Source: Trigonopsis variabilis
Lineage: Eukaryota; Ascomycota; Trigonopsidomycetes; Trigonopsidales; Trigonopsidaceae
Reading direction: 5' to 3'
NCBI GenBank assembly: GCA_003707065.3
Contig: PPXM03000005.1
Span: 476,501-540,500 of the forward strand
Length of the DNA: 64,000 nt
Below, piece by piece: positions 1 to 64,000 of the stretch. The number at the start of each line of letters is the position of its first letter. Within the stretch, counting starts at the first letter, position 1. The position numbers were made by a program, and so were the translations under genes. The notes under the pieces were generated by a model. The model searched no databases. It was not told the origin of the DNA and saw only the letters and a list, made by a program, of their open reading frames with translations.

Positions 1-215
1 AAAAAGCGAACCGGTTCTTGGTCGTTCATGGGACAGGCGACGATAATGTCCATTTTCAGAATACATTGACATTGCTAGATCGCTTGGACGTTGGGAACGT
101 GGAGAATTATGATGTTCATGTGTTTCCCGATAGCGACCATGCCATCAATTATCATAATGCTGATCGCATGATCTTCCGGCGCTTGGGACGGTGGTTGACT
201 AGGCAGTGGGATTAA
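1..215 (+). CDS. Dipeptidyl aminopeptidase (S9B, DPP4-like), 3' end
   Basis: Only the last ~70 codons are inside the window; the reading frame is open from base 3 and ends with TAA at 213-215. The motif [10 protein letters not shown] carries the catalytic Asp region of S9 prolyl oligopeptidase-family enzymes, and DSDHAIN carries the catalytic His; together they match the C-terminus of DPP4 and the fungal Ste13/Dap2 vacuolar or Golgi dipeptidyl aminopeptidases, which remove X-Pro or X-Ala dipeptides. The protein ends soon after the His, as is usual in this family. The signal anchor and propeller lie upstream, so compartment (Golgi versus vacuole) cannot be judged. It converges on COX13, whose stop lies 178 bp away. 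Confidence 0.85.
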
Positions 216-392
216 TCAGAGTACTTTAGTGGTCAAACAAGCGAATTCTATTTAATGTTTCTAACGTCCCAGCTCAAGAAGAGAGCTAGAATGAGAGATA
301 GACCGAGATACACGTTGTAGGCATTAAGTTCTGGTACGACCAAGGAGATGCAAGTAATAAAATTGTAACCTAATCAACCAAGAATCTAACAA

Positions 393-854
393 TTACTCGG
401 TAACTTGGTGATGGTTGACTCGGGGATTCCAGAACAGAGTCTTGTCGCCATCACCCCAAAAGAAGGGTTTGCTGCGAATGTTTTGGTAGGGCATCTCAGG
501 AGGCTCTTGAGTCCAATCAATCTTGCTTAAATCACGAGCATGTTCGTGATGAGCCTCCTCGATATAATAAGTATGGAGCATGGTAGCAAAGACAATAGGA
601 GGGACAACGAAAAGGGTAGCTTTCTTCCACGCAAGACCAGTTGCACCAGCATGCTCCTCGAGGGCCTCAGCCTGTTTAAAATATTCAGCGCGGGCAGAAG
701 GGTTGACCTTGTACATTGATTTGACCTCAGCCTTTCGGACAGCCGAGGTCATGAATCGTCGAACATTGGAACGAGCAAGCATGTTAAAGGGAAGGAGGTG
801 ATTGGGTAACAAGGTGGTGTGAGGTCTGTTGCTAGGCCAGGCGGCCGAGGCCAT
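393..854 (-). CDS. COX13: Cytochrome c oxidase subunit 6A
   Basis: Single-exon frame of 153 codons. Cox13/COX6A is a small one-pass subunit of respiratory complex IV in the mitochondrial inner membrane. The C-terminal block NIRSKPFFWGDGDKTLFWNP is nearly diagnostic of the family, and a transmembrane stretch (around KKATLFVVPPIVFATMLHTY) precedes it. The first ATG is at 854, but the internal Met at 782 begins MLARSNVRRFMTSAVRK, which looks like a mitochondrial presequence and would give a 129-residue protein, the usual length of yeast Cox13; the true start may therefore be 782. The gene is divergent from ATP1, with about 410 bp between, so the two oxidative-phosphorylation genes may share a promoter region. 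Confidence 0.93.
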   Translation of the reverse strand: MASAAWPSNRPHTTLLPNHLLPFNMLARSNVRRFMTSAVRKAEVKSMYKVNPSARAEYFKQAEALEEHAGATGLAWKKATLFVVPPIVFATMLHTYYIEEAHHEHARDLSKIDWTQEPPEMPYQNIRSKPFFWGDGDKTLFWNPRVNHHQVTE

Positions 855-1264
855 GCTCGGGTCAACGTAAGAAATGAGAGTGGTAGGACGGCCGTTACAA
901 GTACAAAGGAAGCGGAACAGAATTCAATTATGATAATAGTAGTGAAGTGATTACGGAAACGGCTATTTGGTAGAAACTCATCAACTAAGGTCCTTCCGTT
1001 CCGGTTGCTTTCTAGTTGTGAGCCTGCCCTCACTAATTTCTTGGGAGGGGCCCTTTCTAACTTTACCAAGACGCTGTCCAGACAGCTGATTGGTCGATTG
1101 GGGAAAATTTTTGGTAGTCCCCCTGACAACTACCAACCAATCCCCGGGCTAGGTAGGCCAGCCTAACGACAGCCGTTGCTACGCACTCGGACCGGTTACC
1201 GCGCTCTTTCTTTCTTCTTCACCACTCTTCAATCTCAACTTGAGTGTTACTTCCTTATTAGAAA
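855..1264. promoter_or_regulatory. Divergent promoter region COX13 / ATP1
   Basis: This gene-free stretch separates two nuclear oxidative-phosphorylation genes transcribed in opposite directions. A pyrimidine-rich tract (CTTTCTTTCTTCTTC, about 1205-1220) lies just upstream of the ATP1 start, as in many strongly expressed fungal genes. I see no convincing TATA box. Sharing of control elements is inference from the arrangement only. Confidence 0.4.
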
Positions 1265-3209
1265 ATGATGCTCCGATCTGTCGTTCGCCGCTCTGCTGCC
1301 GGCATTGTCCGTCAGGTAGGTCAATTGTGCTCAATTGATTGATGGATGCTGGAAAGTTTTCAACCCGATCCTATCCGGATATCCATCAATTCAATTCATT
1401 GGCATGAAAATTCTCGGCTGACATATTGTTTAGAGCCCCATCATGATGGCCCGCCGAAATTATGCTGAGGCCAAAGCTTCTCCCACCGAAGTTTCTTCTA
1501 TCCTTGAGGAGCGAATCCGAGGTGTCGCTGCCGATGTTAACTTGGCTGAAACCGGTCGTGTTTTGTCAGTCGGGTAAGTTCTTTTTCGATTATTATACGT
1601 TGGTTTTCTTGCTCATTTGTGGTTCTGCTGGTCGACTGATTGGAGCCAGATCGCCGTCTCTGATTGGTTGCTACGCTTGTAATCCCTTCGCTCCCGCAAC
1701 GAAATTCGTCAACCATTTACTGACTCCTATCTAGTGATGGTATTGCTCGTATCCATGGTCTTGATAATGTCCAAGCCGAAGAATTGATCCAAGTAAGTTG
1801 ATATTCTTGTCCTGGGAGGGTTAGCTGACTGGTCCTAGTTCTCGTCTGGTGTCTTGGGTATGGCTCTTAACCTTGAAGCTGGCCAAGTTGGTGCTGTGCT
1901 TTTCGGTTCTGACCGATCGGTCAAGGAGGGTGAAACCGTTAAGCGAACTGGTTCCATTGTCGATGTTCCTGTCGGACCCGAACTTCTCGGCCGTGTCGTC
2001 GACGCCCTTGGTAACCCTATCGATGGTAAGGGACCCATCAACACTAAGCTCCGCAGCCGTGCTCAGCTCAAGGCTCCTGGTATCTTGCCTCGACGATCTG
2101 TCCACGAGCCCATGCAAACTGGTCTCAAGTCTGTCGATGCCTTGGTCCCCATCGGTCGAGGTCAACGAGAGTTGATTATTGGTGATCGTCAAACTGGTAA
2201 GACTGCCGTCGCTTTGGATGCTATCATCAACCAAAAGCGTGTCAACAGCGGCTCCGACGAGTCTAAGAAGCTTTACTGCGTCTACGTCGCCGTCGGTCAA
2301 AAGCGATCCACCGTTGCCCAACTTGTGCAGACTTTGGAACAACGAGATGCTCTTAAATACTCTATCATTGTCGCCGCTACTGCCTCCGAAGCTGCTCCTC
2401 TTCAATACTTGGCTCCTTTCACGGCCACCGCCATTGGCGAGTGGTTCCGAGACAACGGTCGACACGCCTTGATGGTCTACGACGATTTGTCCAAGCAAGC
2501 TGTTGCCTACCGTCAAATGTCCCTTTTGCTTCGTCGTCCCCCTGGTCGTGAAGCCTACCCTGGTGATGTCTTCTATCTCCACTCCCGTCTTCTCGAGCGA
2601 TCCGCTAAGATGAACGAAAAGCATGGCGGCGGTTCTCTCACTGCTCTCCCTGTCATTGAGACCCAAGGTGGTGATGTGTCTGCCTACATTCCCACCAATG
2701 TCATTTCCATTACTGATGGACAAATTTTCCTCGAGGCCGAACTTTTCTACAAGGGTATCCGACCTGCCATTAACGTCGGTTTGTCTGTCTCCCGTGTCGG
2801 TTCCGCAGCTCAGGTCAAGGCCATGAAGCAAGTTGCTGGTTCCCTTAAACTTTTCTTGGCTCAATACCGTGAAGTTGCTGCCTTCGCCCAGTTCGGTTCT
2901 GATTTGGATGCCTCCACCAAGAAGACCCTTGTCCGAGGTGAGCGTTTGACCCACTTGCTTAAGCAGAAGCAATATCACCCTCTTGCTTTCGAGGAGATGG
3001 TTCCTATCATCTACGCCGGTGTCAACGGTTTCCTTGATGGTCTTCCCGTCTCTGCTGTTGAGAAGTACGAGGCTGACTACTTGACCTACCTCAAGACTGA
3101 GGAGGGTGCCTTCCTTGACCAGATCCGCACCAACGGTCAATTGTCCAAGGATGACTTGGAGAAGCTCAAGAGCATCACGGAGAAGTTCACATCGAGTTTT
3201 ACTGCCTAA
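1265..3209 (+). CDS. ATP1: F1-ATP synthase subunit alpha
   Basis: Exons 1265-1315, 1434-1573, 1735-1792 and 1839-3209 join to a 539-residue protein. It forms the non-catalytic nucleotide-binding alpha subunits of the mitochondrial F1 head. The N-terminus ([17 protein letters not shown], then [10 protein letters not shown]) is a presequence. The P-loop GDRQTGKTA and the segment [20 protein letters not shown] are family hallmarks, and length matches yeast Atp1 (545). All splice sites are GT-AG and preserve frame. The first two introns (118 and 161 nt) are much longer than the 33-45 nt usual in this window, while the third is 46 nt; all three sit in the first fifth of the gene. Codon use is strongly biased to C-ending codons, in keeping with high expression. 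Confidence 0.97.
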
Positions 3210-3392
3210 GCGCGGAGAAGGAGAAGATTGGGCGCTAGAGATTTAAAGACTTGCAGTCTATCCGTTTAAAGATCTGTCCTATTCCCTTTCTGTTGAGGTT
3301 AGCTTTTGGTACGTGAACATAATAAAAATTTATGACTAGAAGCGTAGCTGCTACATTATGACAGGGCGTAAGTAATTCATAACAACATGCGA

Positions 3393-4409
3393 TTATTGAA
3401 GGGCGAGAATCTCTTTGGCGATTTCGGTGGCTACCTTGGCGTTGTTGAGAACGAGGTGCAGGTTGGTCTTGCTCGACTCGCCTTCGGTGAGCTCCCAGAT
3501 CCGTTTAAGGAGAAACGGGGTGAGTTCTTTCCCTTTGATTTCGGCCTCTTGGGCCTGTTCGCAGGCAAGGTTAATAGCATCGTCACACACTTTAGGGTCC
3601 ATAGAAACGTGGGCAGGAGCAGGAACGCAGAAAAGCTGGCCGGTTTGTAAGCCTAAAAGATCGCTGACCCGGATGACCTCGGCGGCTTCCCTAGGTGTCT
3701 GAAAGTTGAAAGGGGAAGGGAAGCCAGAGTCATGTGTAAAGAAACCAGGAATATTTGTACCAGGCGGGCCCATTGAAGAGACATGGACTCCTTTGGTCTC
3801 AAGATACTCGAGAGTTTTAGCAACGTCGACGATTGCCTTTGGACCAGAGCACACAACGGCCACCGGGCTTCTGGCCAATTCGTCAAGGTCAGACGAAATA
3901 TCCAACGTCTCATGGACGTCGCGATGTACTCCCCCTAGTCCTCCGGTAGCAAACACTTTGATTCCAGCAAGGTGAGCCAGGATCATTGTTCCAGCAATGG
4001 TTGTGCCACCAATGGTATTAGTAACGAGCGAATGAGCCAAATCACGGCGTGAGACTTTTGTAGGATTCTCACACGTGGCGATTTGTTCCAATTGGGACTC
4101 GGAAGCACCTAGCAGTCAGATTGAAACCACCGACACAGACTTACCGACAATGGCCTTGCCGTGAACGATTGCAATAGTTGCAGGAATGGCGCCGTTATCA
4201 CGTATTACACGCTCAACCTGATGAGCCATTTCAAGGTTTTCTGGATATCTGAAGCCGTGGGTGATAATCGTCGACTCAAGAGCTACCACAGGAATATTCG
4301 AGTTCAAAGCATGCTGAACTTCAGCAGAAATATGAAAGATATCTTTTATGGATGCAGGAAATTTTGTTGAGAATGCCCGGCGGAGAAAGGCAGGCCGGAA
4401 GAAGACCAT
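3393..4409 (-). CDS. Pseudouridine-5'-phosphate glycosidase (PsuG family)
   Basis: Exon 1 is 4145-4409 and exon 2 is 3393-4108, with a 36-nt intron whose removal gives GKAIVGASESQLEQIA. PsuG enzymes cleave pseudouridine 5'-phosphate to uracil and ribose 5-phosphate. Visible family features are VVALESTIITHG near residue 40, NTIGGTTIAGTM, FATGGLGGVHR, and SMGPPGTNIPGFFT. The N-terminus MVFFRPAFLRRAFSTKF is basic and hydroxylated and reads like a mitochondrial presequence. Many fungal homologues are fused to a PfkB-type pseudouridine kinase; this protein stops after the glycosidase domain (about 326 residues), so the kinase must be encoded elsewhere or be absent. The gene is convergent with ATP1. 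Confidence 0.92.
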
Positions 4410-5628
4410 TGTTCATTCGGAAAAGTAGCGTGGGTGGTGGTGGACGGTTTCATGGTTGACGATGGGTGCTTTAATGAGGTCACCAGCCAAGCCAGGCCAG
4501 AAAGCGAAGTTGCTAGCGAGGGATTGAAATACACGTATGTAATGCCTTAGAATGAGATGGCCCAGAGGTCTTCATTGTGGGAAACAAATTCTTCGCGGTA
4601 GTGTAGGTTCTAGGGATCAGCTTTAGTGGACTCGTTCCGCTATTGAGCCTCCAAACGAATTCTGCTCTTTAGGACGACCAGAACTTCATCTCAAGAACTT
4701 GGGAATTTTTGCTATTTTTGATGAAGTATAAATATTTCATGTGCATGTGGTTCTAGTCGAGGCATTGGGCTTGTTTTTCATGTCTTCTGTGGCTTATATT
4801 TCTTGTTTCTTGATATACATTCCTGCTGACTGGAATATGTTCTGCTAGCTCATCCAGGCAGGTCCAATTCGTAGCACATTTAGATTGCAACAGATATTCG
4901 CGGAAAGGAAGAAAAGCGGCACCTCTCAGGGTTCCATGATAATAAAGCCATAGACAGATAATGCTGTTGACTAACCCATTGCAAAGCGGCCCGAAAGCGA
5001 AAGCGGTTATTTAAAAGTGATCTAATGCTTCTATGTTACTCAAGCTAGCAGAATCATGGAATAAATCTGAAAGGCTATTGTGCTGTTGTGGCCCTGTGGT
5101 TGCTTATCTTCTGTAGAAGCAGTGTGGAGTGGGCGCTACAAAGTGGAAACGTGACATGCTTGTAAAGCGCATGGCAGACATGTTCGCTCAGTGAAATGTC
5201 ATCCAAGCAATAGATTCCCATCATTCTAATATAATTCGAAGATATCCTCTTTATTATTATAATACCTAAGGAGGTGTCATTGTGACAACATAATATCTGA
5301 CTTATGTACATGTCTATGAAGGTGGTTATGATAGATGTTCCATTTATGTTTCATACCGCCTTAGTTCCCAGTCACTGTGTCATCATTTATGTGATCATCA
5401 CCTGACAGTCATTCTCATTGCTTATTCACTGCTATTTCTCATAGCTTTCTGGTGGCAAGCTGGCATTCCTCGTTCTTTCAATATAACTGTGCCATATATG
5501 GACCTTCCTTTTTCCAGCTGCTCTGCATATATGAGCTTCCTTCTTCCAGCCGGTCATTACCAAGCTTCCCTTATTCTGACTATGAAAATACAACCAGAAG
5601 CGACTTCTGTGCGTGCTCACATGAAACT
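4410..5628. other. Gene-free stretch upstream of PsuG and the FunK1 relic
   Basis: About 1.2 kb with no supportable gene. The frames present are short and have no recognisable motif. The first part is presumably the PsuG promoter; the remainder borders a kinase pseudogene and is AT-richer than the flanking genes. No terminal inverted repeats or target-site duplications were found by eye. Confidence 0.4.
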
Positions 5629-7359
5629 ATGGCAGCTCTATACGATCTGATAATATCAGGAGTAAAGGCTTACCGATTCCGATTGGAAGCATCTATTCTA
5701 GACTTCTTGAATTCTGAAAAGATCGACTTGCCTGTAGAAGCACTGGCTTCATTGAAAGTTCCTGTGCTACACAAGGAAAGGGCCTTTCGCGACCAAGTGG
5801 AGGATGAGTATGGCTGGTTTTGTCCGTGGCTAGACACCGATAGCATGAGAATGCATAATGTGAAAGAAGTGAAGGCTTTTCTTGATTCGGTGCTCAATCT
5901 GGTGTTCCCCTTGGGCCTCCCCAGAAAATGGATAGACTCTCCGCCTTTTAATCATGGCTCAAATGCCCGAGAAATTTCAGTCGCGATCTGTTCAGCTGAC
6001 AGTCCAGAGGCTAGAGACGTCCTTGTTCCCATTGAAATCAAAGCAGGCATGTGCTGCCGACGGGCTTGTCTGTTGAAATTGGTGAAGGATGCCAGCGAAA
6101 TGCTCTTTCAAGACTGCGGACGAGTATTTGTGATAGGATTAACAGTAATAAATGAGGTGATCTTCCCGTGGTACCTGGATAGGACAGGTGCCTATCAGTT
6201 CAATAGTGTCAATATCGAGGATAAAGTTGAGGTTGCCCAGCTGTTATACGCCTTAATGACTGTACCTCCGGCGCGGCTCGGAAAGCTACAGGATGGCCAT
6301 AAGATTGTCATTGAAGGGCGGCGGTACACCTTTCACGAACATTGACACGACATGCCGGCAGGCTTTATACGTCCTAGAAACGTGGGTTGGGAGGTGATTG
6401 ATGAGGATTCAAATAAGGTCGCGTTGAAAGATAGTTGGTTCCGGGGTGAGCTTATATCGGAATTGACGCTTTTGGAGATGGTCCAGGATAAGCATCATCT
6501 GCCAAGGCTGCTCGGAATCAATCCAAGGGAGAAAGATACGTTCTGTTTGAGACAAAAATTGACGGTGGTTCCGTTCAGGAAGAGTAGGGATCCGTATGTT
6601 CTTAGGCACGAGCGGTTTATAATGCCATGTTACGTTCCCTGAAAAGGGCTACCGAGTCGGATTACATTGATCCATTGCATTTTCGATGCAATACGAGGTT
6701 TGTTACTGAAACAAGTATCTGTTCTAACGTGAAGGGCACAAGGAACTTTCAGACGTCGGCATTCTGCACAGGGATGTTAGCGCGGGTAACATCATGTATG
6801 ATCCTATCCGGAGACGGGGTGTCTTGACGGATCTAGATCATTCGATTATGATTTGCCAATTCCAGCAATCAGGTGAACATCTAGCCGGGACGAAATTCTT
6901 TATAGGAAGGGATGCCTTAAGGTCGAGACACAACAGTCCGTTGAGCGACATTGAGTCTTTTTTTGGACGTTTCTTTATGTCTTTTCGTTATTTGATTTCC
7001 ATGAGGACGATTCGACTGGGGGCCGTGGTCGATTTTACGTGTCTCAAGATCGCGAGTTTGTGGAGATGCTTATTTCAACAACCTCTGGTAATGCCATGAT
7101 GCTAGATCTCGTTATACGACAAGCTCGCCTGTTGAATGACCCTGATAATTTCATGCGTAATGATATACTTTCATGCTGGTTAGAATTTGTTCTGTTGACA
7201 AAGAGCTTTGCCGATTTCTTGACTTCTCCCCCTCCCCCCCCCCCTGATCGTGATATCCACGATACTCTTCTCAGCCGATTGGAGAATGCTTTTCTTGTAT
7301 CGCGGGAAAACGTTGAGTGGTCGGATTATAACTCTTGTAACTATTCATGTGCTAAATGA
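5629..7359 (+). pseudogene. Fungal-type protein kinase (FunK1) relic
   Basis: A FunK1-family gene can be followed through three frames. The N-terminal regulatory part (5629-6345) has the GLTVINEVIFPWYLDRTGAY segment. After an in-frame TGA at 6343-6345 the same frame continues with the ATP-binding Lys segment (VALKDSW, about 6420). After a shift near 6640-6730 the catalytic loop reads GILHRDVSAGNIMYD (about 6758-6802), followed by LTDLDHS in place of DFG and SDIESFF, the family's characteristic block. A further shift near 7040 leads into a C-terminal tail (DREFVEMLISTT) with an 11-C run at 7234-7244. I could not find introns that keep frame across these breaks, so I call it a pseudogene; a very intron-rich live gene is the less likely alternative. 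FunK1 kinases are a fungus-specific, expansion-prone family of unknown role. Confidence 0.75.
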
Positions 7360-7744
7360 AACAGGTGCATGCAGGAGCGGACTTATTTGCTTTTTCGAAT
7401 AATAAACCAAGTTGCTCTAGCCAAGTTCTCCTTGCTTGTAGATTTGTGCCCACGTTAACATTCGTTATGACTTTTATGTATTATTATTGAATACGGTAGA
7501 TATACTGAGATATGTTTCGTTCAGATGACTATGCGTGCGATCCTTTATGAAGACCAGCCCTAGTGCTAGGAATACGTAAACGCAATTCAAAAAGTCCATG
7601 AATTGATATAATTCCACCAAATTCGTACAAAGGCCTTCCATAGGCTATTACGTCTCCAGATAGACCTGCTCAACGGAGTCGTGACACTGCGTTAGTTGAA
7701 GATATCCCTGCTACCATCTCGCTGGCCTAGGCAACAACCGCGCC

Positions 7745-8411
7745 ATGTTCTTTCTGGTAGGAAATTTTCATCGAGAAACAGATTAATTAATGGTTAGAAG
7801 AATTTGACGTTGAATTTGACCTTACATCCATCATATCTGGGACCGATGATGGGTCAATATCTCCGGAAAAAGTTACTGGATGATGTTGAAGGAACATGTA
7901 CTGGACAGTTTGGGTATATAATATGTGTGATGGATGGGTACAAGATAGACATTGGAAAAGGACGAGTGGTTCCAGGAACAGGTGCCAGCGAGTTTGAAGT
8001 CCATTATCAAGCCATTGTGTGGAGACCGTTCAAGGTGAGCAGAGAATCAAATACGGGATGCTAAATCTTAGGGAGAGGTAGTGGATGGCATAGTGACCAA
8101 TGTCAACAAGGTATGATACAAGTGGACTCCAGTTGACCGTTAGATGGGTTTTTTTGCCGATGTTGGGCCAATGAGCGTGTTTGTCTCTTCTCACGTAAGG
8201 ACTCGATTTGACAGCAGGCTAATCTCAGCTTATTCCGAGTGATCTCAAGTTTGATCCTAACGCAGCCCCACCAGCTTATGTATCAGATGTCGATGACCAA
8301 GTGATTGAAAAAGGTAGCCGAGTTCGGCTTAAGATAGTTGGCACAAGAGCTGATGTGGGTGAGATGTATGCCATTGGCAGTATAAAGGAGGATTATCTAG
8401 GTGTACTTTAG
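7745..8411 (+). CDS. RPB7: RNA polymerase II subunit Rpb7
   Basis: Five exons (7745-7756, 7798-8034, 8072-8110, 8144-8194, 8229-8411) give 173 residues, close to 171 in yeast and 172 in human. The first exon is only four codons (MFFL); the second begins [11 protein letters not shown], matching the family start. Later landmarks are [23 protein letters not shown], and the C-terminal [11 protein letters not shown]. Rpb7 pairs with Rpb4 to form the stalk of RNA polymerase II, binding nascent RNA through its OB fold and helping the clamp to close. The four introns are 41, 37, 33 and 34 nt, all GT-AG. The downstream gene SLA1 lies on the same strand 435 bp away. Confidence 0.96.
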
Positions 8412-8846
8412 ACTAAAATGGGATTTCGGTTGCCTGTTGTTGTAGAAAGGGAAGGCATTAAACCTTCATCGACGAGGTCTACGATATCGCAAGCCGCCTA
8501 TTAGCTCATATCTCGAGGCCCATCTCGGACATGATCTTACGGTCTCTTGCTTCTCTTCATTGTATCTTCTATTGAGCTCATCGATATAAAACAAAGAGAT
8601 GAAAAAGAAGCCACAACACACCGCTCAGAGAAGTTCGTAGCTCGAAATCTCGATGCACCGAAACGTAGACTACATTCTCTTCATGTAATCTTTGGAAAAG
8701 AGAAAAATGTCTTTACACACTCTTCTTTCTCGGAGACGATTATCAGAGAGGCTGTCCTATGGTTGGGATGAAGCTGGCGGGTTGCCGTGGGAGGGCTGTA
8801 GGCAAGTGCACCCACCGACACTGGATTGGTACCGACCACAACAACT

Positions 8847-11800
8847 ATGGCGACGGCCTTTGTCGGCGTCTATACTGCCCTTTATCCATACACTCCTCAG
8901 TCTGATCAAGAGCTAGATCTAAGTCCTGGTGACTTGTTATATATATTAGAAAAAAGCACTGCCGATGATTGGTGGAAGGCTAAGAAAAAGGTGTCTGGAG
9001 ATGAAGAAGAGCCAGTGGGATTAATTCCGTCGAATTATATCGAGCCGGTATGACTGGCAAATTGCCTGAAACTAATTTGCAGACTCCCCCAATCCGTCAA
9101 GTCCAAGCATTATATGATTATGATCGCCAGACCGATGAAGAGCTCTCCCTTCGAGAAGAGCAAGTGTTGAACTTATACGATGATTCCGACTCCGATTGGT
9201 ACCTGGTTGGTAATGGAACGGATGAATTTGGATTTGCTCCTGCTAATTATCTTCAAGTTCATCAGGAGAACCAAGGATATGCTTCTGCTACTCCTTCTGC
9301 TCCCGCTGCCCCTATCAGCACCACCAGTCAGTCGAGTCAATCTAACCAATATAATGGGGGAGGTCCATCCAGAGACTCATCTCCAGGACCTCCACTGCCC
9401 AACCGGTCCTATAGTCAGACTGAAAAATCGAGATCTCCGTCACCAGAGGTAGCTCCATCGCTACCTCGTCGCCCTGCGGCTAATCAGCAGCAGTCGGAGT
9501 TTTTCCAATGGACAGGACAGGAGATAGATTCTAAAGGTAAAAAGCATAAGTCCACTTTAGCCGTTGGAAATGGATTGATCACATTAACCACGGAATCCAA
9601 GAAAAAGGGCCCTTCAGTTCATGAATGGGCGGTCTCGAACTTGGTCAATTATAACTTGGAAAAGAAGCATGTTTTCCTTGATTTTAAGCACCCTGATGCT
9701 TCGATTGAATTCTTGGCTGGGTCTAAAGGTTCCAGTGAAGAGATTATTCATGTTCTTGGGGAGGTATCTGGGGCGACCAAAGCTGTCGGTATACGGGAGG
9801 TTTTGGCTGCAGCAGTATCCGGTGGTCAGCGACTAGGTAAAATTCTCTATGACTTTGATGCCCAAGGCCCTGATGAAGTAACAGTTAACGAAGGTGATGA
9901 CGTCTATATCCTCGATGATAAACGAAGTGCTGATTGGTGGATGGTGAAACTGGTTCTTACCGGCTCTGAGGGAGTCGTTCCTGCTTCCTATGTTGAAGTC
10001 ATTAAAGCTCCTGCTGAAGGGAAACGAGACCGTGACCGTACTCGTGATCGCGAACGGGAACGGGAACGTGACCGTGACAGAGACCGTGACCTGAGAAGAT
10101 CCAGTTCGGTAAAAAGTGTCGCAAGTTCTCGAGCTAGAAGTAAAAGTCGAGACCGGCTCGCTAATGACCATCGTCGGGATCAAAGAAGTGATCGATCACC
10201 TTCGAGACCAGATGTCGCCAGCGGTCGGATTTGGACAGATCGCACTGGAACGTTCAAAGTGGAAGCATCCTTCTTGGGCTGTTCTGATGGTAAAGTCCAA
10301 TTGCATAAGATGAACGGGGTAAAGATCGCTGTACCCATCGATAAGTTATCTCCAAGCGATGTCACATATGTGGAGCGAGTCACAGGACAGGATTTCTCTA
10401 AGCTTGAGCCATCCTCATCGAAATCTGCTGCTGCTCAATCTTCCTCATCCCTTCCTATTGCCAAGAAATCCGATTTTGACTGGGTTGGGTTCTTTCTTGA
10501 TTGTGGAGTCGATGTGGGCAACTGTAATCGATATGCTCTCAACTTTGAACGGGATCAAATTGATGAGTCTGTTTTGCCTGATATAACGCCCTCGATCATG
10601 AGGACATTGGGTCTGAAGGAAGGTGATATCTTACGAGTCACTAAAGTGCTTGATGCGAAATATGGACGGAAATCACAGAATGAAAACAATAACGATGAGC
10701 CCTTGTTTACTTCTAGCGATGGAACGTTGAAAAATAATACTTCAAAGGGTCGGCGGCCTCCAAACTCGTCTCGGCCATCGTTCGAAGATAACGCTTGGGA
10801 GTCTAAACAACAAGGCTCTTCTGTCGACATTAACAAAAACTTACCAACACTCCCTGCACAAAACCAACAAGCTACATTGTCACAGCCGGCTCCTCAACCG
10901 GCCGCTCCTCAGCCTGCCGCCAATCTTATGGATCTTGTGACGGTGAAACCATTGGAGCCAGTCAAGACTGGTCCATCTCCTATTGCTCCCCAAGTCACCG
11001 GTGGAAGACTACAGTCCCAGATTACTGGACGCCCAATGTCAGCTCCGATACCTCAAGCCTCTCAACAGCCATTTGTGGCAGCTCCTCTGCAGCCTCAGTA
11101 CACAAGTGGTCAGCCAACACTGCAACGACAGCAGACTGGAGGCTTCATTGCTTCACAACCTCCTATTCAGCCACAGCCGACAGGTGGATTTTCTGCGCCT
11201 CAACCAACGCTCCAGCGGCAACCAACCGGGGGCTTCCTTGCTTCACAACCTCCTGTTCAACAGCAGCCCACGGGCGGATTTGTTGCAGCTCAACCTACGC
11301 TCCAGCGGCAGCCCACAGGTGGCTTCATTGTGTCTCAGCCCACTTTACAGGGGCAGCCAACAGGAGGATATATTTCTTCACCGGCACCACCTGGCGCAAG
11401 TCTCAATGATCTCGCCAATCGATTTTCTCAAGTGAACTTAGCACCCACTCCCACTTTTCCAAGCGGCACTCCGCTTTCGTCTAATCAAGTGACTCCTCAA
11501 ATGACAGCCAATCAATATCAGAATCAACCGTTTAGACCTCAGTCTGGCATGGGTATGCCCATGCAGCCTACAGGTTTTATGAGCCAACCTACGAGCATTA
11601 ACCAAGGCTTTGCGAGCCAGCCAACAGGGTTTACGGGTGGCGCTCCGAGGGGATTAATGAACCCCCCATCGGGTCCATTCAGCCCACAAATGACTTCAAG
11701 TTTTGGTCAACAAGGAGTGCCTGGGATCGTTATGCAGCCCCAAGGACTTATGGGCCAGCCTACAGGGATGAACAATTTCAACCAGCCTCCCTCCATGCAG

Positions 11801-12115
11801 TCACAGCCCACAGGCTATGGCATACAAACTTTATCTAATCAACCTACTGGCTACGGATTTCAAACTGCCACCAATGGCAACGTAAACGGAGTGAGCTCAC
11901 CGGGATATGGGACGCCTTTACAGCGACAACCGACTGGGGGTTTTGGTATTTCGTCAGGAACGAATATTGGTGGGGGCATGGCTCCCTTACAGCCTCAAAA
12001 GACCGGGCCACCTCCTCCGGTGACCTTTGGCGTCAAGCCTTTAGAGCCAACGTTGACTGGCAACCGACGGGCGAATCTTTCCTCAGCGACACCGGATAAT
12101 CCTTTTGGATTCTAG
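8847..12115 (+). CDS. SLA1: Actin cytoskeleton/endocytosis adaptor Sla1
   Basis: Exons 8847-9047 and 9083-12115, joined across a 35-nt intron, encode about 1077 residues. Domains in order: SH3-1 (about 5-67, ALYPYTPQSDQELDLSPGD), SH3-2 (about 72-125), SH3-3 (about 316-375), an Arg/Asp dipeptide-rich tract (about 380-405), SHD1 (about 445-500, GRIWTDRTGTFKVEASFLG, which in yeast binds the NPFxD endocytic signal), a SAM-like SHD2 (about 531-597), then a long Q/P/G-rich tail from about 690 with roughly fifteen [QK]xTG repeats and ending in NPFGF. Sla1 links clathrin, cargo and the Las17-Pan1 actin machinery at cortical patches. The repeats are in yeast the targets of Prk1/Ark1 kinases (LxxQxTG), so the tail is likely phospho-regulated. 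Confidence 0.95.
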
Positions 12116-12328
12116 AGACGATTATAATAGTGTGGAGATAGCAAAGACATGTAGAAAGTAATGTGAGATGATGATTTCTCATCACGGGTGCAATAATGTG
12201 GAGACAGCAAGGACGGGTGTAGAGCGCAAGATGGAATGGTGATTTCTCATCATGGGGTACATAAGGACCTTGACGACGCCGGTTCTGCAACGGTCGTTGG
12301 GACTTTTATCAGCTACTTTGCAGGCACC

Positions 12329-12998
12329 ATGGGTCTTCTGAACGCGGAGAAGCACCTTATTTTCTATGGCGCGTATCATCGTGAGTTTCCAATTGGTTGA
12401 GGAGGGCTAAGATAAAGACGATCCGGTCAATATAGCCATTCATATTGTCGGAGTGCCCCTCATCATGATGACGTCCCTCCATCTGCTCGACAACTACGCC
12501 CTTCCCCGGGATTTTGTAGCTGTGGAGACGGTATTATTTGATAAATTGTACATGCTGTTGCCCAATGGAGGTTTGGGTCTGGATCACATGACGTTTTTGA
12601 CTTTGTTCGAGCCTAAATCACTCGGGCACCTGACGGCTTACATCTACGTGGTTGTCTATTTGCTCCTCACTCCTTCGGTCGGGCTAATCTTGACCCCTGT
12701 GATTTTGGGAATGGTGTGGTTTTCAACTCAAGTCACGGCTCTTCTGGGAATCCGCATGACGAACTACCTGGCTGGAGGAGTTTGGGCGGCTGGTTGGATT
12801 GCTCAATTCATTGGGCATGGCAAATTTGAGGGGAGAAGACCAGCTTTATTTGATAATCTGATCCAGGCTCTACTACTAGCACCGCTTTTTGTATTCTTTG
12901 ACATTCTATTTAACTTTGGTCTGTATCCGGAGCTTCGTGAGAAAGTCGAGACTGGTGTGGCCAAGAAAAGAGCAGACATGGCAAAGAAGAGCCAGTAA
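12329..12998 (+). CDS. MPO1: DUF962/Mpo1-like ER membrane dioxygenase
   Basis: Mpo1 (YGL010w family) is an Fe2+-dependent dioxygenase of the ER membrane that shortens 2-hydroxy fatty acids in the phytosphingosine breakdown route. Exon 1 starts MGLLNAEKHLIFYGAYH, and the second exon (12436-12998) starts with IHIVGVPLIMM, then has several hydrophobic segments and the WIAQFIGHGKFEGRRPALF block typical of the family. The donor is uncertain. A perfect GTGAGT at 12381 would delete most of the usual stretch between the YH and IH motifs; a weaker GTTGAG at 12396 keeps frame and gives a spacing closer to yeast, so I prefer exon 1 = 12329-12395. Both donors have the same phase. About 200 residues in total, near the family size. 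The C-terminus is basic (KKRADMAKKSQ). Confidence 0.88.
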
Positions 12999-13433
12999 GT
13001 CAATTGGACAAAGGATAGGCTTGGAGCATAAGTATGAGCATAATTCAACTTTATTAATCTACTGGATAGAGAGAAACGTAGTGTCAAGCAGACTCAACTT
13101 AGGAACTGACATTAAATAGTTTCCATACACTAGAGAACGCATACTGTCTAGTCTTTACTGTGCTAGAACCAAAATCAGATGCTTTCATCGCCAAAACCCC
13201 CGAGTGCCCCCGCAGACGAGGACAAATTGCTCCTCAGTTCATTGTCTGTGATCCATGTCGTTTGCCGACAATAGGCTGTGTCACATGCGAATCACTCATC
13301 GCTTGCCTTCCTGTTCACCACCCGCATCACCGTTGCTGTGTAATCGCTGACTAGGAGATGTTACTACCCCGCATTGTCGTCTAGAAAGGGGCACTAGCAA
13401 GACTCTCTGACAGATCGGCTGCTATTGTGAAAG
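12999..13433. other. Intergenic, probable promoter of the alpha/beta hydrolase
   Basis: 435 bp between same-strand genes. It contains short frames only and no RNA gene that I can recognise. The downstream part is taken as the promoter of the hydrolase by position. Confidence 0.4.
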
Positions 13434-14570
13434 ATGATATTCACTTCTGAGAGTGGACTCGTCGATGCTGCTTACCCTCGAAGTTTGCGCTGGTCGACGA
13501 TGGACCCAGACGACCATCTGAGACTAGCCTACACCCGCTATCTTCCGGTGAAAGAGAATCCGAATGGAGTAAACTTGGTTCTTGTGCATGGAACAGCTTT
13601 GCAGAAAGAGACATGGATTGTATATTTGGAGGAGCTAGCCAAGGACTCCACGTTGATAAAGGCGGGAGGAATCAAACAAGCGATTGCGTACGATCTGGTC
13701 CATCATGGGGATTCCGCTGTGGTCAATAGAAGAAGACTAGGTCCCTTGTATCACTGGAGAGACGGCGGAAGAGATTTGATTGAAATTGTCAAGCAGCTAC
13801 AAGTCCCTTCTCCTCTTGTCTTTGTCGGTCATTCCCTGGGAGGAGCCCATTGTGTGTATGCTGATCTTTTTGCTCCTTATCTAGCTGATTCTCTTATTCT
13901 CATTGAACCCGTTATTTATTCGGGGACTGCAGAGTATCTGGAGAGCTGCAAGCGCCTCTTCAAAGGCATCCAAGCGGCGACGGTTGAAGAGTGGCCCACT
14001 CGAGAAGCTCTGGTTGACTACGTCTTCAATAAATCATACACTAGGAAGTTCAACCCCCGAATCAAACAGATCTTCGTCGATACATGTGTGGAAAAGGTCT
14101 CGCGACAAGGTGCTACATTCTATCGGCTCAAATCCCCAGCAGAATACCAATCTATGACTTATATGAGCGCAGAGTCATCAAGTCGTGAAATCTTTAGCGC
14201 TCTGCATCTCATTAATAAACCAGTTCTGCATATTGTGGGAGGAAAAGCCCGATGGAACGATCCCAAAACGCCTGCTATGGCAAGAGAGGCTTTTGGCTCT
14301 CTTTTGGAGCAGCACGTCATCAAAGAAGCAGGCCACAATATTCCAGTCGAAGCTCCAGAGACACTGATTCCCGTTTCATCCAGCTTCCTGGTGAAAACTT
14401 TGGAGTCTTATAGATCCAAGCGTGCCCAAGAGTCGTTTCCTCCGGGTGAGGAACGCCGCCAAGCTGAGAAAGAAAGGCAGCGCTACATAGAGCATTGGTC
14501 ACGTAATATGGATAGAGCTATAAGCCTTGCGAAGGAGAAGCCTGGCCAATCCCTTTTGTCGAGACTATGA
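13434..14570 (+). CDS. Alpha/beta hydrolase with peroxisomal targeting signal (Lpx1-like)
   Basis: Single-exon protein of 378 residues. It has the alpha/beta-hydrolase oxyanion segment LVLVHGTALQKETW (about 48-61), the nucleophile elbow GHSLGG (Ser about 134) followed by the LILIEPV strand seen in yeast Lpx1-type enzymes, and the catalytic His in EAGHNIPVEAPE (about 301). The last three residues are SRL, a conservative form of the PTS1 signal SKL, so the protein is likely peroxisomal. Lpx1 is a peroxisomal triacylglycerol lipase in yeast; related fungal proteins are labelled toxin-biosynthesis-like hydrolases on similarity alone. The substrate here cannot be read from sequence. A second Met at 13500 could be used, but the first gives a fuller N-terminal strand. 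The C-terminal 50 residues are charged and helical. Confidence 0.85.
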   Translation: MIFTSESGLVDAAYPRSLRWSTMDPDDHLRLAYTRYLPVKENPNGVNLVLVHGTALQKETWIVYLEELAKDSTLIKAGGIKQAIAYDLVHHGDSAVVNRRRLGPLYHWRDGGRDLIEIVKQLQVPSPLVFVGHSLGGAHCVYADLFAPYLADSLILIEPVIYSGTAEYLESCKRLFKGIQAATVEEWPTREALVDYVFNKSYTRKFNPRIKQIFVDTCVEKVSRQGATFYRLKSPAEYQSMTYMSAESSSREIFSALHLINKPVLHIVGGKARWNDPKTPAMAREAFGSLLEQHVIKEAGHNIPVEAPETLIPVSSSFLVKTLESYRSKRAQESFPPGEERRQAEKERQRYIEHWSRNMDRAISLAKEKPGQSLLSRL

Positions 14571-15214
14571 TGTTCTATTGTCGAATACGCTCCGTGAAGC
14601 GACGTACTCAATACAGTAGCTGATCGCCGCCCGAATCACTACCTAGAGATGGCGCACCGACCTAGACAAGAAATAATTCCTAAACAGGGTGTTGGATTAC
14701 AAAGCACAGCGACCAATCAAACAAGAGATAAATTGCTCACAGTTCAAATCTTAGCCGGAAACACAATTTCTGCGTAATGGAAAACATGCAATATAAAGTA
14801 TATTTTATCAAGACGTTAACGGGCTCCTCTTTGGCTCTTGACCTGACATCCAGCCAGAATCCAAGATGTCGGTAAAGATTTAGCTTTCCCGAAGAGGCAA
14901 GACGGTCGGAGGAAGTCGTGTGCGGCTCGAAAGTCAAAAAAAGCCACAGTGACACTCGACGATGACTGAGACCAAGGTAGAGTACGATAGGAGGCGAGAA
15001 ATGTCGGATGGGGTGATGGGAGGGACGATAATACCCGATTTCACCAAGTTTTACTGCAAAAAAAGGAATTTTTTGGAGGTAATTTGAGGTATTGATCTTC
15101 GGGAGGAGTAGGAGTGATAATGGTTTTGATGTCATTGAGCGCGCTGTCCCACATATTTGGCTCGATGGCTATAAATTCGCTTAGGCTCAAGGACTCTAGC
15201 ACCTGCAAGCAAAT
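14571..15214. other. Intergenic, AOX upstream region
   Basis: About 640 bp with no supportable gene on either strand. Frames of up to 132 codons on the minus strand have no motif and read into the AOX start, so they are taken as chance. The downstream end is presumably the alternative oxidase promoter. Confidence 0.4.
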
Positions 15215-16315
15215 ATGTTTCGATATACACCAAGAATCATCAGTGGAGCTATAATCCACCGCCAAGGGCTAGAATGCCTAGGCACTATGGTCCCCCGTGG
15301 CCATGGAGGATGTGCCAGGATCAGAACTATGGTAACCACGGCCACATATGCAGAGACAACTCAAAGCCAAAAGAAAAGTACGGTGAATACCGAGCCTACG
15401 CCATACGAGACCTTAGAAGATGCAGCCAAAGAAGATGAGGGCCCCTCATTATATCATCCAGATCGACATGATTATTTTTCCAGGGCAGCTTGGGAACATC
15501 CTTTCTTCACCAAAGAACAGATGGATCAAATCAAACCAGAGCACCGACCTACTCAGCGGCTGAGTGATCGGGTTGCCTATCGAGCCATTCAGATGCTTCG
15601 AGGGAGCTTTGACTTTGTCACCGGTTATCGTCATCCTCCCAAGGACTTTGATATGAGCAAACCGTTACCCGAAAAGTACCGAATGACTGAAAGGAAATGG
15701 CTTATACGGCTAGTATTTCTTGAGTCCATAGCGGGCGTTCCAGGCATGGTGGCTGGGATGCTTCGACACCTCCACTCGTTACGGTTACTTCGAAGGGATC
15801 GAGCGTGGATTGAAACGCTGCTTGAAGAAGCATATAATGAGCGAATGCACCTGTTGACTTTTATCACGCTCACCAAACCGGGCTGGTTTATGAAAATGAT
15901 GCTCTTGGGCGCCCAAGGAGTATTCTTCAACATGTTCTTCTTAGCCTACCTAGTGTCTCCGAGGACTTGTCATCGATTTGTGGGCTATCTAGAGGATGAA
16001 GCCATCATCACCTATACTCGGTGCCTTGAGGATATGAAACGAGGTCTGCTACCCAAATGGGACAACGTCCAAGTACCAGATATAGCTCGACAGTACTGGC
16101 ATATGGGCGACAAGGCAACCATGTATGATCTGATCAATTATGTCCGTGCCGACGAAGCCAAGCACCGAGAAGTGAATCACACTTTTGCCAACTTGAATCA
16201 AAAACATGATCGCAATCCCTTTGTTATCAAGGTCAACAATGGAACTCCTCAACCGAGTAAGGATCTGACTACATACAAAGGCACGGGCTGGGAGCGTGAC
16301 GAAATCGCAGCATAG
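15215..16315 (+). CDS. AOX1: Mitochondrial alternative oxidase
   Basis: Single-exon gene for 366 residues. AOX is a diiron ubiquinol oxidase on the matrix side of the inner membrane that passes electrons to oxygen without pumping protons. The four helices with metal ligands are visible: FLESIAGVPGMVAGMLRHLH, EAYNERMHLLTF, YLEDEAIITYT and RADEAKHREVNH, giving the E, ExxH, E, ExxH set. The first 70 residues are an unconserved, basic, Ser/Thr-rich presequence. The absence of introns is notable only in that most neighbours have them. With COX13, ATP1 and CRD1 in the same window it belongs to the respiratory chain, but distances argue against co-regulation as a unit. Confidence 0.97.
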   Translation: MFRYTPRIISGAIIHRQGLECLGTMVPRGHGGCARIRTMVTTATYAETTQSQKKSTVNTEPTPYETLEDAAKEDEGPSLYHPDRHDYFSRAAWEHPFFTKEQMDQIKPEHRPTQRLSDRVAYRAIQMLRGSFDFVTGYRHPPKDFDMSKPLPEKYRMTERKWLIRLVFLESIAGVPGMVAGMLRHLHSLRLLRRDRAWIETLLEEAYNERMHLLTFITLTKPGWFMKMMLLGAQGVFFNMFFLAYLVSPRTCHRFVGYLEDEAIITYTRCLEDMKRGLLPKWDNVQVPDIARQYWHMGDKATMYDLINYVRADEAKHREVNHTFANLNQKHDRNPFVIKVNNGTPQPSKDLTTYKGTGWERDEIAA

Positions 16316-16776
16316 GCGTTAACGTAAGATTCTATATGCGTTGGATAGATCGTCTACATGGTCTTACTTGTAAATATGAAACATGACTGTCATGACAAGA
16401 GAACAAGAGAATATCAGAGCTCATATTGCTGTAACTGTAAGAAAAAGTCTTCAATAGACTCAGATGTCCCGAACTAGCTGACATAACGCTTAGAGCCTGT
16501 TCGTCTCGTCTGAGGTCTAGCCTATGTATATGTCATACCAGGGAAGTTCAAAGAACGGTTACCCCGGGCATCGCTCATGAGGCTCAACCGGTTCCAGAAC
16601 GGCCAATAAGTGGCAACCACCCTGGCTCTAGTATCAAAGATGGACTCGGGTCGCATGTGAAATCCCAATGGACTAGATGTTCAGAGTAGACCTTCCTTGA
16701 ATGAATGGTTCTTCTAGAAGATCCATACAACCACAGTTATACAGTGAGTTCGATGCCATCTTCTTTCTATATACAT
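16316..16776. other. Short convergent intergenic region
   Basis: About 460 bp between the convergent AOX and acylphosphatase genes. It should hold both 3' untranslated regions. No further gene or repeat was seen. Confidence 0.4.
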
Positions 16777-17241
16777 TCACGCTTTTACCTCAAAATCCGC
16801 TTCGTACTCTATAGGAGAGATTTCATTAACTTCAACTGACTTGACAGCAGCGTGGGGAGGCCCCGTCCGTAGACAATGCCAAAACTGATCTAAAACTTCA
16901 TGCGTGGTTTCTCCCTCACATGTGTAGGATAGGCCTTGTACCTGTCCCGAAACTGTACCATGGTCGGTATTCCTGCACCATCCCGTGAGATGGTTGGTAT
17001 GTGCCAGGCTCTGTTTCCATTAGCTTGTTTCCTAGACCGTTCTTACCCGAACGAAATTCCGGTAATTGACTCCCTGCACCTAGTTCCTTTAGCTTGCCAT
17101 TGACCCAGCAGCACTTACCTTGCCAAACACTTCAAATTCAAAGCGCACTTTCTTTACTTCTGGAGGCTCGTTCGATTGCTTTCTGGGCCACGTGCATCGT
17201 GGTTGCTGAAGTTCATCCTTATAGCTCCAGGTCTCAGCCAT
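16777..17241 (-). CDS. Acylphosphatase
   Basis: A small three-exon gene: 17119-17241, 17047-17079 and 16777-17010, with introns of 39 and 36 nt, giving 129 residues. The first exon ends VRFEFEVFGK; the second is eleven codons, VQGVNYRNFVR; the third continues LTGWCRNTDHGTVSGQVQG. Together these are the acylphosphatase signatures GxVQGVxFR and GWxxNxxxGTVxG, with the catalytic Arg in the second exon and the catalytic Asn in the third. Acylphosphatases hydrolyse carboxyl-phosphate mixed anhydrides such as acetyl phosphate and 1,3-bisphosphoglycerate. The usual size is about 95-100; the extra 30 residues are an N-terminal Trp/Gln/Pro/Lys-rich extension with no recognised motif. It diverges from cardiolipin synthase with 526 bp between. 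Confidence 0.9.
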
Positions 17242-17767
17242 GATGTGATGTAGTTGGGAGCAGTCTTGAGATACTACTTGTCACCGTTTCCAGGGCCTGG
17301 TGCTTGGCGCCTGTCACCACTAGTTATAGTGACTACATTATCTTTCACCACAAGGGAAATACATGCTTTTACTACTTAGAGAGGAATCAGGCGTCCCGTC
17401 GTACTTTGACAAGCTCAGTCGCAGCGTCGCAGCCCGAATTGAGCCCTCTTAAATTCCCATCTCTGCTATAATGAAGATCCAGTTCTACTTAAGAGGTTAC
17501 AGGCAACATATCGCGACCATGGATGGCTCTTTCTCTAAAGCCTATCACTACAGAGTTGCAAAGGCACCAGCCATCCCTTTTGGACCCTGTCCCAGATCCA
17601 ATCGTGTCACGTGTGAGCGTAGTTTGAAGTAACTCCCACAGTCAGTGCCTTTTCGAGTAAAACTCAGCGTGCATCTCGTTTCTTAAACCGATCGAGCTGC
17701 TCGACCTTGACCGACTCGGTCGAAGACTGATGACCGAGGTCGTCCCGGTAACATCCCAAGCTACCTG
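17242..17767. promoter_or_regulatory. Divergent promoter region acylphosphatase / CRD1
   Basis: About 525 bp between two divergently transcribed starts. Nothing else was found in it. I identify no specific factor site with confidence. Confidence 0.35.
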
Positions 17768-18586
17768 ATGTTAATCTCGCCTCTAAGGCATTTTGCCTTG
17801 GCTAGGCCGCTAGGTCGGTCACGTCCAAGTGTAGGCGGTTTATCCAAGGTTGGATCATTGCTGAACCGTGGTCCCATTTGTCGATTACAGAATCGGGCTG
17901 GTTCTTTCATCTCTCCGTGCCGATCGCTCTCGACCAATCCCGAGCGACATGAAAAAATCTGGAACATCCCCAACATTCTTACTATGAGCCGGCTGGTGGC
18001 TGCTCCATTGTGCACCTATTCGATCATTCACGACTCTCCCCATGTGTCGCTGGCTCTGTTTACCTACGCCTGTCTGACCGACTTCATCGACGGGTTCATT
18101 GCCCGCCGGTTCAAGATGAAAACGGTCGTGGGAACAATTCTGGATCCTATGGCTGACAAGTTTCTTATGCTGGGAGTCACGGGAGCCATGACTTATATAG
18201 GTGAGATGCCCTTGTGGTTGACAGGTCTAGTCATTGGCCGCGATTTCCTTCTCGGGTTGTCTGCAATATACTACCGATACACTTCTCTTGCTCCCCCAAA
18301 GACATTTGCAAGATTCTGGGACTTTTCTCTTCCGTCAGCTGAGGTCAGACCTACATCAGTCTCCAAGCTTAACACCGTCCTTCAGATGCTCCTTATTGCA
18401 TTATATGTCATCCACCCGCTGATTCCTGAACCCGAAGACTCTTCTTCTTTTACTCCTGCTCTTGAAGGGCTTCAATACACAGTTGCATTTACCACCGTCG
18501 CATCAGGACTATCCTATGTCTTTTCTAAGACGGCCGTACGTGTCTTGACGACCGCTCAGAGCGTGGTCAAGAGAACCAAGCACTAA
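17768..18586 (+). CDS. CRD1: Cardiolipin synthase
   Basis: Single-exon protein of 272 residues. The CDP-alcohol phosphotransferase signature is complete: DFIDGFIARRFK followed by GTILDPMADK (D-x2-DG-x2-AR-x8-G-x3-D-x3-D). Several hydrophobic helices follow (LWLTGLVIGRDFLLGLSAIY, LNTVLQMLLIALYVIHPL). The first 60 residues are Arg/Ser-rich without acidic residues, a mitochondrial presequence. Eukaryotic Crd1 condenses CDP-diacylglycerol with phosphatidylglycerol to make cardiolipin in the inner membrane, which in turn stabilises complex IV and the ATP synthase, both represented in this window by COX13 and ATP1. It converges on CUL3, with 113 bp between stops. Confidence 0.94.
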   Translation: MLISPLRHFALARPLGRSRPSVGGLSKVGSLLNRGPICRLQNRAGSFISPCRSLSTNPERHEKIWNIPNILTMSRLVAAPLCTYSIIHDSPHVSLALFTYACLTDFIDGFIARRFKMKTVVGTILDPMADKFLMLGVTGAMTYIGEMPLWLTGLVIGRDFLLGLSAIYYRYTSLAPPKTFARFWDFSLPSAEVRPTSVSKLNTVLQMLLIALYVIHPLIPEPEDSSSFTPALEGLQYTVAFTTVASGLSYVFSKTAVRVLTTAQSVVKRTKH

Positions 18587-18699
18587 GAACTGTAAATAGC
18601 ATGCATATCATAGGACTGTATTCTCGTGGACAAGTAGCAGGCTAGGATTCTCGATAGATAAATAGAAACTAAACTTGAACTCGCATGTAAACGCCCCTT

Positions 18700-21075
18700 T
18701 CATGCCAGATAATTGTACACCTGCCTGTCCTCCTCCGATCGCTCGAGATAGTCCTGCTCCAGTAGCGAGTCGATTCTCCTCTTGACCATCATAGGATTGG
18801 GTGTGAACCGGGAAGCCAGCTGCCTAGTGACCTCGGCGACCAAGAGGTTGTGGTTCAGCGATTTGCGCCCTTTCATGATCCGAACAATAGCGGCATCGAT
18901 GACATATCGACGGCTCCGGTCAATTTCTTGCATCGTCTTTTGTCGTTCAGTATCTGATTCAACCTTGGAGCCCGCCATGGTGAGGATTTTGACTCGGTAA
19001 GACGGAGCTTCAAAGTCGACATTAAGCCGAAACGAGTCAGACTCGGAGACATATTTTGTCTCTGGTGGAGATTTTAGAAGGATTCGAGCTCGAGGAGATA
19101 GGCATAAAGAGGCTAGATGTCGTTGGAGATCAGCATCGGGGATACCAGTGGCATCTCTAATTTGGTGGTATGTCAGAGACTCGTTATCGCCGATATCATT
19201 GAATAATAACAGGATGACCATTGCATAAGTGGAACATGATATCTCGTGTTTCCTCTTTCGAAAAGAGGCTTTCAGCTCCGCAGTCCCAAGGGCAGGGTTA
19301 ACTTGCAGTCTTCGGCCACGATGCTGATTCAAATAGAACGATTGTAGCGATCTGAAGGCAGAATCCAAATCTTGAGAGAGTATACACGACCCCAGGTTAT
19401 TTGAGATTGCCGTAGGCCAAAACGTCGGAGTCAAGATAAGAAGATGGAGGTCGAGTTTCGAGGCCGAAGAAGGATGAACTGATTTGTATTTCTCGTAGAG
19501 GTCATCAGATAGTCTAATATCTTTGAACATTCCCTCTAATTTGAACGTGAATGCATGTCCTACCTCATGTTTGATCCGGGTAATCATGGCCTGTTCCAGA
19601 TCCTGGTCAACGTTGCCTTTGGACGCCAACAATCGCTTGGCGAGATGCGTTTTATAATATGTTTCAAATAAGTCCTTATCAGAAAGGTACCTAAACATTG
19701 CAATGGCTGAGTCCAAGGCTGCCTCGAGCTCATCCTCGGTCCTTGACTTAGTCCCTTTACGCAAAATGTCGTCAATAAACAGTGAAACGTATTCAGAGGC
19801 CTTTGGGTTCGTATTGACAATGGTTTTGAATCCTTCAGTGATGGCCAAATCGAATTTGGGATCGTTTGCAAACGCTTGTTCCAAAAGACTCTGAAATTTG
19901 GCTCTCAATTGTAAACAGTCCTGGACCCAGTTGATAGCCAAAAGAGATAGATTCTGCTTCTTTCCGGGTTGAGCATTATTAGACAGGGAGAGGTTGAGAT
20001 TTTTGCCGAAAAGAGCGAGTTTATCCAAGATCAGACTCAAGAAATCGGCTCGATCGGGATCTAGTCGACCCAACAGCTGATATATCTTAGTTAAAAATTC
20101 AACTTGGTTGTTATCGATCGCAGACAAGACTCCAGTGCCCGGAAATCTCATAATTTCACTGAAATGGTCGCCAATAAAGATCTGTTGAATGATCTGGGTA
20201 ATCCGCGTCCCAGTGTCGTATGTAAGGTATGTCTCTGATAACTTCCTTTCATTGTTGAGGATTTCTTGTAATTTGGTAATGTAGAAGTTGGCATCATGTT
20301 CATCAACCAGGGTTCGAGCTAGATCTTGATAATAATCTGTGGTCGCTTTTAATATTAACGGTTCTAGCCATGTAGAGTATGCTGGTTCTCCACTTGGGTT
20401 CGACTGTTCCTCTCCATTCGAGCTATCATTCAACTGATCAAACATATTCACCAACGACTTGATAATATTCGTGTCAATTGTCCCTCCGCTCCGATCCAAA
20501 GCAATCTCGCTCAAAATCACCTGACATGCACAGTCTCCAATGGGCGGATCAGGACAGCGGAGGACTTTTGTTAGGAATAAGTTCATTCCAGTATCGAAAA
20601 TTAAGGCCAGATGATTCTCTTTGGAATAGACCCGATCCAAATACATTAATATATCTGAGACCATTCTCATGCAGATACAGTGGTCATCCCACATGTCTTT
20701 GATGGCTCTTAATAGCTTCATCCCTGTTCCTCCTCCACCGGTCACCTTCGAATCACCTTGAACACGATTAACAAGTGGCCCTAGGACTTCCCGCGCTTGA
20801 CTCTCCAGATACTGCCCGATCTGTTCACTAACATTGCTATATAATCGCCCCCCTTGCTTTCGTAAAACTATAAGATAGGCTTGTCTATATAAAGTCTCAA
20901 ACGATAATGCCGACTCGTTCTTTCGATATATCTCTGAGATGGCGGTAGATAATATCTCCCAGGACTGATTGAAATCCACATCAGTCGCGATTTTCTCAGC
21001 GGTTAGCTCCTCTTAGACTTTCTTGTTTACCTTTCTCGGGGCTCTGATCTTGGACCTCATTCGTGTCCCGGACAT
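18700..21075 (-). CDS. CUL3: Cullin 3
   Basis: Exon 1 (21031-21075, MSGTRMRSKIRAPRK) and exon 2 (18700-20994, beginning KIATDVDFNQSWEILS) are joined over a 36-nt intron; about 779 residues. Cullin-3 is the scaffold of RING ubiquitin ligases that use BTB proteins or, in budding yeast, elongin A/C as substrate receptor. The N-terminal cullin repeats, the cullin-homology segment KDLFETYYKTHLAKRLL and the C-terminal neddylation domain (IVRIMKGRK, containing the Nedd8 acceptor Lys, then HNLLVAEVTRQL) are all present, and the chain ends with YNYLA as cullins do. Without the small first exon the N-terminus would lack the basic leader seen in fungal Cul3. ELA1, a known partner in yeast, lies about 7 kb away. 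Confidence 0.93.
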
Positions 21076-21424
21076 GATGTAGCGTGAACGGAAAACACTA
21101 CTACAGCGCTCTGGTCTCATCGCGACACCACCATTCTTTATTCTTCCTGAGCCTATAGAGCTTAGTATGTGAATCGAGCTTATTCTCGAGATTATGAACA
21201 GTATATTTAATTACTTCCCTGGATCTCTTAGGAAATACTTTATATCAGCTGTCAAGATCCAACACTGTCTACCACATTCACTATATAGAAGCCACTCTAC
21301 TGTAAATTAAAGCAAAGCGAGACGCGTTTCTTGCTCTAATGTCAAATCCATCTCACTCCATTTCCAATATCATTGAGTATCCCCATGACGTCGACTAGAG
21401 ATATTCATCTTACTCTCCATCCCC

Positions 21425-21907
21425 ATGATCCCTCGATCCCTTAACCGCTCAGTCTACCAGATTCCTCGCTCACTTTCTTGCCTTTCACCTCAAGTCTCTC
21501 TCTCCCGCTCTCTTCCTCGCAGTCTTTTCGTCCGGCAGGATCCTGGTCGATTTTTCCATCACTCTCGTGTACTCGGTCAGAAAGTCCCGATTGGCAAAAT
21601 CGACAAGCCTTCCTATGAAATAACTTTCACTTGCAAGCCCTGCCAGCATCGATCGACCCACACAATCTCGAAACAGGCCTATCACGGCGGCACGGTCCTG
21701 ATCCAGTGCCCAAACTGCAAAGTTCGCCATCTCATCGCCGACCACCTCAAAATCTTCAAAGACCAGCGGACTACGCTTGATGATATTCTCAAAGAATCAG
21801 GATCTTCAATCAAACATGGAGTTAAAAACGTTTCGGGTGATATCGAGTGGGAATCTCCCGATTCCGTCGAGTTGCTGCCGGAAGGCAAAGATCTCGGAAA
21901 GAACTAA
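21425..21907 (+). CDS. ZIM17: Mitochondrial Hsp70-escort zinc finger protein (Zim17/Tim15)
   Basis: A 160-residue protein with a DNL-type zinc finger: CKPCQHRSTHTISKQAYH, then CPNCKVRHLIADHL, giving the two CxxC pairs and the conserved HLIADxL block. The first 55 residues are rich in Arg, Ser and Leu, a mitochondrial presequence. Zim17 keeps the matrix Hsp70 (Ssc1) soluble and supports import and Fe-S assembly. The tail after residue 115 is acidic and not conserved. The start lies 350 bp from the CUL3 start on the opposite strand, so the two share an upstream region. Confidence 0.93.
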   Translation: MIPRSLNRSVYQIPRSLSCLSPQVSLSRSLPRSLFVRQDPGRFFHHSRVLGQKVPIGKIDKPSYEITFTCKPCQHRSTHTISKQAYHGGTVLIQCPNCKVRHLIADHLKIFKDQRTTLDDILKESGSSIKHGVKNVSGDIEWESPDSVELLPEGKDLGKN

Positions 21908-22031
21908 ATTCTGTATATATAAGATGCTATAGATAACACTTGTGATATAATACAGCCTGTTTACTGCGGTATGACCCATTTAATTATGCTACAGTATAAA
22001 GTATAACTGATTCTCCTTTGACCTATATATC

Positions 22032-24770
22032 CTATACTAGCTCAAACTGGAGCCGTCCTCCAAACCGTTTCAAAACTCCTTGCCCAATGCTCTCCTCAAC
22101 ATCCATAACGATACTGTCCCATTCTCTGGACAATTCTGACTCTCCATGCTCCTCTTTTCCCGTTTCAACCAGATATTTGATCCACCTGGCTAGCCTCTCT
22201 ACCCGGCTCATATCATGCTCCTTAACAACAGTCTCGTAGATGTATCTAATCAACTCGAGCCTATCTTCCTCTCTGGGTCCATATACCCACTCCTGTTTCA
22301 CCCATTTTGTCATCAAGTCTCGTACATCATCCATTGTATACTTTCCTCCAAGATTCGTCACAGGAGGTACACCAAACTCTAGGCTATGTAGGTTTGCCTT
22401 GCCTTTGGTCCAGCTGTACGCTGCTGTTTCGCTTTTCTGGCTCAACTCGCCCAGAAAGTTTCTCCGAGTTTGGGTCGCCATTTCTTCCAAGACTGTCCGG
22501 TTCATCTGCGGCGCTCGACTGCCATCTCGCCGCCGTTCTTCGTAAGCTGCTCGTAACTCTGTTTGGATACTATGCGGAAGATTCTCAAACACCTCAGCAT
22601 CAAGCTGTGAATATGAAGGCAACGATACTGCCAGTGGTGACTTGTCTAGATCTGGCTGACTTGGCTCAGCAGCGGAAATCTGGCTGAGATGCGGAGATGC
22701 AAAGATGGCATCGAGCTGACTGTCACTCATTGCCTCAAGTTGAGCGAGAAAACCATACGACTCGGTACGAGTAGCTAACTCACGGCTATTATGCTCTTTC
22801 TTAGGCTCAAACGCCAACGTCTGCACCTCTTGAGGTCGTCCCAGTTTGGTTAATTGAATGGCAATACCGCGCAACTCGGGTATGTCGCAGATCAGCTGCT
22901 TGATTAGACCTTTGGTCTGACGGCTGATCACCTCGATCGAATCCGTACAGATACCAAGATTCACAGTCTTGGAAAAAGCCTCGCAGCGCCCCATCCCCAT
23001 AAACTTTTCAGGAGCAAATGGTTCATCTTTAGCACGGCAATATATTTTAACAGTCAGACAAGAACCACCCTTGGAGATTTTAGTCAGCCGGTTATGAAGC
23101 TCTTCGGCCATGAGCACGATAAAGCCATCCAACTGATCCTGCTCGACAAATCTTATTCCATAATTGATCTCGACACTGACGCTTTTACGAGGTCTTGAAA
23201 GTTCGAGTCTGGAAGAGTCAATTCCACGAGCGAAATTGAACAATTTCTCGCCCGTCTTGGCTCCGAATTCTTCACACAACTGCCGTTCATCGATCTCCCT
23301 TAGGTCTCCAATTGTAAGAACTCCAAACTGCCGTTCCAGTCTAGATCTAATGCTATAACCCACTCCCGGTAAATCATCGACCATGAAGCTGCCAAGGATG
23401 TCAGTTGAATCGATATTCAGTCGGTATTGGCCATTTGGTTTAGCTTTCCTTAGCGCCAGCTTTGCGAGTAAAACGTTGGATCCGACACCTATACTGGCAT
23501 GGCACCCCGTGGCATCATGAACCTTAGCCCTCATCTGCGTCGCTAGATCCATTATTGCAGATTCATCCTGGACCAATGAAGTTACATCAATAAGCATTTC
23601 GTCTACCGAGACCGGCTGGATCATGTCGGGGTTAAACGATAATATGATTTTGTAAAACAATCGAGACACATGTTCATAAGTCGTGAAATCGTGAGGCAAG
23701 ACTATCAATTCCGGACATAACTGTCGAGCTCTTCCCATCCACATTCCATTTTTGACGCCCTTGGCTCGTGCGGCATAGTTGCAGCTGCTGATCTCAGCAC
23801 TGTTGCCTGAAGAGCTGCTAACACAGACGCATTTGTCACGAAGCTCCGGTCTAGACAGCAAAACGACAGAAACAAAAAACGAATCGAAATCAATATGAAA
23901 AATTACTTTGGATCGTGAAGATGACTGGTCTTCCAAGGGTTCAACGGTCGTCTTTGAGTCAGGAGCCTCACTGTCGGGGTCGCGCTTGACGATCTGACAA
24001 GTGTAGTCGGCCAATTCGGCCTGGATCTCGGCTTTCCATGTACTCAGATGATGCAATCGGGAACTTCTATAGAAATTGTTCAGAAAGTCGGGATCAACAG
24101 CGGTATGTTTGCGTAATTCTGGATCATTCAGTATCGTGGTATTATACTCAAGGGCACTAGTAGGTTTTTTCGGCTTTTTATTAAGTGTCCTCACTGGTTT
24201 CACGGTAGGACGAAAATTCAAGGCAGTTTGACCATGTTTTGCATTTAGAGCGCTATAATCCGACCATGGGAGCTTCGTCTGCGCTGATACGCAATCAACT
24301 ACCCATTCAGGCCGTACCACCTTGTAATTCTTGAACTCGGCTTGCTTCCGAGGGGTCAGTAGACTGGCAACTATATGAGTAACCGCCGTTTTCCCCGTTA
24401 GATGTTGAACAAATACTCCGCCATGGGAGACAACCAATCGACGGATCTCATGCAGCCCAGGTCGGGTATATCCATTGACATAGATCACACAATCTTTAAA
24501 GATACTCTGAGATTTCCCTTGGGCTATGGCTTCACCGCGTATCTCGGCATCTGCATGTTGCAGCTTGATCCTCTTGTTCGTCATATAAGCCCCAAAGTCT
24601 CCATATTCATGTTCTTCATATTCAGGACCTTCCTCTGCTGCTTCTATCTGCTGAGCCCATCCTGCAGCCTTTGTCTTGGGCTCGCTCATCGAGCTTATGG
24701 GCAAGCTATGAAGTCTTGAGTTCAGTCCCTGGCAACCACGATCACCATCTGAACAGGCTGCACCAAGCAT
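22032..24770 (-). CDS. REV1: DNA repair polymerase Rev1 (Y family)
   Basis: Single-exon protein of 912 residues. It contains an N-terminal BRCT domain (about 88-175, with VSHGGVFVQ), the Y-family catalytic motifs HIDFDSFFVSV (first Asp about residue 294) and VSVDEMLIDVT (about 387), the little-finger region, two UBM-like ubiquitin-binding stretches including ENLPHSIQTELR, and a C-terminal domain that in other species binds Rev7 and other Y-family polymerases. Rev1 is a deoxycytidyl transferase that organises translesion synthesis. The segment EYGDFGAYMTNKRIKLQ just before BRCT is conserved in fungal Rev1. A second Met at 24689 (MSEPKTKAAGWAQ) gives a more typical start; the 27 residues before it may be untranslated. 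Convergent with ZIM17 (125 bp). Confidence 0.94.
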   Translation of the reverse strand: MLGAACSDGDRGCQGLNSRLHSLPISSMSEPKTKAAGWAQQIEAAEEGPEYEEHEYGDFGAYMTNKRIKLQHADAEIRGEAIAQGKSQSIFKDCVIYVNGYTRPGLHEIRRLVVSHGGVFVQHLTGKTAVTHIVASLLTPRKQAEFKNYKVVRPEWVVDCVSAQTKLPWSDYSALNAKHGQTALNFRPTVKPVRTLNKKPKKPTSALEYNTTILNDPELRKHTAVDPDFLNNFYRSSRLHHLSTWKAEIQAELADYTCQIVKRDPDSEAPDSKTTVEPLEDQSSSRSKVIFHIDFDSFFVSVVLLSRPELRDKCVCVSSSSGNSAEISSCNYAARAKGVKNGMWMGRARQLCPELIVLPHDFTTYEHVSRLFYKIILSFNPDMIQPVSVDEMLIDVTSLVQDESAIMDLATQMRAKVHDATGCHASIGVGSNVLLAKLALRKAKPNGQYRLNIDSTDILGSFMVDDLPGVGYSIRSRLERQFGVLTIGDLREIDERQLCEEFGAKTGEKLFNFARGIDSSRLELSRPRKSVSVEINYGIRFVEQDQLDGFIVLMAEELHNRLTKISKGGSCLTVKIYCRAKDEPFAPEKFMGMGRCEAFSKTVNLGICTDSIEVISRQTKGLIKQLICDIPELRGIAIQLTKLGRPQEVQTLAFEPKKEHNSRELATRTESYGFLAQLEAMSDSQLDAIFASPHLSQISAAEPSQPDLDKSPLAVSLPSYSQLDAEVFENLPHSIQTELRAAYEERRRDGSRAPQMNRTVLEEMATQTRRNFLGELSQKSETAAYSWTKGKANLHSLEFGVPPVTNLGGKYTMDDVRDLMTKWVKQEWVYGPREEDRLELIRYIYETVVKEHDMSRVERLARWIKYLVETGKEEHGESELSREWDSIVMDVEESIGQGVLKRFGGRLQFELV

Positions 24771-25518
24771 GTCTACAAGAGCTCAAAGTAAGCTAAAACC
24801 ATCAAAGGAGTCCTTGCTAAACATGAACGTTCTTTCTACAGAGTCGACATATTAAGCTTTCTTGAATTGACCAATCAATCTCTACGTCATTGGTTGACCA
24901 AAGTCTCGCTCGAAAGTGAGCTCACATTCGCTATTGTTTGGATGATTAGCTCTCCAAGTCATAATATCTGCATTTGTTCTCCTTGGAGCAATATGGTACT
25001 CAACTAACTTACCAAGCCCACGTTTGTTGACATTACAGCCGTTGGGATGTTTACGTACCTTGCTGTAACCGAATATCATGTCCTTTTTATTCTGGACTGA
25101 GGTTGTTACCGGCGAATAATCACAGAGTAAGCATATCCTATTTTACTTCCAAGTGCATTTTTAAATAGACCCGTCAACGAGTCAAGTCATTTGATAATCA
25201 TCGCGATCATCTGTTGACCATTCACGAAACAAGGTGGCCTGCAGGTGGGACCTATTGCGACGGTTCGTAACATGTCCTAATCGACTCACTGCAGTGTAGG
25301 ATTCATGGTATTTGTGAAGATACGGTCATGTCCTGTAAGCTGGAACATATATTTCCAATTATGGAGACAAATAAGAACTAAAGAACAGTGCAGTATGATA
25401 TTATATCATAGGCATACGGTAATATGGCGCTGGAACCTGTATCATTTGGGAGTTTGGTTACCCGGGCGACTAAAAAATTTTCCCAACTTAGCCGCATTCT
25501 CGTCTCTTTCCTTTCATC
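24771..25518. other. Divergent upstream region REV1 / FKBP
   Basis: About 750 bp between divergent starts. One minus-strand frame (24882-25079, 65 codons) includes donor-like GTACGT and GTAAGT sites but no homology I can name, so it is not called a gene. The rest shows nothing. Confidence 0.35.
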
Positions 25519-26790
25519 ATGTCATACTATCCTATTCAAAGCTATAGTTGCAAAGTCCACCCCGGTGAGGATTTGGTTGCGGCCATTCCTGATGATGTCC
25601 CATATTCTGTGCGGATCTCTATTGCCGCTTTGGACCCAGTTACCGCTGATAAAGATGCTACTCCTAGTACTCTTTCTTTAGTTAAGGATGACTTTGCGCC
25701 CAATTTGATCTTTAATGACTCGGATTCTGAGTATGACTTTGAAGAAAGCAGTGATGATGAATCCGCTTCTTCCACTTCAGGCGAAGAAGATGCCGAAATG
25801 GACGGTATCGAAGCAAAAGGAGAGGATGAGAGCGGGGATCAACAAGACAGCGAAGATGAGGACGACGACGAGGACGACGAGGATGATGACGAAGCCGATT
25901 TCGACATTGACTCTACCATTATCTGCACTCTCGGCCCCAAGATCCAATATCAACAGGCTCTCGACCTTGTCATCCATCCCGGTGAGAACGTCCATTTTGT
26001 CGTCAACGGATCTTATGCTATCCATCTCTCTGGTAACTATATTGTTCCCAATGATGTCGAAGACTCCGACCTCGACCCTGAAGACGAAATTGAATATGAC
26101 CTGTCCCCTGATGAGCTGGTCGAGTATCTCTCTGACTCTGAAGATAGCCTTGACGATATCGAGGTGGACGATGATGATGAGGATGATAGAATTGCTAGAA
26201 TAGAAGAAATCGTGGAGGTTGAGGAGGAGGACGACGACGAGGAACCAGAGCCTGCGAAACCTGCCAAAGCTGCCATTAAATCTTCCAAAAAGAGCAAGAA
26301 ACATGCAGCCGAGGAGCCTGATCTCGACACCTTGATTGAAAATGAGTCAAAGCCCAAGAGCAAGAAACAAAAGACTGAAAAGGCCGAGAAGAATGGAAAA
26401 GCCGAGAAGAAGAGTGTCGACTTCAAAGAGGACTTAGAACAGGGCCCTAGTCCCAAGACAAACAAACTAGAAGGTGGCGTCACCATTGAAGACCGAATAA
26501 CAGGCTCTGGTCCTGTAGCCAAGAATGGAAAGAGAGTTTCTGTGCGCTACTCTGGAAAGCTCCTTAACGGTAAGGTCTTTGATTCCAACACCAAGGGCAA
26601 GCCGTTCTCCTTTACTCTTGGTAAGGGTGAAGTTATCAAAGGTTGGGATATCGGTGTCAAGGGCATGGCTGTTGGAGGCCAACGAAGAATCAATATTCCT
26701 GCTGCTTTGGCCTATGGCAGGACTGTCATGCCTGGCATTCCTTACAACAGTGATCTGGTTTTCGATGTTAAACTGCTCAGCGTCAACTAA
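25519..26790 (+). CDS. Nucleolar FKBP-type prolyl isomerase (Fpr3/Fpr4 type)
   Basis: Single-exon, 423 residues. Three parts are clear: an N-terminal nucleoplasmin-like beta domain (about 1-75, [12 protein letters not shown], and a second part around [16 protein letters not shown]) split by an acidic D/E/S run (about 80-125), a second acidic run followed by Lys-rich nuclear signals (about 200-305), and a C-terminal FKBP domain (about 318-423, with [37 protein letters not shown] and IPAALAYG). Fpr3/Fpr4 isomerise prolines in histone tails and act as histone chaperones in rDNA chromatin. FKBP drug-pocket residues (Tyr, Asp, Phe, Trp, Tyr) seem present. One gene here stands for the yeast Fpr3/Fpr4 pair; which it matches cannot be said. 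Confidence 0.94.
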
Positions 26791-26938
26791 TCATGTATTT
26801 TTCTCTTTGCTTAGTCCAGGATCTCTGGAGTGGAAAAAAAGTTTTTGTTTCTATCAACCGTAATCAACACATTGTTTATCTAGCTTGTTCTACAATTAAA
26901 TGCAAAAATGGTCAGCAATTGTAATTTTCTCTCGGGAA

Positions 26939-27989
26939 TCAAGGGATTTTCATTAAAGTTTCTTCGACGACACTGGTCGGTTCTAGTTGATCACCGATTG
27001 TCAGCCATCCAGGGTGTACATTATGCTGTCTGCCAAATATCTCTAGTTTTCGGGCTCTAGGTCCCACAAGTCGATCAACGATGTCATAAATCTCGTCAGG
27101 CTTCCGCCCGGTTTCTCTAGTAGGAGCAACGATAACATCTACGTCTATCCCGCGGTTGATCCAGTCAGGATTGCCTTTCAATCTAGATGTGAGTGAGCAC
27201 AAAAAGAATACCACACCCGACCAAAAGATGCTCTTTGCTGTGGTTGATCCAGTGGCCTGTTCGCCCGGTACAGATTGTTCGACGTAATTGATTCGTCTTT
27301 ATCCAGATGATCTCATCCACGCATTTGTAACCCCAAGAAGCTAAGCATTGTCTACCTACTTCCATCGCTCTTCCTGTAACCCAGAGTAGAATGACGCCTT
27401 CCTTTTGAAGGACAGGGATATCTAGATGGAGCAGTGGGTTTTCATTGGGCGATCCATGATAAAGATTAGTGTGAGTGCCCCAAGCAGGATCGGCCATGAT
27501 GACAGCAAATTCACCCAAAAGAGATAAATTCAAGCGACTGACATCACATTTGATCCATTGAGGAGGAAGAGCGGTATTGTCTGTAGACGGTTCACCCCAC
27601 CAAGACGCAGATCTGATCTGATCCTTCGCTGGCTCAGAGAAACGACTCAGTATCTGGGAAACATTTGGATAAACTGTTTCATAATGGACATATTTGCATG
27701 ATCCCACTTTATGGCATGTGTCTAGATATGAGCAATCACCAAGACTAAGGTCAGTATGAGACTTTATGATAGCCTTGAAGTGTATTTTCCCCCAACAATG
27801 ACAAGACTCTTGGGGTCCAATTATCACAGGACAATACGGTATAAAGACTCGTTTCTTGGTCTGCTTCCTAGCTCGATCCATGATCAGATTCATCTTTGCT
27901 GTAGGTTGATGGATAAGCTCTTCAAGAATCTCCATACCCTGGGAAGCTAATTTAGTCATATATGAAGGATATTCCAAGAATTCGTCCAT
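26939..27989 (-). CDS. IME4: METTL3/Ime4-type mRNA m6A methyltransferase-like protein
   Basis: Exon 1 (27217-27989) and exon 2 (26939-27182) are joined by a 34-nt intron inside HLLVGLKGNPDW. The C-terminal MT-A70 domain matches METTL3 closely ([77 protein letters not shown]). It is preceded by the METTL3 zinc-finger region ([26 protein letters not shown]), with the first finger shortened. METTL3 methylates adenosine N6 in mRNA. The catalytic DPPW reads DPAW here (about residue 167). No ATG opens the frame above 27989, though the frame is open to about 28091; an upstream exon is likely, since METTL3 proteins are some 550-600 residues and this has about 338. So the N-terminus is incomplete or truncated. 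Confidence 0.85.
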
Positions 27990-28285
27990 TAACCTGCCAC
28001 GTGGATGTAAATGTGCTAGATAGCGAGTAAGACCAAACACTGGAAATTGATGGGAACAAGGTATATCAATCGATGAGACACTCGACCCGTGTCATCACGT
28101 ATTCATAGGTGAAACTCCACTTCTACTGGGTCATCAGCGCATCTCGACTGTAACGCCTCGACGGCTGGGGCTCCGTTAAAGGCAGCAACGTTAGTACGTT
28201 CCTGGCTTGTCCCAAATCATCATCACCGTTACCAGCCACTGCAATCGTCGACTGACTGAATTTCCCATTCATCATCTTGCTGTCA

Positions 28286-29268
28286 ATGCCCGAGAGTTCT
28301 TTTCCTAAGCTCTCGGAGCTGTGTCTGAAACAGTGTCAGATACATGCTAATAGTACGGTATTTCTCCCTCGATCTCTTCTAACTTAGAAATCTTTGATGT
28401 CGGCGATGCTGCTTACGACTTGGTCCGTCCCATTTTGTTTCGAGTCTCCCCTACTCAGCTTGTAAGTGTGAATGCCGCTTTTTTCTAACGACAGCTAACG
28501 ATCGAACGAAACTCTCCAGTATGTCTGTAAAATACCTATTTGACTAACTCCCAGCAAATCCGACCCCACACAGATGAAGTCTGGAGAGCCATTCTCAAGA
28601 AACAATTCCCCTCTAAACCGATTCCCGACCATGGATGCCGCAAAGCCTACATAAAATATGCTCGTGAACGAGAATCGCATCTCCAAGATGCCAGTTCACG
28701 TCTGCGACAATCGCTGGCCGCCATTCAAGAACAGAAGGCCAGTGCTAGAATCATCGCTTTGAACCATTTACCGGTCAAGCCAGGGTCCTATAGACGGTCC
28801 TGGGCTAATGGCGTGCCCTATAAGAAAGAAAGTGCCTTGCTTAAAAAGGCCAAAAAGGAAGCAGGGCAATATGGTCGCATTTTCTCTCCCAAAAATACAG
28901 CATTCGGACCAAATAATTATTCTAGGCCTCTTTCTCGCAGCCCTCAACGCCCTCTGATCCCTGTCAATCATTCCAATGCGAAAGTGTCCAAACTGACTAC
29001 CCGTCGCACCTTATCCAAAGATGCCTTGTCCCCACCTCATGATGACGATCTGGACTCTCTTTTTAATGAGTCTACTGATACAGCTGATGATTCGCCTCAA
29101 TCGCAACCGACCCCTTGTGAACCCTCACCAACCACCAAAGTCAGCAGCCCCTCAAAAGCATCTCCTCATGTATTGTCTTCAGTTACATCCAGGCCTATAC
29201 TCAAGCCCGCAATGAGCGCTCCTCGACAACGGAAAGAAGTCAGTGTCTTCATCCCAAAAAGAAAGTGA
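28286..29268 (+). CDS. ELA1: Elongin A
   Basis: Four exons, 28286-28352, 28388-28461, 28495-28518 and 28555-29268, with introns of 35, 33 and 36 nt, give 292 residues. The N-terminal part reads LSELCLKQCQIHAN, then FDVGDAAYDLVRPILFRVSP, then DEVWRAILKKQF, which is the elongin A signature including the BC-box/F-box-like region that binds elongin C. Exon 3 is only eight codons. The C-terminal half is a disordered Ser/Pro/basic tail. In yeast, Ela1-Elc1-Cul3 forms a ubiquitin ligase that removes stalled Rpb1; CUL3 lies about 7 kb upstream. The start lies about 300 bp from the start of the IME4-like gene on the other strand, and the genes probably share control sequence. Confidence 0.92.
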
Positions 29269-29337
29269 TGATAGTAATATGGGACTGGGTCTATTCTACC
29301 TGTGACATCTCGTGCTCTAATCTTACATACTTTCATA

Positions 29338-31056
29338 TCACCGTCTCCGCCGCTTTGTCTTCCTCTCTTCGTTGTCATCCTCCTCTTCCCAACGACCTTC
29401 AGCCCCCATATCGGTCTCGATTTCATATCCGTCATCCGTTTGGCTGGGTCGATTCAACGGTTTTATTCCCGCAGACTCGTCTTCCTCCTCTTCTGCATCA
29501 TGCACTTCATCGACCTCTGCGGCTGTAAGTGCATTGGATAAGATTCCTTCCTGTTGTACATTATGCGCCACTTTGGCTAGCCTAGAAGCCTTTTTCATGA
29601 TACCTGCCACGTCAATCATCGGCTTATCAAGCATCTCCTCGGATTTAGAAGAATCACCGAAATAATTGACCTTGCCAGCTTTTGGACGGGTTTCTTCTTC
29701 ATTGTCCTGTTCAAACGGGTCATAGTCTGAACCCGCATCAGAGAAGATGTCAGAGTCGTCTTGGGCGGATGTATGTACCTTTTCAGGTTCCGGGCTCGGG
29801 ATCGCAGCTGGACTTTTAACAGGTTCGGTGTCTCTGGGAGATTTAGGAGGTCTTCCAGAGCTGCTTATACTCGGTTCTTGAGCAGAGGCCACAGCGTGAT
29901 GTGAATGGGATTTCGTCGTGATTTCAGGCGCATTTGGGGGCGAAGCTGGTTCTGGACTTGATGGACGTATTCCTTCTGTGGGGTCAACAATCGCAAGCAT
30001 TTCCGTTGGTCTGGCATGAGCTTTTCCCTGATATAGGCTAGCGATCTGCTGTTTCTCCATAGCGCGACGATCAGACGATCTGCTGGATAGAGGCACAGAT
30101 TCTAAGAGCACCAGCTTGCTTTTCTTCTTGGCCTTTCCGTCTGCGTCTATCACAGTCTTGGTCTTTTTTATATACTTTTGACCATTCTTGATTACGATCT
30201 TTTCTGAGTCTGGCGGCTCCCTCTCTAAGCCGGGACGATCCAGAAGAGAGGCCGCCTTAGGTCCTTTATCTGTCTGTATGATGGGAACATTTCGTGCCTT
30301 GATCGTATCTGTGGGAGTGATTTGTTCGTAGTCTGTCGCACGGTTGTCCGGCTGCTTTTCACCTGAAGTTCGATGCTCTGCGTCATTGTAGTTGTCTTCT
30401 TTGTTGAATGGTCTTTCTTCCGTTTTACTTTCAGCGTTTGGCGCTTCCTGCGGCGTCTCAGCTTTGCGTCCAAAGGGTCGGAATTTGGCTTTAGGGTTTT
30501 GCCGTTTCTGCTTCTCTTGCTGCTTTTTGCGTAGTTGAGCTAAAAGTTCCGACCTAGATATTGTAGGTTGATCCGACACCTGAGATTCCAGAGCCTCTTC
30601 CAGAAGATCGTCCACTTCCTGTGGCTCTTCTTCGTCTTCTTCCTTGCTTTTCAGATCAACGAGGACGTCTTCTCCTCGTTTTGTTCGTTCAAGTAGTTTA
30701 TAGTCCAGACCTCTGACCAGATGAGTCTGGTCAATTGTTCCTCCTAGCCGTTTGGACAGATCGTAAAGATACTTTGACTCCTCTTTGGAGAGCTCCGACG
30801 AATGAATTCTATTCTCTAGAACTGCGATCATTCGATCTCTTGTATCTCGAGACAGGCTATCTCTATCTTTGTCCTCCTGTAGCCTCCTGACTAACGCCCG
30901 GTCAGTATACTGGGTCCCAGCCACTGTGGGTGGGATGGTCTTCGTATTCTGATCATTGTTTGAGGCCTGTCGTCCGCTCTCCTTCTGCTCGGTGCTTTCT
31001 TTCGATAATCTCTGTCTTTTTTCCTCTACGAGTAGCCTGAATTGGTCATTGTTCAT
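29338..31056 (-). CDS. RED/IK (SMU-2)-like splicing factor
   Basis: The protein begins MNNDQFRLLVEEKRQRL, the usual RED start; an upstream in-frame ATG at 31200 would add 48 unrelated residues and is not preferred. Next come TQYTDRALVRRLQ (the RED-N YRDRAxERR block), then LGGTIDQTHLVRGLDYKLLE, equivalent to GGDxEHTHLVKGLDxALL in animals and plants. The rest (about 572 residues in all) is low-complexity: acidic stretches, KQQEKQKRQ and a long Ser/Pro region, ending in basic KRRRR. RED with SMU1 is needed for spliceosome activation at the B complex, so its presence fits a genome with many very short introns. It converges on ELA1 with 69 bp between stops. Confidence 0.85.
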   Translation of the reverse strand: MNNDQFRLLVEEKRQRLSKESTEQKESGRQASNNDQNTKTIPPTVAGTQYTDRALVRRLQEDKDRDSLSRDTRDRMIAVLENRIHSSELSKEESKYLYDLSKRLGGTIDQTHLVRGLDYKLLERTKRGEDVLVDLKSKEEDEEEPQEVDDLLEEALESQVSDQPTISRSELLAQLRKKQQEKQKRQNPKAKFRPFGRKAETPQEAPNAESKTEERPFNKEDNYNDAEHRTSGEKQPDNRATDYEQITPTDTIKARNVPIIQTDKGPKAASLLDRPGLEREPPDSEKIVIKNGQKYIKKTKTVIDADGKAKKKSKLVLLESVPLSSRSSDRRAMEKQQIASLYQGKAHARPTEMLAIVDPTEGIRPSSPEPASPPNAPEITTKSHSHHAVASAQEPSISSSGRPPKSPRDTEPVKSPAAIPSPEPEKVHTSAQDDSDIFSDAGSDYDPFEQDNEEETRPKAGKVNYFGDSSKSEEMLDKPMIDVAGIMKKASRLAKVAHNVQQEGILSNALTAAEVDEVHDAEEEEDESAGIKPLNRPSQTDDGYEIETDMGAEGRWEEEDDNEERKTKRRRR

Positions 31057-31478
31057 GAGGAGTACAAGACGCGAGTGTTGCTTATGGAGTTTGTCGATAC
31101 AGCCAAGGAAATTTATGGCTAGACGAGGAGCCACGGTATCTAAGCTCTCTAAGTTATACAAAATGGAGAAACATTGTAAATAGTCAGCATCTATCCACAA
31201 GTATAGTACATTGGTACACTGTAGATGGATCTTCTACTGGGAAAAAGAGTAGCGTGAAGGGTGACCATAGTTCAGTCGACAGACACAAACACTGCGAACC
31301 TACAGGAACCAACTGGGTGACAGAGACATTACTGTTAACAAACGTCTCGGCAGGAAGTGCTCTACGCCTATTGCACTTCATACGCTGTCGGTTGGAGTCC
31401 CTTTGCGATGAAGTCTGTCTCACTAGGGCCGTAGCATCACCACAGCACAACGGTCAACTCACGCCTAGTTCCCCGGCC

Positions 31479-32213
31479 ATGGAAAATGAAACATTAGTGC
31501 GCCAGCGGGTGATCACGTCGGATTTATCATTGCGACGAGTTGTGAATCGGATCCATGGGCTGACACAACTACCACTACTTGATGATTTAGCTGAACTGAA
31601 GAAGCGCCGAGATGCGTTAATGTTGGAGATATCCTTATTCTCGTTAGGACTGGAGCGAGTTGGCCATGTTGATCATGTTGCCACGGCCGAAAAGCAAGCC
31701 TATATACATACGCAAGACGAGCATCCAGAGAAAAAGAGAAAGGCGGAAGAACTGACCCAAGCATTGGAGGAAGAATACAAGGAAGCCAAGGCGGTCCGGA
31801 TGTACAAAGCCAAAGTGAACCAGCTGGTCGATGAGATGGAGGGCAGTGGGCCAGCTAAATTACTGGATGTACCCAAACCAAGTGGCATAGCATTAGATCT
31901 TCCAGTCGAGGCAGTGAAAGAGTCCAATCAACGGATCGAGGCCGAGATCCGTCAGCTCGACCGCCAATCCAAGGTATTTGAGGATTCATGGGAAACCAGA
32001 AAACGTTGGTTCGATGAGCTCTACGGCAATCTCGAAAAGTTACAAGCGCAGCTTGCTGAAGAACGGCTGGAACAGGAACGGCGGCTGGAAGGCGACGAGG
32101 ACGAGGGCGAGGGTGATGATGAAGGAGATGACGAAGGAGATGAACAAACAGATGGGCAAGCAGACGAAGAGGCAGACAGAAATGGAGATAAGGAGGACAA
32201 GCAAGAGGAGTAG
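31479..32213 (+). CDS. THO complex subunit 7 (THOC7)-like protein
   Basis: A 244-residue, mostly helical protein. The opening NETLVRQRVITSDLSLRRVVNRIH and the following KKRRDALMLEISLFSLGLER resemble the Tho7/Mft1 motif in fungal THO complex subunits; the middle is coiled coil and the last 50 residues are an acidic D/E/G-rich run. THO couples transcription elongation to mRNA export. I recognise the N-terminal pattern but the family is weakly conserved, so a different coiled-coil nuclear protein is possible. The start at 31479 follows a CC-rich leader; a longer open frame upstream lacks conserved content and overlaps the RED promoter. Its 3' end converges on CDC25. Confidence 0.62.
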   Translation: MENETLVRQRVITSDLSLRRVVNRIHGLTQLPLLDDLAELKKRRDALMLEISLFSLGLERVGHVDHVATAEKQAYIHTQDEHPEKKRKAEELTQALEEEYKEAKAVRMYKAKVNQLVDEMEGSGPAKLLDVPKPSGIALDLPVEAVKESNQRIEAEIRQLDRQSKVFEDSWETRKRWFDELYGNLEKLQAQLAEERLEQERRLEGDEDEGEGDDEGDDEGDEQTDGQADEEADRNGDKEDKQEE

Positions 32214-32469
32214 AGAAGCAGACTTGCACAAAGAAGAACAAGCTGATATTGGAAATAAGGCTGTGATGCCAGTAAATACTGGATAGCCTGGTAATTGGTA
32301 CCAGACGAAGACATGTACTATAAACTGAGCTATAGAGCTCTTTACGCCCTTGCTTCTTTGTAAACATGCACAGCCTAGTCTACGTCAAGGACCATACGAT
32401 CAGAGAATGACTAAAAAAGTACAAAATGTCCGCGCCGATGCTTCACCTCCTTATCTTCCAAAATGCAAA

Positions 32470-34399
32470 TCAAAACATGTTTTCATCAGTCTCTCCACTA
32501 TCGAGTTCGCTGCACTCGAAAAGTAGACTGTTCTTACGACTGAACGACGGTGGATTACTCCCCGTATTAGATAACATTGAGAATCGACTGGATGTGGTCG
32601 ATTCACTGATTGATGATGCCGTTCGTGACAACGTTGGCATAGAGTTCTGTCGAGAAAAGCTTCCACTATAGCTGTCAAAAAACCCAGGAACATTCCCGCA
32701 GAAACTGAGACTCTGGCCTTTAATGCGCCTTCGTAGATCCTGCATTCCTCGCTCACAGTCGTCTTGAAAGTGCTCATCTCCCATGCCAACATACTGAGGA
32801 GGGTCACAGCGATGAGAATAATGCTGGAAAAAGGACGAATAACCGCCCTGGAGGATATAAATATGGGGATAATAAAGACGCGGGTATCGATGCATATTCA
32901 GATGACGATCACAATTACGCAAATGCAAGGCCATCCGAGGGGCCCTATGGGCGGAATATTCACAATGGAAGATCAGTAGCGTATTTGAGTCTAATGGAGG
33001 CGGATTCAAAAGATCCTGTTCCAGCACATCCTTTCTGTTGCAGCTTCGTGCACCAAGAATATGTCCTCCTTCAAATTCGTACTCGAACCGACAGTCGATG
33101 ATCTGAATGGACGAGAAATGCTGGGAGTATTTGCCATCTAGAACTTCAACCAAGGTAGATACGTTGATGCGTTTAAATGGGTCTTGGGGAACCGTACTAT
33201 GGGGAATCACGTTGAGGTCCTCGTCCTTCTCATCTACCTCTGGTGATGGCTCGAGCGGATTCATCTCCGACTTGAGAACATCAATGCTATTTTGAAACAT
33301 ACTATGTGTCCGTCGAAACTTGTTTGCTCGTCGGAATGGGCGAGCTGAAGGTGTCTGTTCATCTCTCCTGAGGTCCCTGTCCCCTCTACAATCGGGCGAG
33401 CGGTCCGATATCGTGCGAGTCAATCGCGAGTGAAGAGGGGAGCAAGAAGGTTCATTTTGCTTTGGTCGATCGTGTAAGATGGGCGAAGGCTGGAGAGAGC
33501 GACGAGAAGGGATCGATGCTGGTTGATGGATAGCGTTTGGGCTGGAGAGCTCAGCGAGAGAGGGCTGGTTGGGAGACAGATTAAGAGCCAGCGAGTCCAT
33601 AAAGTCGAGTGATTTTGCCTGGCGGGGAGTAGAGGCCAGACCTTTACTTCCTGGAGATCCTGCTGCGACCGTGGGTTTGGAGGGCACGGGAGGGAATTTG
33701 AACGAAGGCTTTTTGACCGGGCTATTAACGGCTTGAGGTAGAGGACGTAAGGGGAAGGTAAAGTCCCATTGCGTGTCAAGTTTCCTGCTCTTCTCTACGT
33801 CTCTAGTGGAAAAGGCTGACGTTGAGCGATCAAAGGCTGGTGACAACGATGAGGACGATGAGTTCTCCATCCATTTGGATCTCAGGATCCCTTGGTGAGC
33901 ATGGATCATCGATGGAGGGGTATCATCCATATCAAGTCCAGCTGGAGAGCCATCTAACGATATATGAGGACTTTGTTGGCGACCAAGGTTGCTTTTATTG
34001 CATTGGCCCATAGAGTCGGGAAATAAAGAGCGTTTAGGAGTAGGAATATTAGGGCTAAATTCGGCAAGTCCAGAAATAGCTTGAGTATTGTCAAGTTGGC
34101 AACATCTTTTTTTAGAGCGCATGCAAGAGAAAGCCAAACTCAACAAACACAAACTACATTCATTATATCGAGTTAGCTAAACAATTCCATAATTCAAATT
34201 CTTCTTACCCTGAACTGATATGAAAATTTTGTGACAAATCAGTGGTCAGAATCATCGTGGGAGAGTCCACAGCCTGAGAGTCGGAAAAGTCACTCGATGA
34301 CAGGACTTTTAATGATTTCTGTTTAGTTTGTCTCATTTCCACTAATCGTGGGCGATAGAACGAAGCCAATGGTGAAGAGTCTGTCATATTGGCTTGCAT
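32470..34399 (-). CDS. CDC25: M-phase inducer phosphatase Cdc25
   Basis: Exon 1 (34209-34399) and exon 2 (32470-34153) are separated by a 55-nt intron; about 624 residues. Exon 1 encodes MTDSSPLASFYRP and NFHISSG, and the junction gives SLAFS, the Dikarya Cdc25 N-terminal block just before PTPKRSLF. The rhodanese-like catalytic domain near the C-terminus has IIDCRFEYEFEGGHILGA and the HCx5R loop HCEYSAHRAPRM. Cdc25 removes inhibitory phosphate from Cdk1 at G2/M. The long N-terminal region is full of S/T-P sites, consistent with control by CDKs and stress kinases. Yeast Mih1 is the counterpart. The catalytic loop differs from the common HCEFSSERGPRM in three or four positions, but Cys and Arg are kept. 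Confidence 0.95.
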
Positions 34400-35133
34400 C
34401 GACCTGGCAGGCAGCCGGAGTTAAGGTCGAGCTAATAGTCACTGGCACAAAATGCAAACAATCACCAGTAATTGTTCCTAGTGGCAAGCGAAACGTTGTA
34501 ACCTTTGTTCCACGCCCGTATTGTATTCCCTGGTCTCAAACAAAGAGTGGCTCAGAACAAAGACTAGTCCTGTTCGATTGGCATAAACGACCGACTAGAG
34601 ACCAAGGTACTGAACGGTTTCAGGCACTAGTTATAATCTTTCCCTCAAACAGGAATTCGCTGCCTGTCGAAGATAAAGGTCTTGCTAGGTTTAGCTGGTA
34701 AGGGGTTTCCTGGAGTGAATGTAAACTTGAATGAACCACGCTAGAGTAGACGTCCGAGGGCTTTGTTTACTGGTTGCTGCTTCTAGGAGCACCGTTGCTG
34801 CGACGACCGTCGGCGCCTCTGACGTTGGGTTATGGCTCGTAAACTCAAGCTAAACCCCATCCATTCCTAGACATAATTCTTCCTAGCTTCCTATTCCGGT
34901 CCTCATCCACTCCGATCTCATCTGTTGGCTCTTCGTTTGGGTTTAGTTTGATCCCTACATGCCTTTGTTATAGAATGGTTCCATAAAATGGGTTTGACAG
35001 CGCTACAGCACTTGGCTTATCAGATATAGTTTTCCTTTTTATCCCTCGCAGCGATCTGCTTGTGAAGAAGAACCTATAAGCGAAAGATGCTGCGTGCGTT
35101 CATCGCTAGAGTGTCATCATCTAAAAGATACCC
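34400..35133. other. Cdc25 upstream region
   Basis: About 735 bp between the CDC25 start and the STT3 stop, both on the minus strand. A 117-codon plus-strand frame overlapping it has no motif. It should contain the CDC25 promoter and the STT3 3' untranslated region. Nothing else seen. Confidence 0.35.
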
Positions 35134-38072
35134 TTAGTCGAGTCGTAGCTCTCCCTTACGGGCACTCCGTCGCCGTCGTTTATTGCTCGTATGCGCCTCT
35201 CGGAATAATCGCGCTTGGCCATGGCTGCGGCCTAAATTATCCAACGGTTTAACTTGATAGATTCTCACCAACCAATTCGATGACGTGAATGCCTCATCTA
35301 CCGAGTTAGTACATCCGTGCCAGATTACCCTTTTCCGGACGCGTTGCTTCTGACCCTCATCCCTTTTCATCGCCACGCACGGCTTCGTGACCACTTTGAG
35401 ACTCTGGCACTATTTCCTAGCCTTTAAATTCTTTCGTCTCATTCATTCTCTTCCCTCATCTCATTGCCTGTTTGGGGAAATTCCCATCTTGCATTCCTCA
35501 ACCAGGAACAAAGTTTAAATTCACAATCTTCAATGCAACCGTCGAAGGTGTCAAATTCACTTGCAGAATCAAGGGAGCGGAAACAAATGTGGTCACATGA
35601 TCACGTGGTCTCGCGTCGTATGCAATGCGCGTGCGTCGCTCGGCAGCTGCGACGCGTCCGGATCTTGAACTGAACTTACCTATTGTATCCAAAATAATCG
35701 GTGTATTAGGAATCTGTTGACCTCGTACTTTATCAACAGCGGGTCCTCCGCCAAAAATATCAGCAAAACGATAATAAGACATCTTGTACCTAGATTGAGT
35801 TAGCAATGCATATGACATCATGGGCACGATCGCCTCGGAGTTGGGTTAGTCGAGTGACAGCAGAATGTATGAGATCGGAGAGGCCCGTCTGATTGGATCT
35901 AAATGCAGAGTAAACTGTCATTTCCGACTTTGGTTCACAATGGGCAGATAAGGCAGAATCAGTCCGACGGGCCATTTCTTATGGACAAGATATGTTGCTG
36001 TTGCCAAGTCATGCGATAAGTCAGTCGATCTTCCACTCTCAGCAGATCCGCTCCATGCGTCACTCGGCTGCCGTAAACAAAGTAACCCAAAGCCGCTCGC
36101 TGCTTTCCCTTCCATACTTACATCAAGCTGTTTCGCATAGTCGGTGACGCTTCATTGTCCATCCGGTATTCTCCTCGAGGAGTGAAGAAGTCTGCTTCAT
36201 GAACTTGTTCAGGCCAGATTCCTTCAGCAATTCGCACCATCCACAGGAACTTATTGATATCATCACCCGAGAAGCCCAAGACTCCTCCAAAAATGATTAA
36301 GATATAGTCGACATCATGTTTCTTCAAGATCGGATAGGAGACGTCCTCATTCATACACATTGCTTTGCCAACTGTGGCAATATGAGTATTATTCCAAGTG
36401 TTATTATCGACTAAGGTTGTTCGGTCGGCCATTCCTCCAATCTGATAGCCATAATCCCACCAGCTCATCACTTTGGCATCGTAGGGTGTATTTTTACGAA
36501 GCCACGAATATGCTTCACGAAAGTCATCGATAAGGATCTGTCTTCCATCAGGTGCAACGCTGGCTAGGACAACCGAAGGGGAAGAGTATGCGTTGGATGT
36601 CACCCAGGTGCAGTGGGTGACAAACATGAAGAAATAATAAGAGTAGACGCCAACGACTAGAACTCGGGCCAGGAACTTATGGATATAAATCTCCTCAACG
36701 AGTACTTTGCCGTTCTTGATGTCTTTAGATTCCTTAACGGGGCGGGAGTTAAGAAAGACGTCAAAGAGGTAGGATAAGGCCAAGGCACTAGCAACACAAA
36801 TGACTGGAGTGAGTGTCAACATCAATCGGACCATAACGCCTGCAAAGTAACTGTTCAAGACGGCATAAAGGATAACAAAAACGTGCTCATCTCGTAAGTT
36901 GCGGAACAACAGAAAGATACCAGCAGGGAAGACCCAGATAAGGAAGCCGTTATCAAAGAAAAATGAAGGCCAAGCGGTTGGTTGATGCTCGGATACAGAC
37001 GCAATGATAGGAATGTGGACTTTGGCATAACCAGTATCCCAAAGTGAATAGAACCGACCGGTCCAGGGAGCAATGACACCGCTGAGAGTCAAGACGACAA
37101 TGACGGAAACTCCTAGAGCACTAATACCCAATACTGCAGTAGTGACAACCAACTGGAACTGTTTAGCGCTCAGCTTAGCTCGAAGATAATTAGCCATTCC
37201 CACTAATTGGATTAAACCAAACATTCCAAAAGCAGCCATGTGTTCAGATGATCGTATAGGCAGGAATCCAACAAACGGAATTTGCATTGAAGCTAAGGTT
37301 CCTATGGCATACCAAGACGAATAGGCGATGTAGAGCCGATTCGAGTATCGACCCATCAGAACCAATGCCAATGCATGCAGAGGGATGATGTTGGTAATAA
37401 AAACATATCCTCCCCATGCTGCAACCATATAGAAATAGAACAGAGCAGTCAAGGTGCCATACATGATGGAACCAATCTTGACCGATTTGATCCATAAATA
37501 GAAAGTGATCATCAATAACGAGATCGCAATAGCTTCATTGTCGTATGACCCTGCTACCGAACGAGATATGTAACCAGGTGCTATAGATATAAATCCGGCG
37601 GCCAATAAACCGGCCGACTGATCCTTCATCTCGGTAGTAAAAAGATAGGTAGCATATGCAGTCACTCCGCTAAACACAGGAGCCAACAATACACATATAT
37701 TGCGGATATCTACCGGGATGGCTAACCATCGCAAAATCTTGTGTATCACTCCGCTGGTCACCATCAACCCTGGGTACAATGTACCTCCGGTAACTCGTCC
37801 TAAAGGATACCAAGTCCGGTCATCAAACCAATTTAGAAATTTGTAAAACCCGTTCGCTACCAGATATCTTGTAGCTCGGTAATTGAACCAGGGATCAAAC
37901 TCATGGATGATGCTTTCAAACCTATACAACCGTCAACCCCGGACCAATTGAGAAGCTCTTACCTAATCACACTAAATAACCGCGATGATATACCGGCCGC
38001 TGCTATGAGTATCAGGGCCGATACCTTCAAGAAACTCGCAAGCTCTTGATTGATCTTGGAGCTCGAGGTCAT
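35134..38072 (-). CDS. STT3: Oligosaccharyltransferase catalytic subunit STT3
   Basis: Four exons: 37963-38072, 36122-37921, 35680-35789 and 35134-35297, giving 727 residues. Exon 1 supplies the first membrane helix (LKVSALILIAAAGISS); exon 2 carries HEFDPWFNYR with the catalytic Asp, SVAGSYDNEAIAI, SVSEHQPTAW and the peptide-binding WWDYG motif; exon 3 supplies YKMSYYRFADIFGG and exon 4 the conserved AFTSSNWLVRIYQVK end. STT3 transfers the dolichol-linked glycan to Asn-X-Ser/Thr in the ER lumen. Introns 2 and 3 are 332 and 382 nt, eight to ten times the local norm, and intron 3 has a perfect TACTAAC branch site (35305-35311). Splice phases match at all junctions. Without exons 3 and 4 the protein would lose its lumenal C-terminus. 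Confidence 0.95.
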
Positions 38073-38331
38073 GAGGTGAAGATCAAAGCGTTGCTATGCC
38101 GTTACGTCTCCTGGCTGTCACGCCCTCGTGGACTTGGGCCAGGGTGAGGACGGTCCCGCCTGCGAGATACACCACATAGTCTAGACTGCTTATCTATTTT
38201 AGCTACATTTCTCCCTTGAAACTAGTTAATTGGGCCCGATTAACTAGGCTAATATCCCTTATAATTTTTAATTATATGGGTGCTTATTTGTTAATGCGAT
38301 GTGCTCCATTATTAGAATATAGTTCTATCCT

Positions 38332-40734
38332 TTAGTTATTGACATCAGCCACAGACATCCGTCTGGACATCACCTTCTGCTTCATTCCAGGAACACCGAC
38401 TGCCTCCTCTGAAGCTGTCTCGTAGTTGTGCAGCTCTCTGGAGAGAACCGACTCATGTCCTTGTCCTTGACGTAGAGATAGACCATGGGATAACAAGGCT
38501 GAGTCTGTGAGACTATTTTGCTTTCTGCTGTATTTGGCAATGAGAGAATGCTCGTGGTCCAACGTTTCCTGCCGGTAGTATGCCCGGATCTGGGGCACGT
38601 TGGTCTTGGATATGTCATTTCCGGCTTCACCTCTGAGATAGTAGTGCTTGCCCAGCCAGTGAACCTTGACTGATCGTTCAAAGCCAGACTGTAGAACGGA
38701 ATTCTTGGCTAGTTCACACATATCCACGTTCGACAGCTTGTAGATCTGTCCAGCAACCGAGTATTCTTCAATCAACGGTTCCTTGGTGTATGAAAACTGA
38801 AGCGGATCATCGGTGGAGAGCGACACATTCAATCCGCGCTTGAAGTAAGAGAAAAAAGGGTTCTTCTCGTAGTTCAGAAACAAGGCATTGTTGCTCAACG
38901 GTGACATTGCGATACCAATCTGTTCCAAATAAAACAGATATTGAATAAAAGGGACTTTTCTCAACATGATTCCGTGTGAGATCGAATGACACGTCATAAA
39001 TGCAGAGATCAAATGATCAGTGTCCCCTGCTTCTCCTGAGTGAGGCCGCAAATCAAACGTATTGAAATTTCTTTGCTTCCTCCAGATATTCAGAGAGCAT
39101 ATATTAGCATAGAGGTAATATATATAGTAGGAATATGGCGGGTTCTCCTTGCCATTCCAGAACGCTGGCAACGGAAACTTCTTATAGGTACGACGTTCAG
39201 CCTTGGATTCGTCGTCAACCGAATCGAATCCAATAACTCGGGCGAGAAAGACATGCAATTTAGGATGACTCTGAGGGTTCTGAGTCACCTCGAAAAGAGG
39301 CTTGAATATATTGGTCAAGAACTGCTCAAACGTCTCGATCAAGCCCCCAGATTTATAGACGCTATACAATCGTGGAATTTGAATGAGCCATCTGACATTA
39401 GGTGAGTATAGCTTATTATCAACCACCCAAGCCGCAAGATTATCCCATTCCTCTTCACTCCTACCGTAGATGGAAATGCGGTATTCAGCATATTGATACT
39501 TGCTCGCCTCTAAATCAGCCATCACTTCCTTGGTAATCTCGGCAAGGTAGCGACCTTTGATGTAGTTATCAGTCTTGAGAAAAATCGTCCGCAACCGCGA
39601 AGAACCGAGCGGATTATACTTCAGATTGAACTTGTCGAATCTATGGAATGTATCTTTATGAGCATGCATGTCCAGATTGTCAATGCTGAGGTCATAAGCG
39701 GTCAAATCCAATGATTCAAATACCTCGGCCAGCGTCAGCAGCTTTGAATCCCTGTAGATCACCAACTCATTTGGACTGTGGCGTAATTTATGTTTAATGA
39801 ATCTAAGCAAGTGCTTCTGATTCATACATGCAGAGTGATGGACATGGGTATCCACCTTTCTGACATTGTAAAAATCCCGATGAGGATTCTTTTTGGTTTC
39901 CACCAGCTCCTGGTAGTCATGCAAAAGACAATACATGGTCCATTTCCCTTCCAGATATTGCAGTCGTCGATAAGAATAAGATTTAGATGGTCCGTCGCTG
40001 CTCATTTGAACAATAGCATCCATATCCATGTAATACTCCTTTATAGTGGGAATATGAACTATTGGACTATTGCCCTTGATAGCTTCTTCGGTCTCGTATA
40101 GTTGGAATATTCCCGTGTCATCCAAAGCAAACAACAGATCACTCTTGCCAGGGATCTCACATTCTTCAAACTTAAAGTCCTCTCCGACGTTCTCACCTGG
40201 TTTCCGCCCGTCCTGACCAGTTTGCATTTTTCCCTCCTCTGCATCCCAGAACGGCTGGAAGTGAGGTGGGTAGACTTTCCATGCCAAGTCGTCTCTAGGA
40301 TTATCAAATGGCCCTTGAAGACTTAATCTTATGTACTTTTGACGAATTTCAATACACCTCTGAATGCTCTCATATATATTTCTCAACTCTTCCATCATTT
40401 CGTCATCCATCGTATCAACCCACGGGCTGTTCTTTGATCGCGCAAATAAGTTCCCTTCTGATCCTCCGGATGCAATCCATTCGCGCGTCGGACTCTGAAC
40501 TGCTGACTGCTGGCGGTCATGGGAATGATAATGCCCATCCATCCGTGACATGGTTTGTCGGTCAGCGTAAGAGTAGATTGGTGTTTCCTGGCCAGAGTAC
40601 CTGAACCCCTCTTCCTCTTCATCATCCTCTGGGAGTTCAATCGATCGTAGTGAGGGCGATTCACGCTCAGACAAAGTCAACCGATTCATTCCCATTGGAC
40701 TTCGCCGCTCTGGTTCCACATCGTCGATGTTCAT
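38332..40734 (-). CDS. AMD1: AMP deaminase
   Basis: Single exon, about 800 residues. AMP deaminase converts AMP to IMP and ammonia and tunes the adenylate pool. The metal-binding HVHHSACMNQKHLLRFIK segment, the HAHKDTFHRFDKFN block and the catalytic SLSTDDPLQFSYTKEPLIEEY motif are present. The N-terminal 130 residues are low-complexity and acidic, as in fungal Amd1. The first ATG in frame is at 40734 (MNIDDVEPE); the frame stays open above it to 40827 without ATG. It follows YOS9 on the same strand with only about 124 bp between the YOS9 stop and this start, so its promoter must overlap the end of YOS9. Confidence 0.96.
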   Translation of the reverse strand: MNIDDVEPERRSPMGMNRLTLSERESPSLRSIELPEDDEEEEGFRYSGQETPIYSYADRQTMSRMDGHYHSHDRQQSAVQSPTREWIASGGSEGNLFARSKNSPWVDTMDDEMMEELRNIYESIQRCIEIRQKYIRLSLQGPFDNPRDDLAWKVYPPHFQPFWDAEEGKMQTGQDGRKPGENVGEDFKFEECEIPGKSDLLFALDDTGIFQLYETEEAIKGNSPIVHIPTIKEYYMDMDAIVQMSSDGPSKSYSYRRLQYLEGKWTMYCLLHDYQELVETKKNPHRDFYNVRKVDTHVHHSACMNQKHLLRFIKHKLRHSPNELVIYRDSKLLTLAEVFESLDLTAYDLSIDNLDMHAHKDTFHRFDKFNLKYNPLGSSRLRTIFLKTDNYIKGRYLAEITKEVMADLEASKYQYAEYRISIYGRSEEEWDNLAAWVVDNKLYSPNVRWLIQIPRLYSVYKSGGLIETFEQFLTNIFKPLFEVTQNPQSHPKLHVFLARVIGFDSVDDESKAERRTYKKFPLPAFWNGKENPPYSYYIYYLYANICSLNIWRKQRNFNTFDLRPHSGEAGDTDHLISAFMTCHSISHGIMLRKVPFIQYLFYLEQIGIAMSPLSNNALFLNYEKNPFFSYFKRGLNVSLSTDDPLQFSYTKEPLIEEYSVAGQIYKLSNVDMCELAKNSVLQSGFERSVKVHWLGKHYYLRGEAGNDISKTNVPQIRAYYRQETLDHEHSLIAKYSRKQNSLTDSALLSHGLSLRQGQGHESVLSRELHNYETASEEAVGVPGMKQKVMSRRMSVADVNN

Positions 40735-40858
40735 GGTGACATTTCTCTGAGTAACGCCGGTGGGAGAAGTGGGAACGGTGGGGCAGGTGGGGCCTCGACA
40801 AGACCAGGAACGGAATGCACGTAGCAACGAGCCAAAGCAGTATTAGAAATAATAGCAC

Positions 40859-42266
40859 TTATAATTCATCATGGTTACTGGATCCGTCTGCTTCAGAAGC
40901 ATCTGAAGAAGAGTCCTGCATACTGTTCTCGCTCAAGTCCTCGTCTTTTGTAAGGTCATTGGGGATGACGTCTTCAGGAATCAACTCCTCTTCTTTCCCA
41001 CCGTCACTTGTCTTCATAAAGTCTTCGAGATCTTCCAACGTAAAGTACTGATCAAAGTGCTCAGAAGGATCCAAGGAATCGTGGACATAAGCCACCAAAT
41101 GATCTTGCTGTACATAAACTCCGATTACTCCAACTAAACCATCGTCACCGTATATTGCAAATTCAACCTCGAACCCTGGCTCGAGTGAAGAAATATCAAT
41201 GGATCCTTTGTCCAACTCCTTTTTAAACTCCTGTAGTGTATATTCTAGAAAAGCAGGAGGTATCTCGAATCCAGCAGGTCGTTCGTCTAAAGAATGTAAG
41301 ATAAATTCTGCTGGCTCATCTTCCACTCCAACTTCCTGGTGATTTTCCAATCTGAAGTCATCCTGAGGATGGTCAGGTTCAGCTGTTCCGAATTCTTGGG
41401 CTTCTTGCGGCGACAGGACCAATCGGCAGACAATTTCATGGCTAATCGTTTGAGCAGGCAAAAAAGCAGATTCGGAACATAGTCTTGCTGATTCGACCAT
41501 CATGATATATTGACATGTGGCCTTTTCTTTAATAGAGACTATCCGGTCAAACACCACATCAGGGTTACAGAAGAACTGAACGTTAGCAGATCGCTCAGAA
41601 ATTAGTTACCTGGATTTCTATTTCTCGCTCTCGACTGGGATATAAAGGTTGACACTTTTTCCCGTGTCGTAGTCTCAAGCTTAGGTACCCTAGGTCGTCC
41701 TCAGAGATTCCATAGCTCAGATCAGGCCGGTTTCGATCTTGATCGGTGACTTTTCCGAGAACAAAAGATTCGTGGTGAGGATCAGGGATAGGAAAATATG
41801 ACGACTGATGTCTCGCAGGTGGTAACGGATGAAATTGAAGTACCTGGTCATTCAAGCAAAATGTATACGTGAAATATCCTTCCATGTAATAGAGACACGT
41901 TCCATTAAGCTCCTGCATGATTTCCCATCCATTTTGTATCACGGTCTGTTCCTTCTCAGTTTCGTCAGCCTTTTCGTTCTTAACCTTCACCTCCGCCTCG
42001 CTCTCGTCAATTCGTGGATAGACACAGACATTTTTCCGATCATTAATTATCAAAACCTCAACCTCGGAAGTTTGATTCGATATATATCCTTCCAGATCAT
42101 CTTCCAAGATATATCCATCTCCATACTGGATCGTAAACTAGGGTTAATCTCTGGTTTCCTCCTTTGTTACCTTATGCGTGCTTAGTATATCATCCTTAAG
42201 GTTTAAAAATGCATATGCACGACATGCAATAAGTCCAATTACCGATATTATTCCTTTTAGACTCAT
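40859..42266 (-). CDS. YOS9: ER quality-control lectin Yos9/OS-9
   Basis: Three exons, 42171-42266, 41610-42137 and 40859-41575 (introns 33 and 34 nt), encode 446 residues. Exon 1 is a signal peptide (MSLKGIISVIGLIACRAYAF). The MRH lectin domain has NGTCLYYMEGYFTYTFC, with the glycan-contacting region, and the Cys-rich second half FFCNPDV and KATCQYIMMVESARLC. The chain ends in HDEL, an ER-retrieval signal like that of yeast Yos9. Yos9 recognises misfolded glycoproteins carrying trimmed mannose and hands them to the Hrd1 ubiquitin ligase. The C-terminal third is acidic. STT3, which attaches the glycans this protein reads, is two genes away on the same strand. The gene only becomes complete when the two short introns are removed. 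Confidence 0.92.
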
Positions 42267-42395
42267 CTCACTGGTGAAGCTCGTCTTGAGATGGTAACGA
42301 CCGTCCCCGCTACGTTTAAGCTCCCAATATCCTAAGCTTCATCACCGCTGGATACACTACATATCTTAATGATGATCTCATTATTCATTCATTGA

Positions 42396-44323
42396 CTAAC
42401 TTTCCCTCTCCAAGCCTGCAACCACTGTTTTAAATTGTTCAATCTCGTTCGTTCCGAATCCTTCCCGTCCGCCTATTTGAGATCCAACCTCGAAGATAGT
42501 TAAATGACCATCTAAGCCTCCAACTGCGAGTCTTCTTCCATCATTTTTCTCCCATGCGACTTTATTTAAGGCTTTGGGATGTTCTTGAGCATGATTAGGG
42601 CGAGCTCTTGCCACGGGCACTTGGTAATCTTTCGAGTTTAAGTTCCATATCTGTAATTCTCCAGCTCCATCCACAGAGGCAAATATCGACGGTCGATGGG
42701 GGTTCCAACTCACATCATAAGGCACATGATCCAAAGCAATCTCGGTTAAAGGCTCTACCCCATGTCGTTTTCTCTCTGGCTTACTGGTCTGAGCAGAAGC
42801 TGGTGTTTGCATTCTCCACAGTCGGATACTCCAGTCCATCGAAGTACTAAGAAGAAGATTTCCGCGGCTCACAAAGCCAGAAGATGGATGAAGACTGACT
42901 CCAGTAATAGGAGCTCTGGCCCCTGTATATACGAGGCCTGGATCAATCCCTGGAGGGACATCATTTGACGAGTTAGTATGGCATGAGTAAATTGCTCCCT
43001 CTTCAGTTCCAACCACGAAACGATTAGGCTCGAAGGGGAAAAATGAAACGGAGGTGGGACTAGTGTTCCCTTTAAAGGAAGGAGATAAGGGGACAGATTC
43101 GATAGGCTCGTCCAACATGTCGGGAGACCAGATGCACATCGTCCCATCGGTACAACAAGATACGATGTTGTGCATATTGGAATTGCCTATGATATCGAGA
43201 CAGTAGACAGGGAAAAAATGACCACGTGGGTTAAAAGATGATTTTAAAATGGCATGAGATCCAACTCGAGTATCCCAGACAAGGATCTGGCCGTTATAGC
43301 AGCCTCCAGCGATGATATTAGGGTGGAACGGAGAAAATTTGGCACTGAGCACGTCACTTCCAGCGTAGAATACATATTCTGGCCTTTCTCGTAGATGCTT
43401 GTTCCAAACTTGAACTAACCCTCGGGTTTGGTCCAAGCTACTGGACGAATCAGTGAAACTTGCCAAGACTAGTTCAGGATATTTCGCAGACCAGTCTATA
43501 CTTGTTAAAGCTCTATCTGCAGACCACTGGTCTGAATAGAAATCAATTACTTCGCGCACCAGACCTGTTTCATCGGAGGTGTCTACTTGAGAATCAATGG
43601 CATAATCAATGGTGACATCGTACTTTTCATCCAATACTCGTTCAACCACTTTAGATGATCGATCGAGGAATTTCTTAATACTCTCTGACTGTAGCAGCTT
43701 GGACTGAACAGGTTTGGCTGGAATATTGACTTCAACTTGACTGATAAGTTCATCAATGTCGATGCCCTCGAGTCGTGGCTCGGGATGAGCGAGTCCAGAT
43801 GGGCGTGTCGGAGTATGGGGTTCATGGCCGACATTCGGCGGCTCTGAATCGACAGTCTTGTTATCATCATCATTGTCATCGTTATTCTCCACAAAGTCTG
43901 TCTGTATCTGTTTATCATAGGTCTCAATACTAGGTGGCATAAATGCTGGCTCATAATATAACTCGCACGAGTAGAAGTTTAACTTTTCGGACTCATCTTT
44001 GTCGATTTTATTCGAAGATCTGGAGATGTCAGCAACATCGGCGTACTAGCACATTTCTTACATTTCCTCCAGTAGACTGGACTGGCTCGATAATGATGGT
44101 GTCTCTGAAACCCTTCTAGTATCAACTAAATCAGCCACCAGTTTATCTATCCCTTGTCGAGTCGCATTAGTCGTCTTCTGATCCGCTTCCTAAACATTAG
44201 AATTGACAATTATCTCACACGGCGTACGTTGGATGTTTCTTGAGACTGCCTGAGTGTTCTCTGCCGTCGTAATTCTGCTAATTTCAGCCGTTTGGCTTCA
44301 ATTTCCGCTCGCCTGCTCTCCAT
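42396..44323 (-). CDS. Cytoplasmic dynein intermediate chain
   Basis: Exons 44219-44323, 44062-44189 and 42396-44019 give 618 residues. Exon 1 encodes MESRRAEIEAKRLKLAELRR, the charged coiled-coil that binds dynactin p150; exon 2 continues with a Ser-rich linker; exon 3 has YDKQIQTDF, then seven or so WD40 units (RGLVQVWNKH, AGGCYNGQILVWDTR, VSCCTDGTMCIWSPD, LSTSMDWSIRLW, FASVDGAGELQIWN, LAVGGLDGHLTIF). It is the cargo- and dynactin-binding subunit of the minus-end motor that positions nuclei and moves endosomes. Intron 1 is 29 nt, the shortest I infer here, using the GTGAGA donor that keeps frame; intron 2 is 42 nt. A different donor 2 nt upstream would shift frame. Confidence 0.94.
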
Positions 44324-44733
44324 AAACAGAACGACGACTAGGTGACGGTTGACCGTGAGAGCCTCCATCTTACACCAACCAGCTGCGAGATGACCCTGCA
44401 CTTCTATGGAACATTCTACTGTTTTATGGGCTGTATTTTACTGGGGGCATGGAGTAATTGACGCGGCCTAAATTGCTATGGCACAGCTTCTGGCTTCGCG
44501 ACATGGTCGTATAGACCGTAATGAGGCGCGTCATTGCTGCTAGAAACTGACATATCTACCATTGAAGACCTGCAGATACACGACTTGATCATATAGTTAC
44601 CGTTTACTTTCACTACTTTCCGCCCATGATTGTTGTTTGTTTACTAAAATCTGGAAAAATATAAAATGTAAGCCCTATGTCTTGGAAATTATTTTCCCCA
44701 AGATATAGGGCTTTAGGTTTTATATCTTGGGGA
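44324..44733. other. Region between AGC kinase stop and dynein intermediate chain start
   Basis: About 410 bp between two minus-strand genes. Its left end holds a strong inverted-repeat cluster (reported separately at 44671-44732). The rest shows no gene and should include the dynein gene promoter. Confidence 0.4.
44671..44732. repeat. Nested inverted repeats at the 3' end of the AGC kinase gene
   Basis: Two overlapping inverted repeats lie right after the kinase stop. One pairs AGCCCTATGTCTTGGAAA (44671-44688) with its near-complement at about 44695-44713, with a short AT loop and one or two mismatches. The other is a perfect 12-bp pair, CCCCAAGATATA (44696-44707) and TATATCTTGGGG (44721-44732). 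They share the central arm, so two alternative hairpins are possible. The position suggests a 3'-end or RNA-stability role, or the footprint of a small mobile element; neither is shown. Confidence 0.65.
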
Positions 44734-45756
44734 TCATTTTCCCTCTGCGGCATACTCAAATTCAATCAGAGAGTTCAAGAGCGGAAATGTTTCATTTCCA
44801 CTCGGAGCGAATTCATTTGGAGAGACAAAAGAGGTAGGAATTTGATAGTTCGGCTCGTCATCAAAAATCGAAGGCTTGAATTCCGCTGGAAGATGTATCT
44901 CTGGCATCTTGAGCTCTCTTTTTTCCAGTTGTTGCCAGTCAATTGATTCGAAGAAGGGGTGAGACTTGACTTCTTCTGATCCATGAGCTCCCAATCGTTT
45001 GAAAGGGTCTCGAAGTAATAACCTTCTCAGCAAATCCCTGCCAGACTTGACTAATTGCTTACCAAATATCAGCTTTGAGTATAGGATTTTGTCATAAAGC
45101 TCTTTGGGATTTTCGTCAATAAATGGCGTGTCTCCATACACTATTTCATATATTAAGACTCCCAGTGACCAATAATCGACTGATCTGTTATAAGCTCTTC
45201 CTATCACAATCTCTGGTGCCATGTATTCTCTCGTTCCACAGAAAGTACGAGTCTTTTTCTCGGGGCTCATACTGGTCTTACAGAACCCGTAATCGATAAG
45301 TTTGATGTGCCCTTCGGTATCAATTAGAATATTTTCGGGTTTTAGATCTCGATAAATGATACCCATCTTGTGCAAGTCGTCCAAGGCACAAGTGATTTCT
45401 GCTGCATAGCATCTGACGCAGCGTTCCGACAGAGGGCCTTTGATTCTCATCAGTTCAAATAGCTCGATACCATTAACGTATCCCATCACTATAAATATAC
45501 TTGCTGGAGTCTGAAATGCCATCTTCAAAGATACCAAAAAGGGGCTCCTCTTTTGATTCGCCTTGGCCAAGGTGTAAATTTCCCTTTCGATGTTCTTCAT
45601 ATGTCTGAAGCTTCTCAATTGACTCTTGATGATCTTCTTCATTGCGAATGGCCCCTCTTTACCTAGCCCAGGTCGATTATACATAACCTCAAACACTTGT
45701 CCGTATCCTCCTTCTCCTAGGAATTTCACCAGCTCGAACCGATCTAGTCTGCTCAT
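44734..45756 (-). CDS. AGC-family Ser/Thr protein kinase
   Basis: Single exon, 340 residues, almost only a catalytic domain plus AGC tail. Glycine loop GEGGYGQV (about 15-22), catalytic Lys in FAMKKI, catalytic loop YRDLKPEN, then IDYGFCK where nearly all kinases have DFG, activation segment TRTFCGTREYMAPE, and the PKA/PKG-like C-lobe end (PFFESIDWQQL). The C-tail has the NFD-like DEPNYQ segment and a hydrophobic-motif-like EFEY. No cyclic-nucleotide-binding, PX, C2 or PH domain is present, so it resembles a free catalytic subunit; closest by eye are PKA/PKG-type catalytic domains, but the exact orthologue is not clear. The N-terminus is very short (about 6 residues before the domain), and an upstream exon is possible though none was found. 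Confidence 0.88.
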   Translation of the reverse strand: MSRLDRFELVKFLGEGGYGQVFEVMYNRPGLGKEGPFAMKKIIKSQLRSFRHMKNIEREIYTLAKANQKRSPFLVSLKMAFQTPASIFIVMGYVNGIELFELMRIKGPLSERCVRCYAAEITCALDDLHKMGIIYRDLKPENILIDTEGHIKLIDYGFCKTSMSPEKKTRTFCGTREYMAPEIVIGRAYNRSVDYWSLGVLIYEIVYGDTPFIDENPKELYDKILYSKLIFGKQLVKSGRDLLRRLLLRDPFKRLGAHGSEEVKSHPFFESIDWQQLEKRELKMPEIHLPAEFKPSIFDDEPNYQIPTSFVSPNEFAPSGNETFPLLNSLIEFEYAAEGK

Positions 45757-46889
45757 ATCGTTATTAACTGTGCTAATTATGGCTCGATTAAAGCTGTCTA
45801 CGTGATTTTATAACTCATGAGTGCCTTGTCGCCTCGTTCAATCCGCCTGCCTTTTATGAACGTGCCTTCTAGCCTGCCTCTGCGTCGCCCTTACGTACCA
45901 TCTAGTGAATAGCCATACCTAAACTGCTTTCTTTGCACTTACAGGCTAAGATAGACCTTACACTCTTCTTTTAACTGATACCTCGAGTCGCCTCACGCAG
46001 CCGCCCTTGCAATGATTGTCTGCTCGTCTACTTTAAATCAGTCATTACCGCCTCAATCATTTCTTCTCGGTAATCTTTGTGTATCTTTTTGAAAGTTCCG
46101 TTATTGGTGAGCTTGGTGTGTTGCTGGTTATCTGCCTTTTTATGCCATCCTTCTTAAGTAGTCTTGAGTAAAAAAAGTGCGGTACTCCCTGCGTAGCTTA
46201 CTGTGTGTGCCAAATGATTCTTACTTCTACTGTCGGAGTTTTATCTGTGTTTCTGCATGTTTTTTACAAATGGCCCTTGGAGAAGACATTTCGTCGGTCG
46301 TCTATTATATTTGTCGATAAACTGGAATAAAAAAGATAAGATGATCTCAACCTCCTGGCGAATGTGCAAATCTAGAAGAATTTAAGACACAAGAGCAGAA
46401 CAAATTCATCAGAAGATCTACTCACACAGCAACAAGCATAGAAAGCAGTGTAGCATGTGTCATTAGTCGTGGTAATCCAATTGCTCCTAGAATTCATGCG
46501 AGGCAAGTCTTAAATGCCTAATAGTCACGTGTGAGTATAATCTGAGGCAATGCTGGCCTTTGTTTCAATTACCCGAGATACAATAAAAGATAGGTCATCA
46601 AGGCATTCGGACCTCCTTACATCCCCCTTCAGGAGTATCAGGTGCAGAATAGGAATAAAGAATATCGGCATACAAAAAGACCCTTGGAGTTACATTGTTT
46701 AATAATATTTAAGAAGAAAAATCTGCATCCAGAGCTACTCCTCGCGAAGTAGTGGAAGCATCTCGGCTAGACGTCCCCTTCTCGCATGCTTCGCGAAGCG
46801 TCTGCCGGGCATCATTTCGTGTTTTCTCAAATTCCTGCTTACTAAGCGAGCACAGATCATGTAACATAAAAAGGCTCGTATTTCAATTC
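45757..46889. other. Gene-free stretch between AGC kinase and tRNA-Gly
   Basis: About 1.1 kb without a supportable gene; the kinase promoter should lie at its left end. A perfect 12-bp palindrome GCTTCGCGAAGC occurs at 46788-46799. No further repeats, RNA genes or conserved frames were seen. Confidence 0.4.
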
Positions 46890-46961
46890 GGATGGTTAGT
46901 GTAGTGGCTATCATCCTTGCCTTCCAAGCAAGGGACGGGGGTTCGATTCCCTCACCATTCA
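46890..46961 (+). tRNA. tRNA-Gly (anticodon TCC)
   Basis: A 72-nt cloverleaf can be drawn. The acceptor stem pairs GGATGGT with ACCATTC (one G-U), the D arm is the eukaryotic Gly type, the anticodon stem CTTGC/GCAAG closes the loop CTTCCAA with anticodon TCC (reads GGA), and the T arm is GGGGGTTCGATTCCCTC-like with the invariant TTCGA. There is no intron. A T6 run at 46998-47003, 37 nt downstream, can end RNA polymerase III transcription. It sits upstream of CHL1 on the same strand. Confidence 0.95.
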
Positions 46962-47083
46962 TTGAATTAATAACTAGAGCTTCAATTCGAAGTTAACTTT
47001 TTTGGTTTAACTTTTTTCTTTTTACGCCCCCCAGGACGGGGCAGATTGGCGCCAAATCGACTGAGCGGAGGAGTGGATGGAAG

Positions 47084-49738
47084 ATGGCTGCTCAAGACGA
47101 AGAACAAAGGCGACATTATGGATTTCCATATGAGCCATATGAGAATCAGTTGGCATTTATGAGTACTTTATATGATACTTTGATGAACAAGAAGTTTGGG
47201 GTCTTTGAGTCGCCTACAGGTGAGAATCAAAGTGCGACGAGAAGTTAACAGCAGGAACTGTATGGACAATCGAACAAACGTGGAGCTGACGGCAGGGCAA
47301 ATCTTTGTCGTTGATCTGTGCTGCATTGAGCTGGCTTCGAGACTATGAAGAGAACGAACGGAGGCGAGCAATTGAAGGTGCGCAGAAGGGGGTCTGAGTA
47401 GAAAGATAACCGGTAGCAATCGACGAACAAACGATAGGAGAGCCTGAATGGTTTCGAAAGCAGTGGAGGGAGATAGTGGAGGGAGATCAGAGGAAGATCT
47501 ATGAAGAAATGAAGAAGAGACTGGCACGCTTAAGAGAGAAAAACAAAACTGAAAAAGCGCACGGAGATCAGAGGAGATTATTGAAGCGACGAGTAAGTTT
47601 ACCCAGGGTTCACTAACTGACTAGAGAAACTGGGATCAACTGGAGACGATGCACATACGGAAAGAGATGAAAAGGAGTTTATGTTGGAAGAATGGGTTAG
47701 TGATAGTGAAGAACCAAGCAAAGCCAGCGGGAGAACAGGTATCTCCAGAGAGATAGAAGCAATGTTGAAAAGACTGGATGACCTAGAAGAGAGCAAGGAT
47801 ATGGAGGAAACAGCAGTTGACGAAGATCGACCCAAAGTGTATATCGTGTCAAGGACGCACAGTCAATTGAGCCAGATGGTGCAACAACTGAAACTATTAA
47901 AGGATGAGCCTGTCCATGTGCCCCTGGGGTCTCGAAAACAGTTGTGTATTAATCCGAGAGTCAATCGGATTAAAGACCTGGCCTTGATGAACGAGAGGTG
48001 CCACGATCTTCAGAAAAAGACGGATCCAAACCGATGCATGTATTATATATCCGACCAGACGGAGGATCCTGAGGAAAAGACGAGGTTACACGAGTACCAA
48101 GATGCAGTTCTACAAGATATACAAGATATTGAAGAATGTTACAAGATCGGGAAGCAGCTATCGGTCTGTCCCTATTATGGTCTAAGGACTGTTCTACCTT
48201 TCACTGATATTGTGACTTTACCTTATCCTTTACTGCTACTAAAGAAATCACGCCAGGCTCTCAAGCTTGCGCTCAAGAACTCAGTGATCATAATTGACGA
48301 AGCCCACAATCTACTTGACACATTATCATCGTTGCATTCGATGGATCTATCCTTATCAGACATCCTCGACGCCAAGAAGAAATTGACTATCTATATCAGG
48401 AAGTTCCACTCAAAATTAGCTGGAGGCAACAAAGTTTACTGTCTTCAACTAATTAAATTCCTGACTGCTTTAGAGACCTTTCTTTCCAAAAAAGTCCTCC
48501 CAAAGGGATCTGGTTTCGTCGAAATTCAACCATCTGAATTATTTGCCTCCTCTACAGCCGATAGCATTGATTTGCATAAACTTTTGCATTATTTAGAAAA
48601 ATCTAGATTGGCTCATAAGATCGAATCCTATGCGGACAAGGTGGCGGAGAATGAGGCAAAGTCTGGAAAAGAATCAGCTAACCCAGCACAGACCAAGTAT
48701 TCCAAGCAAGCTGAACATCGAGCTCAACCTGTTTTATTCGACATTGCTTCCTTCATCGAAACGCTGACCCACCCCTCTTCAGAGGGGCAGATCTTTTTCA
48801 CGCTGAACGACTCAAAACAACCTACCGTTCGATATCTGCTTCTGGACGCATCTTATCCTTTCCAGGATTTGATCCGCGAGGCGCGTTGCGTTGTCCTTGC
48901 GGGAGGAACAATGGAACCGATTCAAGAGTATCTCGACCTTTTGGTCCCCACTCTCCCAACCGAGTTAGTCACGGTGTTCACTTGTGGCCACGTCATTCCG
49001 TCTGACCATCTGTTTGGAGCAGTCATTTCGTCCACTCCGACTGACAAAACCTTCACATTCACGTATGACCAGCGCAATAACCATGGAATGATGATAGAAC
49101 TGGGCGAAACAATCGTCCAGCTATGTTCACGGGTACCTAACGGGGTTGTTATCTTCTTTCCTTCTTATCAATTCCTGTCTGTCATCCAGCAACTTTGGTC
49201 TCCTGATATATTTGCCAAGCTTGGACAAATAAAACCTGTCTTTTCCGAATCTCGAGACCGCTCGTCGGAAAAGGTCCTCCAATCTTATACTCATGCAATC
49301 GACTCTAATCCTCGAGGAGCCATCCTCCTGGCAGTGGTTGGAGGAAAGCTATCAGAAGGGATCAATTTCTCGGACAATCTCGCCCGGGCCGTGATTATGG
49401 TCGGCCTTCCCTTTCCTAATATCTCATCTCCGGATCTCATTGCCAAGAGAAAGTATATTGAAGCCAAATCGACAGGCCAATCCAAGGCAGCTAGCGCTCC
49501 TAAGGAGTTTTATGAAAATATCTGCATGCGAGCTGTGAATCAGTCTATAGGACGAGCAATTAGACATCGTGAAGATTATGCAGCCATTATTCTCATCGAT
49601 ACCCGGTACAATCGGGCCTCTATTCGAGCCAAATTACCAGGATGGATTAAATCTGCATTTTCTTCTCCTCTCGACTCGAGTCGTTCTGCTGCTCTTGACG
49701 GTCTACGTAAGTTTTTTGCGGCTAAAGCAGATCAGTGA
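47084..49738 (+). CDS. CHL1: DNA helicase Chl1/DDX11
   Basis: Six exons: 47084-47219, 47255-47259, 47296-47377, 47417-47592 and 47627-49738 code, with a 5-nt second exon, so five coding pieces and four introns of 35, 36, 39 and 34 nt; 836 residues. Exon 1 gives YGFPYEPYENQLAFM and FESPTG; the tiny exon and exon 3 complete the Walker A as [20 protein letters not shown]. Then LEEWVSDS, the Fe-S cysteine set (CINPR, ERCHD, NRCMYY, CPYYGLR), DEAHNLLD, GGKLSEGINFSD and QSIGRAIRHREDYAAI, all XPD/DDX11 family. Chl1 helps set up sister-chromatid cohesion at replication forks and processes unusual DNA structures. ECO1, its genetic partner, is about 9 kb away. Confidence 0.94.
47255..47259 (+). other. 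CHL1: Five-nucleotide micro-exon of CHL1
   Basis: The five bases GAACT are flanked on the left by an intron with donor GTGAGA and end AACAGCAG, and on the right by one with donor GTATGG and end ACGGCAG. Joining exon 1 (ending ACA G), GA ACT, and exon 3 (GGC AAA TCT) gives codons for T-G-T-G-K-S. No single-intron splicing that I tried restores this Walker A motif in frame. Confidence 0.8.
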
Positions 49739-49926
49739 TAGAGATAAAAATACGAGGCCTAATAATTCATCAATCTATCCATGTATCAAAATAACAAAGT
49801 TATCTAACGATAATGCACGCAATAATCATTCCTTCAGCTTGTGCCCTTCAAAAATTCCCAGCACTCTCATGTATACGATCAGTCCCCAAGATACTGTCAT
49901 TTCGTTTATCTTTGTCAATGAGAGCT

Positions 49927-52469
49927 TCAAGATGTCAGCTTGACGAGCGTATCGATTACACCCTTGGGTTGTTCGACATGCCAGGTAGCCATCGTTTTCT
50001 TGCTGGCGGGACCAATGGTCACCGAATATACGTTTTTCTCTTGCACGAGCTCCTCATCCGCCAAAGAGCGCAACTCGCTAAACATAAACTCATCCGTAGC
50101 ATCATCTCCCATGCACAAAACGAAATCGGGGTGATGGAAATCATTAGACGTCTGCGGGTACTCGGTGACCAGTTTCTTGACAATCTCGCCCTTGTTAACG
50201 AATTTCGGCCGCACTTCGAGATTAGCCTTACCCGCCATCACCTCGACGTCGTAGTTGGAAGCCTTGAGGACCTGTTCAAGGTAGTTTTGACACTCTCTAG
50301 CTTGGAAAGCACCAAAGACTGGATCGCTTCGCCGGTAGTGCCACGTCACGGCAACCTGTTTCTGTTCGATAAAGGACCCCTGCGTCCGTTCGGTATAGTA
50401 TTGGAAGACGTTAAGGACATCCTTCTGCCAGGACATGTCACATTTAGCCGCCAAGTTGTCCCAAGTTCCATCGCCTTTGGCCTGTCTGATAAAGCAACCA
50501 TGCTCAGCACTAAGTCCAAGATTCTTGATATGGCCCCACCATTTTTCGAGGAACTCTTGATCTCGGCCACTGATGATCCACACCTCATTGCAAGGATCTT
50601 CACAGAGCGTTTCGATAGCCTGCAAAACTCGTTTGGAAGGAATGGCTGCCGAAGGGTCACGGACGATAGGAGTCAGCGTTCCATCGTAATCGAAGAGAAA
50701 TAGACGATGACTGGAAGCCTTGTATTGCTTGCAAAGGTTATCTTCGTCCAGCTCGGGAGTCAGATGGACGGCTCCAAAAGTGTGGAGAGCCGTTAGGAGC
50801 TGGGAGATGAAGGATTTAGCCCAGTCCTGGACATTATGATGACGGAGACTAGATACCATAGCCTGGTGACATTTCAAGGCATCGGCCTTGCTCATGTTGA
50901 GACATTCATTGATGGTTTGGGCCACACCTAAAATATCCCAAGGATTGACTTGGATGGCACCTTTAAGACTCGCCGTGATACCACTGAATTCAGAAATGAT
51001 GACTGGACTGGTGCCTCGCTCGTGCTGACAAATGACAAAGTCACAAGCAGTCATATTGGTTCCGTCTCGCACGCTCGTGGTCAGGGCTAGGTCGGCTGCG
51101 CTCAGGAGAGCAAAATATTCCACTTCGGTGATTTGTTGAGGATAATGCTGAACCGGAGTGACATGGACCATGCCATAAGTCCCATTGATGTGGCTGACCA
51201 GTTCAGCCACTTGTTTCTCTTCCTGGTTGGAGGCCGTATAGGAAGGCGTGGTGACCTGGATCAGGACAACGTTATCAGTCCATTCTGGATATAAGCGGAG
51301 GAATTCCTCAAACGCTTCGAGCTTTTGTACGACTCCTCTGACGGCATCGAGTCGGTCCCTGCCGACAATGATTTTCTTGCCGGCATAAAGATCCTTGATC
51401 CGTTGCGCTTTGAGAGTCACTTCTGGTGTATGAGTTTGCGTGAAGATTCGATCGAAATCGATACCAATTGGCAAGGTTTTGATCGCAACTCGTCCCGTAG
51501 GGGAATCTATACACGCATTCGACGATTCATAGCCGAGTATTCTTGTGCAGGCGCTGATGAAATGAGTGCCGTACGATTCGGTTTGGAACCCAATCATCGA
51601 TGATCCCAGCATGCCGTCTAATAGTGGCACTCGCTGAGCACAGCAGCGGACGAATTCAGATGATGGGAAAGGAGCGTGAAGAAACAAGCCTATATGCATC
51701 TTTTCTCTCCGCTCGCGCAGAAGCCGCGGTAATAGAAGCAATTGATAGTCATGGACCCATACAATATCACCTTCCTCGTAGATTTCGAGAATCTTATCCG
51801 CGTAAGCTTCGTTGAAAGCTTTATAGTCCTTCCACCAAGTGTCCTCGCCCGTAGAAGTATCGAGGGGTTCAGACAAGATGTAATGGAACAGCGGCCAAAT
51901 CACTCGCTCAGCGTAATCGAGCCATGACCGCTGCGGTTGGTTTCGTAGAATGATTGGCTCAAACTCCCAGCCTTGGTCTTGGGCATTCTCCCGCAGCAAG
52001 GCACGCACAAGCTGGCTGTCGTCTTCACTCAATGGGACGGTAAAATCAGAGTCCTGCCCGCCTCGCAACGTCGTGCCTGCAGAATTTGGCTTCAACTCAA
52101 ACTCGCCCGTCCACGATACCAGCACGGTTCTCCACTCTGACTGGGCTAAAGCCTCCTGAGCGGCAAAATACGAGTTGCGTGCTCGTCGTCGCCGAACGTG
52201 CCACTTCCAATCTTGATCCTTTTCTTCATCCTGGTCCAACGACGGCAGCTCAATCCCTGGGTCTTCCGTATCATCCTTTCCATCGTTCAGCTTGCGGTAG
52301 AGCGCCCAAGGCATCATTGGCAGCGCATTGATGATCTTGCCGGAAACCTTGACGTCAGGCGGAACCCGGTCGATGTTTGGTCGAAATAATCGGGCAGAGT
52401 CATGGTTCGCCTACATGTTAGATCCATCTCTGCAGTTCTCTCTCTTGTTCTCCTTACCAACGTCGTCAT
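49927..52469 (-). CDS. TPS2: Trehalose-6-phosphate phosphatase (with TPS-like domain)
   Basis: Exon 1 is only four codons (52458-52469, MTTL), followed by a 47-nt intron and exon 2 (49927-52410) starting ANHDSARLFRPNIDRVPP; 831 residues. The N-terminal two thirds is a GT20 glycosyltransferase-like domain (VHDYQLLLLPRLLRER, FLHAPFPSSEF, TSVRDGTNMTACDF); the C-terminal third is a HAD-type phosphatase with FDYDGTLTPIVRDP, WIISGRDQEFLEKW and CMGDDATDEFMF. Such two-domain proteins are Tps2, which removes phosphate from trehalose 6-phosphate within the trehalose synthase complex; the GT20 part is usually inactive in Tps2. Trehalose protects from heat, drying and other stress. It is convergent with CHL1, 188 bp apart. 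Confidence 0.95.
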
Positions 52470-53453
52470 TAGGCTTGATGATGCCGACCTGTCGAGGTTA
52501 CCACTTTAAGAAGTCCCGCGAAGACGAGTCCCGGAAGAGGCTGTAACGCCTGGTGTCCCAACCGATCCGTGCAAGTATAGAAATCACTGGCCGGATATTT
52601 TCTGCATTTGCTGCAACCTTATGAGTAGTCCGTAAATATTGAATGAGATTTTGTATTTTACTTATTTTTTGTTATCTCCATAGTTCCCAGATTGAGCTAG
52701 CTCCAGACTACGCGAGCAGAATCGAGGGAGTCGTACGGAGGGACAGGACAAGATGGAGAGTCAAGGCTGCAAGGGTGGAGCAAGAAATAATAGGCCGAGG
52801 AGATAATGGCCTATGATGTACACCCATAGATCGAGAGATTGGAGTGTATCGTTGAGCGCTAAAGTTAATGGCCCTTGATCCTCCCGTTTGAGTCGAACCG
52901 AGGGCTAATGGCCCATCTCCTCGCAAAACTCTAAATCGACACGACGTAATCATAACTCTGGTGAAACGAAGAAATGGTGTGACTAGTCATTTGCTATGAT
53001 GCAAACTTGTACTCTTCTGGCCTATCGCTCGAGTATCTTGCGATGGAACGTTGGCAGTCTTTGCAGTCCAACCTTGTTCTGTGCCTAGGAAGTTACGTAG
53101 AATGGGGACGAGCTCAGTAGAAGACTGTGCAATGCCTTGCTTGCAGAGACAAAGACGGTCTAAAGCATTGTTATAGAAGCACCTAAACAGCACTGAGACT
53201 GCGTCAGTTACAGGTGCAGCCAATTGTCAAACCTACGTGACGATCCTAATCAGATATCGTTCGTAAATACAGATAAAAATCATTTGTCACTATTCCACCA
53301 AAAAAAAAACTAACTCCCTTGTTGTCTGTACATCTAACAAAATCAACCAACACAAAAGAGACCGCCGCATGGCATTTCGCCCAGATCCTGTTTGCGGGCA
53401 AGGATGAAACAGCAAAGATGAAACAATCTGTTTACCCTCTGTTTCAAGACGGC
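52470..53453. other. Gene-free stretch between TPS2 and the zinc-finger gene
   Basis: About 1 kb, including the TPS2 promoter at its left end. A minus-strand frame at 52987-53223 (78 codons, with a plausible internal acceptor) looks slightly protein-like but has no family I recognise; it could be a 3' exon of the zinc-finger gene, which ends next to a GTAAGC donor-like site. Confidence 0.35.
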
Positions 53454-54567
53454 CTAGCCGCTTACCATCATTGGCTCCTCAGCTTTTTTTAAGGGAGCCA
53501 GCTCTTCTTCTTCGCTGGGCGTCAAGGATCCGTTTAGTAAATTGCGTAGCTCCGGCAGAACAGGTCTCGAGGGCGGCGACGTTGTGGCGGACTTTGGGCG
53601 AGGGACATAGTTTTGGTGGCTGGCATCAGAACTGGTTGAAATTGACGTTCGTGGAGAGACCATGCCCCGCAAGTCACGTTGGCTAGTAGGAGAAGTCATT
53701 CGTAGACTGTAGTGAGTAAGTGATGATGAGAAGTCGACGGGAAGATGATGGGGTGAGTCTCTGGGGTCCGAAGGAGTGAAAGGATGGTTGCTGGGGTTCA
53801 TATTTAAATAAGAGAACGAAGTAGAGAGACTGTTTGAGCGCTGGTAAGGATAAGAAGGAGGGACTGCCGAAGGAGGAGGACCAGGAGAAAGGATACAAGA
53901 GGGGAGGAATGGCACTGGGAGAGATCATTGATCGTGGATGGGCCCGTGCCGGGGTATTAGGCAGCGAGCAGCTAAGAGGGCTGATCAGAGAAGCCGACAT
54001 GGGATAGCCGTAAGAGGAAGCAGGCGCATAACATAGATTATGAACCGGTACCGATCCAATTGCCGACGAGGGCGTCGAGCAGCTCATAGTGGAGGGATAA
54101 TCTGACTGCACAGGAACTATCGAGGGCAAACCAGGGGTATAAGAAGAATGCTCAGGAACGGTGATTGGGCGCGGTCGTTTGCGATCCAGACGCGACTTTG
54201 ACCGGCTGTTCCGCCGTTGGGCGACCAGGTGCTCTGTTTCAGTAGAAGAAACCGTGATTCCATCAGATGCAGCCGGGATTGAATACGAGATATTCTCATC
54301 GGCGTGCACGGTCTGCGCGTGTTGGCGAAGGTTGTCCAATCTCGAGAACGTTCGATTGCAGTGACACCGATACGGTCGTTCGCCAGTGTGTTTTCTAGTC
54401 GGGTTAGCTTTCCACGAGCCACAAAGCCCTATTTACCTGATGTGACGAGCCAGATGTTCCGACCTTGTAAACGACATCTGACAATCACCATAACCCGTAC
54501 ACCGAAACACCTTGGGAGGCTTTTGTTTTGAACCCTTGGTTGCCTTGGCCTCACCCTGGGAAGACAT
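53454..54567 (-). CDS. C2H2 zinc-finger transcription factor
   Basis: Exons 54437-54567, 53916-54394 and 53454-53863. Two adjacent C2H2 fingers open the protein: [20 protein letters not shown], with linker [11 protein letters not shown], and [19 protein letters not shown]; the first intron (42 nt) splits the linker. This [14 protein letters not shown] pair is typical of a fungal regulator group that binds AGGGG-like or related sites. The rest is Ser/Pro-rich, with many S/T-P sites and the phrase [13 protein letters not shown]. The second intron (52 nt, donor GTGCCA, no clear branch site) is inferred because the frame changes between two clearly protein-like Ser/Pro stretches; a sequencing indel is the alternative. 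The stop at 53454 follows a GTAAGC, so a further 3' exon is possible. Target genes cannot be inferred. Confidence 0.82.
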
Positions 54568-56491
54568 GGTCTTTTCTTGTTTACGTGGCTAGTCGAAAAA
54601 AAGATAAATAGCCACCAACAGGAGCCGGATAAAGTTGCAAGAGAAAAGAAGGAGGGAGGAACGGAGAGGGGGAAGGTGGTGGTAAGTAAAGAGCGAGACA
54701 GAAGGAGGTAACAGTGGGGCGGCAATGTGGGGCGGAAAAGGGTCTAGGGTCACAAAGGGATTACTTGACTTGTGATTAGCGCCGATACAGCCACGCTCTA
54801 AGCCAAAAGTGATGCAACCAATCCTGCATCTTGGTCGAGCCAGGCAGAGAGACAAGGGACTGGCCGCTAGAAAGATGCAAAAAATAGCCATGTGTTGCCC
54901 TAACTAAACAGCGCAACCAAGTATAATATGTACACTAAGAATCACCCTGATCACATGGAACTAGTACTGCTAATTACTCTACATGACGTCGAGTTGGCGT
55001 CGAATGTGCCTTGTACCTGAGACACGGTACCTGACCTTGGTGTACCTGAACTCACTGGCAACGACGGCGAGTAGTCTAGACTTGGACCAACAAAGACCCG
55101 GTGCCAAAAATGATCTCGCAGCGCCGAGTGTGAAAATCCCAACCCCGACAGGGCGATGAGCTTTAATATAACAGGGGGCCAGCCCTGGTAGTCTTTGGAG
55201 GTCTGGCTGGGATGAAAGATTAGGGCGGGTGTTTCGGAAACGTGCCTGATAGAGCCCAACGGTAAGAAAGCGTGGTACGATGCTAGATCGAGTTGCGAGA
55301 TTTTTGGAAAACTCGAGATAACGGATATTCTAATACATCTTGCAAGGGAATAATTTTGTCCATTGTCAAACAAGAAAATCAGGTCATGAGCAATATTCTC
55401 CCCGTGTATCAGATAGGAGGGACAACGGCAACCAATGTGGTTGGTCAAACCGGTCTAGACAGACTTTTGGACCCCCCAGTGATGGAAGGCTCAGGGGTTT
55501 CGAGGGCTTTGATGTGCAAGAAACCCAATGGCAGAGGGGCGGCGGGTTCATTAAATGACAAGAACTGAAATAGTGGATGCTTGTTATACGTTCTACTGAA
55601 AAACGTTGGTCTGTAGTCATGTAAGGAGTCAGCGCTGCGATTGCGTATAGGTAGTTTATGATTTTGGTCCATTGAAACAAGGCCAGCCTTCTGAAACAGT
55701 CCAGTGCAAAGGTAAACGTGGTTGAGTGAGACTTGAAACGACATGAGCCTGACACGTTTGACGTTTCCAACATCGCCCAGCCGAATACTTTAACATCCCA
55801 GCGACTCGCCAGCAAGATGCCTATGTGATCTGTACTGATGATATTGTAAGCTTGATCGTCATGCCCTTAGGCCTTCTCCTTTGTCTAATGAGTAGTCAGC
55901 TCACTTTGATCAATGACCTCAAGGGCCGCCCATTTCCCAAAGTTGACTTTTTGACCCTTGATCATCATTTTTTGGCTTTGATCCTCATCGGTAACCTTCT
56001 TTGGCTAGATTTGTCGGTCTTGTAGAAGCTTTCCTGGTCTCTCTAGGAGATAGTTTAGTTTAGTGCTCCTTCGTTGGGTCTAGATTTCATCACATGCTCA
56101 TCCCCATTCTTTTAGGTCATCAACGTCATCGCGGCTCCTACGAAGAACAACGGGCCTGGCATCTCTCGGGCGATGACATGCGCACGCTACAGAAGCAATG
56201 AATACATCACATCTCTCGCTAGCATCGCCTCGACGACTCGCACTTGCCTTGACTTTGACTGATTTCCATACGCTGGCATTTACGCCTTAGTTTAGCTACA
56301 CACCCCTGTCTTGTTGCTCCACTGAAAACCAACCGTCGCGAAAAAACCTGCTGATGTAATTTGTAAATCACTTGTCTAGATGACAAGGTAGAGAGATGAT
56401 AGCAGATTCCACCGCTACCGTTGAAATCGCTACACGTCTCTTGAGATCCGTCACTGTAAAGTTCTCTCCACGCCTGCTCGATCTTTAACCC
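54568..56491. other. Long upstream region between zinc-finger gene and CUE gene
   Basis: About 1.9 kb between divergent genes, the longest gene-free stretch here. Frames of 165 codons (54951-55448) and 143 codons (55384-55815) on the minus strand overlap each other, show no motif and have mixed composition, so they are not called. Just upstream of the zinc-finger start is a purine-rich tract on the plus strand (54640-54720), i.e. CT-rich in the transcribed sense. Long leaders and promoters are common for fungal regulators. Confidence 0.4.
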
Positions 56492-58258
56492 ATGACGGTT
56501 CATCTCCCCCAGTTTCCATCTCATAATATCGTTTCAAAACTATCCCAAGATCAATGGTCGCACTGCATCGACGTGTACATAACCGCTCTGTCCTGTACCA
56601 GCTCGACCGAGCCCTCTTTTCATCCGTTTGTTTTGTCATTCCTCAAATCAGTGCCTACTTTAAATCGACCAAACTCTAAGCTGACAATCTTGTCTTCTCA
56701 TGTGTTTGAGTTAGTCTATCCTCTTCTCTTGCAGCCGCCGTCGAGGATCTGGAGTGCGCCTGAGCTGGTGTGGCTCTTGATTGTTAATTACTGGAGATTA
56801 CGGCCGTCGAGTTGCGCAAAATTAATAAAATCGACTATATCGAATGATCCCAAGCGATTTAAATCGTTTTGGATCGACCGGATAGCCGGCTACTCGCCTT
56901 CATCAGGAGTGTCCAACTTGTATCTTGAAGCATTGTCGTTTGTCTTACTCACGGATTCGTCAGATCTCGCTCGCCTCTTATGCTCCTCAGATGTCTTTCA
57001 AAATATTTATCCCCGTCTATTTAACCAGCTTTACGATGCCTCAGAGTCAGATACCCCTCTTGGAAGCGCAAAGAGTGACTTGATACTTCTGTCAGCTTAT
57101 TGCTCTATCCTTATATACACAAAGAAATACAACGACGACGCATCTAGTCGACATCTGGTTCAGGTCCTCTCGCCATTGATCTCTGTTCCCAAGTCATCCT
57201 CAAAATCCCGTTTCCTGCATCACCTCATCCTCGATACCCCCCTAGTCACACACCTCGAGACACAAGCGGATGCTTACTCCGGCTTGGCTGTGTCACTGTC
57301 GACTGCATCTTTGCGTCTTGGCTCCCTTCCTAGACGTCCAGCGCCGTCGCAGGCAGAAACGCCTGCGGGTGATGCTACAGAAGGAATCCTGGTCGACCAG
57401 GTATTAGAACTGTTCCCAGATCTGACTGAACAAGTCGTCGGTAAGCTTCTACAGGCATACGACAACGACATCGAACGAGTTACGGCCTTTATTATCGACA
57501 ACCCAGACTCTCCTCTTCTTAAACCAGACCAGATCGTTCCCCAGTCCTCTAAACCGCCTCCAATGGTTCACCGCGGAAAGAAAGTATCCTCCAAGCCTCA
57601 ATCATTTACCCGAATTATCACATCCGCTGGAAAGGTCGACAAAGAAAAGGTTCTGGACTCGCTGGCGTTGCTGTATGACTCAGACGAAGATGAACCTGAT
57701 GATTCCTACTCTGAAGCCGAGACAGCTCTACCTCCAGGTGTCGACCCTGCCGATCAAGACTTGGAGGAGCGATCGATCGAGGACATTCAGCATCCTAGCA
57801 GGGGGCCAACTTTGGAACAGATTCTGTTTACAGCTTATGCTAAAGATAAGACTATCTTTGACCGTGCTCAACGGCGTTCACCGGCCCGGATAAAGCTGCA
57901 GACCGAGCTGGAGAAAGAGTGCAAGGTAAAGTGGTCCAACGAGCAAATTGAAGGATGGGCAAGCATGCTCCAGAAGGATTCTCGACGCCTAAAACGGATG
58001 GAAGATGAGATGATGCTCTTGACCGGGAGATCGAGCGGGCTGTTTAGCTCAAGACCTGGCCAAGGCCCTTCCTCCTCTTCGACTGACGATCAGAACCGGT
58101 CTGGCGAGGGGACGAGTGATGGACAGCGACAGGCCGGCAAGTCTGGTCAAAACCCTAAACGACAACATGCCCGGAAAGAAGCAAACAAGGCGCGTGTGGG
58201 CAATCACAACCGCAAGAATCAGCGAGATCGAAAAGTATCCAAGGCTGAGTATGCATAG
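56492..58258 (+). CDS. CUE3: CUE-domain protein, Cue3/ASCC2-like
   Basis: Single exon, 588 residues. A helical N-terminal region (about 1-280) precedes a CUE ubiquitin-binding domain (about 300-340; QVLELFPDLTEQVVGKLLQA, with the FP and LL pair), an acidic linker (DSDEDEPDDSYSEAE), and a C-terminal basic/Asn/Gln tail (NPKRQHARKEANKARVGNHN). This order matches ASCC2 and yeast Cue3/Rqt3, a subunit of the RQC-trigger complex that splits collided ribosomes by recognising K63-linked ubiquitin on uS10. The N-terminal domain would bind the Slh1/ASCC3 helicase. It converges on ECO1 with only 41 bp between stops, so transcripts probably overlap. Confidence 0.87.
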   Translation: MTVHLPQFPSHNIVSKLSQDQWSHCIDVYITALSCTSSTEPSFHPFVLSFLKSVPTLNRPNSKLTILSSHVFELVYPLLLQPPSRIWSAPELVWLLIVNYWRLRPSSCAKLIKSTISNDPKRFKSFWIDRIAGYSPSSGVSNLYLEALSFVLLTDSSDLARLLCSSDVFQNIYPRLFNQLYDASESDTPLGSAKSDLILLSAYCSILIYTKKYNDDASSRHLVQVLSPLISVPKSSSKSRFLHHLILDTPLVTHLETQADAYSGLAVSLSTASLRLGSLPRRPAPSQAETPAGDATEGILVDQVLELFPDLTEQVVGKLLQAYDNDIERVTAFIIDNPDSPLLKPDQIVPQSSKPPPMVHRGKKVSSKPQSFTRIITSAGKVDKEKVLDSLALLYDSDEDEPDDSYSEAETALPPGVDPADQDLEERSIEDIQHPSRGPTLEQILFTAYAKDKTIFDRAQRRSPARIKLQTELEKECKVKWSNEQIEGWASMLQKDSRRLKRMEDEMMLLTGRSSGLFSSRPGQGPSSSSTDDQNRSGEGTSDGQRQAGKSGQNPKRQHARKEANKARVGNHNRKNQRDRKVSKAEYA

Positions 58259-58299
58259 GCTTTATTGGATCAAATGTATTATAGCTATTGGTTAACTTG

Positions 58300-59148
58300 T
58301 CATTCCAAGTACACAGATATTGGTGAGTGCCCTATGCGCTTTAGCCATGCCGCTGCATTTGCTGCGACTTTTGTGCTGGGTTGGCTCCACACCATCTCCC
58401 GACGATCGAGAGGAGAGGGAGCAAACTTGCGGCGGACCAATTCCAAGAGAAGCGTAGCTAGACCTTTGCGTCTAAAAGTGTGCGCAGTGAAAAGGCGAGA
58501 GATGCCCACTTTAGCTCTGATCTGAGTGCCAAGTTGATTCCCATCTGTCATTTCATAGGCTTCATCGATACTAGTCACCAAGACACAAGCCACAGCACTG
58601 GCTGGTTTGCCAGTGATGTACAAGTAGGCCGTATAGCGGTGATCTTCACCGAGAACCCACTTTTCTAACCCAGGCGGAGAAGTCGTACCAACCTCAGAGT
58701 CGGCCAACTCGATCATTTCTGAAACTTTGTCTCGATGACTTTTTGGGGAGGCTTGGGTGACCTTGATTAGACAGTCAAGAAGCGCATCTGGAACGCGTTC
58801 TGTAAGATCACCAGGAAAGGAATGTATGGGAACGATTGACAAAAGTCGCGATGGCCATCGTAAGCCTATCGAAGCTCTTGCATGGAGTTTGTCATGCTCT
58901 TTGACGTCCGTTGGACTCGCCCTGACATAAGACATACCGCAGGTAGGACAAGTAAATCGGATCACCTGGCCAAACAGTAAAACATTTTGACTTGATGACG
59001 ATTTCTTCAATTTCAACATTGGAGACAGCGACTTGACTGAGGTGCGCTTCACTAACGAAGAGGACGATGGCCTATCGGAAACAGACAATTTACTGGGATG
59101 CTCCTGTTTCCATTTCACCTGTTTCCTTCGATTGGAGTACGTCTTCAT
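58300..59148 (-). CDS. ECO1: Cohesin acetyltransferase Eco1/ESCO
   Basis: Eco1 acetylates Smc3 during S phase to lock cohesin onto sister chromatids. The start at 59148 gives MKTYSNRRKQVKWKQ, typical of the family; an earlier in-frame ATG at 59301 would add 51 residues. The C2H2-like finger CPTCGMSYVRASPTDVKEHD (about residue 66-90 from this start) precedes the GNAT domain, whose acetyl-CoA loop is RRKGLATLLLELVRRKF and whose ESCO-specific strand is VWSQPSTKVAANAAAW. The PIP-box-like PCNA contact cannot be identified with certainty. The C-terminus ends shortly after the SQP motif, as expected. About 282 residues, similar to yeast Eco1 (281). Confidence 0.93.
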   Translation of the reverse strand: MKTYSNRRKQVKWKQEHPSKLSVSDRPSSSSLVKRTSVKSLSPMLKLKKSSSSQNVLLFGQVIRFTCPTCGMSYVRASPTDVKEHDKLHARASIGLRWPSRLLSIVPIHSFPGDLTERVPDALLDCLIKVTQASPKSHRDKVSEMIELADSEVGTTSPPGLEKWVLGEDHRYTAYLYITGKPASAVACVLVTSIDEAYEMTDGNQLGTQIRAKVGISRLFTAHTFRRKGLATLLLELVRRKFAPSPLDRREMVWSQPSTKVAANAAAWLKRIGHSPISVYLE

Positions 59149-59440
59149 GGTCAATTTCCTGTCGCGTCTGGGAGCATCGAGGTGTAACGGTGGGAAGAAG
59201 CGCGACGGCGGATTCGAATACTTGGTCCACGATGCTCGAGCCAAGTATCTCAGCATCAGATCGGGCCAATACAACTCTTCTAAATGTCTCTCAATAGTCA
59301 TTGAAAAGCTTTAGAGAGCTTACAGTGGTGAGAACGGGAACAAGATGATGGTCAGACCAGTCTACTGGGATTGATAAGCAAGTGTTTATTTAAATACACC
59401 AAAAACCAATGGGAAATGCCGGTAACTTTTCTATTGTCGT

Positions 59441-61273
59441 CTAATCTTTTCGTTTCTCGGTGATGAGTTGCCCCAGAGGTTGGCTTGAAAAGCCAGAGCC
59501 AAGGCTGTAGACCTCCTTTCCTCGAAGTAGCGTCTTTACGACTCGCCCGTGAAGTTTGCGGCCGAGGTAAGGGCTGACTCGGTTCTTGAAGAAGATATGT
59601 TCCTCGTCAAGGTCGAAGCAGATGGATGGGTCAAAGACGCAGACATCTAGATCTTTGCCGATGTCAAACGATCCCTTTTTGTGTAAGAGACCGACTTGTC
59701 GAGCAGTATTGTAGGAAGTCAGGGTGCTTATTTCGGGCAACGTCAAGGCACGAGGAGAAGAGTCAGAGTGACGGCGAGACTTGGCATGGACGGCTTCGGT
59801 CCAGAGAAGAGAAAGCCCAAGACCCAGGGATGAGACTCCTCCCCAGGCCCTAAAGAAATCTCCACTTTCAAATTCTTTCAAGATCGGGGTGCAAGGCGAG
59901 TGATCAGAGACAACGGTGGTCAACGTTCCCTGGTGGAGGGCCTGCCATAACCGAGTATTGTTCTCCCGCGACCTGATAGGAGGACAGCATTTGTACTGGG
60001 TCGATTTATCGGGAATACTCTCGTCTTCCAAGGTCAGATAATGGTAGCATGTCTCGGCCGTGATGTTCAGCTTGTCAGAGTTGAACAACGATAGACTGGA
60101 TGCGGTTCGGGAAGGAAGAGGGGACCCATTCGTTGGAGCGAGCTCCAAGTTTGCTCGAAGTGGGCTGAAGGGATCAGGGGTTCCTCTTGAGGGCGAATCA
60201 AACGGACTCTCGAGGGGAGTCTCGGCTGGAGTGGGAGTCAGGACTTGCTGCTTCAGCGGCGATTGGACTGAAGAAGCTCGAGCAATCATATCCAGGACTT
60301 GCGCGCTAGAAACATGGACAATGTGGAGCCGGAGATCTCGAAGGAGCTCGTTGGGCAGCTGTCTGGCCAATGAAATGATCTCTCTGACGGCGAAAATCTC
60401 AAATGTGTCCGGTCTAGACTTTAAAAACGTCTGGTACGAGTCCAACGGACCTTGGGGAGCCAACGGAGGCTCACCAGCAGTGACCGCGTCACCCACGGAT
60501 TGACTGAGGGGAGGCAGAGTCTCCGCATGGAACATGAGCATTGTAGGTTTTCCAGCCAAGATTCTCATGGCTCGCGACACCTCTGGCGACGATACGGCGG
60601 GAAATTCTTCGACCTAGCGGTTAGTTGTCGTTGTATATGCACTTGACCTACTCCAGAGTCTATAAGAAAACATTTAAATCCACGAACGCCAGCTTCGATC
60701 AGAGGCTCGAGCTCTTCCTAGAACTGTTAGACTTGCTAGATCATCGTTTCAACCACTTACCGCGTTATCGGGCACCACTCCGCCCCAGAAAGCAGTGTCG
60801 ACCCAGCATTGGCCTTGGGCTGCGCGCAGCTTGATTTTGAAATTCTCAACCGTAGTCGTAGGAGGAATAGCATTCAAAGGCATATCGACAACTGTCGTGA
60901 CGCCTCCACTAGCGGCTGCTCGAGTTCCAGTAGCAAAGCCTTCCCACTCGGTCCGGCCTGGCTCGTTGAGATGGACATGGGCGTCGACCAACCCGGGTAG
61001 AACGACGAGGTCCCCATAGTCATGATAGTCTTCTGGGGCGAGTCTGGGATGATCCAGTCTCAGTTTCGGTAGGATTTCATTCACTATCTCGTCGTAGTCC
61101 AAATCGTCCACTTTTCCTATCGTGTCTCGGGCATCCGCGGCTTGGGGATCCTTGGGACCTCTGGTCTCAATATGGACGATCCGACCACTTTCTTTGGCTC
61201 CAATCAACGTGGCTGGCACTAGCCGTCCGAATAATAGCACTTTTCTTCCGCTGACACATACGAGATCTGTCAT
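59441..61273 (-). CDS. DAL1: Allantoinase
   Basis: Three exons, 60761-61273, 60652-60717 and 59441-60613 (introns 43 and 38 nt), give 583 residues. Allantoinase opens the allantoin ring to allantoate in purine catabolism. The metal-binding [29 protein letters not shown], the carboxylated-Lys region [15 protein letters not shown] (across exons 2 and 3), [16 protein letters not shown] and VVSDHSPC are all present. Exon 2 is 22 codons. A Ser/Pro/Thr-rich insert of about 55 residues (from [16 protein letters not shown]) follows the HVSSA block and makes the protein longer than yeast Dal1 (460). Upstream (61283-61373) are three GATA-core sites, in line with GATA-factor control by nitrogen supply, as for the yeast DAL genes. 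Confidence 0.95.
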
Positions 61274-62847
61274 CTTTGCGTTTTATCCTTTTCGCTCCCG
61301 GCTCTGGTTGTCAAGCGCGGTGTCGGACGGGCAAAAATTATTATCCAAAGGGGCCGCCCGGGCTAATCTTATCGTTGTCTTAGCGTTCAGATTTGCTTAC
61401 TCGATATACTTTCTTCCTTACGTCTAACCCCTCTTACTAGTCCATTCTAAGCTCTTTTAGTAGTTCCATTACACAACAATCGATCACTCTTACGCACGGT
61501 CAACGCCGTCCTTTGACCCGTTGCTGGGTGCACCTGTGCTCTTTCTGACGGTGTTCCAGTCTCATGTCTGCGAAACTTGAATAAGGCCAGCGCTGTAGAC
61601 TTTATTATACGTGGTGCTTCTGTCTCGTATGACGGGATCATTCAAGTACGCCCAAGTGTTCTCACGATGGAAATTCCCTAGCCCGGCCATCTCCGGATCC
61701 TCTCTGCAAAACGTCACCTGATCGAGTCTATCATCTAGCTCATAACCACAAAGGACCTTGTTCTCATCCTTTACGTCGTCGGCAATGCGACCTTGTGGCT
61801 GCTGACCAATCGCATCGTTAGCCCTACACACTCTTCTTTGATATCTCGACCCATCACGATCGAGTGATTCTAAATTAAGTCATGCTCTCACGTAACCCCT
61901 CTTCTTGATCAGGGGACCACTTTCCTAGGGCCATGCGCCACTTTTGCTAAATCATTTGGATTTTATCAATTGCATTTCATGGCGAAGGACGCTTTGATAT
62001 TATGCCTAGGCGCTGATAAGAGAATACGAAGAGAAAAGACCTCAAGGTCAGGTGCCTGAGCTTCCATCCTCATATTAAGGTTGATTCCCGGCAGGAGGAC
62101 GATACAGGCCAGAACTGTCGGTCGGATTAGCGACCCAGGCGATAAGGCTGGATGACTCAATCATCTTATCGACGTGCCGTGCGAATCTCTTGCTAGGCTT
62201 GACTCATTTGACGGCTTGCAAATGATACACGGTAACATGACGGTCTGAAGGTGCAGGTTGCAGCGTGCATGCTTTGCAACGATAGGGTCTAACTCGCTGG
62301 CTTCGGGAGACTACGGGATATTCTGCATCTAGTCGAACTCCCGATATTGTCCAGAAATGACGCTCGACGTCTTGGAGTTTTGTCCACAATGGCTCTTGTC
62401 TATTCTAGGAGATCTTTACATGTCAGTCGGAATTGGTGGGTCATTGGTAGATCACGGTAGGAGGAGGATCTTTGCATAGCGACAAAGGCTTGTGCTGTAG
62501 TCTTTCTCCAAGTCGATAGAATAGTGGAAATCGCCTTAAGAAGCTCTACTGTTCACCTGGCTCTCCTCACCAGCGCAGTCCAAGACGCTCGCTACATACG
62601 TATATCGCCTTAGCTGTCAGTAAGCGCCTTATGACCAAGCTATTTTTAATATCAATCAAACTATTTACACCAAGAAAGAATGGATACCTCCTTAGTAGAC
62701 AAAGAGACCAGGGAATCTAGCAACGAACGACTGTACAAAAGACAATGAGTAGCAAAGGAACGACTGAACAAAGACAGAAAAGAAAGTAAAGAAAGATATA
62801 AAGAGCGACGGTTTAAGAGTCAATTCAGTCTGGCTTTGGACCACTGA
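61274..62847. other. Gene-free stretch upstream of allantoinase
   Basis: About 1.6 kb. The right part precedes the 3' end of a membrane protein gene, so most of it has no assigned role beyond the DAL1 promoter. Small frames (the longest 89 codons, 61562-61831) carry no motif. I looked for tRNA-like and spliced coding blocks and found none that hold. Confidence 0.4.
61283..61373. promoter_or_regulatory. Cluster of GATA-type motifs upstream of allantoinase
   Basis: Within 100 bp of the DAL1 start there are TTATCC at 61283-61288 and 61341-61346 and CTTATC at 61368-61373, i.e. GGATAA, GGATAA and GATAAG on the coding strand. GATAA is the core bound by fungal nitrogen regulators (AreA, Nit2, Gln3). 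Short motifs occur by chance, but the match with the gene's function is good. Confidence 0.5.
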
Positions 62848-63357
62848 TTAGCAAGTCCACATGCCATAAGGATCTCGAGTCCGATGGTATCTTCTTTGGT
62901 AGATATCGAGAACTCTCTGCATCCAGCCTGCGTCTAGATCTGTTAGCCGCCTGCGCCTTATTGGATATAACTCACCCATGATGCCTGCGTAAAGAGGCGG
63001 TTTCGTCACCCATGGGTCATCATCATCGGTATCGCTATCAAAGTCACTAGAAGACGAGGTCTCGTAGTAATGGCGATAGTAGTCATCAGTTCGAGGATAT
63101 CTATAGTGCTCAACGGCCTTTTCGTCGTGATTCAAGACACCGCTTTTCTTCACCCATTTGTAGATCCGATAGCCAAGGTACCCGACAACCATGACAATGA
63201 CAGCGACCATGGCATAGTAAAAAAAGATGACTTCGCGGGTCTCGAAGAAGTCCGCCTCAACTTTAGGAGGCGGCGAAACTCGAGCGGTAAATCCCAAGGA
63301 AGGGTAATAAATATAAGTACTATTGTGGGCGGTAAAAAATCTCGGCAAGGCAATCAT
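62848..63357 (-). CDS. Small single-pass membrane protein of unknown function
   Basis: Not recognised. The unspliced frame has 169 codons. Near the N-terminus there is no signal peptide; one transmembrane helix lies at about 46-68 (IFFYYAMVAVIVMVVGYLGY), followed by a basic KWVKK, a Tyr/His-rich stretch (YRYPRTDDYYRHYYETSSSS), an acidic run and a C-terminal basic part ending YGMWTC. Within the frame is a convincing 48-nt intron (62928-62975; GTGAGT donor, GGCTAAC branch, GCAG end), which keeps frame whether removed or retained; splicing gives 153 residues and joins AGIMG to WMQRV. Orientation from the positive-inside rule suggests an outside N-terminus and cytosolic C-terminus. Confidence 0.6.
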   Translation of the reverse strand: MIALPRFFTAHNSTYIYYPSLGFTARVSPPPKVEADFFETREVIFFYYAMVAVIVMVVGYLGYRIYKWVKKSGVLNHDEKAVEHYRYPRTDDYYRHYYETSSSSDFDSDTDDDDPWVTKPPLYAGIMGELYPIRRRRLTDLDAGWMQRVLDIYQRRYHRTRDPYGMWTC

Positions 63358-63787
63358 TGTAATAACTGGGTAAGCTGATAAGAATAACTGATATATATAT
63401 CAAAGCAGAGCTGTGGTAATGCTGTGCGAAAGTGAAAAGATAAGGTGGTCAAGCTCGTTGCGGCCTTTGAGGACGGCCAACCGCCTTAATGTGAAATTAA
63501 ATTAAGAAGGACCGTTGTCAAGCTCAATAAGGCAGATCGTTGCCAAGGCAGACTCGAAAGTCTCACAAAAAGTCAGAATGAAATACCTTTATAGGCTATG
63601 TACAAATATCTATCAACTACTATCCTAGAGACTTCTCATAGGACCTTATATTTCGCTTCCTTGATCGATGCTCTGCTCAGCGTCGTGTTTTCAGAGCGTT
63701 GCCCTTGTATAAGCGCTATATTGTCGCAGATCATGTAGGAGCGTAAACATGACGCTTGTCAAAATCATACCTTCTTCTATAGCACCT
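63358..63787. other. Upstream region of the membrane-protein gene
   Basis: About 430 bp with the presumed promoter of the small membrane-protein gene and the 3' region of a possible gene entering from the right edge. Nothing else seen. Confidence 0.35.
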
Positions 63788-64000
63788 CTAAGATACAAAT
63801 GAGCTTGTCGACGATTCCTTAGATGCCTGCGATATGTCCGGCACAGCTCCAGGGATGGCGAAAGCCGATGGATCATGATCCGTCCACGAATGGAGAAAAG
63901 ACTCTTCGCTTTCCTTCGTCCACGCAACATGTTTACTCGTCCAACCAAGCACCTTGTCAGGTGGAGGAGGGGCGTCGGTAATTTTGGTAATAAGATAAGC
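63788..64000 (-). CDS. Possible 3' end of a gene cut by the window edge
   Basis: The minus strand is open for 70 codons from the right edge to a TAG at 63788-63790. The translation (ITDAPPPPDKVLGW, then KHVAWTKESEESFLHSW) has an even, protein-like composition and a Ser-rich end, but no motif I recognise. It could equally be chance or part of a spliced gene. Confidence 0.35.
   Translation of the reverse strand, partial: AYLITKITDAPPPPDKVLGWTSKHVAWTKESEESFLHSWTDHDPSAFAIPGAVPDISQASKESSTSSFVS

Follow-up and report, generated by a model that had tools for sequence, protein, structure and literature searches.

The CHL1 locus

The window (the whole 64,000-nt stretch of Trigonopsis variabilis DNA that was analysed) belongs to a genome of 11.35 Mb in 15 contigs. 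Its forward strand carries, at positions 47084-49738, a gene for a CHL1 (DDX11-type) helicase, which we model with five exons, four introns and a spliced product of 836 amino acids (Table 1). Motif I of the helicase, the Walker A sequence ESPTGTGK[S/T], is present solely in the spliced model, where the predicted junctions around the second exon read CCTACAG-GAACT-GGCAAATCT. The preliminary description of this locus had placed a five-base exon, GAACT, between introns of 35 and 36 nt with branch-like sites, and all these elements were found where it had put them. With 5 nt and two complete canonical introns at its sides, exon 2 as predicted is a microexon in the usual sense (at most 15 nt, so flanked). 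Introns 3 and 4 are placed with less certainty than the first two, since they were picked from 48 combinations that keep the frame open, in a region where the protein is variable.

Table 1. Predicted exons and introns of CHL1, with positions in the window
Feature	Position	Strand	Length (nt)	Remarks
Exon 1	47084-47219	+	136	Ends GAG TCG CCT ACA G (E S P T and first base of the Gly codon); aligns with CHL1 N-termini
Intron 1	47220-47254	+	35	Donor GTGAGA; branch-like TTAAC at 47245-47249; acceptor CAG
Exon 2 (microexon GAACT)	47255-47259	+	5	Completes the Gly codon (G+GA) and adds the Thr (ACT) of PTGTGKS
Intron 2	47260-47295	+	36	Donor GTATGG; branch-like CTGAC at 47286-47290; acceptor CAG
Exon 3	47296-47377	+	82	Opens with GGC AAA TCT (G K S)
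Intron 3	47378-47416	+	39	GTGCGC...ATAAC-CGGTAG; chosen by splice signals
Exon 4	47417-47592	+	176	Part of the spliced model
Intron 4	47593-47626	+	34	GTAAGT...CTAACTGACTAGAG; acceptor less certain
Exon 5	47627-49738	+	2112	Remainder of the helicase: FeS cysteines, DEAH, motif VI; terminal stop codon

The product aligns over its full length with CHL1-type proteins, the closest of the protein matches listed being that of Lipomyces arxii (44% identity, 99% coverage). Many of the 120 best matches listed are named CHL1 or chromosome transmission fidelity protein 1, and others are just called 'helicase'. Two Pfam domains were recognised, DEAD_2 (PF06733, 157 bits) and Helicase_C_2 (PF13307, 178.9 bits). 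All residues that are invariant in an alignment of 21 sequences are retained by the spliced protein; they include C240, C258, C270 and C314, which we take to be the ligands of the FeS cluster, D357-H360 (the DEAH box), Q772, R776 and R779. Among PDB matches, the solved CHL1 structure (8rev) scores below FANCJ and XPD chains, so the assignment to CHL1, as opposed to XPD, FANCJ or RTEL1, rests on the protein search. Judged by its sequence, the gene is an intact CHL1 helicase gene. In an IQ-TREE phylogeny of 67 sequences (the window protein and 66 hand-picked from the 192 listed relatives described below), the protein forms a long branch on the Saccharomycotina side, with weak support (72) and in a tree without a true outgroup.

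No second CHL1 copy was found in the T. variabilis genome. The sole other match reported there is 25-28% identical and corresponds to a 741-amino-acid frame (matches L007 and L009; C11:182771-184627), which we take to encode XPD/Rad3. Since this match is a distant, XPD/Rad3-like frame, no spare CHL1 copy devoid of the microexon was found. The 741-amino-acid frame is uninterrupted, unlike that of CHL1, which has four introns close to its 5' end.

Splice solutions that preserve the Walker A motif

All introns of at least 15 nt with GT-AG, GC-AG or AT-AC ends were enumerated, with donors at 47100-47299 and acceptors at 47115-47329, which yielded 273 introns and 5699 ordered pairs. One pair alone, 47220-47254 with 47260-47295, gave ESPTGTGKS. 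A GxGK[S/T] of any kind was given by 27 pairs and by one single intron, of the AT-AC type, which loses ESPT. Two further pairs retain ESPT: one uses an acceptor at 47251 and the other has an 'intron' of 20 nt (PTGENQTGTGKS). The two introns had been described as the only way to keep the motif, which is correct as long as the motif has to be exact and the introns canonical, subject to two reservations. First, the tandem AG at 47251, three bases upstream of the acceptor of intron 1, would introduce one extra alanine (PTAGTGKS). Second, a single removal of 71 nt (47220-47290) with GT and AC ends would produce PTGQGKS; shifting it to any of its six equivalent positions does not yield GT-AG ends.

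Both of these alternatives keep the frame, and the CHL1 protein of Phyllosticta capitalensis (P0050) is in fact annotated as PTAGTGKS. However, the AG at 47251 ends only 2 nt past the branch motif, compared with 5-12 nt in 28 sampled introns of the genome, a sample drawn with a pattern that detects distances of 4-12 nt only. The AC that closes the 71-nt removal is formed by the last two bases of the branch motif CTGAC, and PTGTGK[S/T] is the form present in 156 of the 192 listed relatives. It is therefore very improbable that the site is spliced in either of these ways.

The likelihood of finding such a solution by chance was estimated by shuffling the 76 bases between the two outer junctions 5000 times with preservation of dinucleotides, the target being the 11-residue Walker A string. 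When branch sites were required, a two-intron solution arose in none of the 5000 shuffles and a one-intron solution in one; when they were not required, the numbers were 13 and 35 respectively. With the relaxed target ESPTGxGKSLS, two-intron and one-intron solutions arose 1 and 29 times with branch sites, and 84 and 247 times when these were not required. The donor of intron 2 (ACT/GTATGG) is weak, and weaker than that of intron 1 (CAG/GTGAGA). Skipping of the microexon, or retention of either intron, leads to a stop at codon 55-63; the frame loss on skipping that the preliminary description had announced was thus borne out, with a stop at codon 63.

Size of introns in the T. variabilis genome

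Strong-consensus introns were counted throughout the genome with the pattern GTAAGT-N12..42-CTAAC-N2..10-AG (27-65 nt), the reversed pattern being used as control. There were 401 matches, a count skewed to the strongest signals and of which nearly half may be due to chance, versus 179 in the control. The same consensus with a gap of 43-73 (58-96 nt) gave 62 matches versus 167 in the control, hence no excess; these two comparisons indicate that the introns of this genome are short. In a sample of 28 introns (the distinct donors among the first 30 entries of the consensus listing), whose sizes are bounded by the pattern and which may include chance matches, lengths ranged from 29 to 57 nt with a median of 39, and the distance from the branch motif to the end of the acceptor was 5-12 nt. 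CHL1 introns 1 and 2 are of ordinary size for this genome, and in each of them the branch motif lies 5 nt from the end of the AG.

The fit of the two introns bears on the trivial explanation that the locus contains an assembly error or that the gene is decaying. The bases are those of the assembly, in which an error may occur; on the other hand, both introns are canonical and of the size usual in this genome, and decay is at odds with the rest of the protein being open and retaining the residues that are invariant among relatives. We regard error or decay as extremely improbable.

The intron sizes also bear on the proposal, made in the preliminary description, that the microexon acts as an on/off switch. 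In such a scheme it would be a regulated cassette whose skipping shifts the frame and turns CHL1 off, through a 62-residue product or nonsense-mediated decay. Skipping would pair two canonical sites, the donor at 47220 and the acceptor at 47295, with the stop at codon 63, and a regulated microexon has been described in a fungus, Trichoderma (PMC11121469). However, the length of the microexon is not a multiple of three, whereas a cassette microexon should stay in frame, and the composite intron of 76 nt would fall in the 58-96 nt class, in which matches showed no excess over the control. Furthermore, the RNA structure is not distinctive (z = 0.25) and no condition is tied to skipping of the microexon. 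The switch is unsupported so far, and we consider it improbable.

Long open frames occupy about 38 of the 64 kb of the window (25 non-overlapping stop-to-stop frames of at least 200 amino acids), so four introns gathered at one 5' end, as in CHL1, may be out of the ordinary here. A home-made coding score was tried on introns of the window and was left unused, being too noisy: its strict version returned a single candidate and missed the CHL1 introns, and its loose version returned 72 mixed candidates, intron 4 being the sole CHL1 intron among them.

Faulty CHL1 protein models in other ascomycetes

The relatives of the window protein were collected as 192 different proteins, the union of the best 120 of 2821 and the best 120 of 3583 matches above threshold. 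ESPTGTGK[S/T] is carried by 156 of these listed models and missing from 36, some of which are truncated. In comparison, patterns for control motifs were missing from 0-20 of the 192 models (20 for a loose N-terminal pattern). A motif-VI control, missing from 71 of the 192, was set aside; its pattern was too strict, as six inspected sequences have NQSV in place of NQSI.

Two alignment-based tallies located the faults. In the alignment of the 192 proteins, 16 of the 19 insertions of at least two residues between strongly conserved neighbours fall between PTGT and GKS, and none of the other boundaries (150 in all) received more than two. Sharp breakpoints between good and bad stretches fall at the microexon junctions in 18 of 36 cases, 13 of them immediately before GKS, 4 immediately after ESPT and 1 between T and G (55 boundaries were eligible). 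These faults are not all independent, since the insertion and breakpoint tallies share models and Tuberaceae account for 5 of the 16 insertions and 5 of the 13 breakpoints. Nor are they unique to the Walker A motif, since breakpoints also gather between GGKM and SEGIN, the next-largest site with eight. The models broken there are P0036, P0062, P0101, P0108, P0114, P0172, P0173 and P0187, and the site is perhaps that of another awkward intron in CHL1 relatives. The models affected at the Walker A motif belong to several ascomycete groups: Tuber and kin, Geoglossum and kin, Orbilia/Arthrobotrys, lichen fungi, Aureobasidium, Phyllosticta, Coniosporium and Lipomyces.

We then asked what the faulty models spell. 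In the skip test, an exon 1 ending in [VI]G[IV][FL]ESPT-G, with a few more residues permitted at the first three places, was read out of frame. Six of the 183 models with a readable landmark contain an eight-codon out-of-frame reading of exon 1 fused directly to GKS (Tuber aestivum, T. magnatum, T. brumale, Choiromyces venosus, Peziza echinospora and Glutinoglossum americanum). The control for this test gave one eight-codon match in 164,690 positions, and this lone match is a Tuber melanosporum model (P0127) with the same junction and four extra residues before GKS. In the six skip models, exon 1 would end after the first base of the Gly codon and the next modelled exon would open at GKS, that is, at the two junctions of the window. 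The frame is lost in these models because the omitted stretch amounts to 2 bases modulo 3, and five bases of the form GNACN would restore PTGTGKS.

Other models are readable as intron retention or as misplaced donors. Those of Coniosporium apollinis (P0184) and Trizodia (P0130) continue past PTGT with a valine (GTN), and their last residue ahead of GKS is Q; in-frame retention of intron 2 would have this effect. Those of Sphaerosporella (P0066) and Aureobasidium (P0105) have GE directly after PT, consistent with retention of the start of intron 1 (donor G/GTGAG). Lipomyces kononenkoae (P0004) has PTGKGKS and Lineolata (P0164) has PTGEGKS, which suggests that five donor bases, GTAAG and GTGAG respectively, were kept in the microexon's place. 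The P. capitalensis model mentioned above fits the use of a tandem acceptor. Altogether 14 of the 36 deviant models could be decoded (the six skips, P0127, P0184, P0130, P0066, P0105, P0004, P0164 and P0050), and the remaining 22 resist decoding, including truncated models, P0009 (PTETGKT), P0010 (PTGGKS) and P0058 (PTGAGKS).

These results could also be read as a microexon that is real but private to the T. variabilis lineage, the faults elsewhere being due to an ordinary single intron in the Walker A motif or to poor assemblies. The motif is intact in 156 of the 192 listed models, some of which may lack introns; the DNA considered is that of one genome only; 22 of the 36 deviant models are not decoded; and a wrong donor inside a GGT codon could explain single models. 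Against this, a single intron in phase 1 or phase 0 should be easy for gene predictors and would not be expected to break the frame, whereas faults occur at both junctions across several groups of ascomycetes, and the precise skip from exon 1 to GKS is present in six models. We consider a lineage-private microexon unlikely; the protein models suggest that it is probably not restricted to the T. variabilis genome.

Additional searches did not extend the set of affected lineages. A protein search for the skip signature (query, residues 1-45 of the Choiromyces model P0126) revealed no new lineages, 5 of 43 matches passing, all of them Tuberaceae and including the query. A search of viral contigs with a profile of the CHL1 alignment gave, among the 600 stretches covered, at least one distant match (23%, L004), which was not used, and no fungal relative; with the C-terminal alignment, none of 24 stretches from genome contigs and 44 from viral contigs could be confirmed as a relative.

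A model for the CHL1 microexon

The best explanation, which we hold to be highly probable, is that T. variabilis has an intact CHL1 gene, the single copy found, whose Walker A motif is put together from three exons, the middle one being an old, constitutive microexon of 5 nt that is spliced by intron definition and often missed in other ascomycetes. It is because model faults cluster at the same two junctions that we favour an old exon, constitutively included and often overlooked by predictors. Each flanking intron, having a donor, a branch site and an acceptor to itself, would be recognised across the intron, and the two would be removed in succession. As both are about 35 nt long, each could be recognised as a unit, and the five bases would not have to be detected as an exon at all. 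The genome encodes an FF-domain protein that is compatible with Prp40 (four FF matches on contig C1 and one on C3), and any role of Prp40, like the kinetics of removal, is conjectural. In other ascomycetes, both introns would occupy the same codon positions, presumably around the same 5-nt exon, and predictors that miss the five bases would leave the deposited protein with a broken Walker A motif. Intron definition was reportedly studied in S. pombe by Romfo in 2000.

The preliminary description had presented the exon as a challenge to both intron- and exon-definition models. This is justified for exon definition; it is not for intron definition, since two very short introns suit that mode, which predominates in short-intron organisms such as yeasts, according to a review (PMC8624252). 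In PMC8378409, most of the microexons tested require PRP-40, the two detected that do not require it have unusually short introns, and intron definition is argued for the PRP-40-independent microexons.

A more far-reaching proposal is that the microexon, with its two introns, was already present in the common ancestor of Pezizomycotina and Saccharomycotina, or of all Ascomycota, and has persisted as a splicing-fidelity check, the supply of this cohesion helicase being made to hinge on accurate intron definition. We judge this unlikely. If it were true, a failure of splicing would deplete CHL1 sooner than most other proteins, and the exon could serve as a natural reporter of intron definition at its size limit. 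Conservation, if real, would mean that the microexon arose before Pezizomycotina and the T. variabilis lineage diverged.

Comparison with known microexons

Microexons, including some in catalytic motifs of plants, are already known; what is new here is the 5-nt case in CHL1. In plants, conserved microexons of 1-15 nt, including the 9-nt mini-exon of invertase, are pervasively missed by annotation (PMC8831610). The CHL1 microexon resembles the invertase mini-exon as a tiny exon in a catalytic motif, and would likewise be long-conserved and widely missed; it differs in that the latter is 9 nt long, in frame and backed by RNA evidence (PMC8831610), whereas that of CHL1 is predicted from DNA. The human MPC1 microexon, of 4 bp, is likewise not a multiple of three and is always included, as that of CHL1 would be; it lies between long introns that carry strong exon-definition signals (PMC9929638), whereas the CHL1 introns are about 35 nt long.

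Fungal microexons are thinly documented (PMC11121469). Like the CHL1 microexon, that of Trichoderma Xlr2, which is regulated (PMC11121469), and the P450 exons of Phanerochaete, down to 6 bp (PMC1184071), are very short exons between short fungal introns; in the passages considered, they neither concern CHL1 nor split a Walker A motif. Stwintrons, including those of Lipomyces, similarly crowd two small U2-type introns at one position, which in fungi are excised in sequence (PMC7138796); in a stwintron, however, a splice signal of one intron is split by the other, whereas CHL1 has two complete introns with five coding bases between them. The CHL1 site was considered as a stwintron and rejected, both introns being complete and five coding bases being kept.

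No report of a CHL1 microexon, or of ascomycete CHL1 models broken by a missed microexon, was found in the open literature searched by title and start of abstract. Its features of note are the small size, the position within the Walker A motif, the short introns at its sides and the apparent conservation. A constitutive 5-nt exon in an invariant ATP-binding loop, apparently common to distant ascomycetes, would allow a clean test, in a natural setting, of how the spliceosome works beyond the size range of exon definition. In fungi such as Tuber, Choiromyces and Peziza, the disrupted catalytic motif of the deposited CHL1 proteins appears to be an artefact.

Sequences upstream of CHL1

A tRNA-Gly (TCC) gene lies at 46890-46961, its end 122 bases upstream of the start codon of CHL1; an Rfam scan of 46000-48000 detected nothing besides this tRNA. 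A dispersed repeat lies at 46675-46803, 87-215 bases before the tRNA-Gly gene, and two diverged copies of it (75 and 82%; L002 and L003) are present on contigs C8 and C10, about 0.2-0.5 kb from a tRNA gene. The repeat is possibly the remains of a mobile element that targets tRNA genes.
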